Source: Desulfoferula mesophila (GTDB lineage Bacteria > Desulfobacterota > Desulfarculia > Desulfarculales > Desulfarculaceae). Taken from it: a stretch of DNA of 64,000 bases. Shown in pieces: positions 1-64,000 of this stretch. Each line of letters starts with the position of its first letter. Position 1 is the first letter of the stretch. Location: contig NZ_AP028679.1 in NCBI RefSeq assembly GCF_037076455.1, positions 3,549,501-3,613,500 on the forward strand, given 5' to 3'. Made by a program: the position numbers and the translations under genes. Under the pieces are notes generated by a model. It saw only the letters and a program-made list of their open reading frames with translations, was not told the origin of the DNA and ran no database searches.

Positions 1-29
1 CCTATTTGTTGTAAATTATCGTTTACACC

Positions 30-54
30 TATCGGACTTGCCGATATTTTTTTT
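30..54 (+). terminator. Short terminator-like hairpin
   Basis: A perfect 6-bp inverted repeat (TATCGG / CCGATA, 5-base loop) is followed directly by eight T residues. It probably ends a transcript entering from the left of the window. The stem is short and AT-containing, so strength is uncertain. Confidence 0.45.
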
Positions 55-136
55 AATTAAAATCAATTGTTTTACGATGTGTTTTATTTATATTTATCAT
101 TTTTTTAATCAACGCTTTTAATTTTTCCCATATCCA

Positions 137-167
137 TTGACATGGATTGCGCAAGTCTATATATGAT
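137..167 (+). promoter_or_regulatory. Candidate sigma-70 promoter of the autotransporter
   Basis: A perfect TTGACA (137-142) is followed by overlapping -10 candidates: TATATG at 160-165 (17-base spacer) or TATGAT at 162-167 (19-base spacer). It lies about 200 bases upstream of the ATG at 371 in AT-rich DNA, leaving a long untranslated leader. Confidence 0.45.
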
Positions 168-370
168 ATTTCACATCCTGCCTATGAGAGTTAATTTATT
201 CTGGTTTATCGGATTTGTGTAATTGAGAGTACTCCCCTTGCTCCCTCCCCTCTGGCAGTTTGGGCGTCATAGTTGCCCCTTGAAAAGCGGCCTTATCGAA
301 ATCTACAACTGAACATCCTCGGCTGTTGCCGGCCTGCCCTGGTCCATCAACGTCCACTTGGGAGACTAGT

Positions 371-3300
371 ATGCCTAGTAGGGTCAAGCTGGTTAGCACA
401 GTTCTATTCCTATTCCTCTTAATGTTTTCTCCCTCTGCTTCTTTTGCAGACAACTACGAAGTTGACAGCACTGTAAGCAGCGTTGTCGGCACGGAAAATG
501 CCGACACCGTAAACGTAAACACGCCATCAGGGGTGGTCACCAACCAGGTGCAAACCAGGGGTGGTGACGACACTATCAACAACTATAATCAAGTCGGCAG
601 CTACATAGACGGTGGCGACGGCGCCGACACGATCACCAACTCGGGCAGCGTAGGTGCCTATGTCACCGGCGGCGTCAACAGCAATGGCGTGACCAGCGGC
701 GGCAACACCATCAGCAACACCTCCACCGGCACCGTGGCCAGCGACGTGGTCGGTTCGGACAACCGCGGGACTTCCAGCAGCGGCGGCGAAAACCAGATAT
801 CCAACGCCGGCAGCATCTCCGGCAACGTATTTGGCAGCAAGAACACCGGCGCCGATTCCAGCGGCGGAACCAACACCATCGACAACCAGGGCAGCGTCGG
901 CGGCGCCATCACCGGCTCGCACAACCAAAGCGCGGGAACCAGCGGTGGCGATAACACGGTGAACAACTCCGGCACCGTCTCCTCCAGCGTTTACGGCAGC
1001 CGCAACTCCGGCCTGGGCGCCGAAGGCGGCGGCAACGAGGTTACCAACGAGGAAACCGGCCAGATCAACGGCAACATGATCGGCTCGGACAACACCAACA
1101 CCGGCAACATCGGCGGCGGCAACACCGTCAGCAACCTCGGCACCGTGAACATGACGGTGGCGGGCAGCAGCAACTTCGGCGAGAATTCCAGCGGCGGCGG
1201 CAACCAGGTAAGCAACGGCTCCACCACCGTTACCGGTTCGGCGGCCACCGTCAAAGACGCCCTGATGGGCTCGCTGAACCAGGGGAGCGGCGCCAGCGGC
1301 GGCAGCAACACCGTGGACAACTACGGCGTGGTGAATTCCAGCACCTACGGCAGCCGCAACGCGGGCCAGGACAGCAGCGGCGGCGACAACACCGTCACCA
1401 ACCATGAGGGCGGCACCATCAACGGCCATCTGGTGGGCACGGAAAACAGCGGTTCCGGAAGCGCGGGCGGCGGGAACACCCTAGGCAACTCCGGTACGGT
1501 GAACCAGTTCGTCTACGGCAGCCTCAACTCGGGGCAGGACTCCCTCGGCGGCACCAACACCATCAACAACAACAGCACCGGCCTGGTCAAGGGCGACCTG
1601 ATCGGCACCCAGAACCAGGGCTCCGGCAGCAGCGGCGGCGAGAACCAGATCACCAACGACGGCAGCATCCAGGGCAGCGTCTACGGCAACCTCAACTCCG
1701 GCTACGACAGCAGCGGCGGCTTCAACGAGATCGCCAACAACTCCGGCGCCACCGTGACCGGCGACGTCCTTGGCGCGGACAACCGCGGCGAGCTCAGCAG
1801 CGGCGGCGACAACCAGATAACCAACGCCGGCACCATCTCGGGCAACGTATACGGCAGCAAGAACACCGGCCCCGGCTCCAGCGGCGAAAACAACACCATC
1901 GCCAACAAGACCGGCGGTACCGTCAAGGGCAGCATCTACGGCTCTTACAACGACGCCCAGGGAGTCAGCGGCGGAGCCAACGATATAGGCAACACCGGCA
2001 GCGTCGAGGGCAGCATCGTGGGCAGTATGAACACGGCCCAGGGCGCCAACGGCGGATCCAACACCATCAACAACGGCACCCTAGGCGTCGGGACCGTGGA
2101 TACCGATGTCATCGGCTCGGTCAACCAGACCCAGGACACCAGCGGCGGCTCCAACATCATCAATAACGCCGGCACCGTGGGCGGCAAGATGGTCGGCAGC
2201 CTCAACTCCGGCTTCGACAGCGTAGGCGGCAACAACACCATCACCAACCGGGCCTTCGGCACGGTGGAAGGCGATGTGGTGGGCTCGCTGAACATGGGCA
2301 ACGGTTCCAGCGGCGGCAGCAACACCATCACCAACCAGACCCTGGCCACCGTCAAGGGCAACGTGATCGGCGCGCAAAACAGCGAGGCCGGGGCCAGCGG
2401 CGGCTCCAACACCATCACCAACCAGGGCACCGTCGAAGGCGACGTGATCGGCTCCGAAAACAGCAATGCCAACACCAGCGGCGGCTCCAACACCATCAAC
2501 AACGCCGGCGAGGTGCAGGGCACCATCATCGGCAGCCGCAACTCGGGTAACGGCTCCACCAGCACCCCCAACACCATCAACAATCAGCTCGGCGGCAGCG
2601 CGGGCTACATCGTGGGCACGGACAACGTCGCTTCCAACGTGAGCGGCGGCGGAAACACCATCAACAACCGGGGCACCGTCACCAACGACATGATCGGCAG
2701 CCGCAACTCGGGCGAGGGCGCCAGCGGCGGATCCAACACCATCACCAACCGGACCTTCAGCACCGTCGAAGGCGACGTGATCGGCTCGCTCAACAGCGGT
2801 ACGGCCAGCAGCGGCGGCTCCAACACCATCACCAACCAAACCCTGGGCACCGTCGAAGGCGACGTGATCGGCTCGCTCAACAGCGGCGAAAACTCCAGCG
2901 GCGGCGGCAACACCATCAACAACGCCGGCGAGGTGCAGGGCACCATCATCGGCAGCCGCAACTCGGGTAACGGCTCCACCAGCACCCCCAACACCATCAA
3001 CAATCAGCTCGGCGGCAGCGCGGGCTACATCGTGGGCACGGACAACGTCGCTTCCAACGTGAGCGGCGGCGGAAACACCATCAACAACTGGAGCACCGTC
3101 ACCAACGACATGATCGGCAGCCGCAACTCGGGCGAGGGCGCCAGCGGCGGATCCAACACCCTCACCAACCGGACCTTCAGCACCGTCGAAGGCGACGTGA
3201 TCGGCTCGCTCAACAGCGGCGAAAACTCCAGCGGCGGCAGCAACACCATCAACAACCAAACCCTGGGCACCGTCGAAGGCGAGGTGATCGGCTCCGTCAA

Positions 3301-6300
3301 CATCGGCGAAAACTCCAGCGGCGGATCCAACACCATACGCAACCAGACCGGCGGTACCGTCAAGGGCAGCATCTACGGCTCTTACAACTACGCCCAGGAA
3401 GTCAGCGGCGGCGCCAACGATATAGGCAACACCGGCAGCGTCGAGGGCAGCATCGTGGGCAGTATGAACACGGCCCAGGGCGCCAACGGCGGCTCCAACA
3501 CCATTAACAACGGGACCCTGGGCATCGTCGAAGGCGACGTGGTCGGCTCCGTCAACAGCGGTACGGCCAGCAACGGCGGCTCCAACACCATTAACAACGG
3601 GACCCTGGGCATCGTCGAAGGCGACGTGGTCGGCTCCATCAACAGCGGTACGGCCAGCAACGGCGGCTCCAACACCATCACCAACGAGGGCTTGGCCGTC
3701 GTCGAAGGCGATGTGATCGGCTCGCTCAACAGCGGCGAAAACTCCAGCGGCGGCAGCAACACCATCAACAACTATGGCGCCGCGCTGAGCGACGTGGTAG
3801 GCAGCCGCAACTCCGGTGATGACGCCACCAGCGGCTCCAACATCCTGACCAACGGGAATGGAACGGATCCGGCCACGATCGCCGGGAACTTGATCGGCAC
3901 CCAGAACAGCGGCGTCGGCTCCAGCGGCGGCAGCAACCAGATAACCAACAACAGCATCGTCCTGGGCAACATCATCGGCAGCGAAAACTCCGGTGACGGA
4001 GCCAGCGGCGGCGACAACACCATCAACAACGATGGCGTGGCCACCCTAGACATCGCCGGATCGAACAACGCCGGCACCGGCAGCAGCGGCGGCGACAATA
4101 CCATCAACCACACCGGCGCGGCCGCCTATGTCTACGGCTCGATGAACTCGGGCGAAGACAGCAGCGGCGGCGGAAACACCATCAACGCCAAAAGCAGCGT
4201 CTTGTTCGGGCTCTACGGCAGCGGCAACTCCGGCCTGAACAGCGAGGGCGGCTCCAACACCATCATCACCTCGGAAGATTTCGCGGCCACGGCCACCGGC
4301 AGCCTCAACAACGGCACCGGCAGCAGCGGCGGCGAGAACACCCTGACCAACGAGGGGACCAACACGGTGGGGCTGATCGGCAGCCACAACTCGGGCGACG
4401 TCAGCAGCGGCGGCTCCAACATCATCGCCAACAAGGCCACCGTCACCGGCGATATCCAAGGCAGCCTCAGCGATGGCGCCGGCTCCAGCGGCGGAGAGAA
4501 CCGGATAACCAACACCGGCACCGTGGAAGGCAACATCTACGGCAGCGTTAACACCGGCGTTGGCAGCAGCGGCGGCTCCAACATCATCGCCAACAAGGCC
4601 ACCGTCACCGGCGATATCCAAGGCAGCCTCAGCGATGGCGCCGGCTCCAGCGGCGGAGAGAACCGGATAACCAACACCGGCACCGTGGAAGGCAACATCT
4701 ACGGCAGCGTTAACACCGGCGTTGGCAGCAGCGGCGGCGGAAACACCATCCTCAACAAGGGAACGGTGGGAGGCAGCATCTACGGCTCCTACAACACCGG
4801 CGCCGGCAGCACCGCCACGGGCAACTACATCTATAACTACGGCACGGTGCTCGACAGCATCTACGCCGGCATCGGCGACGACACCGTGTACCTCGCCTCC
4901 ACCTCCGCGGTGACCAACTGGGTGGACGGCCAGGCCGGCTACGACACCCTGGTGTTCATCAACGGCGGGACCTTCACCGGCACCGGCGTGGCCCAGTTCA
5001 TCAACTTTGAACGCGCCGAGTTCGACTACCCGGGCACCACGACGATCGCCGGGGTGCTCAACCTCTCGGACATGGACGTGTACATCAACGACGGAACCGT
5101 CCTGGTCAACGGCACCTTCATCAGCGACACCCTGACCAACTACGCCACCCTGGGCGGCTCGGGCAGGATCAACGCCGACGTGATCAACTACGGCGTCATC
5201 AGCCCGGGCAACTCCATCGGCACCCTGGCCATCAACGGCAACCTGACCTTCATGAACGGCTCCATTTACCTGTTGGAGATTGGGGCCAACGGCGCCACCG
5301 ACCTGGTGGAGGTCAGCGGCAAGACCGTCATTAACAACGCCTACATCCACACCTATCTGCCTCGGGCGCTCTACGCCGACGGCACCTCCTGGCGTATCCT
5401 GACCTCCTCCGGAGGCGTCACCGGCAACTTCGCCGGCATCGTGGGCCAGCCCAACTCGGTGGTGCTGAGCCTGGCCTCGGTGAACCAGGGCGACGCCATA
5501 GACCTGGTGCTCAACCGCAAGTCCTACGGCTACTTTGCCGACACCCCCAGCGGCGCCCAGGTGGGCCGCGGCATGGACAAGCTGGTCCCCGTGGCCACCG
5601 GCAACATGGAATCCCTGTTGCTGTCCATGGACTGGGACATGAACGCCAGCCAGATCAACAACGTTCTGACCCAGCTCAACCCCGAGATGTACACCGCCTT
5701 CACCACGGCCTCCTTCGCCACGGGCAGCCTGTTCTCGGACACCATGTCCCGCCGCCTGGAGGAGATGCGCCAGCGTAAGGCCCTCAACCTGGACACTCAA
5801 AAGAGCGCCACCGGTCCGGTGCAGTTGGCCGCGGCCGAGACCGTGCCCATGGCCGGCCTGGGCCAGGGCGCGAGCTGCGACAATACCGGATGGACCCTGT
5901 GGGGCCGTGCCATGGGTCTGTGGAACAACCAGGACGCCGAGGGCGGCTATCTGGGCTTTCGCCAGAGCGGCGGCGGCGCGGCCCTGGGCGCGGACGGCCT
6001 GCTCAACAGCTGGTTCCGCCTGGGCGTGGCCGTGGGCGCCACCCGCACCGACCTCAGCTTCAGCCGCGCCAACGACAGCGGCGATCAGGAGGCCTTCCAC
6101 GCCGGTCTGTACGGTCAGGCCACCTTTGGCGAAACCTACCTGCGCGCGGCGCTTTCCTACGCCCGCCTGAGCAACGACTCCAGCCGCCAGGTCACCCTGG
6201 GTTCCATCGACGACCAGGCCAAGGGCGACTTTGACGGCAACCTGTTCGGCGCGGGCCTGGAGGCCGGCTACGACTGGCGCTTTGCCCCTGACTGGCTCCT

Positions 6301-6721
6301 GGAGCCCATGGCCTCCCTGCAGTACCAGCGCGTCCAGCAGGACGGCTTCACCGAGAGCGGCATCGGCTGGCTGGGCTACAACATCGAAAACGACGACGAC
6401 GACTCGTTCGTGTCGCGCCTGGGTGTGCGCCTTACCCGCCTGTTCAAGACCGATAACTGGGAGCTGCTGCCTCGCGTGGGCTTGGCCTGGCTCCACCAGT
6501 TCTCCGACAGCAACCCCAGCCTGACCGCCAGCTTCATCGACTACGGCGCTCAGAGCTTCTCGGTGGAAGGCGCGCCTCCCGCGGGCGACCTGGCCGAGTT
6601 CGAGGCCGGCTTCACCGCCAGCACCAATTACTGCGTGTCCTTCTTCACCGATTACCGCATTTCCTATGCCGACGATTACCAAGAGCAGATCCTGAGCGTC
6701 GGCTTGCAGTACCAATTCTAG
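371..6721 (+). CDS. Giant repeat-rich autotransporter (type Va), surface passenger plus beta-barrel
   Basis: Predicted self-translocating outer-membrane protein of about 2116 residues. ATG 371 is chosen over upstream in-frame codons because GGAG lies 6 bases upstream and a signal peptide follows (basic start, hydrophobic core, cleavage likely after SFA at residue 26). Residues 60-90 carry two GGxxDT motifs. Residues 100-1489 hold 50 repeats of 27-29 residues of the form GSxNSGxxSSGGxNTIxN followed by GTVxGxVx, expected to form a long right-handed beta-helix. Residues 1500-1530 again show GIGDDT and GYDT motifs. Residues about 1530-1830 resemble the autotransporter passenger C-terminal/chaperone region and linker. 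The last ~280 residues form the 12-strand barrel domain and end in Tyr-Gln-Phe, the usual outer-membrane assembly signal. I saw only two cysteines, both in the barrel region. Its job is unknown; adhesion or aggregation is the usual role of such passengers. It is monocistronic, with its own promoter region and terminator. Confidence 0.9.
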   Translation: MPSRVKLVSTVLFLFLLMFSPSASFADNYEVDSTVSSVVGTENADTVNVNTPSGVVTNQVQTRGGDDTINNYNQVGSYIDGGDGADTITNSGSVGAYVTGGVNSNGVTSGGNTISNTSTGTVASDVVGSDNRGTSSSGGENQISNAGSISGNVFGSKNTGADSSGGTNTIDNQGSVGGAITGSHNQSAGTSGGDNTVNNSGTVSSSVYGSRNSGLGAEGGGNEVTNEETGQINGNMIGSDNTNTGNIGGGNTVSNLGTVNMTVAGSSNFGENSSGGGNQVSNGSTTVTGSAATVKDALMGSLNQGSGASGGSNTVDNYGVVNSSTYGSRNAGQDSSGGDNTVTNHEGGTINGHLVGTENSGSGSAGGGNTLGNSGTVNQFVYGSLNSGQDSLGGTNTINNNSTGLVKGDLIGTQNQGSGSSGGENQITNDGSIQGSVYGNLNSGYDSSGGFNEIANNSGATVTGDVLGADNRGELSSGGDNQITNAGTISGNVYGSKNTGPGSSGENNTIANKTGGTVKGSIYGSYNDAQGVSGGANDIGNTGSVEGSIVGSMNTAQGANGGSNTINNGTLGVGTVDTDVIGSVNQTQDTSGGSNIINNAGTVGGKMVGSLNSGFDSVGGNNTITNRAFGTVEGDVVGSLNMGNGSSGGSNTITNQTLATVKGNVIGAQNSEAGASGGSNTITNQGTVEGDVIGSENSNANTSGGSNTINNAGEVQGTIIGSRNSGNGSTSTPNTINNQLGGSAGYIVGTDNVASNVSGGGNTINNRGTVTNDMIGSRNSGEGASGGSNTITNRTFSTVEGDVIGSLNSGTASSGGSNTITNQTLGTVEGDVIGSLNSGENSSGGGNTINNAGEVQGTIIGSRNSGNGSTSTPNTINNQLGGSAGYIVGTDNVASNVSGGGNTINNWSTVTNDMIGSRNSGEGASGGSNTLTNRTFSTVEGDVIGSLNSGENSSGGSNTINNQTLGTVEGEVIGSVNIGENSSGGSNTIRNQTGGTVKGSIYGSYNYAQEVSGGANDIGNTGSVEGSIVGSMNTAQGANGGSNTINNGTLGIVEGDVVGSVNSGTASNGGSNTINNGTLGIVEGDVVGSINSGTASNGGSNTITNEGLAVVEGDVIGSLNSGENSSGGSNTINNYGAALSDVVGSRNSGDDATSGSNILTNGNGTDPATIAGNLIGTQNSGVGSSGGSNQITNNSIVLGNIIGSENSGDGASGGDNTINNDGVATLDIAGSNNAGTGSSGGDNTINHTGAAAYVYGSMNSGEDSSGGGNTINAKSSVLFGLYGSGNSGLNSEGGSNTIITSEDFAATATGSLNNGTGSSGGENTLTNEGTNTVGLIGSHNSGDVSSGGSNIIANKATVTGDIQGSLSDGAGSSGGENRITNTGTVEGNIYGSVNTGVGSSGGSNIIANKATVTGDIQGSLSDGAGSSGGENRITNTGTVEGNIYGSVNTGVGSSGGGNTILNKGTVGGSIYGSYNTGAGSTATGNYIYNYGTVLDSIYAGIGDDTVYLASTSAVTNWVDGQAGYDTLVFINGGTFTGTGVAQFINFERAEFDYPGTTTIAGVLNLSDMDVYINDGTVLVNGTFISDTLTNYATLGGSGRINADVINYGVISPGNSIGTLAINGNLTFMNGSIYLLEIGANGATDLVEVSGKTVINNAYIHTYLPRALYADGTSWRILTSSGGVTGNFAGIVGQPNSVVLSLASVNQGDAIDLVLNRKSYGYFADTPSGAQVGRGMDKLVPVATGNMESLLLSMDWDMNASQINNVLTQLNPEMYTAFTTASFATGSLFSDTMSRRLEEMRQRKALNLDTQKSATGPVQLAAAETVPMAGLGQGASCDNTGWTLWGRAMGLWNNQDAEGGYLGFRQSGGGAALGADGLLNSWFRLGVAVGATRTDLSFSRANDSGDQEAFHAGLYGQATFGETYLRAALSYARLSNDSSRQVTLGSIDDQAKGDFDGNLFGAGLEAGYDWRFAPDWLLEPMASLQYQRVQQDGFTESGIGWLGYNIENDDDDSFVSRLGVRLTRLFKTDNWELLPRVGLAWLHQFSDSNPSLTASFIDYGAQSFSVEGAPPAGDLAEFEAGFTASTNYCVSFFTDYRISYADDYQEQILSVGLQYQF
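2488..3219 (+). repeat. Direct duplication, 312 bp repeated at 420-bp offset
   Basis: Bases 2488-2799 and 2908-3219 match except at three positions (2669, 2672 and 2741 of the first copy). The duplicated block covers passenger units 23-25 and 28-30, including the unusual unit with GNGSTSTPN in place of the usual SSGG. Near-identity at silent positions shows a recent duplication rather than selection on the protein. Confidence 0.9.
4402..4725 (+). repeat. Perfect tandem duplication, 2 x 162 bp
   Basis: Bases 4402-4563 and 4564-4725 are identical, and the match continues a further 12 bases into the next unit. Each copy is exactly 54 codons, two 27-residue passenger units, so the duplication keeps frame. 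The complete identity marks this as the youngest expansion in the array. Confidence 0.95.
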
Positions 6722-6747
6722 ACAACCACTAAACCTGAACCACCCCG

Positions 6748-6779
6748 GGGGTCGGCCGATTCGGCCGGCCCCTTTTTTT
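6748..6779 (+). terminator. Strong intrinsic terminator after the autotransporter
   Basis: An 11-bp GC-rich stem (one G-U pair, 3-base loop ATT) spans 6748-6772 and is followed by seven T residues. It lies 26 bases past the autotransporter stop and separates it from alr. Confidence 0.9.
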
Positions 6780-7085
6780 GGGGAGGACGGTCGGTGGGGT
6801 TAATCCCCTTTATGCTGGTAATTTTAAGCCCGGGCGCTATTGAGCAACGCCGAGTGTCGCTGGTGGAACCGGAGCTGGCCCGAATGGCCAAGCCCTTGAT
6901 TTCTGGCACGCCATGAGGCGCTCGCCCCCCCTGGCCGGTGGCTTGGAAGGCCACAGCGCCATCCACCTGAGCTATTGGCGCGTGTTCGGTCCGACTATTC
7001 CATCCAATGGGCGCTCGCTGTGAAGCCCCGGCTTGCCAGGCGGGGTGCGGGGTGGGATAGTAGTCTTCGAAAGCGAGGAGAGGCC
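6780..7085. other. Intergenic region upstream of alr
   Basis: About 300 bases with no supportable gene. A possible extended -10 (TGGTAATTT, 6826-6834) has no good -35 partner. A ribosome-binding sequence (GGAGAGG, 7077-7083) precedes the alr ATG. I see no RNA gene or mobile element here. Confidence 0.5.
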
Positions 7086-8228
7086 ATGACCCGCGTGGCG
7101 CCCAGCCCCGACAACCTGGTGAGTGTGGACCTGACCGCCATCGCGGCCAACCTGAGAGCCCTGCGCGCCCTGTTGCCCCCGAAGGTGGGGGTGGCCGGGG
7201 TGGTCAAGGCCGACGCCTATGGCCACGGCATGGTGCCGGTGGCCCGGCGTCTCAAGGCGGCGGGGGCCGAGACCCTGGCCGTGGCCCTGCCGGGCGAGGG
7301 CGTGCTCTTGCGCCGGGCGGGGATCGAGGGCCCCATCCTGGTGCTCATGGGCCTCGCCCCGGGCCAGGCCCCCCTGGCCGTGGCCCACGACCTGAGCCCC
7401 TTTCTGGCCGCCTGGGAGGATTTCGCCGCCCTGAGCCAAGCCGCGCAAGACGCCGGAACCCAGGCCACCTGCCATCTGAAGGTGGACACCGGCATGAGCC
7501 GCCTGGGGGTGGAGGCGGACCAGGCTCTTGATCTCTTGGAGCGGGCGGCGGCCCTGCCCGGCCTTAAGATCCAGGGCCTGGCCAGCCATCTGGCCACCAG
7601 CGGGGTGCCGGGCGACCCCACCGCCCAAAAACAGGCCGAGATTTTCAGCTCCCTGCTTGGCGAGGCCAGGCGGCGCGGCCACGCCCTGACCGAATCCAGC
7701 CTGGAGGCCAGCGGCGGGGTTATGGCCCCTCCCCCGGCCGCGCCGGAGCCGCCGGGGCTGGCCCGGCTGGGCATCAGCCTCTACGGCGGCCTGCCCGCCC
7801 CGGAAAGCCAAGGGGCCGCGCCCCTCAAGGGGGCCATGCGCTTCACCAGCCGCCTGATGGCGGTGCGCCGGGTGCCCGCCGGGGCCGGGGTGTCCTACGG
7901 CCACATCTGGAAGGCCCCCCGCGACACCTGGCTGGGGGTGGTGGCCGCGGGCTATAGCGACGGCTACCCCCGCAGCGCCTCCAACCGGGCCCAGGTGCTG
8001 ATCCGGGGCCAAGCCGCTCCCCTGCGGGGCCGGGTGTGCATGAACGCCATCATGGTGGACCTCACCGGCTTCGCCCCCCTGCCCGCGCCGGGCGAGGAGG
8101 TGGTGCTGTTGGGCCGCTCGGGCGAGCGGGAGATCACCGCAGATCAGTTGGGCGAGTGGGCGGGGACCATTTCTTATGAGATCACCTGCTCCCTGGGCGC
8201 GGCCAACCGCCGCCGCCATCGCTCTTGA
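7086..8228 (+). CDS. alr: Alanine racemase
   Basis: PLP-dependent interconversion of L- and D-alanine, supplying D-Ala for peptidoglycan in the cytoplasm. 380 residues, normal for the family. The N-terminal TIM barrel shows the PLP-lysine motif VVKADAYGHG (Lys about 41), and the C-terminal beta domain shows AGVSYG with the second catalytic Tyr, plus AAGYSDGYPR. The usual CMD motif reads CMN, a variant the family tolerates. ATG 7086 follows a GGAGAGG ribosome-binding site; the open frame extends further upstream, but that part is not family-like. It stands alone, 57 bases before a small gene and argS. Confidence 0.95.
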   Translation: MTRVAPSPDNLVSVDLTAIAANLRALRALLPPKVGVAGVVKADAYGHGMVPVARRLKAAGAETLAVALPGEGVLLRRAGIEGPILVLMGLAPGQAPLAVAHDLSPFLAAWEDFAALSQAAQDAGTQATCHLKVDTGMSRLGVEADQALDLLERAAALPGLKIQGLASHLATSGVPGDPTAQKQAEIFSSLLGEARRRGHALTESSLEASGGVMAPPPAAPEPPGLARLGISLYGGLPAPESQGAAPLKGAMRFTSRLMAVRRVPAGAGVSYGHIWKAPRDTWLGVVAAGYSDGYPRSASNRAQVLIRGQAAPLRGRVCMNAIMVDLTGFAPLPAPGEEVVLLGRSGEREITADQLGEWAGTISYEITCSLGAANRRRHRS

Positions 8229-8285
8229 CCCTCCCAACCCCGCAAGGTAGCTTAGGAATGCTTTTGGCAGGGGAGGCATAGGCTA

Positions 8286-8459
8286 ATGGCAGAGCAAAAC
8301 AAGGACCCCATCAAATCGCACCAGCCCACCATGTGCGTGGTTTGCGCCTGGCGGGCGGACTGCAAAAAGAAATACAGCTACGAGCAGGGTTCGGTGATCA
8401 AATGCCCGGACTATACCCGGGACCACGCCCTGCCCGAGCCCCAAGAGGCTGATAAATGA
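8286..8459 (+). CDS. Small Cys-rich protein (57 aa) coupled to argS
   Basis: A 57-residue ORF starting at ATG 8286 behind GGGGAGG (about 8271-8277). Its stop TGA overlaps the argS ATG in ATGA, so the two are translationally coupled. It contains four cysteines (positions 17, 20, 26 and 40) in the pattern Cx2C-x5-C-x13-C, in the segments MCVVCAW, DCKKKY and KCPDY, suggesting a small zinc- or iron-binding fold. I do not recognise a named family. The gene is clearly real from its ribosome-binding site, codon use and coupling, but its function is unknown. Confidence 0.75.
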   Translation: MAEQNKDPIKSHQPTMCVVCAWRADCKKKYSYEQGSVIKCPDYTRDHALPEPQEADK

Positions 8460-10126
8460 AAAAGACCCTGGCCGCCCAACTCCTGGAGGCCCTGGAGCGG
8501 GCCTGCGCCGCCGGCGACTTGCCCGCGGTGGAGGAAGTTCCCGAGTTCGTTGTGGAAAAGACCAAGCAGGCCGAGCACGGCGATTTGGCCAGCAACCTGG
8601 CCATGCAACTGGCCCGGCCCTGCCGCCAGGCCCCGCGCAAGATCGCCGAGGTGCTGCTTAAGCACCTGGGCCAGGGCCACGGCCTGATCGAGCGCACCGA
8701 GATCGCCGGTCCCGGCTTCATCAATTTTTTCCTGAACCCGGCCGCCTGGCATGCGGTGCTGCCGGTCATCCTGGCCCAGGGACCCGACTTCGGCCGGGGC
8801 GAGTGGGGCGCGGGGGCCAAGGTGCAGGTGGAGTTCGTCAGCGCCAACCCCACCGGCCCCCTGCACGTGGGCCACGGCCGGGGCGCGGCCCTGGGCGACG
8901 CCATCGCCCGGGTGCTGGCCTTCAGCGGCTTTGAGGCCCAGCGCGAATACTATCTGAACGACGCGGGCAACCAGATGGCCACCCTGGGGCGCAGCGTGTT
9001 GGTGCGGGCCAGGCAGCTCAAAGGCTCGGACGAGCCCTTCCCGGACAACCATTACCGGGGCGAGTACATCAAGGACCTGGCCGCCGAGCTGCTGGCCATC
9101 CCCCAGGGCGCGGGCCTGCTGGAGATGGCCCAAGACGAGGCGGTGGCCCTGGCTTCCCAGTGGGCGGGGCAGAAGATTCTGGACGGCATCAAGGACGACC
9201 TGGCCGCCTTCAACGTCTCGATCGGCAGCTATTTCAGCGAAAAGAGCCTGGTCACCGACGGGGCGGTGGAGCGCGCCTTTGCCGCCCTGGAGGAAAAGGG
9301 CCTGCTTTACGAGGCCGAGGGCGCCCTGTGGTTCAAGGCCACCGAGTTCGGCGACGAGAAAGACCGGGTGGTCAAGCGCTCCAACGGCGAGATCACCTAC
9401 TTCGCCAGCGACATCGCCTATCACCTGGACAAGTTCCGCCGGGGATTTTCGCGCCTGGTGGACGTGTGGGGGGCCGACCACCACGGCTACGTGCCCCGGC
9501 TCAAGGCCTCGCTGGCCGGGCTGGGCCGGGAGCCCGAGGACCTCACCGTGGTGCTGGTGCAGATGGTCAACCTGTTGCGCGGCGGTGAGCCGGTGGCCAT
9601 GTCCACCCGGGCCGGCGAGTTCGTGACCCTGCGCGAGGTGGTGGACGAGGTGGGCGGCGACAGCGCCCGCTTCATCTTCCTCACCCGGCGCTCCGACGCC
9701 CAGCTGGACTTCGACCTGGAAGTGGCCAAGGCCCAGTCCATGGACAACCCGGTGTTTTACGTGCAATACGCCCACACCAGGGTCAGCGCCATCCTGCGCA
9801 AGGCCGAGGCCGAAGGCGTGGCCCTGCCCGACCCGGCAAACACGGACCTGGCCTGCCTGGAGCTGGCCACCGAGGTGGAGTTGGCCAAGCGCCTGGCCGA
9901 GTTCCCCGAATTGATCGAGGGCGCGGCCAGGGCCCTGGAGCCCCACCGCCTCACCTATTACCTGCACGAGCTGGCCGGGGCCTTCCATTCCTACTACAAC
10001 GCCACCCACGTGCTGGTGGACGACCAGGGCCTCAGCGCGGCCCGTCTGGTGCTGGTGCAGGCGGTGGGCCGGGTGCTGGCCAACGGCCTGGAGCTGCTGG
10101 GCGTGAACGCGCCGGAGAAGATGTAG
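8456..10126 (+). CDS. argS: Arginyl-tRNA synthetase
   Basis: Class I aminoacyl-tRNA synthetase charging tRNA-Arg. 556 residues, typical length. The N-terminal Add domain (about 1-110) is followed by the HIGH-type signature GPLHVGHGRG at about 130. The catalytic Rossmann domain ends near VAMSTRAGEF, the degenerate KMSKS region usual for ArgS, and a C-terminal DALR anticodon-binding domain covers the last ~110 residues. It starts at ATG 8456 inside the stop of the Cys-rich small gene and is followed 5 bases later by the SPOR gene. Confidence 0.97.
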   Translation: MKKTLAAQLLEALERACAAGDLPAVEEVPEFVVEKTKQAEHGDLASNLAMQLARPCRQAPRKIAEVLLKHLGQGHGLIERTEIAGPGFINFFLNPAAWHAVLPVILAQGPDFGRGEWGAGAKVQVEFVSANPTGPLHVGHGRGAALGDAIARVLAFSGFEAQREYYLNDAGNQMATLGRSVLVRARQLKGSDEPFPDNHYRGEYIKDLAAELLAIPQGAGLLEMAQDEAVALASQWAGQKILDGIKDDLAAFNVSIGSYFSEKSLVTDGAVERAFAALEEKGLLYEAEGALWFKATEFGDEKDRVVKRSNGEITYFASDIAYHLDKFRRGFSRLVDVWGADHHGYVPRLKASLAGLGREPEDLTVVLVQMVNLLRGGEPVAMSTRAGEFVTLREVVDEVGGDSARFIFLTRRSDAQLDFDLEVAKAQSMDNPVFYVQYAHTRVSAILRKAEAEGVALPDPANTDLACLELATEVELAKRLAEFPELIEGAARALEPHRLTYYLHELAGAFHSYYNATHVLVDDQGLSAARLVLVQAVGRVLANGLELLGVNAPEKM

Positions 10127-10131
10127 GGCTC

Positions 10132-10890
10132 GTGGTCTTCAAGCGCCCAGAACGCCGGCCCCGGCAGAGGGCCGCCCGGGAGCCAGCCTCCCCGGCCAAA
10201 CGGGGTCTGGGCTGGGTGTTCGCGGGCATTCTAATCTGCTGGGCCTTTGTCCTGGGCATCCTGGTGGGCCAGGGTTCCTTGGCCACGCCAGAGCAGGTGG
10301 CCTGGGTGAAGCAGGCCCTGGGCCTGGAGCGCCTGCTGGGCTCCGAGCCCGCCCCGCCGCCCCAGCGGCTCACCGAGGCCCAGTTCTCCTTTTACGACCG
10401 GGTAAAGCAGCAACGCCAGACCGCGCCCGAGCAGCCCGCCGCCCCGAGCAAAGCCACGGCCAAGGCTCCCCCGGCTCCGGCCGCCGCCCCCAAGCCGAAC
10501 GCCCCATCGGCGCCCGCCCAGGCTACGGCCACCGAGGCCAAAGCGGCGGCGGAGACCAAACCGGCGTCCGAGGGTAATGCCACCCCCAAGGCCAAACCGG
10601 CCGAGACACCCGCGCCCGCCGGCTCGGCGGCCCCCACCCAGGCCGAGGGCAAGGGCCGCTTCGCGGTGCAGGTGGCCTCCTTTTCCGAGGAAAATCAGGC
10701 CGTGAACCTGGTGCGCCGCCTGCAGGCGAGCGGCTACCGCGCCTATTCCCTCATGGTGGACGTGAAGGGGGCGGGACGCCGCTATCGGGTGCGGGTGGGG
10801 CCCTATGAGGAGCTGGACGATGCCCAGGGGGCGGCGGGCCGCATCCGTTTGCAACACAAGCTGGCCGCCTACGTCACTCGCCGGGAATGA
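10132..10890 (+). CDS. SPOR-domain membrane protein
   Basis: 252 residues from a GTG start 5 bases after argS. A basic cytoplasmic N-terminus (about 1-25) is followed by one transmembrane helix (about 25-48, GWVFAGILICWAFVLGIL), a long Ala/Pro/Lys-rich linker (about 95-170), and a C-terminal SPOR domain (about 175-252, from GRFAVQVASF). SPOR domains bind peptidoglycan strands lacking stem peptides and often mark septal proteins such as FtsN. The layout is FtsN-like, but the family is broad, so I assign no symbol. The argS-SPOR pairing is common in related genomes (from memory). Confidence 0.85.
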   Translation: MVFKRPERRPRQRAAREPASPAKRGLGWVFAGILICWAFVLGILVGQGSLATPEQVAWVKQALGLERLLGSEPAPPPQRLTEAQFSFYDRVKQQRQTAPEQPAAPSKATAKAPPAPAAAPKPNAPSAPAQATATEAKAAAETKPASEGNATPKAKPAETPAPAGSAAPTQAEGKGRFAVQVASFSEENQAVNLVRRLQASGYRAYSLMVDVKGAGRRYRVRVGPYEELDDAQGAAGRIRLQHKLAAYVTRRE

Positions 10891-10980
10891 TCTTTGGTGA
10901 TGGGGGCTTGCCGCCGCGGCCCGGCTATGGCAACATTGTCTCAGGCACTATACGAACCCCTGAATTCAGGTAAAGCGCCC

Positions 10981-11850
10981 ATGCAAGCACGCTTTTTTGG
11001 CTTCCTGGCCGCCTCCTTCTTCTTAGCGGCATGTTTACTTGCCTCGGCGGGCCTCGCCGGGGCCGCCCCTGATTACTCCAACCTGCCGGCCAAGTACGCC
11101 GACCTGCCCAAAAAGGTCACCAACGAGTTGGGCATGGAGTTCGTGCTCATCCCCCCCGGCACCTTCATGATGGGCAGCCCCAAAAGCGAGCCGGGCCATC
11201 AGGAGCGGGAACAGCAGCACCAGGTCACCCTCACCCGGCCTTTTTACCTGCAAACCACCGAGGTTACCTTGGAGCAGTGGCACAAGGTTATGGGTAAGCG
11301 CTGGTTGGCCGCCCAGCGCCCCGGCGGGCCCAAGTCCCCGGTGACCCAGGTGTCCTGGTTTCAGGCCGAGCAGTTCATCTACAAGCTCAACCACTCGGGC
11401 AAGGCCAGCTACCGCCTGCCCACCGAGGCGGAGTGGGAATACGCCGCCCGGGCCGGCAGCCAAACCTCCTACCCCTGGGGCGAAGGCATCGACTGCGACC
11501 GGGCCATGTATGCCAACAACAGCCTGAAATACGACGGCTGCCAGAAGTACTACCTCTCCCGGGGTCTGTCCGCCGACGACCCGGCTCCGGTGGGAAGCTT
11601 CCCGCCCAATGCCTGGGGCATCTACGACACCGCGGGCAACGTTTGGGAGTGGGTCTCCGACTGGCTGGGGCCCTACCCCCAAGGGCCTGCGACCGACCCT
11701 CAGGGCCCGGTCAGCGGCGAGTGGCGGGTGCGCCGGGGGGGCAGTTGGTTCGGCAAGCCCCACTACCTGCGCTCGGCCAACCGCAACTTCGCCAGCCCGG
11801 CCTCCAAGTACAACACCCTGGGCTTCCGCCTGGTCAAGGAGATACCTTAG
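10981..11850 (+). CDS. Exported sulfatase-modifying-factor (SUMF1/FGE-fold) protein without catalytic Cys
   Basis: 289 residues from ATG 10981. The N-terminus is a signal sequence; it contains LAAC (Cys 18), which could act as a lipobox, but a normal cleavage near AGAA is equally possible. The rest is one formylglycine-generating-enzyme/C-type-lectin-like domain: IPPGTFMMGS, EVTLEQW, RLPTEAEWEYAARAG, AGNVWEW, RRGGSW and GFRLV. True sulfatase-activating enzymes have a cysteine pair near the RGGS motif; here the segment is RRGGSWFGKPHYLRS with none, so FGE activity is unlikely. Related domains serve in other oxidations or as binding modules. No sulfatase gene lies nearby. The upstream in-frame extension to about 10894 is not used here because it would precede the signal peptide. 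Confidence 0.8.
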   Translation: MQARFFGFLAASFFLAACLLASAGLAGAAPDYSNLPAKYADLPKKVTNELGMEFVLIPPGTFMMGSPKSEPGHQEREQQHQVTLTRPFYLQTTEVTLEQWHKVMGKRWLAAQRPGGPKSPVTQVSWFQAEQFIYKLNHSGKASYRLPTEAEWEYAARAGSQTSYPWGEGIDCDRAMYANNSLKYDGCQKYYLSRGLSADDPAPVGSFPPNAWGIYDTAGNVWEWVSDWLGPYPQGPATDPQGPVSGEWRVRRGGSWFGKPHYLRSANRNFASPASKYNTLGFRLVKEIP

Positions 11851-11938
11851 CCCGTCAGTGGCGGCGGCCCGGAGCGCACCCCAAGGCCCGGCCCGCCGCG
11901 CCCAGCCTTGCTGCGGTTGGCCGCCGTGGCGGCCGCCT

Positions 11939-11967
11939 TTGACCCTCAGCGCCCCTCACGTTAAAAT
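11939..11967 (+). promoter_or_regulatory. Sigma-70 promoter for the GNAT-pmbA pair
   Basis: TTGACC (11939-11944), a 17-base spacer and TAAAAT (11962-11967), each box 5 of 6 to consensus. The expected start is about 25 bases upstream of ATG 11998, leaving room for the GGAG site at 11985-11989. A 7-bp inverted repeat just upstream (11919-11934) may be a weak terminator for the preceding gene. Confidence 0.65.
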
Positions 11968-11997
11968 GGGAACCTCCTCGCTAATGGAGTACGGCCC

Positions 11998-12450
11998 ATG
12001 ATCCGCAAGGCGCGGCAAGACGATGTGCGCTTCATACACAAGCTCCTGGCTCATTACGGCGGCCAAGGCGACCTGCTGGCCCGTTCCCTCACCGATCTGT
12101 ACGAGTTCCTGCGCGACTTCGTGATCGCCGAGGACGACGAGGGCCAGGCGGTGGGTGCCTGCGCCCTGCATTTGTGCTGGGAAGACCTCTGCGAGATCCG
12201 CAGCCTGGCGGTGTTGCCCGAGCGGGGCGGCGAGGGCTGGGGCACCAAGCTGGTGGAGGCCTGCTGCTCCGAGGCGGTGACCCTGGGCTTCAACAAGATA
12301 TTCGCCCTCACCTACCGCCCGTCCTTTTTCGCCCGTTTCGATTTCAAGCAGGTGGACAAGCAGCTTCTGCCCAACAAGATCTGGGCTGATTGCATAAACT
12401 GCGTGAAGTTTCCGGACTGCGACGAGATCGCCATGCTGCTGGAGCTATGA
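11998..12450 (+). CDS. GNAT N-acetyltransferase, ArgA-like (COG1246 type)
   Basis: 150 residues with a GNAT fold: an N-terminal IRKARQDDV strand-helix, a central LAVLPERGGEGWGTKLVE acetyl-CoA-binding loop (about residues 65-82), and a C-terminal FFARFDFKQ segment, where family members usually read FFxxxGF. This size and pattern match the short stand-alone ArgA-type acetyltransferases, which in some bacteria act as N-acetylglutamate synthase without the amino-acid-kinase domain. Glutamate as substrate is inference. argJ, about 5 kb away, also makes N-acetylglutamate in part. Two Cys pairs near the C-terminus (DCINC, DC) are unusual. Its stop overlaps the pmbA start (ATGA). Confidence 0.75.
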   Translation: MIRKARQDDVRFIHKLLAHYGGQGDLLARSLTDLYEFLRDFVIAEDDEGQAVGACALHLCWEDLCEIRSLAVLPERGGEGWGTKLVEACCSEAVTLGFNKIFALTYRPSFFARFDFKQVDKQLLPNKIWADCINCVKFPDCDEIAMLLEL

Positions 12451-13790
12451 AGGTGGATTTAGATCGTCAAGTGGAGTTGGCCCGTAAGGCCCTGGAGGCC
12501 CAAGGGGCCCGGGAGTGGGAAATCGCGGCGGTGCACAGCGAGAGCGTATCCATCGGGGTGCGCGGCCAAGAGGTGGACGCCTTCCAGCAATCCACCTCCA
12601 GCGGTTTGGCCCTCCGGGTGGTCAGCGACGAGCGCCTGGGCTTCGCCTATGTAATCGGCGGCGATCCCCAGGGCATCGAGCGGGCCGCGGCCGAGGCCAT
12701 GGCTTCGGCCCAGGCCAGCGACCCCGAGCCGGGCATCAGCCTGTCGGGCCCGGTGGATCAGCTTCCCCAGGTGGAGGTTTTCGACCCCGAGCTGGCCGCC
12801 GACCCGGTGGAGGCCAAGGTGGCGCGGGCCAAGCAGGTGGCCGCCGCCGCCCTGGAGGCCGACCCCCGGGTGGTGCACGTACAGCCCGCCGAGTTCGACT
12901 CGGCGGTGAGCACCCTGCGCCTGCTCACCTCCCGCGGCCTGGATTTCACCCACCAAGGCACCACCGCCTCGGCCGGAGCCCTGGCCATGGCCGCCCAGGA
13001 CGGGGAGCAGGAGATGGGCTGGGAGAGCCACAGCGCCCGCTTCCTGTCCGAGATCGACCCCCAGGCCCTGGGCCGCGAGGCGGGTCGGCGGGCGGCGGCC
13101 TTTTTGGGGGCCAGGCCGGTGAACGACGGCCGCTACGACGTGGTTCTGGACAACTCGGTGGCCGCGCAATTTTTGGGCCTGTTGGCGGCGTCGTTGACGG
13201 GCGACTCCCTGCTCAAGGGCCGTTCGCTCTTGGCGGGCAAAGAGGGCAGCCGGATCGTCAGTCCCCTGGTGAGCCTGGTGGACGACGGCACCCTGCCCCG
13301 GGGCCTGGGCAGCGCGGCCCTGGACGACGAGGGGGTGCCCATGCGCCGCAAGGCCCTGGTGGAGCGGGGAGTGCTCAAGGGCTTCATCTTCGATCGCCTG
13401 TGGGGGGCGCGCCAGGGCCAGGGCAGCACCGGCAACGGCATGCGCGGCTCTTTGAAGGGCCCGCCGGGGGTGGATTTCTCCAACCTGTTCCTGGAGCCGG
13501 GCCAGGCCTCGCCCCAGGAGTTGGAGGGGCGCCTGGAGCGCGGCCTGGTGATCTGCGACATCATGGGCGGCCACACCGCCGACCCGGTGAGCGGCGAGTT
13601 CAGTTTCGGGGCGGCGGGATTTTTGGTGGAAAAGGGGGAGCGGGTGCGCCCGGTGAAGTCCATCGCCATCGCCGGACAGGTGCTGGAGCTGTTCCAGGCG
13701 GTGGCCGAAGTCGGCTCTGACCTGAGATTTTTCGGCCGCAAGGGCTCGCCCAGTCTGCTCATCAGCCGCATGTCGGTCAGCGGATCGTAA
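12447..13790 (+). CDS. pmbA: PmbA/TldE-type subunit of the TldD/TldE protease
   Basis: 447 residues from ATG 12447, overlapping the previous stop. It shows the PmbA/TldD fold: an N-terminal domain with the SGLALRVV strand and a C-terminal domain with RYDVVLDNSVAAQFLG, GSRIVSPLVSLVDDG and the closing MGGHTADPVSGEFSFGA. The HExxH metal site of TldD is absent, so this is the non-catalytic TldE/PmbA partner, which acts with TldD in peptide processing. No tldD is in the window. Confidence 0.88.
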   Translation: MKVDLDRQVELARKALEAQGAREWEIAAVHSESVSIGVRGQEVDAFQQSTSSGLALRVVSDERLGFAYVIGGDPQGIERAAAEAMASAQASDPEPGISLSGPVDQLPQVEVFDPELAADPVEAKVARAKQVAAAALEADPRVVHVQPAEFDSAVSTLRLLTSRGLDFTHQGTTASAGALAMAAQDGEQEMGWESHSARFLSEIDPQALGREAGRRAAAFLGARPVNDGRYDVVLDNSVAAQFLGLLAASLTGDSLLKGRSLLAGKEGSRIVSPLVSLVDDGTLPRGLGSAALDDEGVPMRRKALVERGVLKGFIFDRLWGARQGQGSTGNGMRGSLKGPPGVDFSNLFLEPGQASPQELEGRLERGLVICDIMGGHTADPVSGEFSFGAAGFLVEKGERVRPVKSIAIAGQVLELFQAVAEVGSDLRFFGRKGSPSLLISRMSVSGS

Positions 13791-13850
13791 TTAACCAATA
13801 ACACTAATGATATTATTTTACTACAAGATCGTAACCTGCCGTTTACGGGG

Positions 13851-13879
13851 TTGACTATAAAATCCAGCCATGCTAAATG
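13851..13879 (+). promoter_or_regulatory. Possible promoter for the M23 peptidase gene
   Basis: TTGACT (13851-13856), a 17-base spacer and a poor TAAATG (13874-13879), within an AT-rich 160-base gap between pmbA and the peptidase gene. The -35 is good and the -10 weak. Confidence 0.35.
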
Positions 13880-13951
13880 TGCTCAGATCGATTTTTCTGT
13901 AACTGTCCTGGGCTCCAGGGCTCATCGACAGCCGACATACATAGGGATGGC

Positions 13952-14863
13952 GTGGCAAAAAAAATAAACGTAATGATCTTCCCCGACGAGGGAACCGACC
14001 GGGTCAAACGACTCTGCCTCCCTCGTTTTCTCATGTGGTTTTTCGTTGTCGCCTTGGGCGGCTCGTTGAGCTTGGCCGGTTATTGGTATTATCGCTACCA
14101 AGACGCGACGGCCCAGCAACCCGTGTACCAGGCCGACGGGAACCTCTACACCCGCCAACAAGCCCAAATTACCGCCTTTGCCCAGCGCCTGGCGGACATG
14201 AACGAGCAAATCAGCAGCCTCAAGTCCTTCAACGAGCGCCTGCGGCAGATGGCCAACCTGGACCGGCCCGGCCAAAAGGACGACATCTTCGGCGTGGGCG
14301 GTCGTGAAAGCGACGCCGGCGGAGCCGGGGTGCGCCTGGCCTCCACCCGCACCGAGCGCCAGTTGCAGACCATGCAGCGCGACTTGGACCGCCTGAACGC
14401 CGATAGCGAAACCGAGCGGATGCTGCAGCGCCATCTGGCCAAGTTTTTGGAAGACCGGCGCTCCATCCTGGCCGCCACCCCCTCCCTGTGGCCGGTGCGC
14501 GGTTGGGTCACCTCCGGCTTCGGCATGCGCGCCTCGCCCTTTGGCAAGGGCAAAAAGTTCCACTCCGGCTTGGACATCTCCACCCGGCGCGGCACCCCGG
14601 TCATCGCCCCGGCGGGCGGGGTGGTCACCTTCGCGGGCTGGGAGGGCGGATTCGGCCGCATGCTGGCCATCAACCACGGCCACGGCATCGTCACCCGCTA
14701 CGCCCACTTGCAAAAGATCAAGGTCAAGCTGGGAGAAAAAGTGGAGCGGGGACAGTCCATCGGCTCGGTAGGCAACACCGGGCGCTCCACCGGACCCCAT
14801 TTGCACTACGAGGTGCTGCTGTCGGGGGTTCCCACCAACCCCATGTATTACATCTTAGATTGA
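13952..14863 (+). CDS. Membrane-anchored M23 (LytM-type) metallopeptidase
   Basis: 303 residues from GTG 13952, preceded by AGGGAT. An upstream in-frame ATG at 13877 would add 25 unrelated residues. A short cytoplasmic N-terminus (VAKKINVMIFPDEG) is followed by one transmembrane helix (about 28-48), a coiled-coil-like stretch (about 75-170, NEQISSLKSFNERLRQM) and the zinc peptidase domain (about 180-300). The metal ligands are visible in HSGLD (HxxxD) and HLH near GPHLHYEV. It should cleave peptidoglycan cross-bridges in the periplasm or, as in EnvC-type proteins, activate an amidase. It ends just before a clear terminator. Confidence 0.9.
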   Translation: MAKKINVMIFPDEGTDRVKRLCLPRFLMWFFVVALGGSLSLAGYWYYRYQDATAQQPVYQADGNLYTRQQAQITAFAQRLADMNEQISSLKSFNERLRQMANLDRPGQKDDIFGVGGRESDAGGAGVRLASTRTERQLQTMQRDLDRLNADSETERMLQRHLAKFLEDRRSILAATPSLWPVRGWVTSGFGMRASPFGKGKKFHSGLDISTRRGTPVIAPAGGVVTFAGWEGGFGRMLAINHGHGIVTRYAHLQKIKVKLGEKVERGQSIGSVGNTGRSTGPHLHYEVLLSGVPTNPMYYILD

Positions 14864-14889
14864 TCGTAGTAACAAATAGTTATCCGCTT

Positions 14890-14926
14890 TCCCGGCGCAA
14901 TGCAACGCGCCGGGATTTGCTTTTTT
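14890..14926 (+). terminator. Intrinsic terminator between the M23 gene and secA
   Basis: Perfect 9-bp stem TCCCGGCGC / GCGCCGGGA (14890-14898 and 14907-14915) with an 8-base loop, then TTTGCTTTTTT. It stops only 25 bases before the secA ATG, so it could instead act as a leader attenuator for secA. Confidence 0.8.
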
Positions 14927-14951
14927 GGCCCAAGGGGCCACAATAGGGACC

Positions 14952-17576
<2,625 letters not shown>

Positions 17577-17597
17577 TCCCGACCCAGGCAATTTCAG

Positions 17598-17632
17598 ACC
17601 CGGCCCCGGAATTTTCCGGGGCCGGGTTTTTT
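17598..17632 (+). terminator. Strong intrinsic terminator of secA
   Basis: A perfect 14-bp inverted repeat (17598-17611 and 17614-17627) with the core CCCGGCCCCGG, followed by six T residues, 22 bases past the secA stop. Confidence 0.95.
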
Positions 17633-17737
17633 GCGGCCGCCGGCGCTCGGGCACGTAGCGGTGGGCTTAACCCTCCGGCAATGGTATATGTGTGGACAAG
17701 GGCCCAGGCCCATTACCTCGCACTGGAGAATCGAACC

Positions 17738-18988
17738 ATGCAAGAGCTTCCCGAGTTGGGCGACGCGCCCCTGAAGCAGGGCAACGAGGTAAACCAGGAG
17801 GTGGCCGGTTTCCGGGCCGCCGCGGCCCCCTGCGGCCTGCGCAAGGACGGCCGGGCCGACCTGGCCCTCATCGCCGCCGACCTGCCGGTGTCGGTGGCCG
17901 GGGTGTTCACCACCAACTTGCTGGCCGCCGCCCCGGTGCGGGTAGCGCGCCAAAACGTGCGCAACGGCCGGGCCCGGGCCATTCTGGCCAACAGCGGCGG
18001 GGCCAACGCCGCCACCGGCGAGCCGGGCCTGAGCGCCTGCCGCTCCACCTGCCGGGCCGTGGCCGCCGCCCTGGGCTGCTCTCCCGAAGAGGTGCTGCCC
18101 TGCTCCACCGGGGTGATCGGCCAGGTGCTCGACGACACCAAGGTCAACGCGGTGGTGCCCTCTCTGGCCGCCGGGCTGAGCCCCCTGGGCCTGGCCGAGG
18201 CGGCCGGGGCCATCATGACCACCGACGCCTACAAGAAGATGGCCAAACGCCAGGCCATGGTGGGCGGCCAGCAGGTCAACGTGGTGGGCATGGCCAAGGG
18301 CGCGGGCATGATCCGCCCGGACATGGCCACCATGCTCTGCTTTGTCCTTACCGACGCGGCGGCCGCCCCCGAGGCCCTGGCCAAGGTGCTGGGCGAGGCG
18401 GTGGAGCAGAGTTTCAACCGCATCAGCGTGGACGGCGACACCTCCACCAACGACACGGTGCTGCTGTTGGCCAGCGGCAAGGCCGGCAACCCCGAGCTGG
18501 TCCCCGGCGACCCGGATTTGGCCTGGCTCACCGGGGCGGTCACCGCGGTGTGCCAGGAGCTGGCCACCATGATCGTGGCCGACGGCGAGGGAGCCGGGCA
18601 CTTGGCCCGGGTCAGGGTATGCTCGGCGGCCAGCGCGGACCAGGCCCGGGAGGTGGCCTACGCCATCGCCCATTCGCCTTTGGTAAAGACCGCTCTCACC
18701 GGCGGCGACCCCAACTGGGGCCGCATCCTGAGCACCGCCGGGGCCGAGAGCGCCCGGCGGGGCCATCCCTTTGACGAGACCCGCTGCGATTTGTACATCG
18801 GCGGGGCGTTGGTGGCCCAGGGAGGCCTGGCCACCGGGGCCGAAGCGGAGGCCCAGGCGGTGAAGGTCATGGCCCGGCCTCGTTATGAAATAAGATTGGA
18901 GCTTGGCCTGGGACGGGAGGAGCACTGGGTGCTCACCACCGACCTTACCAAGGATTACATAGACCTAAACGCCGACTATCGTTCCTGA
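17738..18988 (+). CDS. argJ: Glutamate N-acetyltransferase / amino-acid acetyltransferase ArgJ
   Basis: Ornithine acetyltransferase that recycles the acetyl group from N-acetylornithine to glutamate and, in bifunctional forms, also uses acetyl-CoA. 416 residues from ATG 17738 with GGAG upstream; an in-frame extension to 17681 looks untranslated. The self-cleavage site is visible as KGAGMIRPDMATML, cut before the nucleophilic Thr of ATML. Other family segments include SGGANAATGEPG, RISVDGDTSTNDT and GGDPNWGRIL. No other arginine genes are adjacent. A possible extended -10 (TGGTATATG, 17682-17690) lies upstream. Confidence 0.95.
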   Translation: MQELPELGDAPLKQGNEVNQEVAGFRAAAAPCGLRKDGRADLALIAADLPVSVAGVFTTNLLAAAPVRVARQNVRNGRARAILANSGGANAATGEPGLSACRSTCRAVAAALGCSPEEVLPCSTGVIGQVLDDTKVNAVVPSLAAGLSPLGLAEAAGAIMTTDAYKKMAKRQAMVGGQQVNVVGMAKGAGMIRPDMATMLCFVLTDAAAAPEALAKVLGEAVEQSFNRISVDGDTSTNDTVLLLASGKAGNPELVPGDPDLAWLTGAVTAVCQELATMIVADGEGAGHLARVRVCSAASADQAREVAYAIAHSPLVKTALTGGDPNWGRILSTAGAESARRGHPFDETRCDLYIGGALVAQGGLATGAEAEAQAVKVMARPRYEIRLELGLGREEHWVLTTDLTKDYIDLNADYRS

Positions 18989-19028
18989 AAGCTTAACCCG
19001 CCCGTCACGGGACGGCCCTTGGCCTCCC

Positions 19029-19057
19029 TTGCGGGGCGGGGGAGCCTGTGATATTCT
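19029..19057 (+). promoter_or_regulatory. Candidate promoter of the rpsB operon
   Basis: TTGCGG (19029-19034), a 17-base spacer and TATTCT (19052-19057) with an extended -10 TG. It would start a leader of about 110 bases in front of rpsB. Confidence 0.45.
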
Positions 19058-19103
19058 TCGGCGGTTAACTAATTACACACGCCTTGCCGGGGCGGCCCTG
19101 GTG

Positions 19104-19119
19104 CCGGCCCTCGGGCCGG
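19104..19119 (+). promoter_or_regulatory. Hairpin in the rpsB leader
   Basis: A 7-bp perfect inverted repeat CCGGCCC / GGGCCGG in the untranslated leader, with flanking GTGCC / GGCAC that could extend or compete with it. S2 represses its own rpsB-tsf message in other bacteria; whether this hairpin takes part is inference. Confidence 0.3.
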
Positions 19120-19176
19120 TGGGCACACCCACCAAAACGGCCAGGCGGAGGACAAACCGAATCAGGAGGAAGCAAC

Positions 19177-20031
19177 GTGGCCTACGTGACCATGCGCGAG
19201 CTGTTGGAGGCCGGAGTCCACTTCGGTCACCAGACCGGCCGGTGGAACCCCAAGATGAAGTCTTATATCTTCGGGGCCCGCAACGGCATTCACATCATCG
19301 ACCTGCAGCAGACCGTAACCCTTTTCCGCCAAGCCTACGATTTCATTACCAAGACCGTGGCCAAGGGCGGCGAGGTGCTCTTTGTGGGCACCAAGCGCCA
19401 GGCGGCGGACATCATCGCCGAGGAAGCCACCCGCTGCGGCATGTACAACGTCAACCACCGCTGGTTGGGCGGCATGCTCACCAACTTCCAGACCATCAAG
19501 AAGTCCATCGAGCGCTACAAGTGGCTGGAAAGCATCGTGGCCGACGGCACCATCGACAACTACCCCAAGAAGGAGTCCATGTCCCTGCGGCGCGAGCTGG
19601 AAAAGGCCGAGCGCACCCTGGGCGGCATCAAGGACATGAACCGCCTGCCCTCCGCGGTGGTGTTGGTGGACATCAAAAAGGAAAAGATCGCGGTCAACGA
19701 AGCCCGGCGGCTCAAGATACCCATCGTGGCCATCGTGGACACCAACTGCGACCCCGAGGGCATCGACTACCTGGTGCCCGGCAACGACGACGCCATCCGG
19801 GCCATCCGCCTGTTCAGCGGCGCCATGGCCCAGGCCGCCAACGACGGCCTGGCCCTTCGGGAGCAGCGGGGAGGCGCGGGCCGCGAGTCCGAGAAGGTTG
19901 AGATGCCCCAGGACATGCCCGAGCTGACCGTGGGCCGTCCCGAGGAGCAGGAGGGCCCCGAGGTGGTGGTCATCCGCAAGGAAAAGCCCGCCGCGAAAGA
20001 GGCCGCCGCCGAGGAGAGCACCGAGGACTAA
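19177..20031 (+). CDS. rpsB: 30S ribosomal protein S2
   Basis: 284 residues from GTG 19177, chosen because AGGAGG (19164-19169) lies 7 bases upstream and the protein then begins with the family start [17 protein letters not shown]. The S2 fold continues with [34 protein letters not shown] and [13 protein letters not shown]. Compared with the ~241-residue E. coli protein it has an acidic, low-complexity C-terminal tail of about 50 residues. First gene of the rpsB-tsf-pyrH-frr group. Confidence 0.98.
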
Positions 20032-20074
20032 GCCGGGAAATTATCCCGGGCCGACGCCATTTTTGTGAGACCAA

Positions 20075-20098
20075 CGGGCCCGCCCCCGGGCGGGCCCG
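20075..20098 (+). promoter_or_regulatory. GC hairpin between rpsB and tsf
   Basis: An 11-bp perfect inverted repeat CGGGCCCGCCC / GGGCGGGCCCG with a 2-base loop and no T-run. A smaller hairpin (20033-20049, CCGGGA / TCCCGG) and a TTTTT at 20060-20064 precede it. It may attenuate or stabilise the rpsB-tsf message. Confidence 0.45.
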
Positions 20099-20131
20099 CC
20101 AGGCATAGCTTTATTAAGGAGAGTGATCGCC

Positions 20132-20731
20132 ATGAGCATATCCGCCGCCATGGTCAAGGAACTTAGGGACAAAACCAACGCCGGCATGATGGACTGCAAG
20201 AAGGCCCTCACCGAGTGTGAGGGTGACATGGAGAAGTCCATCGACTGGCTGCGCCAAAAAGGCCTGTCCGTGGCCGCCAAGCGGGCCGGCCGGGTGGCCA
20301 GCGAGGGCCAGGTGGCCAGCTACATCCACGCCGGCGGCAAGCTGGGCGTCATGGTCGAGGTCAACTGCGAGACCGACTTCACCGGCAAGACCGACGAGTT
20401 CAGCGCCTTTGCCCGGGATCTGGCCATGCACATCGCGGCCAGCAACCCCATCTGCGTGAACGAGGAAGACCTGCCCGCCGACGTCTTGGAGCGCGAGCGC
20501 GAGATCTACAAGGCCCAGGCCCTGGAGCAGGGCAAGCCCGAGAACATCGTGGACAAGATCATCGAAGGCAAGCTCAAGAAGTTCGCCGCCGAGAGCTGCC
20601 TGATGAACCAGCCCTTTGTCAAGGACACCGACAAGACCATCGCCGACCTGGTCAACGAGCTTCGGGCCCAGACCGGCGAGAACGTGCAGATCAGGCGCTT
20701 CGCCCGCTTCGTGCTGGGCGAGGAAAGCTAG
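20132..20731 (+). CDS. tsf: Elongation factor Ts
   Basis: Guanine-nucleotide exchange factor for EF-Tu. 199 residues, the short form without the larger dimerisation insert of E. coli EF-Ts (283 residues). ATG 20132 follows AAGGAG (20116-20121) and gives the canonical start [26 protein letters not shown]. Also visible are the [20 protein letters not shown] and VEVNCETDF segments and the C-terminal [11 protein letters not shown]. Followed 14 bases later by pyrH. Confidence 0.97.
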
Positions 20732-20745
20732 GCCAGGAGACGCCC

Positions 20746-21465
20746 ATGCCCCCCGCCCCGGTGTTCAAAAGAGTGCTCTTGAAGGTCTCGGGAGAGGCCC
20801 TCATGGGCGGGGAGTCCTTTGGCATTTCCCCCCAGGTGTTGGACTACGTGGCCGACGAGCTCATCAAGGCCCACCGCCTGGGCGTGGAGGTCGGGGTGGT
20901 GTTGGGCGGGGGCAACATCTTCCGCGGGGTCAGCGATAGCGCCCGCCACATGGACCGGGTGCAGGCCGACTACATGGGCATGCTGGCCACGGTGGTCAAC
21001 TCCATCGCCCTGCAGGACGCCCTGGAGCGCAAGGGCGTGCCTACCCGGGTGATGACCGCCATCACCATGCCCCAGGTGGCCGAGCCCTACATCCGCCGCC
21101 GGGCGATCCGTCACCTGGAAAAGGGGCGCATCGTCATCCTGGGGGCGGGCACGGGCAACCCCTACTTCAGCACCGACACCGCCGCCGCCCTCAGGGCCGA
21201 GGAGATCGGGGCCGAGGTGTTGATGAAGGCCACCAAGGTGGACGGCATCTACGACTCGGACCCGGTGAAGAACCCCGAAGCTCAAAAGCTGCCCCAGGTG
21301 ACCTACGACCAGGTGCTGGCCCAGCACCTGAAGGTGATGGACGCCACGGCCATCAGCTTGGCCGGGGACAACAAGCTGCCGGTGATCGTGTTTGACCTGC
21401 TGGAACCGGACAATATCAAGCGGGTGCTGCTGGGCGAAAAGGTCGGCTCCCGAGTGGAGGTTTAG
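20746..21465 (+). CDS. pyrH: UMP kinase
   Basis: Phosphorylates UMP to UDP; amino-acid-kinase fold, hexameric in the family. 239 residues from ATG 20746 with CAGGAGA upstream. Motifs are KVSGEALMG (phosphate loop), [41 protein letters not shown] and VDGIYDSDP. Two bases separate its stop from frr. Confidence 0.97.
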
Positions 21466-21467
21466 CC

Positions 21468-22025
21468 ATGATCGAAGACGCCAAACAAGAAGCCAAGGAT
21501 CTGATGGAAAAGGCCATTGAGGCCTTGACCCGCGACTTCAAGAGGGTGCGCACCGGCCGGGCTTCCATCTCGCTTTTGGACGGGGTGCGGGCCGACTACT
21601 ACGGTGCGCCCACCCCGCTCAACCAGATGGCCAGCCTTTCGGTGCCCGAGCCGCGCCTCATTCTCATCCAGCCCTGGGACGCCAGCACCTGCGGAGCCAT
21701 CGAAAAGGCGCTGCTCAAGAGCGACCTGGGCCTGACCCCCAACAACGACGGCAAGGTGGTACGCATCGCCGTGCCCCCCCTGACCGAAGAGCGCCGCAAG
21801 GAGCTGGTCAAAGTGGTCAAGAAGATGGCCGAGGAGACCAAGGTGGCGGTGCGCAACGCCCGCCGCGAGGCCAACGACCTGCTCAAGGAACTGAAAAAGG
21901 AAGGCGAGATCAGCGAAGACGACGCCTTCCGGGGCCAGGACGAGATCCAGAAGATCACCGACAAGTACGTGGCCAAGGTTGACGAGGTCTCGGCCGAAAA
22001 GGAAAAAGAGATCCTGGAGTTCTAG
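21468..22025 (+). CDS. frr: Ribosome recycling factor
   Basis: Splits post-termination ribosomes with EF-G. 185 residues, standard length. The three-helix/head two-domain form is recognisable from [53 protein letters not shown] and [13 protein letters not shown]. It directly follows pyrH. Confidence 0.97.
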
Positions 22026-22049
22026 GCCCTGCGGCCTGCTGCCAAGCCC

Positions 22050-22823
22050 ATGGCTTCGACCATCCCAGAGCCTTCCCCCCTCGACCGGCTGGACACCTCC
22101 GCCCTGCCCCGCCACCTGGCGGTGATCATGGACGGCAACGGCCGCTGGGCCAAGTCCAAGGGCTGGCGCCGGGTGCGGGGCCACGAGGAAGGGGCCGAGA
22201 GCGTGCGGGTGGTGGTGCGCGCCTGCCGCAAGCTGGGCATCAAAGTCCTCACCCTCTACGCCTTCAGCGAGGAAAACTGGGCCCGCCCCAAGACCGAGGT
22301 GGAGGCTCTGATGCGCCTGCTGGGCCGCTTTCTCAAAAGCGAGCGCCAGGAGATGATCGACCGGGGCATCCGCCTGATGGCCAGCGGCAGCGTGGAGCGC
22401 CTGCCCACCAAGACCCGCGAGCTCTTGCAGCAGATCATGGACGACACCGCCGGGGGCGAGCGCATGGTGCTCAACCTGGCCCTGTCCTACGGCGGCCGCC
22501 AGGAGCTGGTGCGCGCCGCCCGCCGCCTGGCCGCCCGGGCCGTGGCCGGGGAGTTGGTTCCCGAGGCCATCGGTGAGGCCGAGCTGGAAGGCGAACTCTA
22601 CACTGCGGGCCTGCCCCAGGTGGATCTGTTGATCCGCACCAGCGGCGAGCTGAGGGTGAGCAACTTCCTCTTGTGGCAGATCGCCTACGCCGAGTTTTAT
22701 TTCACCGAAACCTATTGGCCCGACTTCCGCGAACAGGAAATGGCCAAGGCGCTCACCGCCTTTGCCGAACGCGAGCGCCGCTTCGGCCAGACCGGGGAGC
22801 AGCTAAAGGGAGAAAGCGCGTGA
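22050..22823 (+). CDS. uppS: Undecaprenyl diphosphate synthase (cis-prenyltransferase)
   Basis: Makes the C55 lipid carrier for peptidoglycan and LPS from FPP and IPP. 257 residues. HLAVIMDGNGRWA holds the catalytic Asp, followed by LTLYAFSEENWARP and the C-terminal RTSGELRVSNFLLWQIAYAE pattern. No strong ribosome-binding site precedes ATG 22050, so the first ~20 residues are less certain. Its TGA overlaps the cdsA GTG. Confidence 0.96.
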   Translation: MASTIPEPSPLDRLDTSALPRHLAVIMDGNGRWAKSKGWRRVRGHEEGAESVRVVVRACRKLGIKVLTLYAFSEENWARPKTEVEALMRLLGRFLKSERQEMIDRGIRLMASGSVERLPTKTRELLQQIMDDTAGGERMVLNLALSYGGRQELVRAARRLAARAVAGELVPEAIGEAELEGELYTAGLPQVDLLIRTSGELRVSNFLLWQIAYAEFYFTETYWPDFREQEMAKALTAFAERERRFGQTGEQLKGESA

Positions 22824-23650
22824 GCGAGCCCACCCGCCGCCGGACCATGGAGACCCTGGCCGTGCGCGCGGCCACCGGCCTGCCGCTGGCCGCCGGGGTT
22901 CTGCTGGTTATCCTTTTCGCCCCCCTGTGGGTGCTGGGCCTGCTTATCGCGGCGGTGGCCGGCCTGGGCATGCACGAATACACCCGCATGGCCCTGCCCG
23001 GCCCCTGGAACGTTCCGGCGGTGGCCGGGGTGGCCCTGGCCGGGCTCGTGGCCCTGGCCGGGCTGGCCGGGGGAAGCGCGGCCCTGGCCGCCTTGCTGCT
23101 GGGCCTGGTGGCCCTGGGGCTCATCATTGCCATAGCCGGCCCGGAGCTGGGCCTGGCCTGGGACGACGCCACTCGCCGCTGCTGGGGCCTGGTCTACGTG
23201 GGCGGGCTGTTCGCGGGCCTGGTGGTGCTTCTGGGTCTGCCCCAGGGACGGGCGCTGCTCATCTTCTCCATCTTCGCGGTCGTAGCCGCCGACGTGGGGG
23301 CCTATTTCGCGGGCCATATGTGGGGCCGCCACAAGCTGGCCCCGGCCATCAGCCCCGGCAAGACCATCGAGGGCGTGGCCGGCGGGGCCCTGGCCGCGGC
23401 GGTGCTGGGCGCCGTCTATGCCCTGCTCTGGCTGCCCGACACCAGCGTGGGGGCCGGTTTCCTGCTGGGCCTGGTGCTGGCGGTGGTCAGCGTGGGCGGC
23501 GACCTGTTGGAGTCTGCCCTCAAGCGCGCCGCCGGGGTCAAGGACTCGGGCTCCATCCTGCCGGGCCACGGCGGGGTGCTGGACCGGGTGGACGGCATCC
23601 TGGTGGGCGGGGCGGCCTTTTTGCTGTTGAGGATGCTGCTGTGGCCGTAA
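22820..23650 (+). CDS. cdsA: Phosphatidate cytidylyltransferase
   Basis: Inner-membrane enzyme making CDP-diacylglycerol from phosphatidate and CTP, feeding pssA in this window. 276 residues from GTG 22820, behind AAGGGAGA. About eight hydrophobic segments are visible. The family signature is near the C-terminus: SPGKTIEGVAGG, then VGGDLLESALKRAAGVKDSG and PGHGGVLDRVDGI, with the metal-binding Asp residues. Its last 10 bases overlap dxr. Confidence 0.95.
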   Translation: MSEPTRRRTMETLAVRAATGLPLAAGVLLVILFAPLWVLGLLIAAVAGLGMHEYTRMALPGPWNVPAVAGVALAGLVALAGLAGGSAALAALLLGLVALGLIIAIAGPELGLAWDDATRRCWGLVYVGGLFAGLVVLLGLPQGRALLIFSIFAVVAADVGAYFAGHMWGRHKLAPAISPGKTIEGVAGGALAAAVLGAVYALLWLPDTSVGAGFLLGLVLAVVSVGGDLLESALKRAAGVKDSGSILPGHGGVLDRVDGILVGGAAFLLLRMLLWP

Positions 23651-24816
23651 AGAAGCTGGCCATACTGGGCTCCACCGGCTCCATCGGCCAAAGCACCTTG
23701 CAGGTGGTGGCCGCCCACCGCGAACGCTTCCCGGTGGTCAGCCTGGCCGCCGCCCGCTCGGTACAAGAGTTGGCCCGCCAGGCCGCCCTGTTCCAGCCCC
23801 AGGTGTTGGCGGTGCTGGATAAAGAGGCGGCCGACCAGCTCAAGAAACTATTGCCTCCCGGCCTCAAGGCCGAGGTGGTTTACGGCCCCCAGGGCTATCT
23901 GCAGGCCGCGGCGGGCTGCGGGGCGGACATGGTGCTCAGCGCCATGGTGGGCGTGGCCGGGCTGTTGCCCACCTACGCGGCGGTCAAGGCAGGCATCGAC
24001 GTGGCCCTGGCCAACAAGGAGACCCTGGTGGCCGCCGGGGAGCTGGTCATGACCGCGGCCGCCGAAAGCGGCTCGGCCATCGTGCCGGTGGATAGCGAGC
24101 ACTCGGCCATCTTCCAGTCGCTCATGGGCAACGACCCCGCCGGAGTGCGCCGCCTGTGGCTCACCGCCAGCGGCGGGCCCTTCTGGGGCTACAGCAAGGC
24201 CCAGTTGGCCGGGGTGACCCCGGAAAAGGCCCTGGCCCACCCCACCTGGTCCATGGGGCCCAAGATAACCATCGACTCGGCCACCCTGATGAACAAGGGC
24301 CTGGAGGTCATTGAGGCCCACTGGCTCTTCGACCGGGGCTACGACGACATCAAGGTGGTGGTGCATCCCCAATCGGTGGTGCACTCCCTGGTGGAGTACG
24401 TGGACGGCTCCTTTTTGGCCCAGTTGGGCCTGCCGGATATGAAGACTCCCATCGCCTTTGCCCTGTCCTATCCCCAGCGCCTGGCCCTGGACGCCCCTCG
24501 CCTGGACCTGGCCCAGGTGGCCCGCTTGAGCTTCGAAGAGCCGGACCTGGAGCGATTCCCCGCCCTGGGCCTGGCCTTCGCGGCCGGCCGCCGGGGGGGC
24601 AGCGCCCCGGCGGTGCTAAACGCGGCCAACGAGGTGGCGGTGGGCCTGTTTTTGGCCGGCGGCCTGGCCTATGGCCAGATCGCCGAGTGCGCGCGGGCGG
24701 TCTTGGACGAGCACCAGGCCGCTCCCCTGACCAGCGTGGCCGCCGTGTTGGAGGCCGACCGCTGGGCCCGGGGCCGGGCCCGCGCCTGGGCCGAGTCCCA
24801 TGGAGGAAACGCGTGA
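23641..24816 (+). CDS. dxr: 1-deoxy-D-xylulose 5-phosphate reductoisomerase
   Basis: Second step of the MEP isoprenoid pathway. 391 residues from GTG 23641 (GAGG 10 bases upstream, inside cdsA). NADPH-binding LAILGSTGSIG at the N-terminus, then LANKETLVAAGEL, PVDSEHSAIFQ, SGGPF, MGPKITIDSATLMNKGLEVIEA and the VHPQSVVHSLVEYVDGS region. The isoprenoid product is used by UppS two genes upstream. It overlaps rseP by 4 bases. Confidence 0.97.
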   Translation: MAVKKLAILGSTGSIGQSTLQVVAAHRERFPVVSLAAARSVQELARQAALFQPQVLAVLDKEAADQLKKLLPPGLKAEVVYGPQGYLQAAAGCGADMVLSAMVGVAGLLPTYAAVKAGIDVALANKETLVAAGELVMTAAAESGSAIVPVDSEHSAIFQSLMGNDPAGVRRLWLTASGGPFWGYSKAQLAGVTPEKALAHPTWSMGPKITIDSATLMNKGLEVIEAHWLFDRGYDDIKVVVHPQSVVHSLVEYVDGSFLAQLGLPDMKTPIAFALSYPQRLALDAPRLDLAQVARLSFEEPDLERFPALGLAFAAGRRGGSAPAVLNAANEVAVGLFLAGGLAYGQIAECARAVLDEHQAAPLTSVAAVLEADRWARGRARAWAESHGGNA

Positions 24817-25883
24817 CCCTGATCAGCGCCATCATCGTTCTGGGCATCCTCATCTTCGTGCACGAACTGGGTCACTTCCTGGTGGCCAAGAAGGCCGGGG
24901 TGGGGGTGAAGGTCTTCAGCCTGGGCTTTGGGCCACGTCTGGCCGGGTTCAGAAGGGGCGAGACCGACTACCGCCTGTCGGCCATTCCCCTGGGCGGTTT
25001 CGTGCGCATGGTGGGGGAAAACCCCGGCGACGAGGTGGCGCCCGAGGAAGAGGCCAAGTCCTTTGCCCACAAAAAGGTGGGCTGGCGCCTGGCCATCGTG
25101 GCCGCCGGCCCCCTGTCCAATGTCGCCTTCGCCCTGATCGTCTACTTCGCGGTGTTGCTTATTTGGGGCATGCCCACCATCACCACCATGGTGGGCGGAG
25201 TGCTGCCGAATTCCCCGGCCATGGCCGCGGGGGTGCAAAAAGACGACAAGGTGCTGGCCATCAACGGCCAGCCCACCGCCGACTGGGCGGCCATGGTCAA
25301 GGCCATCCAGGGCAGCGGCGGCAAGCCCCTCAAAGTCACCCTGGAACGCGACCGCAAGCAGGTGGAGACCACCATCGTTCCCCGCCAAGAGGAAGTCACC
25401 GACATCTTCGGCGAAAAGCACCAGGTTTTCCGGGTGGGCATCTCCGCCAGCAGCCAAACGAGCAGCCGGTCGGTGGGCCTGTGGGAGTCGGCCAGGCTGG
25501 CGGCACTCAAGACCTATTGGTCCGGCGAACTCATCATCATGAGCGTGGTCAAGATCATCCAAGCCAAGGTTTCGGTGGAAAACCTGGGCGGGCCCATCAT
25601 GATCGCCCAGGTGGCCAGCGAGGCCGCCCGCCAGGGCTTGGCACCCCTGCTGGATCTGGCCGCCCTGATCTCGGTGAACCTGGCCATCTTGAACCTGTTG
25701 CCCATACCCGCCCTAGACGGCGGCCACATTTTCTTCTTCCTGTTCGAGGCCATCACCCGCCGTCCGGTGTCCCTGGCCACCCGGGAAAAAGCCCAACAGG
25801 TGGGCATGATCCTCCTGATCCTGCTGATGGTGTTCATCTTCTACAACGATATCGCCCGGTTGCTGGGCGTGTACGACCAGTAG
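24813..25883 (+). CDS. rseP: Site-2 protease RseP
   Basis: Intramembrane zinc protease acting on anti-sigma factors and signal-peptide remnants. 356 residues from GTG 24813 with GGAGG upstream. HELGH in the first transmembrane helix and NLLPIPALDGGH in the third give the zinc ligands. One PDZ domain lies between (about 120-200), whereas E. coli RseP has two. About four membrane helices in total. Part of the dxr-rseP-tsaB run. Confidence 0.95.
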   Translation: MTLISAIIVLGILIFVHELGHFLVAKKAGVGVKVFSLGFGPRLAGFRRGETDYRLSAIPLGGFVRMVGENPGDEVAPEEEAKSFAHKKVGWRLAIVAAGPLSNVAFALIVYFAVLLIWGMPTITTMVGGVLPNSPAMAAGVQKDDKVLAINGQPTADWAAMVKAIQGSGGKPLKVTLERDRKQVETTIVPRQEEVTDIFGEKHQVFRVGISASSQTSSRSVGLWESARLAALKTYWSGELIIMSVVKIIQAKVSVENLGGPIMIAQVASEAARQGLAPLLDLAALISVNLAILNLLPIPALDGGHIFFFLFEAITRRPVSLATREKAQQVGMILLILLMVFIFYNDIARLLGVYDQ

Positions 25884-25891
25884 GCGTTCCG

Positions 25892-26590
25892 GTGATCCTG
25901 GCCCTGGACACCTGCCTGGCCGGAGGCGGCGCGGCCCTGGCCCACGAGGGCCGGGTCTTGGCCCAGGCCTTGTTGGAGCCCGGTCCCGGCTTCAGCCGCC
26001 GCTTGCTGCCCGCCATAGAGGAAGTAATGCACCGGGCGGGAGCCGCGCGTTGCGATCTCGGCGGTCTGGCGGTGACCATAGGCCCCGGCTTTTTTACCGG
26101 CCTGCGCGTGGCCCTGGCCACCGCCCAGGGCCTGGCCCTGGGGCTGGGCCTGCCCGTGGCCGGGGTTTCCAGCCTGCGCCTGCTGGCCGAGGCCGCCCCG
26201 GAAGGGGAGCGCACGGTATGGGCCCTGGCCGACGCCCGGCGGGGCCTCCTCTACGCCGCCCGCTTCGAGCAGCACGGACAGGATTTTGCCCGCCGCGAGG
26301 CGGACATGGCCATCACCCCCGAGCGCCTGCTGCCCCTGCTCGCCCCCCCGGCGCTGCTCCTGGGCCCCGGCGCGCGCCTCATCGACCCCGCCGAGCTGGC
26401 CCCCGGCCTGGAGCTGGCCCCCGCCGAGCTGGACCAGCCCAGCCCCGGACTGTTGGCCCTCATCGGCGCCCGCCGCCTGGCCGCGGGCCAGGGCCTGGCC
26501 CCCCATCAAATGCGCCCTCGCTACTGCCGTCCCTCGGACGCCGAGGTGCGTTTCGGCCTGCCCCTGGACGACTACCGCCTGGTGCAATAA
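25892..26590 (+). CDS. tsaB: tRNA threonylcarbamoyladenosine protein TsaB
   Basis: Partner of TsaD and TsaE in making t6A37 of tRNA. 232 residues from GTG 25892, 8 bases after rseP. ASKHA-fold marks: LALDTCLAGGGAAL at the start and GGLAVTIGPGFFTGLRVALATAQGLALGL at about 55-83. The second half is less conserved, as usual for TsaB. No tsaD or tsaE here. Confidence 0.92.
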   Translation: MILALDTCLAGGGAALAHEGRVLAQALLEPGPGFSRRLLPAIEEVMHRAGAARCDLGGLAVTIGPGFFTGLRVALATAQGLALGLGLPVAGVSSLRLLAEAAPEGERTVWALADARRGLLYAARFEQHGQDFARREADMAITPERLLPLLAPPALLLGPGARLIDPAELAPGLELAPAELDQPSPGLLALIGARRLAAGQGLAPHQMRPRYCRPSDAEVRFGLPLDDYRLVQ

Positions 26591-26640
26591 GCCCCTGCCC
26601 CGTCCTCCGGGAGCGCCGCCAACGAATCGCGCCGGGTGCG

Positions 26641-26668
26641 GTGAAGCTCGGAGTTCCCGTGTTATAAT
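26641..26668 (+). promoter_or_regulatory. Extended -10 promoter for the SIMPL gene
   Basis: Perfect TATAAT (26663-26668) with an extended TG at 26660-26661; the -35 (GTGAAG, 26641) is poor, as extended -10 promoters tolerate. Starts about 20 bases before the GAGGAGGAG ribosome-binding site. Confidence 0.65.
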
Positions 26669-26694
26669 GCATGGACATTCGAGGAGGAGTTGAC

Positions 26695-27411
26695 ATGCGC
26701 CGGTGGTTTATCCTGACATTGGTCCTGGTGGGCCTGTGTCTGCCCTACGTGACTCATGCCCAGCTAAAGGCGCCCAACGTAACGGTGGACGGCACAGCTA
26801 CTCTGTACTTGGCCCCGGACCAGGGAGTCATCACCGTGGGGGTGACCAACCAGGCCTCCACCGCTGCCCAGGCCTCCCAGGCCAACGCCGCGGCCATGCA
26901 AAAGGTGGTGGACGTCCTCAAAAAAGCCCTGGATGGCCGGGGGCGCCTGGAAACCGCGGGCTACCACCTGCGACCCGTGACCACCTACTACAAAGAAACC
27001 CGTCGCAGCCAAATCACCGGCTATAAGGCCGACCACCAGGTGCGCGTCACCAGCCGCGATCCCCAGGCTCTGGCCGGAATCTTGGACGCGGCGGTGGCCG
27101 CCGGGGCCAACCAGGTGTCCGGCCCCCACTGGGGATTGGCCGATCCCAGCCAGGCTGAGCGCCAAGCCCTGGCCGCGGCCTTTGCCGACGCCAAGGCCCG
27201 GGCCCAAACCCTGGCCACGGCCGCGGGCCTGGCCTTGGGCCCGCTGCAGCAGATGCGCACCGGCGGCGGCGTAGCGGCTCCCGTGCCCATGCTGCGCAGC
27301 ATGGCCAAGGCATCGGAAAATACCCCCCTGCAAGCCGGCGAAGTGCAGGTAACCGCCGAAGTGAGTTGCGTGTTTGCCCTGTTGCCTTCCGGGCCGGGCC
27401 AAAGAAAATAA
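26695..27411 (+). CDS. Periplasmic SIMPL-domain (DUF541) protein
   Basis: 238 residues from ATG 26695, behind an unusually strong GAGGAGGAG (26681-26689). A signal peptide is clear (MRRWFILTLVLVGLC, cleavage near THA|QLK). The SIMPL/DUF541 domain follows: ITVGVTNQASTAAQASQANA, YKETRRSQITGYKADHQVRV and AVAAGANQVSGP. Family members are exported, and E. coli YggE reduces oxidative damage, but the molecular activity is not settled. Its own promoter suggests a separate transcript from tsaB. Confidence 0.88.
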   Translation: MRRWFILTLVLVGLCLPYVTHAQLKAPNVTVDGTATLYLAPDQGVITVGVTNQASTAAQASQANAAAMQKVVDVLKKALDGRGRLETAGYHLRPVTTYYKETRRSQITGYKADHQVRVTSRDPQALAGILDAAVAAGANQVSGPHWGLADPSQAERQALAAAFADAKARAQTLATAAGLALGPLQQMRTGGGVAAPVPMLRSMAKASENTPLQAGEVQVTAEVSCVFALLPSGPGQRK

Positions 27412-27448
27412 ACTTTTTTACCGCAGTAGCAGTAGAGGAATAAAAATT

Positions 27449-27679
27449 ATGGATCCCAGCGACACCAAGCTGATTCAGGATAACCTGGACAACGACCCGG
27501 AGCTGGCCAAACTCTGGGCCGAGCACCAGGAGATGGAAAAAAAGCTGGACGACATGAACCAGCGCCTATACCTGTCCACCGAGGAGCAGATAGAGCGCAA
27601 GCGCCTGCAAAAGCTCAAACTGGCCGGCCGCGACCGCATCGAGCAGATTTTGGGCACCCTGCGCGGCCCCGACGCCTAG
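27449..27679 (+). CDS. DUF465 (YdcH-type) small coiled-coil protein
   Basis: 76 residues from ATG 27449, with GAGGAA 9 bases upstream. Almost wholly helical and charged: LAKLWAEHQEMEKKLDDMNQ and QIERKRLQKLKLAGRDRI give the DUF465 pattern. Function unknown in the family. It lies 37 bases after the SIMPL gene and 10 bases before psd. Confidence 0.85.
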   Translation: MDPSDTKLIQDNLDNDPELAKLWAEHQEMEKKLDDMNQRLYLSTEEQIERKRLQKLKLAGRDRIEQILGTLRGPDA

Positions 27680-27689
27680 GCCCAGCCGA

Positions 27690-28322
27690 ATGGACAAGTT
27701 CCCCCTGGCCCGCCAAGGCTGGCCCTACCTGGCCTCGGCCGTGTTTTTGGCCGCCGTGGCCACCGCCCTTGGCGTGTGGTGGCTGGCCGCGCCCCTGTGG
27801 GCCGTCGCCCTGCTGGTCGGCAACTTCTTCCGCGATCCGCCCCGCCAAAGCCAAGCCGATGAGCGGGCCGTCATCTCCCCGGCCGACGGCAAGGTGGTGG
27901 TGGTGAGCGAGACCACCCACCCGGAGCTGCCCGGCGGGCCGGTGCGCCTGGTTTCGGTGTTCATGAACATCTTCGACGTGCACGTGAACCGGGCCCCCCT
28001 GGCCGGGCGGGTGCGCAAGGTGGTCCACCGCCCCGGCGGCTTCCTGCCCGCCGACCGGCCCGAGGCCCCCACGGCCAACGAACGCCTGGACCTGGTGTTG
28101 GACGGGCGCGAGGCCACCATCGTGGTCACCCAGGTGGCCGGGCTGGTGGCCCGCCGAATCGAATGTTGGGCCGCTCCGGGGGTTGCATTAGAGCGCGGTC
28201 AGCGGTACGGTATGATTAGATTTGGCTCCCGCCTGGATTTGTACCTGCCCCTGAGCGCCAAGATCCAGGTGAAACCCGGCCAGCGAGTGAGAGCCGGAGT
28301 AAGCGTGATCGCAGAGGTTTAG
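27690..28322 (+). CDS. psd: Phosphatidylserine decarboxylase (short form)
   Basis: Makes phosphatidylethanolamine. 210 residues, the short archaeal-type/alpha-delta form. N-terminal hydrophobic segments (about 10-45), then VISPADGKVVVV and FMNIFDVHVNR. The self-cleavage site is FGS in MIRFGSRLDLYLP, where the Ser becomes the pyruvoyl group. Its stop abuts the pssA ATG with no gap, so substrate maker and consumer are co-expressed. Confidence 0.95.
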   Translation: MDKFPLARQGWPYLASAVFLAAVATALGVWWLAAPLWAVALLVGNFFRDPPRQSQADERAVISPADGKVVVVSETTHPELPGGPVRLVSVFMNIFDVHVNRAPLAGRVRKVVHRPGGFLPADRPEAPTANERLDLVLDGREATIVVTQVAGLVARRIECWAAPGVALERGQRYGMIRFGSRLDLYLPLSAKIQVKPGQRVRAGVSVIAEV

Positions 28323-29126
28323 ATGGCCCGACGCAACCGAAATTCCCGCCGACGCAAAAGCCGCGAGCAGTGGCGACGGGGGATCTACGTCCTGCCCAAC
28401 CTCTTCACCACCGCCAGCCTGTTCGCCGGCTTTTTCGCCATGGTGGAGGCCATCCAGGGCAATTTCATGATGGCCTGCCTGGCCATCCTGGCCTCCCTGG
28501 TCTTCGACGGCCTGGACGGCAAGGTGGCGCGGGCCACCAAGACGGTCAGCCGTTTCGGGGTGGAATTCGACTCCCTGGCCGACCTGGTGGCCTTTGGCGT
28601 GGCCCCGGCCATCCTGGTGTACATGTGGGGGCTGCAGCCCCTGGGCCGCCTGGGTTTCCTGGCCGCCTTCCTTTTCGTGGCCTGCGGCGCCCTGCGCCTG
28701 GCCCGCTTCAACGTCCAGGTGGAAGAAGTGGGCACCAGCCACTTCGTGGGCCTGCCCATCCCGGCCGCGGCCAGCGTTATCTGCACCATGATCCTCATGT
28801 GGCTGGAGCTGGGGGGGGCCACCCCCTTCGAGCCCTGGGTGCTGGTGCTCATCGTTTTCCTGCTGAGCTTCCTCATGGTCAGCAACATCCACTACCTCTC
28901 CTTCAAGGAGATGGGGCTGGGCAAGCTCAAGTCCTTCAACTGGCTGGTGGCCGCTCTGCTGCTGTTCGTGCTCATCGCCATCCAGCCGCAGTTCATGGGC
29001 TTCATCATGCTGGCCTCCTACGTGATCGGCGGGCCTTTCGCCGCGCGGATCATGGCCAAGAAAAAGGCCGCCAAGGCCGAGGCGCCTCTGCAGGCCGGCG
29101 AACAAGATCGATTGCCCCTGTCCTAG
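28323..29126 (+). CDS. pssA: CDP-diacylglycerol-serine O-phosphatidyltransferase
   Basis: Membrane enzyme forming phosphatidylserine from CDP-diacylglycerol and serine. 267 residues with about seven hydrophobic segments. The CDP-alcohol phosphotransferase motif DGLDGKVAR...GVEFDSLADLVAFGVAP contains the four metal-binding Asp. The basic N-terminus (ARRNRNSRRRKSREQ) is probably cytoplasmic. Last gene of the psd-pssA pair. Confidence 0.95.
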   Translation: MARRNRNSRRRKSREQWRRGIYVLPNLFTTASLFAGFFAMVEAIQGNFMMACLAILASLVFDGLDGKVARATKTVSRFGVEFDSLADLVAFGVAPAILVYMWGLQPLGRLGFLAAFLFVACGALRLARFNVQVEEVGTSHFVGLPIPAAASVICTMILMWLELGGATPFEPWVLVLIVFLLSFLMVSNIHYLSFKEMGLGKLKSFNWLVAALLLFVLIAIQPQFMGFIMLASYVIGGPFAARIMAKKKAAKAEAPLQAGEQDRLPLS

Positions 29127-29178
29127 TCTTTCCGCTCCCCACCCAGACATAACCCCAGAGCACCCAAATCCTGGCGAT

Positions 29179-29196
29179 GTGTCCCGGCGGGGACAC
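29179..29196 (+). promoter_or_regulatory. Inverted repeat in the leuA leader
   Basis: Perfect 7-bp inverted repeat GTGTCCC / GGGACAC with a 4-base loop, 35 bases upstream of the leuA start and without a T-run. It could be an operator or an RNA hairpin. I see no leucine-rich leader peptide. Confidence 0.35.
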
Positions 29197-29231
29197 TTAA
29201 CGGCGTATTTTCATTAATGGGAGAAACCGCA

Positions 29232-30779
29232 ATGTCCAACCTGGTAAAGATTTTCGACACGACTCTGCGCGATGGCGAACAGTCGCCGGGCGCTTCCATG
29301 AACCTCGAAGAGAAGATGCGCCTGGCCCACAAGTTGGCTCAATTGGGTGTGGACATCATCGAGGTCGGCTTTCCCGCCTCCAGCCCCGGCGATTTCGAAT
29401 CGGTCAACCAGATCGCCCAGCAGGTGAAGGGCCCGGTCATCTGCGGCCTGGCCCGCACCGGCCACGCGGACATCCAGACCTGTTGGGAGGCCATCAAGCC
29501 GGCGGAGAAGAAACGCATCCACGTGTTCATCGCCACCAGCGACATCCACCTGGAGCACAAGCTGAGGATCAGCCGCGAGCAGGCCCTGGCCGAGATCACC
29601 TCCGGGGTGGGCCTGGCCGCCAGCCTGTGCGACGACGTGGAGTTCAGCGCCGAGGACGCCTCGCGCTCGGACCCGGACTTTCTGGCCCAGGCGGTGGCCA
29701 CCGCCCTGGAGGCCGGAGCCACCACCATCAACATCCCCGACACCGTGGGCTACGCCCTGCCCGACGAGTTCACCGAGCGCATCAAGTACCTGTATAAGAA
29801 GGTGCCCCAGCTCAAGAAGGCCACGGTGAGCGTGCACTGCCACGACGACCTGGGCCTGGCCGTGGCCAACAGCCTGGCCGGCATCAAGGCCGGGGCGCGC
29901 CAGGTGGAAGGCTGCATCAACGGCATCGGCGAACGGGCGGGCAACGCCTCCATCGAGGAGGTGGTGATGATGCTGGCCACCCGCGAGAAGGCCCTGGGGC
30001 TGACCACCAACATCAACCGCAAGGAGATCTACCCGGCCAGCCGCCTGGTCTCCATGATCACCGGGGTTACGGTGCAGCCCAACAAGGCCATCGTGGGGGC
30101 CAACGCCTTTGCCCACGAGTCGGGCATCCACGTGGACGGCGTGCTCAAGAACCCGCTGACCTACGAGATCATGACCCCCGAAGAGGTGGGCATCGGCCAG
30201 AACAACCTGGTGCTGGGCAAGCACTCGGGCCGCGCCGCCCTCAAGGCCCGCCTGGCCGACATGGGCTACGAGCTGGACCGCGACAACGTGGAGAAGCTCT
30301 TCCAGGCCTTCAAGCGCCTGGCCGACAAGAAAAAAGAGGTGTTCAACGAGGACCTGGAGGCGCTCATCGCCGACGAGATCCTGCGCATCCCCCTGCGCTG
30401 GCGCCTGGACTACCTGAACATCGTCAGCGGCACGGTGACCGTACCCACCGCCACGGTGCGCATCTTCGACTGCGAGGAGCTCAAGCAGGAGTTCGGCTCG
30501 GGCAGCGGCCCGGTGGACGCGGTGTACAACACCATCTCCAAAATCACCGGTTCCAAGGCCAAGCTGCTGCGCTTCACCATCAGCGCCATTACCGGAGGGC
30601 TGGACGCGCAGGGCGAGGTAACGGTAAGATTGGGCGAAAACGGTCTGGTGGTCCTGGGCAAGAGTTCCGACTCCGACATCCTGGTGGCCGCGGCCAAGGC
30701 CTACATCAACGGGCTCAACCGCCTGGAGTACCTGAAGACCCACGGTCCCCGGCTGAGCGCCCAGGAGAGCAGCCTTTGA
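29232..30779 (+). CDS. leuA: 2-isopropylmalate synthase
   Basis: First committed step of leucine synthesis. 515 residues from ATG 29232 (GGGAGAA 7 bases upstream); an in-frame ATG at 29217 would add five residues, but the ribosome-binding site favours 29232. DRE-TIM catalytic domain: FDTTLRDGEQSPG, VSVHCHDDLGLAVAN and GCINGIGERAGN, then ANAFAHESGIHVDG. The C-terminal ~130 residues form the leucine-binding regulatory domain. TGA overlaps the leuC TTG start. Confidence 0.97.
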   Translation: MSNLVKIFDTTLRDGEQSPGASMNLEEKMRLAHKLAQLGVDIIEVGFPASSPGDFESVNQIAQQVKGPVICGLARTGHADIQTCWEAIKPAEKKRIHVFIATSDIHLEHKLRISREQALAEITSGVGLAASLCDDVEFSAEDASRSDPDFLAQAVATALEAGATTINIPDTVGYALPDEFTERIKYLYKKVPQLKKATVSVHCHDDLGLAVANSLAGIKAGARQVEGCINGIGERAGNASIEEVVMMLATREKALGLTTNINRKEIYPASRLVSMITGVTVQPNKAIVGANAFAHESGIHVDGVLKNPLTYEIMTPEEVGIGQNNLVLGKHSGRAALKARLADMGYELDRDNVEKLFQAFKRLADKKKEVFNEDLEALIADEILRIPLRWRLDYLNIVSGTVTVPTATVRIFDCEELKQEFGSGSGPVDAVYNTISKITGSKAKLLRFTISAITGGLDAQGEVTVRLGENGLVVLGKSSDSDILVAAAKAYINGLNRLEYLKTHGPRLSAQESSL

Positions 30780-32047
30780 ACCAGCCCCAAACCATGAGTC
30801 AGAAAATATTGGCTTCCCGCGCCGGGCTCCCCCACGTGGAGCCCGGCGCCATCGTGGAGGCCAAGCTGGACATGGTCCTGGCCAACGACGTCTCCACCCC
30901 CATGGCCATCAAGGGATTCAAGGAGATTGGCGGCGAGAGGGTCTTCGATCCCTCCCGGGTGGTGATGGTGGCCGACCACTTCACCCCCAACAAGGACGTG
31001 GGCAGCGCGCTCATCGCCAAGGAGATGAACGAGTTCGTCTCCTCCAACCACCTGGAGCACCGCTTCCAGGGCGGGCGTTCGGGCATCTCCCACATGCTCC
31101 TGGCCGAGCGCGGGCTGATTCTGCCCGGCGAGCTGGCCGTGGGAGCCGACAGCCGCATGGTCACCCACGGGGCCATGGGGGCCCTGGCCACCGGAGTGGG
31201 GGCCAGCGACCTGGCCGCCGCCCTGGTCACCGGCCGGGGCTGGTTCCGGGTGCCCGAGACCATGCGGGTGGAGCTTGGCGGCGAGCTGGGCCCCTGGGTG
31301 GGCGGCATGGACATCGCCCTGGCCCTGTTGCGCCTGCTGGGCCCGGAGGGGGCCCACTATCAGAGCCTGGAGTTCACCGGTTCCCTGGTGCCCGGGCTGT
31401 CCATGGAGGCCCGCCTGACCATCAGCAACCTGATGGTGGAAAGCGGGGCCAAGGCGGCCCTGTTCCCGGTGGATCAGGTGACCACCGACTATCTCAAGGA
31501 CAAGGCCACGCGCTCCTGGGCCTCGGTGGCCTCCGATCCGGACGCCGCCTTTTCCAAGGCGGCCAAGCTGGACGTGAGCGGCCTGGAACCCCAGGCGGCC
31601 CGGCCCCACCGGCCCCACGACGTGGCCCCGGCCCGCCGGGCGGGCTACGAGCCGGTGGACCAGGTGTTCATAGGCTCCTGCGCCGCGGCCCACTTGCAAG
31701 ACCTGCGGGTGGCCGCCCAGGTGCTAAGCGGCAAGCAGGTGCACCCCCGGGTGCGCCTGATGGTGGTCCCCCCCACCCCGCGCATCATGCTCCAGGCGGT
31801 GCGCGAGGGCCTGGTGGAGACCTTCCTGGCTGCCGGCGGGATCATGGGCCCGCCCTCCTGCGGCCCCTGCTCCGGGGCCCACCTGGGCATCCTGGCCGCC
31901 GGCGAGGTGGCGGTGGCCACCGCCAACCGCAACTACCGGGGCCGCATGGGCCACCCCAGCAGCCGCATCTACCTGGCCGGTCCGGCGGTGGCCGCGGCCA
32001 GCGCCATCTTGGGCCGGGTGGCCGATCCGGCGGAGGTTTTGTCATGA
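30776..32047 (+). CDS. leuC: 3-isopropylmalate dehydratase large subunit (homoaconitase-type)
   Basis: Fe-S isomerase subunit working with LeuD. 423 residues from TTG 30776, favoured by AGGAGAG (30762-30768) upstream and the overlap with leuA; the internal ATG 30794 is the alternative. The family pattern VADHFTPNKD and the cluster ligands GSC and SCGPCSG are present. The usual IGSCTNGR segment reads IGSCAAAHLQDL, changing residues near the substrate, so the substrate call rests partly on context (between leuA and leuD). Length fits the shorter LeuC2 group. Confidence 0.9.
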   Translation: MNQPQTMSQKILASRAGLPHVEPGAIVEAKLDMVLANDVSTPMAIKGFKEIGGERVFDPSRVVMVADHFTPNKDVGSALIAKEMNEFVSSNHLEHRFQGGRSGISHMLLAERGLILPGELAVGADSRMVTHGAMGALATGVGASDLAAALVTGRGWFRVPETMRVELGGELGPWVGGMDIALALLRLLGPEGAHYQSLEFTGSLVPGLSMEARLTISNLMVESGAKAALFPVDQVTTDYLKDKATRSWASVASDPDAAFSKAAKLDVSGLEPQAARPHRPHDVAPARRAGYEPVDQVFIGSCAAAHLQDLRVAAQVLSGKQVHPRVRLMVVPPTPRIMLQAVREGLVETFLAAGGIMGPPSCGPCSGAHLGILAAGEVAVATANRNYRGRMGHPSSRIYLAGPAVAAASAILGRVADPAEVLS

Positions 32048-32538
32048 TCAGCGGCACCGCGTGGGTTTTCGGCGACCACATCTCCAGCGACGCCATCATA
32101 CCGGCCCGCTACCTGCACCAGCGCGACCCCCACTCCTGGTCCAAGGTGGTCCTGGGCGATCTTCGGCCCGAGTTCGCCGGCCAGGTGGGTTTCGGCGATT
32201 TCATCGTGGCCGGGCGCAACTTCGGCTGCGGTTCCTCCCGGGAGCAGGCCCCCCTGGCCATCAAGAACGCCGGGGTGGGCGCGGTGATCGCCCACAGCTT
32301 CTCGCGCATGTTCTTTCGCAACGCCTTCAACATGGGGCTGCTCATCTTTACCTGCCCCGAGGCCGCGGCCCGGGTGCACGACGGCGACCGCCTGCGCCTG
32401 GACCCCTACAGCGGGCTAATCGAGGACCGGGACCAGGAGACCTCTTTTCAGGCCCAACCGGTTGACCCCTACTTGGCCGACCTGGTGAGCCAGGGGGGCC
32501 TGATCAAGAAAATCCGCAAACAGCTCACCGGACGCTAA
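32044..32538 (+). CDS. leuD: 3-isopropylmalate dehydratase small subunit
   Basis: 164 residues, overlapping leuC by 4 bases. Swivelling-domain motifs: GTAWVFGDHISSDAIIPARYL and GRNFGCGSSREQAP. Completes the isomerase with LeuC. The usual next gene leuB is absent; asd follows after a 150-base gap holding a possible promoter. Confidence 0.93.
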   Translation: MISGTAWVFGDHISSDAIIPARYLHQRDPHSWSKVVLGDLRPEFAGQVGFGDFIVAGRNFGCGSSREQAPLAIKNAGVGAVIAHSFSRMFFRNAFNMGLLIFTCPEAAARVHDGDRLRLDPYSGLIEDRDQETSFQAQPVDPYLADLVSQGGLIKKIRKQLTGR

Positions 32539-32572
32539 CCGGCCCCCGCCCCATTTTTCCCTAACAAAGAGT

Positions 32573-32601
32573 TTGCAATAAGGCCCGGTCACGGCTAAAT
32601 A
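32573..32601 (+). promoter_or_regulatory. Possible promoter of asd
   Basis: TTGCAA (32573-32578), a 17-base spacer and TAAATA (32596-32601). An 8-bp inverted repeat (GGTCACGG / CCGTGGCC, one G-U pair) surrounds the -10. Moderate to weak match. Confidence 0.35.
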
Positions 32602-32688
32602 AAGACCGTGGCCGTGCCCTGCCCGGACCGGCGGACGCGCGGGCCATGCACAACCTTGGAGCAGAGACCAGAAAGAAGAGAAGGAACC

Positions 32689-33708
<1,020 letters not shown>

Positions 33709-33725
33709 GGACAAGGCCCGGCGTT

Positions 33726-34298
33726 TTGCTCAAGATCACCGGCGGGCGCCTGCGGGGGCGGGCGCTCAAGACGCCGCCCGGCTTGGGCACCCGGCCCACC
33801 GGGGCCAAGATGCGCCAGGCGTTGTTCAACATATTGGGCCCCAGGGTTGAGGGCAGCCGGGTGGCCGACCTATACGCAGGCAGCGGGGCCCTGGGCCTGG
33901 AAGCCCTCAGCCGGGGGGCGGCCTCGGTTTGCTTCGTGGAAAGCAGCCGCCCAGTGGCCAAGCTGATCCAGGCCAACCTGGACGCCCTGGGCCTGGCCCA
34001 GGCGGGCCGAGTGCACGCGGCCGGGCTGCCGGCCGCCGTGGAGGCGCTCAAAGCCGCCGCTCCCTTTGACCTGGTGCTGGCCGACCCGCCCTACGGCAAG
34101 GGCCAGGTGGCCCGCCTGGTGGAGCTGGCCGCCCAGGGGTGGCTCCTGGCCGCCGACGGGCTGTTGTTAATCGAGCACTCGCCCCAGGAGGCCCCCCAGG
34201 CCCCCGTGGGCCTGGAAATAGTCGATCACCGCCGCTACGGACAGAGCGAACTGAGTTTTTTGGCCTCAAGCAGCGATTCCAGAGGGGACGGCACATGA
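33726..34298 (+). CDS. rsmD: 16S rRNA (guanine966-N2)-methyltransferase
   Basis: 190 residues from TTG 33726, where family likeness begins (LKITGGRLRGRALKTP). Rossmann methyltransferase: VADLYAGSGALGLEALSRGA binds SAM, and the catalytic DPPY is in VLADPPYGKG. The ribosome-binding site is weak, and it is 17 bases after asd. ATGA overlap with coaD, the usual rsmD-coaD pairing. Confidence 0.93.
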   Translation: MLKITGGRLRGRALKTPPGLGTRPTGAKMRQALFNILGPRVEGSRVADLYAGSGALGLEALSRGAASVCFVESSRPVAKLIQANLDALGLAQAGRVHAAGLPAAVEALKAAAPFDLVLADPPYGKGQVARLVELAAQGWLLAADGLLLIEHSPQEAPQAPVGLEIVDHRRYGQSELSFLASSSDSRGDGT

Positions 34299-34798
34299 AA
34301 ACCGCTATCTATCCCGGCTCTTTCGATCCCATCACCAACGGGCATTTGTCCATCTTGCATCGCGGCTTGGAGATATTCGACCAGGTGGTGGTGGCGGTGG
34401 CGGTCAACCCGGAAAAGAGCGGCCTGTTCCCCATCCCCGAGCGGGTGGAGATGATCCAGGAGGTCATCGGCGACATCCCGGGGGCCTCGGTGGATACCTT
34501 CGACGGCCTGTTGGTGGATTACGTGCTGGCCAGCGGCACCAACGTGGTCCTGCGCGGGCTCCGGGCCTTGTCGGACTTCGAGTTCGAGTTCCAGATGGCC
34601 CTGATGAACCGCAAGCTGAGCCGCGACGTGCAGTCGGTGTTTTTGATGACCGACTACAAGTGGTTCTACGTCAGCTCCACCATCATCAAGGAAGCGGCCG
34701 CCCTGGGCGGGGACATCAACGGGCTGGTGCCCTCCACCGTCTCGCAACGGCTCAAGGATAAGTTCGCGGCCAAAAAGGCCCAGGCCGCCAAGAGCTAG
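34295..34798 (+). CDS. coaD: Phosphopantetheine adenylyltransferase
   Basis: Penultimate step of coenzyme A synthesis. 167 residues. YPGSFDPITNGHLSI carries the T/HxGH-type nucleotide motif, with NPEKSGLF, RGLRALSDFEFEFQMALMNR and YVSSTIIKE. AGAGGGG precedes the start. Its TAG shares the CTAG with the stop of the convergent AMMECR1 gene. Confidence 0.97.
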   Translation: MKTAIYPGSFDPITNGHLSILHRGLEIFDQVVVAVAVNPEKSGLFPIPERVEMIQEVIGDIPGASVDTFDGLLVDYVLASGTNVVLRGLRALSDFEFEFQMALMNRKLSRDVQSVFLMTDYKWFYVSSTIIKEAAALGGDINGLVPSTVSQRLKDKFAAKKAQAAKS

Positions 34799-35358
34799 CC
34801 CTCCGGCTTTTCCCCGAAAATCTGCGCCGAGAAGATGAGGATCTCGGTGTCCGGATCGCGCCAGCAGCCCGGCCGCAGGCCCGCCTTTACGCAGGTCTGA
34901 TCCAGGAAGGCGTCGCGGTCCCAGCCGTATTCCGTGGCCACCTGGGGCAGGAGCACCCCCCGGCCCCGGGGGCTGATGATGTAGATGCCGTGGGTGCCCA
35001 CCTGAATCTCGCTCACGTCCTCGATGCGCTTTAGCGGACTGAGCACGCTGATCTCCAGGTCCACCTGGTCCAACTCGTCGCCGCTCAGGGGCGGGAAGCG
35101 GGGGTCCTGGCTGGCCGCGGCCACGGCCATGTCCTCGATCAACTCGGTGAGGGGCTCGTCGGAGATGAAGTTGCCGATGCAGCCGCGCAGGCGGCCGCGC
35201 TTGTGCAGGGTGACGAAAGCTCCCCGCTTGATCTCCGGTCCGGGCAGCTGCCCTTGGTCGGGGGCCTCGGCCTCGCGGCCCACCAGGCGGGCGATGCGCC
35301 CCCGAGCCAGCTTCAACAGGCCGTTCTGCTCCCGGGGGCTCAGTCCTTGCTCGCTCAT
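34795..35358 (-). CDS. AMMECR1-domain protein
   Basis: 187 residues from ATG 35358, which has GGGGAG at 7 bases; an ATG at 35364 overlapping the Nudix stop is an alternative adding MT. AMMECR1 signature: LRGCIGNF, then LEISVLSPLKRI, GIYIISPRGRGVLLPQVATEYGWDRDAFLDQTC and KAGL. The family is widespread; the biochemical activity is not firmly known, and it often sits with MEMO1 or radical-SAM genes, neither seen here. Last gene of the MOSC operon. Confidence 0.92.
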   Translation of the reverse strand: MSEQGLSPREQNGLLKLARGRIARLVGREAEAPDQGQLPGPEIKRGAFVTLHKRGRLRGCIGNFISDEPLTELIEDMAVAAASQDPRFPPLSGDELDQVDLEISVLSPLKRIEDVSEIQVGTHGIYIISPRGRGVLLPQVATEYGWDRDAFLDQTCVKAGLRPGCWRDPDTEILIFSAQIFGEKPEG

Positions 35359-35360
35359 GG

Positions 35361-35813
35361 TCATACTCCCCGCTTTTGCACCGGCGCGCCGGGACGCGTT
35401 CCCGCGCGCCACTGCAGGTAATGCTGCAAGATCAGCTCATGGTCGAAACAAAGGGGCCGGGGCAGCTCCTCAAGCCCAAAGGCCTGGGCCGCCGCCGCGT
35501 CGTCGCCCCCCTTGGGCTCGCCCGTGGCCCGGCCCAGGAAAACCACCGAGAGGTTGTGCTGCCTGGGGTCGCGCTCGGGCTCGGAATAGGCCCCCAGCAC
35601 GGCCACCAACTCCACCGCCAGGCCGGTCTCCTCGGCCGCTTCGCGCACCGCGGCCCGCTCCAGGCTCTCGCCGTAGTCCACGAACCCGCCGGGCAGGGCC
35701 CAGCCCAGGGGCGGGTTGGCCCGGCGCACCAGCACGATGGGCCGACCGGGGCGCAGGAGCTCTATGACCACGTCCACCGTGGGATAGGGGTTGCGCGGAT
35801 GGGCGGCGCTCAT
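35361..35813 (-). CDS. Nudix hydrolase
   Basis: 150 residues from ATG 35813. The Nudix box is complete: [24 protein letters not shown], matching Gx5Ex7REUxEExGU. The N-terminal [20 protein letters not shown] and WALPGGF segments resemble ADP-ribose/ADP-sugar pyrophosphatases, but substrate cannot be set by sequence. ATGA overlap with the gene before and after: a tightly coupled operon. Confidence 0.9.
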
Positions 35814-36208
35814 GGCTTGGGTTCCCGCTTGTCGGCCGGGTCGTGGCGGCGCAGGTAATGCTCGCAGCGCCCCCGGCAATGAGGCAACAGCAGCAGGCAC
35901 GACACCAAGTGCTGGTGGCGGCACAGGGGCCCCACCGCCGCCTTGGGCACGTAGCGGGGGCAGGACAGGCGGGTGATCTGCTCCAGGTTCTTCTGGATGA
36001 CGTGGCGCCGGGCCACCTCGCGGTCGCCCTCGTCGGCCAGGTTCTTCAGGCGGTCCAGGCGGTCCATGGTGGCCGCCCCCACCTTGCGCCGCTGCTCCAA
36101 CAGGGTGCAGCGGGCGGCCTGGGAAGCTTCCGGGCTGACCGTGCGGGTGCAGCGCCCGCGGGTGAAGTAGGCGCAGTTTTGCCCACCCAGGCGCTGCAGC
36201 TCGGCCAC
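35810..36208 (-). CDS. Conserved-looking Cys/His-rich protein of unknown function
   Basis: 132 residues from GTG 36208; its stop overlaps the Nudix ATG, and it starts 5 bases after the MOSC stop. Eight cysteines at 12, 20, 34, 83, 96, 104, 111 and 115, with several His (98, 100, 110, 117), form two groups around a charged helical middle ([20 protein letters not shown]). The first group (C-x7-C-x13-C) precedes the helix; the second lies in [22 protein letters not shown] and CRGRCEHYL. Zinc or Fe-S binding is likely. I do not recognise a family. The start codon is inferred, as the open frame runs upstream through the MOSC gene. Confidence 0.7.
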
Positions 36209-36213
36209 CGCCT

Positions 36214-36663
36214 TTAGCCCCCCGCTTCGCCCATACGGCTCACCGGGTCGCCGGAGCGCACCTCGCCGGGGTTGAGCACCCGGACGAAGATGCCCTGGCG
36301 GGGCATGATGCAGTCGCCCACCAGCTTGCGGATTTCGCACCCCGCGTGGCACTCCTTGCCGATCTGGGTGACCTCCACCTCCACCTCGCCCAGCTTCAGG
36401 CGGGTGCCGATGGGCAGGGTGTGCAACTCGATGCCCTGGGTGGTGATGTTTTCGGCGAAGTCGCCCGGGTTCACGTCGGCCCCCTTGGCGCGCATGAAAT
36501 CTATGGATTCCATGGCCAATAGCGAGAGCTGGCGATGCCAGGGGCCGGAATGGGCGTCGCCCACCAGCCCCACGTCCGGCTCCAGGCAACCCGAGGGTAC
36601 GGGCTTTTTGACCACGCCTTTGGTAGAACTTATATTAACGGAAACTATTTTGGGCTGATTCAT
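36214..36663 (-). CDS. MOSC-domain protein
   Basis: 149 residues, single MOSC (MoCo sulfurase C-terminal) domain: [66 protein letters not shown] and the conserved Cys region ECHAGCEIR, then [12 protein letters not shown]. Family members carry sulfur or bind molybdenum cofactor; no molybdopterin genes are adjacent. Its ATG (36663-36661) overlaps the tilS ATG in the palindrome CATG. Confidence 0.92.
36608..36636 (+). promoter_or_regulatory. Promoter of tilS, inside the MOSC coding region
   Basis: TTGACC (36608-36613), a 17-base spacer and TATATT (36631-36636), each 5 of 6. It starts about 19 bases before ATG 36662. The DNA here is locally AT-rich although it encodes the MOSC N-terminus on the other strand. 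Confidence 0.65.
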
Positions 36664-38074
36664 GGCCTCTTACCGTAAAAAGAATTGCTCAGATTTGAGC
36701 TTATCTCCGCCCTTGGAGCACGTCAAGGCCGCGGTCCCTGTCTTGGGGGGCCCCTGGCCCGGGCCGGGCGTGGTGCTGGCCGCGGTCAGCGGCGGCTCGG
36801 ATTCGGTGGCCCTGGCCCGCCTGCTGGCCCTGGCCGCCCCGGAGCGCGGCTGGCGGCTGGCCCTAGGCCACGTGGACCACGGCCTGCGGCCGGATTCGGC
36901 CGAGGACGCCCGCTTCGTGGCCGAGTTGGCCGGGGAGCTGGGGGCGGCCTATTTTTGCCGCAAAGTCACGTTGGCTCCCCGGGGCCGCTCCCTGGAAGAG
37001 GCGGCCCGGGAGGCGCGGCGCGAGGCCCTCGTGGACATGGCCGCCCAGAGCGGCGCCCGGGCCGTCGCCCTGGGCCATACCCTGGGCGACCAGGCCGAGA
37101 CGGTGCTCATGCGCCTGTTGGGCGGCAGCGGCCCCTCGGGCCTGGCGGCCATGCGCCCCTGGGACGAACCCTGGTGGCGGCCCCTGCTGGCCCTGGGCCG
37201 CGAGGAATTGCGCGCCTGGTTACGGACTGGCAGCCACCTCTGGCGGGAGGATCCCACCAACCAAAGCCCGCAATTTTTGCGCAACCGGGTGCGCCACCGC
37301 CTCCTCCCCCTGGCCGAAGAGCTGGTCAATCCCCGGGCCTCGGAGGCCCTGGCCCGTTTGGCCGCCCTGTCCGCCGACGAGGAAGACCTGTGGGAAAGTT
37401 GGTGCGCCGAGCAGGAAGGCCAAGTACTGCGCCGCCAGGGCACCAGCCTGCTGTTGGAGGCCGGGGCCCTGGCCGCCATGCACCCGGCCCGCCAACGCCG
37501 CCTGCTGCGCCACGCCATGAAGCGCCTCACCGGTCAGGGGCAGCACCTGCTGGCCCCGCACGTGGAGCAGCTGTTGGAGCTGCTGGCCGGAAGCGCGGGC
37601 CGCAAGCTGACCCTGCCGGGCGGGCTCATGGCCTGGCGCGAGGCCGCGGCCCTGCGCCTGGACCGGGCCGACCCGCCCCCCTGCCCCGCCCTGCTCATCC
37701 AGGGCCCGGCCACGGTGGAACTACCCCACCTGGGGGCCCGCCTGCGTTTGGAGCTGGTGCACGACAAACCGCCGCTCACGGGCCGGGGGGCCTCGGCCTG
37801 CCTGCCCGCCCAGGCGGTGCGCTGGCCCCTGGAACTGCGCCCGCCCCGGCCCGGCGAACGCTTCCACCCCCTTGGCGCGCCGGGGGGCAAACGGCTCAGC
37901 CGTATACTCATCGACCGCAAGATCCCGCTTTGGTGGCGGGCCCGCACCCTTATCCTGGCCGACCGGGAAGGCCCCTGGTGGGCCGCTCCCTGGGCCGTGG
38001 CGGAGCGGGCGCGCCTAAAAGGCACTGAAAGCGCCTATTTGAGGCTCAGTTTCGTTGACACCCCCCAGGGCTGA
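36662..38074 (+). CDS. tilS: tRNA(Ile)-lysidine synthase
   Basis: Modifies C34 of tRNA-Ile(CAU) to lysidine, an essential step. 470 residues. The PP-loop ATPase motif is AVSGGSDSVAL (about 42-52), then LGHVDHGLRPDS, ALGHTLGDQAETVLMRLLGGSG and REDPTN. A middle substrate-binding domain and a C-terminal TilS domain (PGERFHPLGAPGGKRLSRILIDRKIP) follow. The first ~18 residues are not family-like, and ATG 36662 has no ribosome-binding site; TTG 36713 is an alternative start. Confidence 0.94.
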   Translation: MASYRKKNCSDLSLSPPLEHVKAAVPVLGGPWPGPGVVLAAVSGGSDSVALARLLALAAPERGWRLALGHVDHGLRPDSAEDARFVAELAGELGAAYFCRKVTLAPRGRSLEEAAREARREALVDMAAQSGARAVALGHTLGDQAETVLMRLLGGSGPSGLAAMRPWDEPWWRPLLALGREELRAWLRTGSHLWREDPTNQSPQFLRNRVRHRLLPLAEELVNPRASEALARLAALSADEEDLWESWCAEQEGQVLRRQGTSLLLEAGALAAMHPARQRRLLRHAMKRLTGQGQHLLAPHVEQLLELLAGSAGRKLTLPGGLMAWREAAALRLDRADPPPCPALLIQGPATVELPHLGARLRLELVHDKPPLTGRGASACLPAQAVRWPLELRPPRPGERFHPLGAPGGKRLSRILIDRKIPLWWRARTLILADREGPWWAAPWAVAERARLKGTESAYLRLSFVDTPQG

Positions 38075-38083
38075 CAATATACT
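38055..38083 (+). promoter_or_regulatory. Near-consensus promoter of the ftsH operon
   Basis: Perfect TTGACA (38055-38060), a 17-base spacer and TATACT (38078-38083, 5 of 6). It overlaps the end of tilS and gives a leader of about 58 bases with a GGCGC / GCGCC hairpin (38103-38117). It probably drives the long ftsH to mpl run. Confidence 0.75.
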
Positions 38084-38147
38084 ATGAATTTTAATCATTA
38101 AGGGCGCTTCGAGCGCCGGGCCCCCGGGCGCCGCTGGAGATAGTCTG

Positions 38148-40043
38148 TTGAATCCCTTATACAAAAACTTGGCCCTCTGGCTGGTCATCAGCCTGATGAT
38201 GGTCCTGTTGTTCAACTTCTTCAATCGCCCGGAAACGGGCAGCGAAAAACTGCCCTATTCCGACTTTTTGACGGCGGTGGAAAAGGGCCAGATAAGCAGC
38301 GTGGAAATTCAGGGCCAAGAGGTGCGCGGCTGGGCCAGCGACGGCAAGCGCTTCCGCACCTTCGCCCCGGAAGACCCCAAGCTCATCAGCGAGCTCAGGG
38401 CCAAGGACGTGAAGATCACGGTGAAGCCCGAAGACGATTCGCCCTGGTACATGTCCATGCTGGTCTCCTGGTTCCCCATGCTCCTGTTGATCGGCGTGTG
38501 GATATTCTTCATGCGCCAGATGCAGACGGGCGGGGGCAAGGCCATGAGCTTCGGCAAGAGCCGGGCCCGCTTGCAGACCGAACCCCAGGGCCGGCGCATC
38601 ACCTTTGAGGACGTGGCCGGGGTGGAAGAGGCCAAGGAAGAGCTCACCGAGATCATCGAGTTTTTGCGCGAGCCCAAGAAGTTCACCCGCCTGGGCGGGC
38701 GCATCCCCAAGGGCGTGCTGTTGGTGGGCGGGCCGGGCACCGGCAAGACCCTCATGGCCCGGGCCATCGCCGGGGAGGCCGGGGTCCCCTTTTTCTCCAT
38801 CAGCGGCTCGGACTTCGTGGAGATGTTCGTGGGCGTGGGCGCCTCGCGGGTGCGCGACCTGTTCACCCAGGGCAAGAAAAACGCCCCCTGCATCATCTTC
38901 ATCGACGAGATCGACGCGGTGGGCCGTCACCGCGGCGCGGGCCTGGGCGGCGGGCACGACGAGCGCGAGCAGACCCTGAACCAGCTTTTGGTGGAGATGG
39001 ACGGCTTCGAGTCCAACGAGGGGGTCATCCTCATCGCGGCCACCAACCGCCCCGACGTGCTGGACCCGGCCCTGTTGCGGCCCGGCCGTTTCGACCGCCA
39101 GGTAGTGGTGCCCACCCCCGACGTCAAGGGCCGCGAGGCCATCCTCAGGGTGCACACCCGGCGCACCCCCCTGTCGCCGGACGTAGAACTTTCGGTGCTG
39201 GCCCGGGGCACCCCCGGCTTCTCCGGGGCCGATCTGGAAAACATGGTCAACGAGGCCGCCCTGCTCGCCGCCCGCGACGACAAAAACCGCATCGACATGA
39301 TCGACTTCGAGCGGGCCAAGGACAAGGTGATGATGGGCGCCGAGCGGCGCAGCCTCATCCTCAGCGAGGAAGAAAAGCGCACCACCGCCTATCACGAGGC
39401 GGGTCACGCCCTGGTGGCGGTGCTTACTCCTGGCACCGACCCGGTGCACAAGGTAACCATCATCCCCCGGGGACGGGCCCTGGGCCTCACCCAGCAGCTC
39501 CCGGTGGACGAGCGCCACACCTATTCCCGCGACTACCTCATCAACAACCTGGCGGTGCTCTTGGGCGGCCGCTCGGCCGAGGAGTTGGTGCTGGAGACCT
39601 TTACCACCGGCGCGGGCAACGACCTGGAGCGGGCCACCGAGTTGGCCCGCAAGATGGTGTGCGAGTGGGGCATGAGCGAGGTGATGGGCCCGCTGACCTT
39701 CGGCAAGCGCGAGGAGCAGATCTTCCTGGGGCGCGAGATCAGCCAGCACCGGGACTACTCCGAGGAGACCGCCCAGGCCATCGACCACGAGGTCAAGCGC
39801 CTGGTCACCGGAGCCCACGACACGGCCACGGGGCTTTTGCGGGATCACCTGGACGTGCTGCACAACCTGGCCGGCGCCCTCTTGGTGGAAGAGACCCTGG
39901 ACGCCGAGGCGGTGTTGGCCATATTGGCCGGCAAGCCCCGCCCCCGGGCCCCCCAGCCCCAGGAGCCGCAGGCCGAGGCGGGCGAAGAGGCGCCAGTTGC
40001 AACCGTTCCGCCGGAGGCGGACGATGACCAGGCCGGTGTCTAA
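38148..40043 (+). CDS. ftsH: ATP-dependent zinc metalloprotease FtsH
   Basis: Membrane-bound AAA protease for quality control and regulated proteolysis. 631 residues from TTG 38148 with GGAG 8 bases upstream; the TTG may limit expression behind a strong promoter. Two transmembrane helices (about 6-24 and 105-122) flank a periplasmic domain. AAA module: [19 protein letters not shown] and the second-region-of-homology [12 protein letters not shown]. Zinc site HEAGH at about 419. The C-terminal tail is Pro/Glu-rich. Its end overlaps folP by 20 bases. Confidence 0.98.
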
Positions 40044-40902
40044 GCGAAACCGCGCCATAACCTTGCCCGACGGCGGCCTGGATTTGGGGCCGCGCACCCT
40101 GATTATGGGGGTGATCAACGTCACCCCCGACTCCTTCAGCGACGGCGGACAGTTCTATCAAGACGCCCAGGCCGTGGAGCACGGCTTGGCCTTGGCCGAG
40201 GCCGGGGCCGACATCCTGGACGTGGGGGGGGAAACCACCCGGCCGGGCAGCCGCCCCACCGGCGCCTCCGAGGAAATGGACCGGGTGCTGCCGGTGATCG
40301 AGGCCCTGTCGCGCCACTGTTCGGCGGTCATCAGCGTGGACACCTACAAGGCCGAGGTGGCCCGGGCGGCGCTCACGGCCGGGGCCAACATCATCAACGA
40401 CGTCACCGCCCTGGGTGGCGACCCCGCCATGGCCGACCTGGCGGCCGAGAGCCGGGCCGGGCTGGTGCTCATGCACATGCAAGGCGAGCCCCGCACCATG
40501 CAGAACAACCCGGTCTACCAAGACGTGGTGGCCGAGGTGCGCGAGTTTTTGGCTCAGCGGGCCGGGCTGGCCCTGGAGGCGGGGGTGGCCCCGGAGGCCA
40601 TCATCCTGGATCCGGGCATCGGCTTCGGCAAGACCCTGGAGCACAACCTGGCCCTAATCCGCAACCTCCAGGCCCTGACCGAGTTGGGCTACCCGGTGTT
40701 GTTGGGGGCCAGCCGCAAGAAATTCATCGGCACCCTGACCGGGCGCGATATCCCCGGCGAACGGCTGTGGGGTTCCGTGGGCGTGCACATCCTGGGCGCG
40801 GCCCTGGGGGCGGACATCGTCAGGGTGCACGACGTGGCCCCCCTCAAGGAGGCCTTGGCGGTTTGCGACGCGGTAATGGCGCAGGAGCCTTACCATGACT
40901 GA
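40024..40902 (+). CDS. folP: Dihydropteroate synthase
   Basis: Joins pABA to the pterin pyrophosphate in folate synthesis. 292 residues from ATG 40024, behind GGAGG (40013-40017) inside ftsH. Motifs are [48 protein letters not shown] and [11 protein letters not shown]. ftsH-folP linkage is common. It overlaps cdaA by 8 bases. Confidence 0.97.
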
Positions 40903-41701
40903 TTTTCTGGCCCCCTTTTACCAGCTGCGCTGGCTGGACCTGGTGGACATCGGCCTGGTGGCCTTTGTCATCTACAAGGTCATCCTGCTGGTCAAGGGGA
41001 CCCGGGCCATGCAGATGCTGGCCGGGCTGGGGGTGGTGCTCCTGACCATGGTGGCGGCCCGCTGGCTGCACCTGGTGACCATCCATTGGATCATCCAGTC
41101 CTTCCTGGCTTCCCTGATCCTGGTGATCATCATCCTGTTCCAAAGCGACATACGTAAAGCCCTGGCCCGCATGGGCCGCGGCCCCCTGCTGGCCGCCGGC
41201 CACGAGCAAAAGACCGCCACCCTGGAGGAGGTGGCCCGCACCGCCGTGGCCCTGGCTTCGCGCATGACCGGGGCCCTCATCGTGCTGGAGCGGCGCATCG
41301 GCCTGGCCGACTACGTGGACACCGGGGTGCGCCTGGAAGCCAGGGTAAGCCGCGAGCTCTTGATGACCATTTTCCAGGTGACCACCCCCCTGCACGACGG
41401 GGCGGTGATCATCAGCGAGGACCGCATCATCGCCGCCCGCTGCGTGCTGCCCCTGTCCACCAGCTCCGACGGCAGCCGCCAGGTGGGCACCCGCCATTTG
41501 GCGGCCATGGGCCTCACCGAGGAGACCGACGCGGTGGCCGTGGTGGTCAGCGAGGAGCGGGGCCGGGTGAGCCTGGCGGTGGGCGGCAAGCTCACCCAGA
41601 ACCTGGACGCGGTGGCCCTGAACAACCAGTTGGCCGAGTTGTTCCAGTTGAAGGCCAAAACACCCCGCCGCCTCTGGGGCAAAGAGCGCGGCAATGCTTA
41701 A
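40895..41701 (+). CDS. cdaA: Diadenylate cyclase CdaA
   Basis: Makes c-di-AMP from two ATP. 268 residues. Three N-terminal transmembrane helices (about 12-85) are followed by the DAC (DisA_N) domain with both catalytic motifs, DGA in TPLHDGAVII and RHxAA in GTRHLAAMG. The gene order cdaA-cdaR-glmM matches the conserved module of Firmicutes, where c-di-AMP controls potassium, osmotic balance and cell-wall precursor supply. Effectors and phosphodiesterases are not in this window. Confidence 0.96.
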   Translation: MTDFLAPFYQLRWLDLVDIGLVAFVIYKVILLVKGTRAMQMLAGLGVVLLTMVAARWLHLVTIHWIIQSFLASLILVIIILFQSDIRKALARMGRGPLLAAGHEQKTATLEEVARTAVALASRMTGALIVLERRIGLADYVDTGVRLEARVSRELLMTIFQVTTPLHDGAVIISEDRIIAARCVLPLSTSSDGSRQVGTRHLAAMGLTEETDAVAVVVSEERGRVSLAVGGKLTQNLDAVALNNQLAELFQLKAKTPRRLWGKERGNA

Positions 41702-42506
41702 GTTCATCACCAACAACTGGAAGCTCAAGCTCATCTCCCTGGGCATCGCCGTGGCCCTGTGGAGCTTCGTGGTGGGCCAGGAAAGCGCCGAGATCACCGT
41801 GCGCATGCCGGTGGTCATGACTGGATTGCCCGCGGACATGGTGGTGGCCAACCAGGTGGCCAACGAGGTGGAGCTCAGGCTCTACGGCCCCCAGAGCCTG
41901 GTGCGCCAGGCGGCCAACCGGCCGGCGGCCAAACAGCTCAACCTGGCGGGCATGGGCACCGGGGAGCATATCTTCCAGGTGCTGCCCGAGGAGCTCAACC
42001 TGCCTCCGGGGACGGAGGTGCTGCGCATCAGCCCCGCCCGGCTCAAGGTTGTCCTGGCCAAGCGCTTCAGCCGCACGGCCGCGGTCCGCCCGGTGATCAA
42101 GGGCAATCCCGAGCATGGCTTCGAGGTGGCCGAGGTGACCTTCGCCCCGCCCGAGGTAACGGTCAGCGGCATCAAGCAGGAGATAACCGACCTGGATTGG
42201 ATCTGGACCGTGCCCCTGGAGGTGACCGGCCTGACCAAGACCACCACCCTCAAGGCCAACCTGCGGCCCCCGGACGGCCGGTCCATACGTCTGAGCCCGA
42301 CCACGGTGCAGGCTACGATAACCATCAGGCCACGCCCGGCCAAGGTTCCGGCCCCGGCCAAGGCGCCGGCTCCCGAGACCAAGGCGGCCCCCGAAACGCC
42401 CCCCGCGCCCGAGACGCCGGGGCCGTCCAAGGCGCCCCAAGCCCCGGAAACGCCCGAGGCTTCCCAGGCGCCCCCCGCGCCGGCGGCCGGCACCACTGGT
42501 CCGTAA
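41694..42506 (+). CDS. cdaR: YbbR-domain protein CdaR
   Basis: 270 residues, overlapping cdaA by 8 bases. One N-terminal membrane anchor (about 8-28, LKLISLGIAVALWSFVVG) then YbbR repeats (about 30-205) with VTVSGIKQEI-type segments, ending in a Pro/Ala/Glu-rich tail of about 60 residues of low complexity. CdaR is the extracytoplasmic partner that modulates CdaA in characterised systems. The long tail is an addition relative to a minimal YbbR protein and could span or bind cell wall. Confidence 0.92.
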   Translation: MLKFITNNWKLKLISLGIAVALWSFVVGQESAEITVRMPVVMTGLPADMVVANQVANEVELRLYGPQSLVRQAANRPAAKQLNLAGMGTGEHIFQVLPEELNLPPGTEVLRISPARLKVVLAKRFSRTAAVRPVIKGNPEHGFEVAEVTFAPPEVTVSGIKQEITDLDWIWTVPLEVTGLTKTTTLKANLRPPDGRSIRLSPTTVQATITIRPRPAKVPAPAKAPAPETKAAPETPPAPETPGPSKAPQAPETPEASQAPPAPAAGTTGP

Positions 42507-42528
42507 ATTCAACCAGCCAGGAGGCAAG

Positions 42529-43899
<1,371 letters not shown>

Positions 43900-43902
43900 C
43901 TG

Positions 43903-44666
<764 letters not shown>

Positions 44667-44670
<4 letters not shown>

Positions 44671-45572
44671 TGGCCGCGCTCTCGCCCCGCTGGCCCGCCC
44701 CCGGCCTTCCCCTGGCCGTGGTCGCTCCGGCCGGGCGGGTGGCTCCCGACGCCCTGGAAGCGGGTCTGGCCGCCCTGGCCGAATTGGCCCCGGGCTGCCG
44801 GGTGGATTGCCCCCCGGCCGTAACGGCTTCCCTGGACTACCTGGCCGGGCCGGACGAAGAGCGCGCCGCCAACTTGAACGAGTTGATGCGAGACTCCAGC
44901 CTGGGGGCGGTGATCGCCGCGCGGGGCGGCTTCGGCTGCCTGCGCCTGTTGCCCCTTTTGGACTTGGCCGCCCTGGCCCGAAGCAAGACCTGCCTCATCG
45001 GTTTTTCCGACCTCACCGCCCTCCTGAACCCCCTGGCCGCCCTGGGGCTCGTAACCCTGCACGGGCCGGTGGTGACCCAAATCCCCCGCCTGGATCAGGC
45101 CAGCCGGGCCGACCTGGCCGCCTTGTTGGCGGGACGCCGCCCCTGGCCCGCCGCCCTGAACGGCCGGGGCCTGACCGGCGGCCGGGCCACGGGACCTCTG
45201 ATGGGCGGCAACCTCACCACCCTGTGCAGCCTTTTGGGCACCCCCTGGTTCCCGGAGCTCACCGGCGCGGTGCTCATCCTGGAGGACAGTGGAGAGGCCC
45301 CCTACCGCTTGGACCGGCTCATCAGCCAGCTGGAATTCAGCGGAGCCCTGGCCCAGGTGGCCGGGGTGGCGGTGGGCCGCCTCGGCGACCAGGGGAGCGA
45401 CCCACCGGGGGCGGCCCCGGCCCTGACCCGGCGCCTGGAGGGCCTGGGCAAGCCGGTGGTGATGGGCCTGCCCTTTGGCCACGGCGCGGCCAACCGCCTG
45501 TTGCCCCTGGGGGCCCTGGCCGAGTTGGACGGCGGGGCCGGCACCCTGAGCGTGGGGCTGAACCTTGCCTGA
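44667..45572 (+). CDS. ldcA: LD-carboxypeptidase (S66 family)
   Basis: Removes the terminal D-Ala from peptidoglycan tetrapeptides in the cytoplasm, giving tripeptide for Mpl. 301 residues. Nucleophile Ser in IGFSDLTALLN, the RGGFGCLRLL segment, GGNLTTL and the catalytic His in GLPFGHGAANR, with Glu in ILEDSGEAPYRLDR. ATG overlaps coaX, and its end overlaps the next gene by 8 bases. The setting with Mpl and NagZ supports the LdcA role over microcin-resistance relatives (MccF). Confidence 0.9.
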
Positions 45573-46596
45573 GCGGGAACTGCGGCAAGCCCTGGCCAAA
45601 GGCGTGGCCGGGGGCGCGGCCACGGCGGCGGTGCTTTTGTTGTGGGCGGACGACGAGGCGGTTTTTTTGGAGGCGGCGGGGGCGGCCGAGCCGGACACCG
45701 TCTTCGACCTGGCCTCGCTGACCAAGCCCCTGGCCGGCGCGCCCCTGGCCCTGGAGCTGGAGCGGCGCGGGACCCTGGGCTGGGACCAGGGCCTCTACGA
45801 CCTGTGGGGCCAGGCGGTGCCCGAGGAAAAAGACGACATCACCGTGGAGCGCCTGCTAACCCACGCGGGCGGCTTCCCGGCCTATCAGCCCTATTTCCAG
45901 GCCCTGGAGCAGCAGCCGCCCGAGCTGCGCCGGGCCCTGTTGCGCTCCATGCTCATGAACGAGCCCCTGATCCACGCCCCTGGCAGCCGGGCCCTGTACA
46001 GCGACCTGGGCTATCTCACCCTGGGCCTCTTGCTGGAACAGGGCTTCGCCCAGGGCCTGGACGAGTCCCTGGCCGAGCTGTACGCCCGCCTGGGGGTGGC
46101 GGGCCCGCGCTACCTGCCCCTGGACCGCCCGCCCGCCTGGCCCTTGGAGCGCATCGCCCCCTGCGGCCCCCTGCCGGGTCGGCCGGAGATCCACGGCCAG
46201 GTGGAGGACGAGAACTGCTACGCCCTGGGCGGGTTGGCGGCCCATGCCGGGCTCTTCGGCAGCGCGTCCATGGTGGCCACGGTTATGGACGCCCTGTGCC
46301 GCGACCCGGAGGCGGCCTGTTTGTTCGAGCGCGACGCGGCCACCCCCGGCTCGGGCCGCACCCCCGGCTTCGACACCCCCGGCGGCCCGGACTCCCTGGC
46401 CGGGGACAACGCCCCCGCGGGCACGGTGGGCCATCTGGGTTTCACCGGTTGCTCCCTGTGGTGGCATCCGGCCAGCAACCGGGGAGTGGTGCTTCTGACC
46501 AACCGGGTGGCCCTGGGCCGGGGCAACGACCGCCTCAACCCGCTGCGCCGCGAACTGCACCATCTGGCCTGGCAACTATTGGGAGAAGCCTCGTGA
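45565..46596 (+). CDS. Serine beta-lactamase-family (class C-like) hydrolase
   Basis: 343 residues from TTG 45565, with no signal peptide, so probably cytoplasmic. Active-site SxxK in LASLTKPLAG; the second motif is YSDLGY (YxN becomes YSD), and a C-terminal HLGFTGCSLW resembles the family HTGFTG segment that replaces KTG. Similar proteins act as esterases, D-aminopeptidases or peptidoglycan enzymes; true beta-lactamases are exported, which argues against antibiotic resistance. Its place between ldcA and mpl, overlapping both, points to muropeptide recycling. Exact reaction unknown. Confidence 0.82.
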   Translation: MPERELRQALAKGVAGGAATAAVLLLWADDEAVFLEAAGAAEPDTVFDLASLTKPLAGAPLALELERRGTLGWDQGLYDLWGQAVPEEKDDITVERLLTHAGGFPAYQPYFQALEQQPPELRRALLRSMLMNEPLIHAPGSRALYSDLGYLTLGLLLEQGFAQGLDESLAELYARLGVAGPRYLPLDRPPAWPLERIAPCGPLPGRPEIHGQVEDENCYALGGLAAHAGLFGSASMVATVMDALCRDPEAACLFERDAATPGSGRTPGFDTPGGPDSLAGDNAPAGTVGHLGFTGCSLWWHPASNRGVVLLTNRVALGRGNDRLNPLRRELHHLAWQLLGEAS

Positions 46597-48059
46597 AGCT
46601 GGACCCGGCCCTGAACCAAGCCCCGCCCCATCCTAAGAGCGTCTATCTCATGGGCATCGGAGGGGTGGCCATGGGAGCCCTGGCCGGAGGCCTGGCCGCC
46701 CAGGGCCTGGAGGTGCGCGGCTCGGACCGCCCCCTGTACCCGCCCATGAGCACCTTCCTGGCCCAGCGCGGCATCCCCGTGGCCTCGGGCTACGACCCGG
46801 CCAACCTGGACCCCGTGCCCGAGGTGGTGATCGTGGGCAACGTGATCCGGGCCGACAACCCCGAGGTGGAACGTTTGGCGGCCCTGGGCCTGCCCTACCT
46901 CTCCCTGCCCCAGGCCCTGGCCCAGTGGTTCATCCGCGACCGGCTCTCCCTGGTGGCCGCCGGCACCCACGGCAAGACCACCACCACCGCCCTGTTGGCC
47001 AGCGCCCTTTTGCGGGCGGGCCTGGACCCCGGCTTCATGGTGGGGGGCCTCATGAACGAAGGCGGGCAGAACTTCCGCGACGGGGCGGGCCCCCACTTCG
47101 CGGTGGAGGGCGACGAGTACGACACCGCCTTTTTCGACAAGCGTCCCAAGTTCGTGCACTACCGCCCCAAGGTGGCCATCCTCTCCAGCCTGGAGTTCGA
47201 CCACGGGGACATCTACGCCGACCTGGACGCGGTGCGCGCCGCGTTTGACCTGCTGGTGGAGCGCATCCCAGCCGAAGGCACCCTGGTGGCCTGGGGCGAA
47301 AGCGGCGATGTGATGGCCCGGGCGGCCCGGGCCGCCTGCCGGGTACAGACCTACGGGGTGGGGCCGGGCTGGGACTGGAGCCTGCTGGGCACCGAACCCG
47401 CCCCCGGCGGCGGGGCGGCCCTGCGCCTGAAGGGCCCCAACGGCTGGGAGTTGAACTTCACCTCCCCCCTGGCCGGGGAGCACAACGCCCTCAACGTGGC
47501 CGCCGCGGTGGCCGCGCTCAGCGCCGGGGGGCTGGAGCCCGCGGTGGCGGCGGGGCTCATGGCCGGTTTCGGGGGAGTGCAGCGCCGCCAGCAGGTGCGC
47601 GGCGCGGCGGACGGCGTGGTGGTGGTGGACGACTTCGCCCATCACCCCACCGCGGTGCGCGAGACCACCAAGGCGGTGGCCCGCTTCGGCCTGCCCGGCT
47701 GGACGCCGGGCCAAGGCCGCCTGGTGGCGGTGTTCGAGCCGCGCACCAACACCAGCAAGACCAGCCGCTTCCAGGCCGACTACGCCCAGGCCTTTGACGC
47801 CGCGGACCTGGTGCTTTTGCGTGAGCCGCCGGGGGTGGAGGATCTGCCGCCCGAGCAGCGCTTTTCCAGCGCCCGCCTGGCAGACGAGCTGGCCGCGCGG
47901 GGGGTGACGGCCCGGGCCTATGCGGACAGCGACGCCCTGCTGGCTGCGCTGGTCGAGGCCCTGGTGCCTGGCGACCTGTGCCTGGTAATGTCCAACGGCG
48001 GCTTCGACAACCTGCACCAGCGCCTGCTGACGGCCCTGGAAGGGCGGGAGCAAGCCTAG
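46593..48059 (+). CDS. mpl: UDP-N-acetylmuramate:L-Ala-gamma-D-Glu-meso-DAP ligase Mpl
   Basis: Re-attaches recycled tripeptide to UDP-MurNAc. 488 residues from GTG 46593, overlapping the stop of the previous gene. Mur-ligase layout: VYLMGIGGVAMGALA (UDP-binding), AAGTHGKTTTTALLA (ATP loop), AVEGDEYDTAFFDKRPKF, typical of Mpl rather than MurC, then LAGEHNALNVAAAVAA, VDDFAHHPTAV and FEPRTNTS. Neighbouring ldcA and nagZ supply its tripeptide and MurNAc species. Confidence 0.94.
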   Translation: MKLDPALNQAPPHPKSVYLMGIGGVAMGALAGGLAAQGLEVRGSDRPLYPPMSTFLAQRGIPVASGYDPANLDPVPEVVIVGNVIRADNPEVERLAALGLPYLSLPQALAQWFIRDRLSLVAAGTHGKTTTTALLASALLRAGLDPGFMVGGLMNEGGQNFRDGAGPHFAVEGDEYDTAFFDKRPKFVHYRPKVAILSSLEFDHGDIYADLDAVRAAFDLLVERIPAEGTLVAWGESGDVMARAARAACRVQTYGVGPGWDWSLLGTEPAPGGGAALRLKGPNGWELNFTSPLAGEHNALNVAAAVAALSAGGLEPAVAAGLMAGFGGVQRRQQVRGAADGVVVVDDFAHHPTAVRETTKAVARFGLPGWTPGQGRLVAVFEPRTNTSKTSRFQADYAQAFDAADLVLLREPPGVEDLPPEQRFSSARLADELAARGVTARAYADSDALLAALVEALVPGDLCLVMSNGGFDNLHQRLLTALEGREQA

Positions 48060-48080
48060 CCCGGACCGCCGGCGCTCTCT

Positions 48081-48121
48081 GGCGGGGATGAACCCCGCCC
48101 CTACGCGCGATCGCGGTTTTT
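48081..48121. terminator. Hairpin cluster between convergent mpl and nagZ
   Basis: Perfect 7-bp stem GGCGGGG / CCCCGCC (48081-48087, 48093-48099, loop ATGAA), then a CGCGATCGCG palindrome (48106-48115) and TTTTT (48117-48121). It may terminate mpl. The first hairpin also resembles dispersed REP-type hairpins seen in many bacteria; only this copy is visible in the window. Confidence 0.5.
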
Positions 48122-48138
48122 ACCTGATGATTCGATGC

Positions 48139-49191
48139 CTAGGCCCGCTGGTTGGCCGCCAGTTCGGCTTGCAGCACGCTCATATCCGGGGGCAAAAACT
48201 CCAAAGGCTGCTTGCTCTGCACGATGCGCCGGGCGCGCTCGGCCACCAGGGCCGGGTCCAGTTCCCCGGCCATGACCAGGTCGGTGAGGCGCTCCAAGGC
48301 GGCCAGGGCCAGCTCCGGGCGGTGGCACATCAGCAGCACGTCGCTGCCCGCCAGATAGGCCTCCACCGCCGCCTCCTCTGGGGCCATCTGCCCCACCACC
48401 GCGCCCATCTCCAGGTCGTCGCTCATGATCAGGCCGTCGTAGCCCAACTCGCCGCGCAGCAGATCCTGGATCACCGCGGGCGACAGCGAGGCCGGGCGAT
48501 CCGGGTCCAGGGCGGCGTACACCGCGTGGCAGATCATCACCCCGGCCACCCCGGCCCGGGCCGCGGCCCGGAAGGGGGGTAGCTCCACCGCCTCCAGCTC
48601 GGCGCGGGAAAGGTTGACGGTGGGGCGCTCCTTGTGGGTGTCGGCGGTGGTGCGCCCCAGGCCGGGGAAATGCTTGGCGCAGGCCAGGCACCCCGCCTCT
48701 TGCATGCCCCGGATAAAAGCCGCGCCCAACCGGCCCACCAGCGCCGGGTCCGCGCCCAGGCTGCGCCGGGCCATGATGCCGCCCTCCATCGCGTGCACGT
48801 CCATGACCGGAGCCAGGTCCCAGTTGAAACCGGCGGCCAGGGCCTCGCGCCCCAGCTTGGCCCCGTGGGCCATGAGGGCCTCATCATCGGCCCCGCCCAG
48901 CTCGGCCAGGTCCGGGCCATCGGTGAAAGGCGCGTGCAGACGGGCCACGCTGCCGCCCTCCTGGTCCACCATGACCCACAGGGGCGGACGCTCGGCGTTG
49001 GCCGCCGCCCGGCGCAGGTCGTAGTTGAGCTGCCAAACCTGGGCCGGAGACTCCACGTTGCGGGCGAAAAGGATCACCCCGCCCAGGCCCTGTTCGGCCG
49101 CCAGGGCCAGCTCATCCGGGCCCGCCTCAAGCCCCGGCAGCCCCACCACCATGGACTGGGCCAGGCTGTTGCGCACCGCGCGTCGGTTCAT
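48139..49191 (-). CDS. nagZ: Beta-N-acetylglucosaminidase NagZ (GH3)
   Basis: Cleaves GlcNAc from anhydroMurNAc-peptides during recycling. 350 residues from ATG 49191, overlapping the lipoprotein stop. No signal peptide, as expected for cytoplasmic NagZ. KHFPGLGRT is the family KHFPGHG-type motif with the catalytic His region following (TADTHKE), and the nucleophile Asp is in IMSDDLEMGAV. WVMVDQEGG and FARNVES complete the GH3 pattern. The open frame continues upstream into the lipoprotein gene, but that part is not family-like. Confidence 0.95.
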   Translation of the reverse strand: MNRRAVRNSLAQSMVVGLPGLEAGPDELALAAEQGLGGVILFARNVESPAQVWQLNYDLRRAAANAERPPLWVMVDQEGGSVARLHAPFTDGPDLAELGGADDEALMAHGAKLGREALAAGFNWDLAPVMDVHAMEGGIMARRSLGADPALVGRLGAAFIRGMQEAGCLACAKHFPGLGRTTADTHKERPTVNLSRAELEAVELPPFRAAARAGVAGVMICHAVYAALDPDRPASLSPAVIQDLLRGELGYDGLIMSDDLEMGAVVGQMAPEEAAVEAYLAGSDVLLMCHRPELALAALERLTDLVMAGELDPALVAERARRIVQSKQPLEFLPPDMSVLQAELAANQRA

Positions 49192-50027
49192 GGCTTGACC
49201 CCCTCGCCTTCCGGCGGCTTTTTCGCCTCTTTGGTCTCCTGGCCATCCTTGGCCGGAGCGGCTTTTCGCGGGCCCCAGTTGCTGTCTTGCTTGAGAATCG
49301 GATCGCCGGAGGCGTTGCGCACGTCGCCCTTGAACTCGACCCTGAACACCAAATTGTGCCGCACCTTGGCGGTGGCCAGCAGGGCCAGGGGTATGCGCCA
49401 GGTAACCTTTCCCTGGTCGGCGATGACCTGGGGGGTGACCAGGCGCCCGCCGATGTTGAGCTTCCACACGTCGATGATCTTGCCGGGCACCTGCCAGCCC
49501 ACGGTGATGAAGCGCCCGGCCATGCCGGCGGTGAGCAGCTGGTTGGCCCGGGCGGTGTCCGGGTCCAGGGGCTGGGCCGGAGCGGGGGTTTGGTCCTTGA
49601 AGTGGTCCCGCTCGGTGCCCAAGACCTGGTCACGGTCCGGGTGATCGCCCTCCAGGCTGCGCAGCCAGCCGGTCAGGCGGTAGGTGTCCACGCGCATCCC
49701 CAGCAGGCCCTTGTCTATGCGCTCCAGGGAGAAGCGCATGCGCGCGGCGTGCACTTTGCTCAACTCGGAGAACTCCGCCGTCTGCTCGAACTCCACCAGA
49801 CCGCCCAGCTCCTGGCGCTGCACGGGGGTCTCGGGCGAGACAATCTCCTTGAATTCGCTCTGTTGGTATTGGCCGATCAAGGGGGCGGGCAACTCCACAA
49901 AGGCCCGCAGGGTGCCCGAGCCGTCGGGCTTGAGGACTAGGTTGAGCCCGCAGTCGAAGCAGCCGGGCAAAAGCAGGCACAGGCCCAAGAGGGCCACGAG
50001 GGGGAGATGTCTGGAGTAAAGGCGCAA
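49188..50027 (-). CDS. Lipoprotein of unknown function, LppM-like at best
   Basis: 279 residues from TTG 50027, chosen because AGGAGG lies 7 bases upstream and a signal sequence follows at once. Lipobox LLPGC gives lipid attachment at Cys 22 or so (GLCLLLPGC|FDCG). The mature part starts LNLVLKPDGSGTLRAFVEL, a pattern reminiscent of LppM/DUF3153 lipid-binding domains, and ends with a Lys/Glu/Pro-rich tail. No catalytic motif seen. Its stop overlaps nagZ, so the two are coupled; a role in the periplasmic side of recycling is inference. Confidence 0.75.
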   Translation of the reverse strand: MRLYSRHLPLVALLGLCLLLPGCFDCGLNLVLKPDGSGTLRAFVELPAPLIGQYQQSEFKEIVSPETPVQRQELGGLVEFEQTAEFSELSKVHAARMRFSLERIDKGLLGMRVDTYRLTGWLRSLEGDHPDRDQVLGTERDHFKDQTPAPAQPLDPDTARANQLLTAGMAGRFITVGWQVPGKIIDVWKLNIGGRLVTPQVIADQGKVTWRIPLALLATAKVRHNLVFRVEFKGDVRNASGDPILKQDSNWGPRKAAPAKDGQETKEAKKPPEGEGVKP

Positions 50028-50092
50028 GGCTCTGCCTCCTGCTGGTGTATCTTGAGACTTACCCGGACGACCCCTCCCGGTCAAGGCCTGGT

Positions 50093-50121
50093 TTGAGGCG
50101 GGAAGGCCGCTGTGCTAATCT
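50093..50121 (+). promoter_or_regulatory. Candidate promoter of the murU-amgK-der run
   Basis: TTGAGG (50093-50098), a 17-base spacer and TAATCT (50116-50121) with an extended TG at 50113-50114. It lies in the 124-base divergent gap with the lipoprotein gene; on the other strand, TTGACC (50084-50079) is a possible -35 without a good -10. Confidence 0.45.
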
Positions 50122-50151
50122 TCAGCCATCGTTAACCCGTTGGAGTAGGCC

Positions 50152-51096
50152 ATGCGGGCCATGATTCTCGCCGCCGGTTTCGGCACCAGGCTGCGCCCCC
50201 TCACCGACAAGCGACCCAAGTGCCTGATGCCGGTGATGAACCGGCCCTTGTTGGGGCTGTGGCTGGGCCGCCTGGCTTCTTGGGGCGTCCAGCGGGCGGT
50301 GGTGAACACCCACTACCTGGCCGACCAGGTGCACCACTACCTGCGGGAACAACCGCCGGAGGCGATGGAGGTGGCCATCAGCCACGAGCCCGAGATATTG
50401 GGCACCGGCGGCGGTTTGGTGGCCGCGCGGGGTCTCTTGGGGCCCGAGCCCTTTTTGCTGGTCAATTCCGATGTCTTGGCCACGGCCCCGGCGCCGGAGC
50501 TCATGCAGACACTCAACGACGAGGGCGCGGTGGCGGTGCTGGGTCTGGTGGACGAGCCCCGCTTCAACACCGTGGCCCTGGACCAGGCGGGCCGCATCCT
50601 GGGCTTCCAGGGCCAGGAGGGGCTCTCTCCCGCCCGCTGGCTCACCTACAGCGGCCTGGCCGCCCTGAGCCCGCGCCTGCTGGACTATCTGCCCTCCTCG
50701 GGCCGCTCCTCCCTGGTGGAGGGCCTGCGGGCGGCCATCGCCGGGGGTGAAAAGGTTTTGGGCCGGCCCTTGGAAGGGTTCTGGGACGACCTGGGCACCC
50801 CGGAACGACTTATAATGCTGCACCGCCTCTTGGCTCACAACCCTCCCCCGGGCCTCAGGGGCCTCTCCCCGGAGGGGCCGGTGCTGCTGGGACCGGGGGC
50901 CCGCCTGGAAAACGGAGTTCAGGTCAAGGGTTTCGCGGTGTTGGGCGCCGGCGCGGTGGCCGAGGCGGGGTCGTTTTTGCACGAAACGGTGCTGTTGCCC
51001 GGCGCCCGGGTGAGCGCCGGGGCCAGGGTGGAGCGGGCGGTGCTGGGAGACGGATTCGTGGCCAGGGGACGCATACAAGGCGGGGCCCATGCCTGA
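50152..51096 (+). CDS. murU: MurU-like sugar-1-phosphate nucleotidyltransferase
   Basis: 314 residues. Nucleotidyltransferase signature MILAAGFGTRLRPLTDKRPKCLMPV, then LGTGGGLVAA, LVNSDVLA and DDLGTPERL. A C-terminal ~75 residues form left-handed beta-helix hexapeptide turns (VLLGPGARLENGVQVKG), an addition not found in the short Pseudomonas MurU. The MurU call (UDP transfer to MurNAc-1-P) rests on its overlap with an AmgK-like kinase and the neighbouring recycling genes; glucose- or mannose-1-P transferase activity is the alternative. Confidence 0.7.
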   Translation: MRAMILAAGFGTRLRPLTDKRPKCLMPVMNRPLLGLWLGRLASWGVQRAVVNTHYLADQVHHYLREQPPEAMEVAISHEPEILGTGGGLVAARGLLGPEPFLLVNSDVLATAPAPELMQTLNDEGAVAVLGLVDEPRFNTVALDQAGRILGFQGQEGLSPARWLTYSGLAALSPRLLDYLPSSGRSSLVEGLRAAIAGGEKVLGRPLEGFWDDLGTPERLIMLHRLLAHNPPPGLRGLSPEGPVLLGPGARLENGVQVKGFAVLGAGAVAEAGSFLHETVLLPGARVSAGARVERAVLGDGFVARGRIQGGAHA

Positions 51097-52150
51097 GCGG
51101 GATTTGACGGCGGAGCTGGCGGCCTGGGCCCAGGAGGCCTGGCCCGGAGAGCGGCCAGCCAATATAGAGGTAGAGCCGCTTTTCGCCGACGGCAGCCTGC
51201 GCTCCTTCGTGCGCCTGCGGGGCGGCGTGCGCTCGCTGGTGGCCATGGCCAACCCGGTGAACCAGGCGGAAAACCGCTCCTGGGAATACCTGGCCCACCA
51301 TCTGGGCCGCCTGGGCCTGCCCGTGGCGCGGGTCTTGGCGGCGGACCAGGCAAGCGGGCGCTTCCTCATGGAAGACCTGGGCCAGGGCTCGCTCATGGAG
51401 GCGGTGGCCGCGGCGGGCAAGGACCAGGAGGTAGTGGCCGAGCTCTACCGCCCAGTGCTGGCCATGCTGGCCCGCCTGCTGACCCCCCAGGCCATGGGAC
51501 TGAACGTGGAGCTGTGCTACGACGGCCCGGAACTGACCCCCCGGGTGTTGCGCGAGCAGGAGGCGAACTACTTCCTGCGTGAGCTGGTGCTGGGCGCGGC
51601 GGGCTGGCAGCCCGAAGAGCTGCCCCCGGAGCTGGAGGATGAGCTGGAGGTGCTTTGCCGCCTGGCCGGAGAGGCCCGGCCCCGGGCCCTGGTGCACCGC
51701 GATTTCCAGAGCCGCAACGTAGTATATTATCGGGGGCGCTACGGTCTGGTGGATTTTCAGGGGGCGCGCCTGGGCCCGGCCCAGTATGATTTGGCCTCCC
51801 TGCTGCACGATCCCTATGTGCAACTTCCCTGGAGCCTGCGCCAGCGGCTCTTGGAGGAGTTCTTGGCCCTGGCCGCCGCGCAAGGGGCGTTCAATCAGGG
51901 TGAATTCCAGGCCGGTTGGGCTCCGGTGAGCGCCAGCCGCCTGATGCAGGCCCTGGGGGCCTTCGCCTTTCTCACCCGCAAGCGCAACCGCCCCCAGTTC
52001 GCGCCTTCGGCGGCCCCGGCCCTGGCCAGCCTGGGCCGGGTCATGCAAGACCCGACCATGGCCGGTTTCGTGGGCCTGCGCCAGGTGGTGGAGCAGACCC
52101 CGGAGCGCCTGGGGCCGCACAGTTTTGATTTTTTAGGAGAGCTGCACTAA
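51089..52150 (+). CDS. amgK: AmgK-like anomeric MurNAc/GlcNAc kinase (APH family)
   Basis: 353 residues, overlapping murU by 8 bases. Aminoglycoside-phosphotransferase fold: FADGSLRSFVRL at the start, RFLMEDLGQGSL hinge, catalytic loop VHRDFQSRNVV and the metal-binding LVDFQGARLGPAQYDLASLLHD, which closely follows the AmgK pattern (IDFQDAxxGPxxYDLxSLL) known from Pseudomonas. AmgK phosphorylates MurNAc at C1, and MurU then makes UDP-MurNAc, bypassing de novo synthesis. Followed immediately by der (TAATG). Confidence 0.75.
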   Translation: MPERDLTAELAAWAQEAWPGERPANIEVEPLFADGSLRSFVRLRGGVRSLVAMANPVNQAENRSWEYLAHHLGRLGLPVARVLAADQASGRFLMEDLGQGSLMEAVAAAGKDQEVVAELYRPVLAMLARLLTPQAMGLNVELCYDGPELTPRVLREQEANYFLRELVLGAAGWQPEELPPELEDELEVLCRLAGEARPRALVHRDFQSRNVVYYRGRYGLVDFQGARLGPAQYDLASLLHDPYVQLPWSLRQRLLEEFLALAAAQGAFNQGEFQAGWAPVSASRLMQALGAFAFLTRKRNRPQFAPSAAPALASLGRVMQDPTMAGFVGLRQVVEQTPERLGPHSFDFLGELH

Positions 52151-53496
52151 TGACGCCCATAGTGGCCATAGTGGGCCGGCCCAACGTGGGCAAGTCCACC
52201 CTGTTCAACCGCCTGACCCGCACCCGCCAGGCCCTGGTGGACGACCTGCCGGGCGTGACCCGGGACCGTCTCTACGGCCGGGCCAAGATCGAGGGCCGGG
52301 AGGTGACCCTGGTGGACACCGGCGGCTTCGATCCCCCGGCGGATCAGGCCTTTGCCGCCGAGGTGCACGCCCAGATCCAGATGGCCCTGGACGAGGCCGA
52401 CGTCATCTTGTGCCTGGCCGACGGCCGGGCGGGCCTCACCCCCCAGGACCAGGAGGTGGCTCGCCACCTGCGGCGCACCGCGACCAAGCCGGTGGTGTGG
52501 GCGGTGAACAAGGTGGACGGCCCCAACCTGGAAGACGCGGCCGCCGAGTTCTATTCCCTGGGGGTGGAGCACCTGTTCTTCATCAGCGCGGCCCATGCCC
52601 GGGGAGTGCCCGACCTGCTGGAGGCCCTGGCCGAGCTACTGCCCCCCGAGGGCGAGGACGAGGCGGCCCAGGACCTGGGCGAGGTGCGCCTGGCCCTTTT
52701 GGGGCGGCCCAACGTGGGCAAGTCCAGCCTCATAAACCGCCTCACCGGCCAGGAACGGGTGGTGGTCTCCGACGTGCCGGGCACCACCCGCGACGCGGTG
52801 GACACCCCCCTGGAGGTGGATGGCAAGCGCTATTTGCTCATCGACACCGCGGGCATCCGCCGCCAGGGCCGGGTGAACCGGGGCCTGGAAAAGGCCGGGG
52901 TGTTCCGCAGCCTTCGGGCGGTGGAGCGGGCCCACGTGGGCGCGGTACTGGTGGACGCCAGCGAGGGCATCACCGACCAGGACCTGCGCCTGTCCGGGCA
53001 CGTCCTGGACAGCCACCGGGCCCTGATCATGGTGGTGAACAAGTGGGACCTGTTGGCCGGCGACGAGTACCGCCAAAAGATCCTGCTCCATGAGCTGGAA
53101 ATGGCCCGGCGCTTCGCCCCCTGGACCCCCTTGCTGTTCATGAGCGCCAAGACCGGCCAGGGGGTGAAAAAGCTTTTGCCCACCGTGGACCAGCTTTTCG
53201 CGGAATACAACCAGCGCCTCAACACCGGCCAGCTCAACCAGGCCTTGAGCCAGATAACCGAGCACCATCCCCCGCCCCTGGTAAAGAACAAGCGGCTCAA
53301 GATTTACTACGGCTCCCAGGTGGCCAGCCGCCCGCCCACCGTGGTGCTCAAGGTCAACGACCCCAGCCGGGTGCATTTTTCCTACCGCCGCTACCTTACC
53401 AACGAGCTGCGCCGGGCCCTGGGGCTGACCATCGCGCCCCTGCGCCTGATTTTCCGGGGCAAGCAAGAGGGCAAGGGCCGCAAGCGCCGGCCTTGA
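52150..53496 (+). CDS. der: Ribosome-assembly GTPase Der (EngA)
   Basis: Tandem-GTPase factor for 50S assembly. 448 residues. First G domain: GRPNVGKSTL, VDTGGF, NKVD. Second: GRPNVGKSSL, DTAGIRRQGRV, NKWDL. The KH-like C-terminal domain (about 360-448) ends in a basic tail (KQEGKGRKRR). ATG overlaps the amgK stop by one base. Confidence 0.98.
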   Translation: MTPIVAIVGRPNVGKSTLFNRLTRTRQALVDDLPGVTRDRLYGRAKIEGREVTLVDTGGFDPPADQAFAAEVHAQIQMALDEADVILCLADGRAGLTPQDQEVARHLRRTATKPVVWAVNKVDGPNLEDAAAEFYSLGVEHLFFISAAHARGVPDLLEALAELLPPEGEDEAAQDLGEVRLALLGRPNVGKSSLINRLTGQERVVVSDVPGTTRDAVDTPLEVDGKRYLLIDTAGIRRQGRVNRGLEKAGVFRSLRAVERAHVGAVLVDASEGITDQDLRLSGHVLDSHRALIMVVNKWDLLAGDEYRQKILLHELEMARRFAPWTPLLFMSAKTGQGVKKLLPTVDQLFAEYNQRLNTGQLNQALSQITEHHPPPLVKNKRLKIYYGSQVASRPPTVVLKVNDPSRVHFSYRRYLTNELRRALGLTIAPLRLIFRGKQEGKGRKRRP

Positions 53497-53521
53497 CAAG
53501 CGGGGGCCGCCCCGATAATTT
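53493..53521 (+). promoter_or_regulatory. Candidate promoter of gmhA
   Basis: Perfect TTGACA (53493-53498) overlapping the der stop, then GATAAT (53514-53519, 15-base spacer) or TAATTT (53516-53521, 17-base spacer). It lies 40-50 bases before ATG 53564, with GGAG at 53550-53553. Confidence 0.5.
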
Positions 53522-53563
53522 AACCTTTTCGCAGCCTGTTAAGTCTTTTGGAGCGCTGGTAAA

Positions 53564-54142
53564 ATGCGAAACATAGCCGAAGCCGCCCTGAAACAGGCCA
53601 TCGAGGTGCACCAGGAGTTTTTGGGCTCGGGTCTGGATCAGGCCGTGGCCGCCGCCCAGCTCATCTCCCGCTGTTTGGCCGGGGGCGGCAAGCTCATGTC
53701 CATGGGCAATGGCGGCTCGGCCGCCGACGCCCAACACCTGGCCGCCGAGTTGGTCAACCGCTTCATGATGGAGCGTCCCGGTCTGCCCGCCCTGGCCCTG
53801 ACCACCGACACCAGCGTGCTCACCTCGGTGGCCAACGACTACGACTATAAAGAGATATTCTCCAAGCAGATAAAAGCCCTGGCCAGCGAGGGCGACGTGG
53901 TGCTGGGCCTGTCCACCTCCGGGCGCAGCCCCAACGTGCTGGCCGGGCTGGGCGCGGCCCGTCAACGGGGCCTGGCCACGGTGGGGCTCACCGGACGCCA
54001 CGGCGAGGCCATGGAGCCCCTGTGCGACGTGCTGATACAGGTGCCCAGCGAGCTGACCCCGCGCATCCAGGAAATTCACGCCTTTTGCGTCCACCTGATC
54101 TGCGAGCTAGTGGACCTCACCCTATTCGGGCGTAGCCAATGA
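53564..54142 (+). CDS. gmhA: Sedoheptulose 7-phosphate isomerase
   Basis: First step of ADP- or GDP-heptose synthesis for LPS core. 192 residues, SIS fold. Family marks: MGNGGSAADAQHLAAELVNRF, NDYDYKEIFSKQ, GLSTSGRSPNVL and RIQEIHAFCVHLICELV with the catalytic Glu/His. The fit to GmhA is better than to MurQ etherase, which is about 300 residues. Its TGA overlaps the next gene. Confidence 0.93.
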   Translation: MRNIAEAALKQAIEVHQEFLGSGLDQAVAAAQLISRCLAGGGKLMSMGNGGSAADAQHLAAELVNRFMMERPGLPALALTTDTSVLTSVANDYDYKEIFSKQIKALASEGDVVLGLSTSGRSPNVLAGLGAARQRGLATVGLTGRHGEAMEPLCDVLIQVPSELTPRIQEIHAFCVHLICELVDLTLFGRSQ

Positions 54143-55077
54143 GTCAAAAGCCCATAGACCTCAGCAAGTTAAAGCTGTCGGACCTGGATCTGCGGCCCTC
54201 CAAGGTGGCCGCCGCCATGCTGGGCAAGCCCTGGCAGCCGGGCGGAAGCTTCCGGCAGTTCATCGAATCCCTGCCCCAGGTGTTGTCCGCCGACGACCTC
54301 AGGGCCGCGGCCGGGGCCATCGTGGCCGCCCGCCGGGCCGGGCGCCCGGTGATGCTGGGCATGGGCGCCCACGTCATCAAGGTGGGCCTGAGCCCCCTGA
54401 TCATCGACGCCATGGAGCAGGGCATCCTCACCGGCCTGGCCTTCAACGGGGCCGGAGTGATCCACGACACCGAGATGGCCCTGGCCGGGCGCACCAGCGA
54501 GGACGTGGCCGAGGCCCTGGCCGACGGCAGCTTCGGCACTGCCCGCCAGACCGGGGAGTTCATCAACGCCGCGGTGGCCGCCGACCCCGAGGCCGGCCTG
54601 GGCCGGGCCGTGGGCCGGGCCATCCTGGAGGCCGCCCCCGCCTGCGTGCAGGTGTCGCTGTTGGCCGCGGCGGCCCGCCTGGGCCTGCCGGCCACGGTGC
54701 ACGTGTCCATCGGGGCGGACATCATCCACATGCATCCCAGCTTTGACGGCGCGGCCACCGGCCGGGCCAGCCACGTGGACTTCCGCCTGTTCACAGCCCA
54801 GGTGGGCGAACTCAAGGGCGGGGTGTACGTCAACCTGGGTTCGGCGGTGGTGTTGCCCGAGGTGTTTTTGAAGGCGCTGAGCGCGGCGCGCAACCTGGGC
54901 CACGAGGCCAAGGACTTCACCACGGTGAACATGGACATGCTGCGCCACTACCGCCCCATGACCAACGTGGTCACCCGCCCGGTGCTCACCGGGGGGCGGG
55001 GTATCAACATCACCGGCCACCACGAAATCAACCTGCCCCTCCTGCTGGCCATGGTCAAGGAGGCGTTGGCCGTCTGA
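54139..55077 (+). CDS. Conserved uncharacterised protein coupled to gmhA
   Basis: 312 residues, start overlapping the gmhA stop (ATGA). Soluble, alpha/beta in appearance, with strongly patterned segments: VMLGMGAHVIKVGLSPLI, LAFNGAGVIHDTEMALAG, SIGADIIHMHPSFDG, VNLGSAVVLPEVFLKAL, MLRHYRPMTNVVTRP and NITGHHEINLPLL. The order of these Gly- and His-rich blocks is faintly like deoxyhypusine-synthase NAD-fold enzymes, but the active-site Lys region is not evident and no eIF5A-like target exists in bacteria. Coupling with gmhA suggests sugar metabolism. Function unknown. Confidence 0.75.
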   Translation: MSQKPIDLSKLKLSDLDLRPSKVAAAMLGKPWQPGGSFRQFIESLPQVLSADDLRAAAGAIVAARRAGRPVMLGMGAHVIKVGLSPLIIDAMEQGILTGLAFNGAGVIHDTEMALAGRTSEDVAEALADGSFGTARQTGEFINAAVAADPEAGLGRAVGRAILEAAPACVQVSLLAAAARLGLPATVHVSIGADIIHMHPSFDGAATGRASHVDFRLFTAQVGELKGGVYVNLGSAVVLPEVFLKALSAARNLGHEAKDFTTVNMDMLRHYRPMTNVVTRPVLTGGRGINITGHHEINLPLLLAMVKEALAV

Positions 55078-55172
55078 GGCTTGCCTGGGCGGGGCGGGCA
55101 TACTATCTTGAGAATATAAAGCCCGTACTACCAACCAAGCCAAGGCGGTCCCGCCGCCGGGGAAAATTTAAT

Positions 55173-55391
55173 ATGCCTATTTACGAGTTCTACTGCCCCC
55201 GCTGCCAGGAAAGCTTCGAGACCCTGGTGTTCAAGAAAAATGAAAAAGTCACCTGCCCCAAGTGCGACTGCGCCAAGGTGGAGCGCCTGTTGAGCGGCTT
55301 TGCCCACAAGAGTGGCTCCGGCGGCAAGATGGTCTCCTCTTCCAGCGGCTGCGCCTCCTGCACCGCCTCTTCCTGCGCCTCCTGCCACTAA
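55173..55391 (+). CDS. FmdB-type zinc ribbon protein
   Basis: 72 residues. N-terminal FmdB zinc ribbon: MPIYEFYCPRC, FETLVF and CPKC (two CxxC knuckles, about 8-11 and 28-31). The C-terminus is Ser/Gly-rich and ends in a second Cys cluster (GCASCTASSCASCH), six more Cys/His that could bind another metal. Regulatory function in the family is only presumed. A TATAAA at 55115-55120 may be part of its promoter. Confidence 0.88.
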   Translation: MPIYEFYCPRCQESFETLVFKKNEKVTCPKCDCAKVERLLSGFAHKSGSGGKMVSSSSGCASCTASSCASCH

Positions 55392-55413
55392 GCGGCCGGG
55401 AGGGGGAAGCCTC

Positions 55414-56346
55414 ATGGCCAAGCTGATCATAGCCACGAGAGGCAGCCGCCTGGCCCTGGCCCAGGCCGGGTGGGTGGCCGCCCGCCTGGGCGAGCTGCAT
55501 CCGTCGCTCCAGGTACAGATGAACATCATCAAGACCACCGGGGACAAGATCCTGGACGTGCCCCTGGCCCAAGTGGGGGGCAAGGGCCTTTTCGTCAAGG
55601 AGATCGAGGACGCGCTTCTGGCCGGGCAGGCCGACCTGGCGGTGCACTCCATGAAGGATGTGCCCAGCGAGCTGCCCCCCGGCCTGGAGCTGGCCGTGGT
55701 CAGCGAGCGGGAGGACCCCCGCGACGCCCTGGTGAGCCCCGTGGCGGTGGAGATCAAGAACCTGCCCACCGGTGCCAAGGTCGGCACCAGCAGCCTGCGC
55801 CGCCAGGCCCAGCTTCTTGCTCTCAGGCCCGATTTGGAGATGGTCAGCCTCAGGGGCAACGTGGAGACCCGCCTGCGCAAGCGCGAGGAGCTGGGCCTGC
55901 AGGCGGTGATATTGGCCAGCGCCGGTATCAGGCGCCTGGGCTTGGAGCGGGTGGAGGCCAGCCCCATCCCCGTGGCCACCATGCTGCCCGCCGTGGGTCA
56001 GGGGGCCCTGGGTCTGGAGATTCGCGCCGACGACCAGGCCACCCGCGAGCTCATCGCCCCCCTGAACCACCCGGACACCGCTGCGGCGGTGGCCGCCGAG
56101 CGGGCCTTCCTCACCCGCCTGGAGGGCGGCTGCCAGGTGCCCATCGCCGGGCATGCCGTGGTGGAAAAGGGCATCGTCAAGTTCAACGGCCTGGTGGCCG
56201 ACCTGCGAGGCCGCCAGGTGGTCACCGGCGGCGGCCTGGCCCCGCCCGCCGAGGCGGCCGCGATGGGCCGCTCGGTGGCCGAGGAAATTCTAAGTAGCGG
56301 CGGCCGGGAGATCCTGGCCGAGGTATATGGGGAGGCGCCCAAATGA
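55414..56346 (+). CDS. hemC: Porphobilinogen deaminase (hydroxymethylbilane synthase)
   Basis: Polymerises four porphobilinogens. 310 residues from ATG 55414, behind GGGAGGGGGAAG. ATRGSRLALAQA start, VGGKGLFVKEIEDALL, AVHSMKDVP, GTSSLRRQAQL and the dipyrromethane-cofactor Cys in EGGCQVPIAGHA. It overlaps the next tetrapyrrole gene by 4 bases. Confidence 0.97.
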   Translation: MAKLIIATRGSRLALAQAGWVAARLGELHPSLQVQMNIIKTTGDKILDVPLAQVGGKGLFVKEIEDALLAGQADLAVHSMKDVPSELPPGLELAVVSEREDPRDALVSPVAVEIKNLPTGAKVGTSSLRRQAQLLALRPDLEMVSLRGNVETRLRKREELGLQAVILASAGIRRLGLERVEASPIPVATMLPAVGQGALGLEIRADDQATRELIAPLNHPDTAAAVAAERAFLTRLEGGCQVPIAGHAVVEKGIVKFNGLVADLRGRQVVTGGGLAPPAEAAAMGRSVAEEILSSGGREILAEVYGEAPK

Positions 56347-57869
56347 GCGGCAAGGTTTACCTGGTGGGAGCCGGGCCCGGCGATCCGGGCCTGTTGACCC
56401 TCAAGGGGGCCAGGGTCCTGGCCTCCTGCGACGCTTTGGTCTACGACTGGCTGGCCAACCCCGAGCTTTTGGACCTGGCCCCTGAGAGCGCAGTGCGCGT
56501 CTACGTGGGCAAAAAGGGCGGGGACCACACCATGAGCCAGGAGCGCATCAATGAACTGTTGTGCGACCTGGCCGCGGACGGCAAAACCGTGGTGCGCCTC
56601 AAGGGCGGGGACCCCTTTGTCTTCGGGCGCGGCGGCGAGGAAGCCAGCGCCCTGGCCGCCAAGGGCCTGGCCTTCGAGGTGGTGCCCGGCGTGACCAGCG
56701 CCATCGCCGCCCCGGCCTACGCCGGCATCCCGGTCACCGACCGCCGGGCCACCACCGAGGTGGCCTTTGTGACCGGCCACGAAGACCCGGGCAAGCCCGA
56801 GTCCACCATCAAGTGGGGGGCCCTGGCCCAGATCGGCACGGTGGTGTTTTTGATGGGGGTAAAGAACCTGCCCAACATCTGCGCCAAGCTCATCGAGGCG
56901 GGGCGCGACCCGGCCACCCCGGCGGCCTGCGTCCGCTGGGGCTCCACTCCCCAGCAAGAGACGGTGACCGGCACCCTGGCCGATCTGCCCCAGCGGGCGG
57001 CCCAGGCGGGGCTCAAGCCCCCGGCCATCACCATCGTGGGCCAGGTGGCCGCCCTGCGCCAAGAGTTGGCCTGGTTCGAAAAGCTGCCCCTGTTCGGCAA
57101 GCGCATCCTGGTGACCCGGGCCCGCTCCCAGGCCTCGCGCCTCAGCGAGGGCCTGGCCGCCCTGGGGGCCAAGATCATCGAGGTGCCCACCATCAGCTTT
57201 TTGCCGCCCGAGGACCCCGAGCCCCTGGAGACCGCGGTGGCCATGCTGGAGGACTTCCACTGGGTGATCTTCACCAGCCCCAACGGGGTGGATGCCTTCT
57301 TCACCGCCCTGGGCGAGGCGGGCAAGGACGCCCGCGCCCTGGCCGGGTGCAAGCTGGCCGCCATCGGCCCGGCCACCGCCGCCACCCTGCTCCAGCGGGG
57401 TCTCATCGCCGAGGTCACCGCCCGCACCTTCCAGGCCGAGGGGCTCATCGAGGCCCTGGAGGCCAAGGGCATCACCGGCCAGCGGGTGTTGATCCCCCGC
57501 GCGGCCCAGGCCCGGGAGGTCTTGCCCGAGACCATCGCCTCGTGGGGCAACCTGGTGCAGGTGGTGCCCGCCTATCGCACGGTGCGCCCGCCCGAGTCCA
57601 CCATGCTCTTGGCCAACGCCCTGAGCCAGGGCCTGGACGCGATCACCTTCACCGCCTCCAGCACCGTGACCAACCTCATGGAAATGCTGGACCAGAACGG
57701 ACGCGACCTGCTGGCCCAGCAGAGCCGGGAGGGCGGCCTCACCGTGGCGGCCATCGGCCCCATCACCGCCGACACCGCCAAGGGTTATGGCCTCGAGGTC
57801 AAGGTGCAGCCCGAGAAGTTCACCATCGAGGCCCTGACTGAGGCCCTGTCCGCCTATTACGCCTCGTGA
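56343..57869 (+). CDS. cobA-hemD: Fused uroporphyrinogen-III C-methyltransferase / uroporphyrinogen-III synthase
   Basis: Closes and methylates the tetrapyrrole ring, leading to precorrin-2, siroheme, cobalamin and heme variants. 508 residues. N-terminal SUMT (about 1-240): VYLVGAGPGDPGLLTLKG, LKGGDPFVFGRGGEE, VPGVTSAIAAPAYAGIPVTDR. C-terminal HemD (about 255-505): RILVTRARSQAS, WVIFTSPNGVDAFF, AAIGPATA, ITFTASSTV. The fusion is common in anaerobes. TGA overlaps the helicase GTG. Confidence 0.96.
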   Translation: MSGKVYLVGAGPGDPGLLTLKGARVLASCDALVYDWLANPELLDLAPESAVRVYVGKKGGDHTMSQERINELLCDLAADGKTVVRLKGGDPFVFGRGGEEASALAAKGLAFEVVPGVTSAIAAPAYAGIPVTDRRATTEVAFVTGHEDPGKPESTIKWGALAQIGTVVFLMGVKNLPNICAKLIEAGRDPATPAACVRWGSTPQQETVTGTLADLPQRAAQAGLKPPAITIVGQVAALRQELAWFEKLPLFGKRILVTRARSQASRLSEGLAALGAKIIEVPTISFLPPEDPEPLETAVAMLEDFHWVIFTSPNGVDAFFTALGEAGKDARALAGCKLAAIGPATAATLLQRGLIAEVTARTFQAEGLIEALEAKGITGQRVLIPRAAQAREVLPETIASWGNLVQVVPAYRTVRPPESTMLLANALSQGLDAITFTASSTVTNLMEMLDQNGRDLLAQQSREGGLTVAAIGPITADTAKGYGLEVKVQPEKFTIEALTEALSAYYAS

Positions 57870-60004
57870 AGCGCCCCGCCGACGATCTTTTCTCTCCGGC
57901 CCTGGAGGGCCTGAACCCGGCCCAACGCCTGGCCGCCGGCCAGAGCGGGGGGCCGGTTTTGGTCATCGCCGGGGCGGGCAGCGGCAAGACCCGCACCCTG
58001 GTGCACCGGGTGGCCTACCTGGTGGAGCGGGGGGTGGACCCCGTGAACATCCTTTTGCTCACCTTCACCCGCAAGGCGGCCCAGGAGATGCTCTCCCGGG
58101 CCCGGGAGCTGAACCCGGCCTGCGCCAGGGTGGAGGGCGGCACCTTCCACTCCCTGTGCCACCGCCTGCTCAGGGCCCACGCCTCGCGCCTGGGGATAAG
58201 CCGCCAGTTCACGGTCATCGACCGGGGCGACTGCGAGCAGCTCATCCGGGGGGTGATCAACGAGCAGAAGCTCAAGACCAAGGGCGACCGCCAGTTCCCC
58301 AAGGCCCGCACCATCAACGACCTCATCTCCAAGTCGCGCAACCAGGAACTGGAGCTGGAAGAGGCCATCGAGCAGTGGGCCGGGCACCTGCTGGGCTATC
58401 TGGAGGAGATCGGCCGGGCGGCCAAGGGATTTGCCGAGGCCAAGCGGGCCCAGAGCCTGGTGGACTACGACGATCTCTTGTTTTTGGCCGAGGAGCTCCT
58501 GCGGGACCACCCCGACCTGCGTCAGCGCTTCTCCCGGCACTGGCAGTATCTGCTGGTGGACGAGTACCAGGACACCAACGCGGTGCAGGCCCGTCTGCTC
58601 AAGCTGTTGGCCAGCGAGCACGACAACCTCATGGTGGTGGGCGACGACGCCCAGAGCATCTACCGCTTCCGGGGGGCCCGGGTGGAGAACATCTTCGAGT
58701 TCCCCCAGGATTACCCCGGCGCCAAGGTGATCAAGCTGGAGCAGAACTACCGCTCCACCCAGGCCATCCTGGATCTGTCCAACGAGGTGATCGCCCAGGC
58801 CTGGCACCGCTACGACAAGAAGCTCTTTACCGAGCGCCTGGGCGGCAACCGTCCGGCCCTGCGCCGCCCCCGCGACGACCGGGGGCAGGCCCGCCTGGTG
58901 AGCGAGCGCATCGCCGAGCTGACCAAGGCGGGCAACCGGCCCGAGGACATCGCGGTGCTCTTTCGCGCCTCGCGCGACTCCTACGAGCTGGAGCTGGAGC
59001 TGACCGCCGGGCGGGTGCCCTTTGTCAAGGTGGGCGGCTTCCGCTTTTTGGAGGCCTCGCACATCAAGGATGCCCTGAGCCATCTCAGGGTCATCGCCAA
59101 CCCCAGCGACTTCCTCTCCTGGCAGCGTCTGCTCATGCTCCTGCCCGGCGTGGGGCCCAAAAAGGCCCAGAGCGTGATCAGCCACCTGGTGCAGGCCGAC
59201 TCCCCGGAGCTGTATTTGGGCCGCCTGTCCTCGGCCCCCGGCCTTGGCGGCCCGGCCGCCGAGCGTTTGGTGGAGCTGATGGGCGAGCTGAGCGATCCCG
59301 CGGCCACCCCGCTTACCCTGGTGGAGACGGTGATCGAGTATTACGAGCCCATCTGCCGGGAGACCCACGAGGACTATCCCCGCCGCCTGCGCGACCTGGA
59401 GGAGCTGCCCGGCCTGGCCCATGGCTTCAGCACCCTTAGCGAGTTCATGTCCGAGGTGGTGCTGGACCCGCCCGGCACCTACGCCGCCGAGGCCCAGGGC
59501 GGGCGCATCACCCTGAGCACCGTGCACTCGGCCAAGGGCCTGGAGTGGGACCACGTGTTCATCCTCTGGGCCACCGACGGCCGCCTGCCCCCCCAGATGG
59601 CCCTCATGGACCCCGAGTCCCTGGAGGAGGAGCGCCGCCTGATGTACGTGGCCTGCACCCGGGCCGCCGGCGAGCTGACCATCCTGGCCCCCCAGGAGTC
59701 GTATCAGCGGGGACGGGGGGTGGTCTCTAACGAGCTGAGCCGCTTTTTGGCCGAGCTGCCCGCCGGGCTTTTGGACAGCCCCCGGGAGAACGTCTTCGAG
59801 GTGTCCACGCCCCAGGCCGCGCCCCAGAGCCGGGGCAGCATGCGCCAGGACCGGCCCTTCGCGGTGGGCGGCCAGGTAAGGCACCACACCTTTGGCCGGG
59901 GCCGGGTCATGGGCTACCAGGGGGGCAAAAAAATCCTGGTACATTTCGAGCGTCATGGGCTAAAAATACTGCTCCTGGAATTCGCCAACCTCAGCGAGGC
60001 ATAG
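57866..60004 (+). CDS. UvrD/PcrA/Rep-type superfamily 1 DNA helicase
   Basis: 3'-5' helicase for repair and replication. 712 residues from GTG 57866. Motif Q LNPAQRLAA, Walker A IAGAGSGKTRTL, motif Ia LTFTRKAAQEM, Walker B LLVDEYQDTN, GDDAQSIYRFRGA, LEQNYRST, TVHSAKGLEWDHVF and VACTRA. The C-terminus ends in a Tudor-like segment (HHTFGRGRVMGYQGG) that contacts RNA polymerase in PcrA. Whether UvrD or PcrA cannot be set. folC starts 2 bases on. Confidence 0.95.
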   Translation: MKRPADDLFSPALEGLNPAQRLAAGQSGGPVLVIAGAGSGKTRTLVHRVAYLVERGVDPVNILLLTFTRKAAQEMLSRARELNPACARVEGGTFHSLCHRLLRAHASRLGISRQFTVIDRGDCEQLIRGVINEQKLKTKGDRQFPKARTINDLISKSRNQELELEEAIEQWAGHLLGYLEEIGRAAKGFAEAKRAQSLVDYDDLLFLAEELLRDHPDLRQRFSRHWQYLLVDEYQDTNAVQARLLKLLASEHDNLMVVGDDAQSIYRFRGARVENIFEFPQDYPGAKVIKLEQNYRSTQAILDLSNEVIAQAWHRYDKKLFTERLGGNRPALRRPRDDRGQARLVSERIAELTKAGNRPEDIAVLFRASRDSYELELELTAGRVPFVKVGGFRFLEASHIKDALSHLRVIANPSDFLSWQRLLMLLPGVGPKKAQSVISHLVQADSPELYLGRLSSAPGLGGPAAERLVELMGELSDPAATPLTLVETVIEYYEPICRETHEDYPRRLRDLEELPGLAHGFSTLSEFMSEVVLDPPGTYAAEAQGGRITLSTVHSAKGLEWDHVFILWATDGRLPPQMALMDPESLEEERRLMYVACTRAAGELTILAPQESYQRGRGVVSNELSRFLAELPAGLLDSPRENVFEVSTPQAAPQSRGSMRQDRPFAVGGQVRHHTFGRGRVMGYQGGKKILVHFERHGLKILLLEFANLSEA

Positions 60005-60006
60005 TC

Positions 60007-61317
60007 ATGTCGCCCCGTGGCCAGAGCGCCTATGAAAAGGCGGTTAGCAAGCTCTACGAGCTGCAAAAGTTCGGCATCAAGCTGGGGCTCAGCTCCACGG
60101 CCAACCTGCTGGAAGGCCTGGGCAACCCGCACCGGGGCCTGGCCTGCGTCCACCTGGCGGGCACCAACGGCAAGGGCAGCGTGGGGGCCATGCTGGAGGC
60201 GGCCCTGATCCAGGCCGGGGTCAAGGTGGGGTTCTACACCTCCCCTCATCTGGAGCGCTTCACCGAGCGCTTCCGGGTGAACGGCAAAGAGATCAGCCAG
60301 GCCGGGGTGGTCAGGCTGTGCCAAAAGGTGTGCAAGGTGGTGGACCTTCGCGAGCCGCCCACCTACTTCGAGTTCGTCACCGCCATGGCCTTTGAGCACT
60401 TCCGCGACCAGGGGGTGGAGCTGGCCATCATGGAGACCGGCCTGGGCGGCCGCCTGGACGCCACCAACATCTGTGAGCCCCTGGTCACGGTGATCACCAA
60501 CCTGAGCCGGGAGCACGAGGACTACCTGGGCAAGGGCCTGGCCAACATCGCCTTTGAAAAGGCGGGGATCATCAAGCCCGGCGTGCCCCTGGTGCACGGG
60601 GTGACCCAGCCCAAGGCCCGCAAGATCGTGGAGGACACCGCCGGGGCCAAGGGGGCGCCCATCTACCGCCGGGGCCGGGAGCTAACCTTCCGCCGCGCCG
60701 CGTCGGGGGCCTTCCACCTGCGCGGGCGGCTGTGGTCCCTGCCCCATCAGACCACCAACCTGGTGGGCCGCCACCAGCCGGTGAACGCCTGCCTGGCCCT
60801 GGGCGCGGCCGAGGTGTTGGCCGAAAAGGGCCTGCCCCTGGGACCAGAGCACCTGGCCGCGGGAATGAACCAGGTTCACTGGCCCGGGCGGCTGGAGCAG
60901 TGGCCCGCCGAGGCGGGCCAGCCGCCCCTGTGGCTGGACGGGGCCCACAACCCCGGCGCGGCCTACGCGCTCCTGGCCAGCCTGGAGGACATGCGGGGGG
61001 GCCGCAAGCCCCTGGTGATGGTGGTGGGGGTGATGGCCGACAAGGAGGTGGGCAAGCTGTTGAGCATCCTGCTTCCTGCCGCCGACCGGGTCGTCTATTC
61101 CCGGCCGGTATACGCCCGGGCCGCCACGCCCGAAGCGCTGGCCGCCGCCGCCCCGTTGGACGCCCCGCCGGGGGAGATAGAGCCGAACCTGGAAAGGGCC
61201 ATGGGTAGGGCCCGTGAGCTGGCCGGCCCCCAAGGGGTGGTACTCGTCACGGGCAGCCTGTTCACCGTGGGCGAAGCCCGAACCATCCTGAGCGGCGGCA
61301 TTAGCGACTTGCCTTAA
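60007..61317 (+). CDS. folC: Folylpolyglutamate synthase / dihydrofolate synthase
   Basis: Adds glutamate to folates. 436 residues, Mur-ligase-like fold: LAGTNGKGSVGAML (ATP loop), YTSPHLERFTERFRVNG, METGLGGRLDATNI, EHEDYLG and LDGAHNPGAAYAL. Complements folP elsewhere in the window. Confidence 0.96.
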   Translation: MSPRGQSAYEKAVSKLYELQKFGIKLGLSSTANLLEGLGNPHRGLACVHLAGTNGKGSVGAMLEAALIQAGVKVGFYTSPHLERFTERFRVNGKEISQAGVVRLCQKVCKVVDLREPPTYFEFVTAMAFEHFRDQGVELAIMETGLGGRLDATNICEPLVTVITNLSREHEDYLGKGLANIAFEKAGIIKPGVPLVHGVTQPKARKIVEDTAGAKGAPIYRRGRELTFRRAASGAFHLRGRLWSLPHQTTNLVGRHQPVNACLALGAAEVLAEKGLPLGPEHLAAGMNQVHWPGRLEQWPAEAGQPPLWLDGAHNPGAAYALLASLEDMRGGRKPLVMVVGVMADKEVGKLLSILLPAADRVVYSRPVYARAATPEALAAAAPLDAPPGEIEPNLERAMGRARELAGPQGVVLVTGSLFTVGEARTILSGGISDLP

Positions 61318-61384
61318 CTCTTCGCATCTGCTACGGTGCGGCAGCGAAATATTTATGCTCCCAAACGCCTTTTTGGAGGTGGAA

Positions 61385-63604
61385 GTGCTCGCAATCAGGC
61401 GTGTATCACTGTTCGGAAAAATCCTGTTGCTGCTCGCCGGCGTGGCCGGCGTTTTTTGCCTGCCCCTGACGGCTTCGGCCATTACGATGCCCCAGACCGG
61501 GACCTTGACGCGCATCGATGCTCAGGGCCCGGTGGACATCAGGGCGGACAAGGTTTTTTATAACGAGAAAACCGCCACTTATACCGCCGAAGGCGAAGTG
61601 GAGATCGCCAGGGGCGGCACGCGGCTCATGGCGGACAAGGTCAGCCTGAACGCCAACACCCTGGTGGCCGAGGCCCAGGGGCGGGTGCGCCTGAGCAACG
61701 CCTCCCAGGTGATCACCGGCAAAAGCATGGTGGTGGATTTAAATAACAGTACCGGCAAGATATACGACGGCCGCATATTCATCAAGACCACCAACTACTA
61801 CATCACCGGCGGCGAGATAGCCAAGACCGGCGACGAGACCTATCACATCCAGCGGGGCACCTTCACCACCTGCGACGGGGCCGATCCCGCCTGGCAGGTG
61901 AGCGGCAAGGATATGAAGGTCACGGTGGAAGGCTACGGCACGGTGGAAGACGCGGCCTTCAGGGTCAAGGACTTCCCCATCCTGTGGACCCCCTATATGG
62001 TCTTTCCGGCCAAGAGCCAGCGCCAGTCGGGCCTGCTGGCCCCCTCCTTCGGGCAGGGTCAACGCGACGGCTTCAGCTTCAGCCTGCCCTATTACCAGAC
62101 CCTGGGCGACAGCCAGGACATGACCTTCATCCTCAACTACTACACCAAGCGCGGCGTGGACCTGGGTCTGGAATACCGCTACGCCCTGGACGACCAGTCC
62201 AAGGGCATGTTCATGATCGACTGGATGCCCCACGACGATAACGGCGATGCCCTGTTCAACGAAGGCGAAAGCTCCCAGGTCTACGACAACAACCGCTACT
62301 GGTTCCGCGGCATGGCCGACCAAAAGTTGTTCAACGGGACCATGGACTTGAAGGCCAACATCGACCTGGTGAGCGACCCGGACTACCTGAGGGAGTTCAC
62401 CTTCGGCTACAGCGGCTACAACGCCAGCGACCGCCGCCTGTTCGAGTGGTTCGGCCGCAACCTGGACCCCAACACCTCCACGGTGCGCACCAACACCATC
62501 AACCTCTCGCGCTCCTGGTCTTCGTCCACCTTCAACGCCGGCATCCTGTATTACGACGACACCACCGGAAACAACGACTACGTCCTGCAGTCGCTGCCCA
62601 GCATCACCTTCGATGCCACCACCCAGCAACTGGGCAACACCGCCTTTTACTTCGGCATGGGTTCGTCGTTTACCTACTACTATCGTGAAAAAGGCAGCAC
62701 CGGGGCCATCAGCGACGTGGCCCCATACATCAGCCTCCCCCTTAACTTCAACGATTACATCGAGTTCGAACCTAGCTTCACCTGGCGGCAACGCTTCTAC
62801 GCCGTGGATACCGACGATCTGAGCGGCGACCCCCAGAGCACCGGCACCAACCAGGTGTACAACTTCAGCGCCACGGCCAGCACCTACCTGTATCGGGTGT
62901 TCGAATTCGGCTCGGCGGAAGATCCCTTCAAGATCAAACACGCCTACCGGCCCTTTGTCACCTATGACTACCGGCCCAGCCTGGCCGAGAACGACATCCC
63001 GGACCTGGCGCAATTCGGCAGCGAGCGCACCAACCTGCTCTCCTACGGTATCAAGAACACCCTGACCTCCAAGACCATGGCCCCCACCGGGGAAAACGGC
63101 GCCATGGAGGCCTCCTACCGGGAGTTCCTGCGCCTGAACCTGTATCAAAGCTTCGACGTGGACGCCTACCGCACCGACGTGGACGCCGACGCCTATTGGG
63201 GCGAGATAACCATGGCGCTGGAGTTTTTGCCCACCGACAAGCTCTACTTCCAGAACACCACCTCCGTCGACCCCAACGACGGCACCTTCACCAGGGCGGA
63301 CTTCCTGACCCGGGCTTCCGACAGCCGGGGCGACAGCATCACCCTGGACTACCGTTACGACAACGACGGAGTGAACCAGCTCAACACCTGGATCAAGGTG
63401 GCCTTGACCCAGGAGTGGTACGCCGGTTTCATCAATCGCCACGATTTCGACGGGGAGATCGATTTCCAGACCCAATACGAGCTGGGTTATCAAAGCCAAT
63501 GCTGGGGCTTCAAGGCCTATTACGTGGACGACATCACCCAGCGCGGCTTTTTCATCGTTTTCTCCCTGGGCGGATTCGGCGACATCCTGACCTTCAGCCA
63601 GTAG
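61385..63604 (+). CDS. lptD: LPS-assembly outer-membrane protein LptD
   Basis: Inserts LPS into the outer leaflet with LptE. 739 residues from GTG 61385, chosen because GGAGG (61375-61379) is 5 bases upstream and a signal peptide follows (LFGKILLLLAGVAG, cleavage near ASA); ATG 61355 is an upstream alternative. An OstA/LptA-like periplasmic domain (about 40-200, DIRADKVFYNEKTATYTAEG) precedes a large Tyr-rich barrel. Only two mature Cys are seen, in FTTCDG and SQCWGF, against four in E. coli, allowing one domain-linking disulfide. The last residues FGDILTFSQ are unusual in not ending with an aromatic. Confidence 0.93.
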   Translation: MLAIRRVSLFGKILLLLAGVAGVFCLPLTASAITMPQTGTLTRIDAQGPVDIRADKVFYNEKTATYTAEGEVEIARGGTRLMADKVSLNANTLVAEAQGRVRLSNASQVITGKSMVVDLNNSTGKIYDGRIFIKTTNYYITGGEIAKTGDETYHIQRGTFTTCDGADPAWQVSGKDMKVTVEGYGTVEDAAFRVKDFPILWTPYMVFPAKSQRQSGLLAPSFGQGQRDGFSFSLPYYQTLGDSQDMTFILNYYTKRGVDLGLEYRYALDDQSKGMFMIDWMPHDDNGDALFNEGESSQVYDNNRYWFRGMADQKLFNGTMDLKANIDLVSDPDYLREFTFGYSGYNASDRRLFEWFGRNLDPNTSTVRTNTINLSRSWSSSTFNAGILYYDDTTGNNDYVLQSLPSITFDATTQQLGNTAFYFGMGSSFTYYYREKGSTGAISDVAPYISLPLNFNDYIEFEPSFTWRQRFYAVDTDDLSGDPQSTGTNQVYNFSATASTYLYRVFEFGSAEDPFKIKHAYRPFVTYDYRPSLAENDIPDLAQFGSERTNLLSYGIKNTLTSKTMAPTGENGAMEASYREFLRLNLYQSFDVDAYRTDVDADAYWGEITMALEFLPTDKLYFQNTTSVDPNDGTFTRADFLTRASDSRGDSITLDYRYDNDGVNQLNTWIKVALTQEWYAGFINRHDFDGEIDFQTQYELGYQSQCWGFKAYYVDDITQRGFFIVFSLGGFGDILTFSQ

Positions 63605-63636
63605 AGAGGATCCCGGGGCTTATTTGCATCAGCCCC

Positions 63637-63665
63637 TTGACAGAATCGCGGACAACCCCTATAAA
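63637..63665 (+). promoter_or_regulatory. Near-consensus promoter of rplM
   Basis: Perfect TTGACA (63637-63642), a 17-base spacer and TATAAA (63660-63665, 5 of 6). A GGGGCT / AGCCCC hairpin (63615-63636) abuts the -35. The ~60-base leader contains an AGGGCG / CGCCCT hairpin (63683-63699) that could serve autoregulation. Confidence 0.75.
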
Positions 63666-63733
63666 TACAGCTTCGACAAGCGAGGGCGAGTTGCGCCCTT
63701 TACGCCCGACATTACATAGTTAGGCTTGAGATC

Positions 63734-64000
63734 ATGAAGAGCTTTGTAGCCAAAAAACAAGACATCAACCAGGAATGGTTCGTGGTGGACGCCACCGACC
63801 TGATCCTGGGCCGTCTGGCCAGCGAAGTGGCCCGCCGCCTGCGGGGCAAGCATAAGGCCATCTTTACCCCCAACGTGGACACCGGCGACTTCGTCATCGT
63901 GGTCAACGCCGACAAGATCCGTTTGAGCGGCCGCAAGATGGACCAGAAAATGTACCATCGCCACAGCGGCTACCCCGGCGGCATCACCTCGGTCACCGCC
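63734..64000 (+). CDS. rplM: 50S ribosomal protein L13 (5' part, cut by window end)
   Basis: The first 89 codons run off the window. L13 marks: [44 protein letters not shown] and [10 protein letters not shown]. Family length is about 142, and rpsI normally follows. ATG 63734 has a weak ribosome-binding site (GGCTTGAG). Confidence 0.95.

Follow-up and report, generated by a model that had tools for sequence, protein, structure and literature searches.

We propose that the 312-residue protein encoded directly after gmhA in Desulfoferula mesophila is a redox-neutral, hydride-shuttling epimerase with the deoxyhypusine synthase (DHS)/ornithine-cyclodeaminase fold, which would carry out the C6 epimerisation step in ADP-heptose synthesis where HldD is absent (probability about 55%). 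Computation gave the gene, its conservation, a predicted fold, linkage to gmhA and hldE, a fusion to an HldE-like domain and a partial exclusion of HldD; judged by distribution, linkage, fusion and fold, the protein is most likely a non-orthologous HldD substitute. It is a member of the GSU2086 family, which is already known to NCBIfam (NF052581) by a model that carries a name but no function. The function proposed here did not turn up in the PMC open-subset papers searched.

The gene lies in the window, the whole 64,000-nucleotide stretch of contig NZ_AP028679.1 that we analysed, with these features in window coordinates:

52150 to 53496, plus strand: der GTPase gene, upstream neighbour (NCBIfam); the der-gmhA pair is also kept in genome G146
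53564 to 54142, plus strand: gmhA-like gene, D-sedoheptulose 7-phosphate isomerase, 192 aa, SIS domain (Pfam, NCBIfam)
54139 to 54142, plus strand: four bases (ATGA) in which the gmhA stop codon overlaps the ATG of the 312-aa gene, suggestive of translational coupling
54139 to 55077, plus strand: GSU2086-family protein (NF052581), 312 aa, proposed heptose epimerase, DHS/ornithine-cyclodeaminase fold (NCBIfam match, predicted fold)
54370 to 54381, plus strand: HxxK block, H78 and K81 invariant in 67/67 alignment rows
54463 to 54474, plus strand: HDxE motif, H109, D110 and E112 invariant in 67/67 rows, in register with HDIE of ornithine cyclodeaminases
54712 to 54738, plus strand: GADIIHMHP block, residues 192-200, G192, D194 and H197 invariant (alignment)
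55015 to 55026, plus strand: GHHE block, residues 293-296, G293, H295 and E296 invariant (alignment)

As first annotated, the ORF is intact and overlaps gmhA: it encodes 312 aa free of internal stops, and its ATG shares four bases with the gmhA stop. The gmhA-like ORF reaches 222.6 bits against PRK13936 (cut-off 276) and 191.4 bits against TIGR00441 (cut-off 209.45), both under the cut-off, with the DiaA model behind them at 148.1 bits. Gene order in the window runs from a MurU-kind nucleotidyltransferase and an AmgK-like kinase through der, gmhA and the 312-aa gene to hemC, a cobA/hemD fusion and a UvrD/PcrA-type helicase. Across the 4.48-Mb genome, the gene has a single full-length DNA match (seven others span 27-62 bases), and a profile search found one GSU2086-family match. 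At 48139-52150 of the window, a NagZ-like beta-N-acetylhexosaminidase gene on the minus strand (213.7 bits, cut-off 207) lies near the MurU-like nucleotidyltransferase (150.2 bits, cut-off 250) and AmgK-like kinase (69.1 bits, cut-off 500) genes, a possible cell-wall recycling group.

The window protein matches NF052581 over residues 5-304 with 414.4 bits against a curated cut-off of 250, and this was its only NCBIfam match at E <= 1, with none to DHS, TIGR00300 or TIGR02197. No Pfam model matched at E <= 1 either, so by sequence the protein was rejected as a direct member of the DHS, ornithine cyclodeaminase or HldD families. Seventy-one related loci were found in other genomes, which sets the gene far from a chance ORF; the closest are in a Desulfarculaceae bacterium (L059, 95%) and a Proteobacteria bacterium (L009, 93%). 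Phages gave no match to the family. Some genomes carry two places over the family cut-off (G042, G053, G083, G090, G258, G263, G279, G294 and G296), and in several of them one place scores lower.

Conservation was read from a 67-row alignment of the window protein with 66 of the 71 loci, leaving out one with stops (L072) and four partial loci. Five histidines (H78, H109, H188, H197 and H295) are invariant in 67/67 rows, as are K81, K245, D110, E112, D194, E241, R251, R280 and E296. 'His-rich', the initial annotation's description, was an overstatement (10 His in 312 residues). Of the three blocks that it had singled out as invariant-looking, at residues 104, 193 and 292, the latter two are indeed strongly conserved (0.90 and 0.92, against an alignment mean of 0.66; only 5/301 and 1/302 stretches of the same length reach these values). 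The block at 104 is unexceptional (0.76, a value reached by 87/299 such stretches).

The AlphaFold model of the window protein (pLDDT 92.2, pTM 0.90), used as a Foldseek query, retrieved human DHS (1dhs) first (E 4.1e-8, prob 1.00, query TM 0.66), with LOR/SDH 3c2q and ArgZ 6juy also in the list. VIA-align, in which Z differences below 1 are ties, returned AgrE (Z 21.6, 3.1 A over 219 residues), archaeal DHS (21.1), LOR/SDH 3c2q (20.6) and human DHS (20.0). Profile-profile comparison with hhalign agreed, over about residues 31-191 in each case, for ornithine cyclodeaminase (E 1.7e-6, prob 90) and DHS (E 1.1e-5, prob 82); the faint DHS-like pattern first noticed in the bare sequence was thus borne out by both predicted structure and profile. 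Searching the PDB with the single sequence gave matches at chance level only, and the 67-row profile matched AgrE/ArgZ, LOR/SDH and DHS chains weakly (E 0.026 to 0.82), values that alone are not significant and were outranked by an unrelated phage protein. The NF052581 model picks up TIGR00300 proteins at about 1e-9 to 1e-10 and also matches, under its cut-off, in three archaeal control genomes. Among divergent members, the one at L159:8821-9786 passes PF21570, the ArgZ-like C-terminal domain (30.0 against a cut-off of 27), and the one in L146 stays under it (23.5). Structure matches, hhalign and the NF052581/PF21570 cross-matches thus place the GSU2086 family, as modelled, in the DHS/ornithine-cyclodeaminase superfamily.

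Within that superfamily, the family resembles ornithine cyclodeaminases (TIGR00300, and the ArgZ-AgrE C-terminal domain PF21570) in predicted fold and in the HDxE motif, which is present in 67/67 rows and in register with HDIE in 3/3 ornithine cyclodeaminases. However, the window protein aligns to the C-terminal part only of TIGR00300, has no match to that family's model and sits with heptose genes. With DHS and homospermidine synthase (PF01916) it shares a similar predicted fold and weak homology, but neither a DHS model match nor WGK, the catalytic-lysine motif of DHS: WGK occurs in 0/67 rows and is invariant in the four PF01916-type proteins compared. An enzyme that acts on polyamines or modifies lysine, like DHS or homospermidine synthase, would account for the common fold and the weak homology; we nevertheless regard this as very improbable, given the missing WGK, the heptose linkage and fusion of the GSU2086 family described below, and the genome's own homospermidine-type PF01916 protein (NF001980, 517.8 bits, cut-off 450; C1:4389224-4390120, L123). 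With that protein present, a DHS fold in itself is nothing foreign to this genome.

To place the family in a pathway, we relied on gene neighbourhood, counted from locus scans and genome coordinates, Louvain clustering of neighbour ORFs being too coarse in GC-rich DNA. In the window's phylum, the gene is over the family cut-off in 94/148 genomes; 77 of these 94 have its start no more than 1.6 kb from gmhA, and 89 have a gmhA match anywhere. Around the 71 loci from other genomes, gmhA was found within 3 kb in 17, hldE in 6 and either in 22, counts that are lower bounds since many loci are short. The linkage to gmhA that had been expected of relatives therefore holds well inside the phylum and is often not seen outside it (17/71 loci within 3 kb, many short), so that a lack of linkage, which the initial annotation had named as counting against its reading, was found in part.

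The second heptose gene appears beside the family repeatedly: hldE or its adenylyltransferase domain adjoins the gene in L028, L032, L051, L056, L058, L079, L120 and L142-L144, and in L142-L144 gmhA, the GSU2086-family gene and the HldE adenylyltransferase domain lie close together. In L146 (genome G040), a GSU2086-family domain (362.1 bits) is fused to an rfaE_dom_II-like domain (97.3 bits, cut-off 181.5); of the long frames in 20 stretches checked for fusions, no other carries a second domain recognised from heptose synthesis. On each of two plasmids, the family gene is grouped with genes for a GmhA-like SIS protein and an HldE-like kinase, one of these cassettes also having an adenylyltransferase domain. 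That of Solidesulfovibrio carbinolicus plasmid pDCAR1 (L159, 7282-10363) encodes an adenylyltransferase-kinase fusion with its domain order reversed relative to HldE, a GSU2086-family protein and a GmhA-like SIS protein, and appears to be a second, divergent heptose cassette; nonulosonate-type genes (pseF and the N-acetylneuraminate synthase family) adjoin it. That of Chloroflexota bacterium plasmid plas-ZRK (L160, 7993-11423), perhaps a heptose-type sugar catabolic cassette, holds HAD hydrolase, GSU2086-family, HldE-kinase-like and GmhA-like genes, and adjoins a sugar ABC transporter, Gfo/Idh/MocA oxidoreductases and deoC. No adenylyltransferase or other nucleotidyltransferase was recognised in the five genes scanned there, so a sugar-phosphate substrate fits that cassette better. 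Geobacter sulfurreducens transposon sequencing on electrodes, as given in PMC5585712, lists log2 values for hldE (-3.1), GSU2086 (-3.2) and gmhA (-3.7); these effects may be polar.

The window's genome itself encodes heptose use. One cluster outside the window (L119) holds lpxK, heptosyltransferases I and II and HldE kinase, all over their cut-offs, and a GmhB-like gene (NF006506, 156.8 bits, cut-off 178), and the genome has no HldD at E <= 1e-50. Among the heptosyltransferase genes lies a gene for an SDR of the epimerase family (L119:10322-11281), the chief rival for the HldD step. HldD is an SDR enzyme. This or another SDR might replace it and leave the 312-aa protein with some other role beside gmhA. 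The L119 SDR suits such a replacement by its place in a cluster with lpxK and the heptosyltransferase, GmhB-like and HldE kinase genes, and by a match of 110.6 bits to TIGR02197, although by that model's cut-off (274.6) it is not HldD. It scores higher, under each cut-off, against LegB (152 bits), GalE (151.1), dTDP-glucose dehydratase (143.1) and TviC (141.1), and the same stretch contains a UDP-glucose-dehydrogenase-type gene, which makes UDP-uronate epimerisation a straightforward alternative for this SDR. Replacement by an SDR would also leave the 312-aa family's avoidance of HldD in two phyla unexplained, and we consider it improbable.

That avoidance was measured in 148 genomes of the window's phylum, with thresholds of E <= 1e-40 for HldE kinase, 1e-25 for GmhA and GmhB, and 1e-50 for HldD. 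HldE kinase was found in 135 genomes, GmhA in 124, GmhB in 119 and HldD in 31 (31/31 over the model cut-off), a count from which divergent HldDs would escape. The gene and HldD occurred together in 8 genomes, the gene alone in 86, HldD alone in 23 and neither in 31 (one-sided Fisher P = 1.7e-6); among the 135 genomes with HldE kinase, the corresponding figures were 6, 78, 23 and 28. Counted in the same order by genus, the split was 7/65/16/21 (P = 9.4e-5), and by family 8/37/7/12 (P = 0.095). The Nitrospirae phylum, to which the genome of L020 belongs, gave both in 1 of 118 genomes, gene only in 73, HldD only in 23 and neither in 21 (P = 2e-11). However, the HldDs there (20/24 compared) fall into few sequence groups and thus represent a small effective number of events; together with the family-level result, this means that per-genome P values overstate the exclusion. 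Shared ancestry remains an alternative source of the pattern at the family-level P of 0.095. Fifty genomes with the gene, derived from the loci, had HldD over cut-off in one, and eight more matched at 140-150 bits, under the cut-off.

The other pathway enzymes show no such trade-off: GmhA is present in 89/94 genomes with the gene versus 35/54 without, GmhB in 80/94 versus 39/54 and HldE kinase in 84/94 versus 51/54. These counts led us to reject replacement of GmhB, since genomes with the gene have GmhB no less often than those lacking it. Two of the eight genomes with both gene and HldD (G040 and G102) hold only a divergent form of the family (45% and 42% identity over the aligned part), away from gmhA. 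Six genomes of the window's own family were sampled; five have the gene but lack HldD, and the sixth (G146) is reversed: it has HldD (400.5 bits), lacks the gene and retains the der-gmhA pair (53% and 59% identity). This genome is 92% complete, and no remnant of the gene was found in the 552 bases after gmhA.

The 8/148 genomes with both genes and the 28/135 HldE-kinase genomes with neither weigh against the proposed substitution and imply a pathway that runs without either enzyme, a third enzyme, or gaps in genomes; the latter group may be D,D-heptose users, incomplete genomes or holders of a third epimerase. They also bear on a different step in the same pathway. Acting before HldE, the family could epimerise or isomerise the phosphate of a heptose or of sedoheptulose to give another heptose, and its hosts would use D-glycero-D-manno-heptose or a different heptose and hence have no HldD. 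The genomes with neither epimerase fit this, as do the closer linkage of the gene to gmhA than to hldE and the Chloroflexota plasmid cassette, with its GmhA-like, HldE-kinase-like and HAD genes and no nucleotidyltransferase recognised among the five genes scanned. Against it, the exclusion of HldD reads most simply as replacement of HldD's own step, the fused relative in L146 joins the family domain to an adenylyltransferase-like domain, and heptosyltransferases I and II over their cut-offs suggest ordinary ADP-heptose use in the window's genome. We therefore hold an upstream step to be unlikely.

Replacement of HldD at C6, the reading we prefer, raises the matter of a cofactor. NCBI titles TIGR00300 'ornithine cyclodeaminase, nickel-pincer nucleotide-dependent'; the title of AgrE entry 6lrg names a complex with ornithine and NAD+, and a search of the PMC open subset returned no paper joining the nickel-pincer nucleotide with ornithine cyclodeaminase. 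LarC, a maker of that nucleotide, was found in 85/94 gene-positive versus 39/54 gene-negative genomes of the window's phylum, and in 65/65 versus 29/39 of those at least 95% complete; the nine gene-positive genomes without LarC are 67-94% complete. Per genome in the Nitrospirae phylum, LarC was found in 68/74 gene-positive versus 8/44 gene-negative genomes and in 2/24 HldD-positive ones. G146, of the window's own family, has no LarC match. Tests at taxon level weakened the association in the window's phylum (genus-level P = 0.015, family-level P = 0.34), and LarA could account for part of it. TIGR00300-type matches, as far as NF052581 detects them, occur in only three gene-positive genomes (G026, G051 and G087), so the wide presence of LarC in this phylum does not seem to be due to ornithine cyclodeaminase. 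No larB or larC lies within 3 kb of the gene in the 71 loci, nor in 30 further loci covering about 1.5 kb on each side; in G035, larC, gmhA and the GSU2086-family gene lie within about 8.5 kb.

LarA is described in PMC12611868 as epimerising a carbinol carbon of alpha-hydroxy acids by hydride transfer, with a catalytic His. The GSU2086 family co-occurs with LarC and its proposed hydride-transfer epimerisation is alike, whereas LarA substrates are alpha-hydroxy acids; that LarA is not among the best 50 rows of either structure search (Foldseek, VIA-align) proves nothing. Co-occurrence with LarC thus makes the nickel-pincer nucleotide possible instead of NAD. The initial annotation's picture of an NAD-fold enzyme re-used in heptose metabolism stands, by computation, in its fold and pathway, and is amended in that DHS is no nearer than the ornithine cyclodeaminases and that the cofactor might be the nickel-pincer nucleotide. 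A bolder version, which we put forward only tentatively, is that the family comprises nickel-pincer-nucleotide-dependent sugar epimerases, among the predicted 'non-LarA' users of the cofactor, that took the place of HldD in much of two phyla and made outer-membrane heptose nickel-dependent. A 2024 mBio paper (PMC11796402) predicts 'non-LarA-like' nickel-pincer proteins from genomes with larB, larE and larC and without larA; if the bolder version is true, the GSU2086 family would be a concrete candidate for these proteins.

We infer the epimerase activity, the carbon acted on, the substrate, the cofactor and the mechanism from the results above. The enzyme would convert D-glycero- to L-glycero-D-manno-heptose at C6 in bacteria without HldD, acting at the level of ADP-heptose or of a heptose phosphate. 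A bound nicotinamide-type cofactor (NAD+ or the nickel-pincer nucleotide) would abstract a hydride at the carbinol carbon, generating a ketone, and then return the hydride to the ketone's other face, with the invariant His, Asp, Glu and Lys residues serving as acids and bases. DHS, homospermidine synthase and ornithine cyclodeaminase all remove a hydride and then give it back, and an intramolecular epimerase such as HldD requires the same remove-and-return chemistry. Since the two groups have this chemistry in common, oxidation at C6 followed by reduction from the opposite face is the most economical proposal. The proposed step is that of HldD (TIGR02197), with which the family tends towards mutual exclusion; the window protein has no match to the HldD model at E <= 1, so HldD-like work is possible and membership is not.

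If this is right, a missing step of a core cell-envelope pathway would be filled in a large part of two phyla, the gene being present in 94/148 sampled genomes of the window's phylum and 74/118 of the Nitrospirae phylum. It would also assign a role to a family for which NCBI has just a name, and would provide a case of a DHS-type fold working on a sugar.
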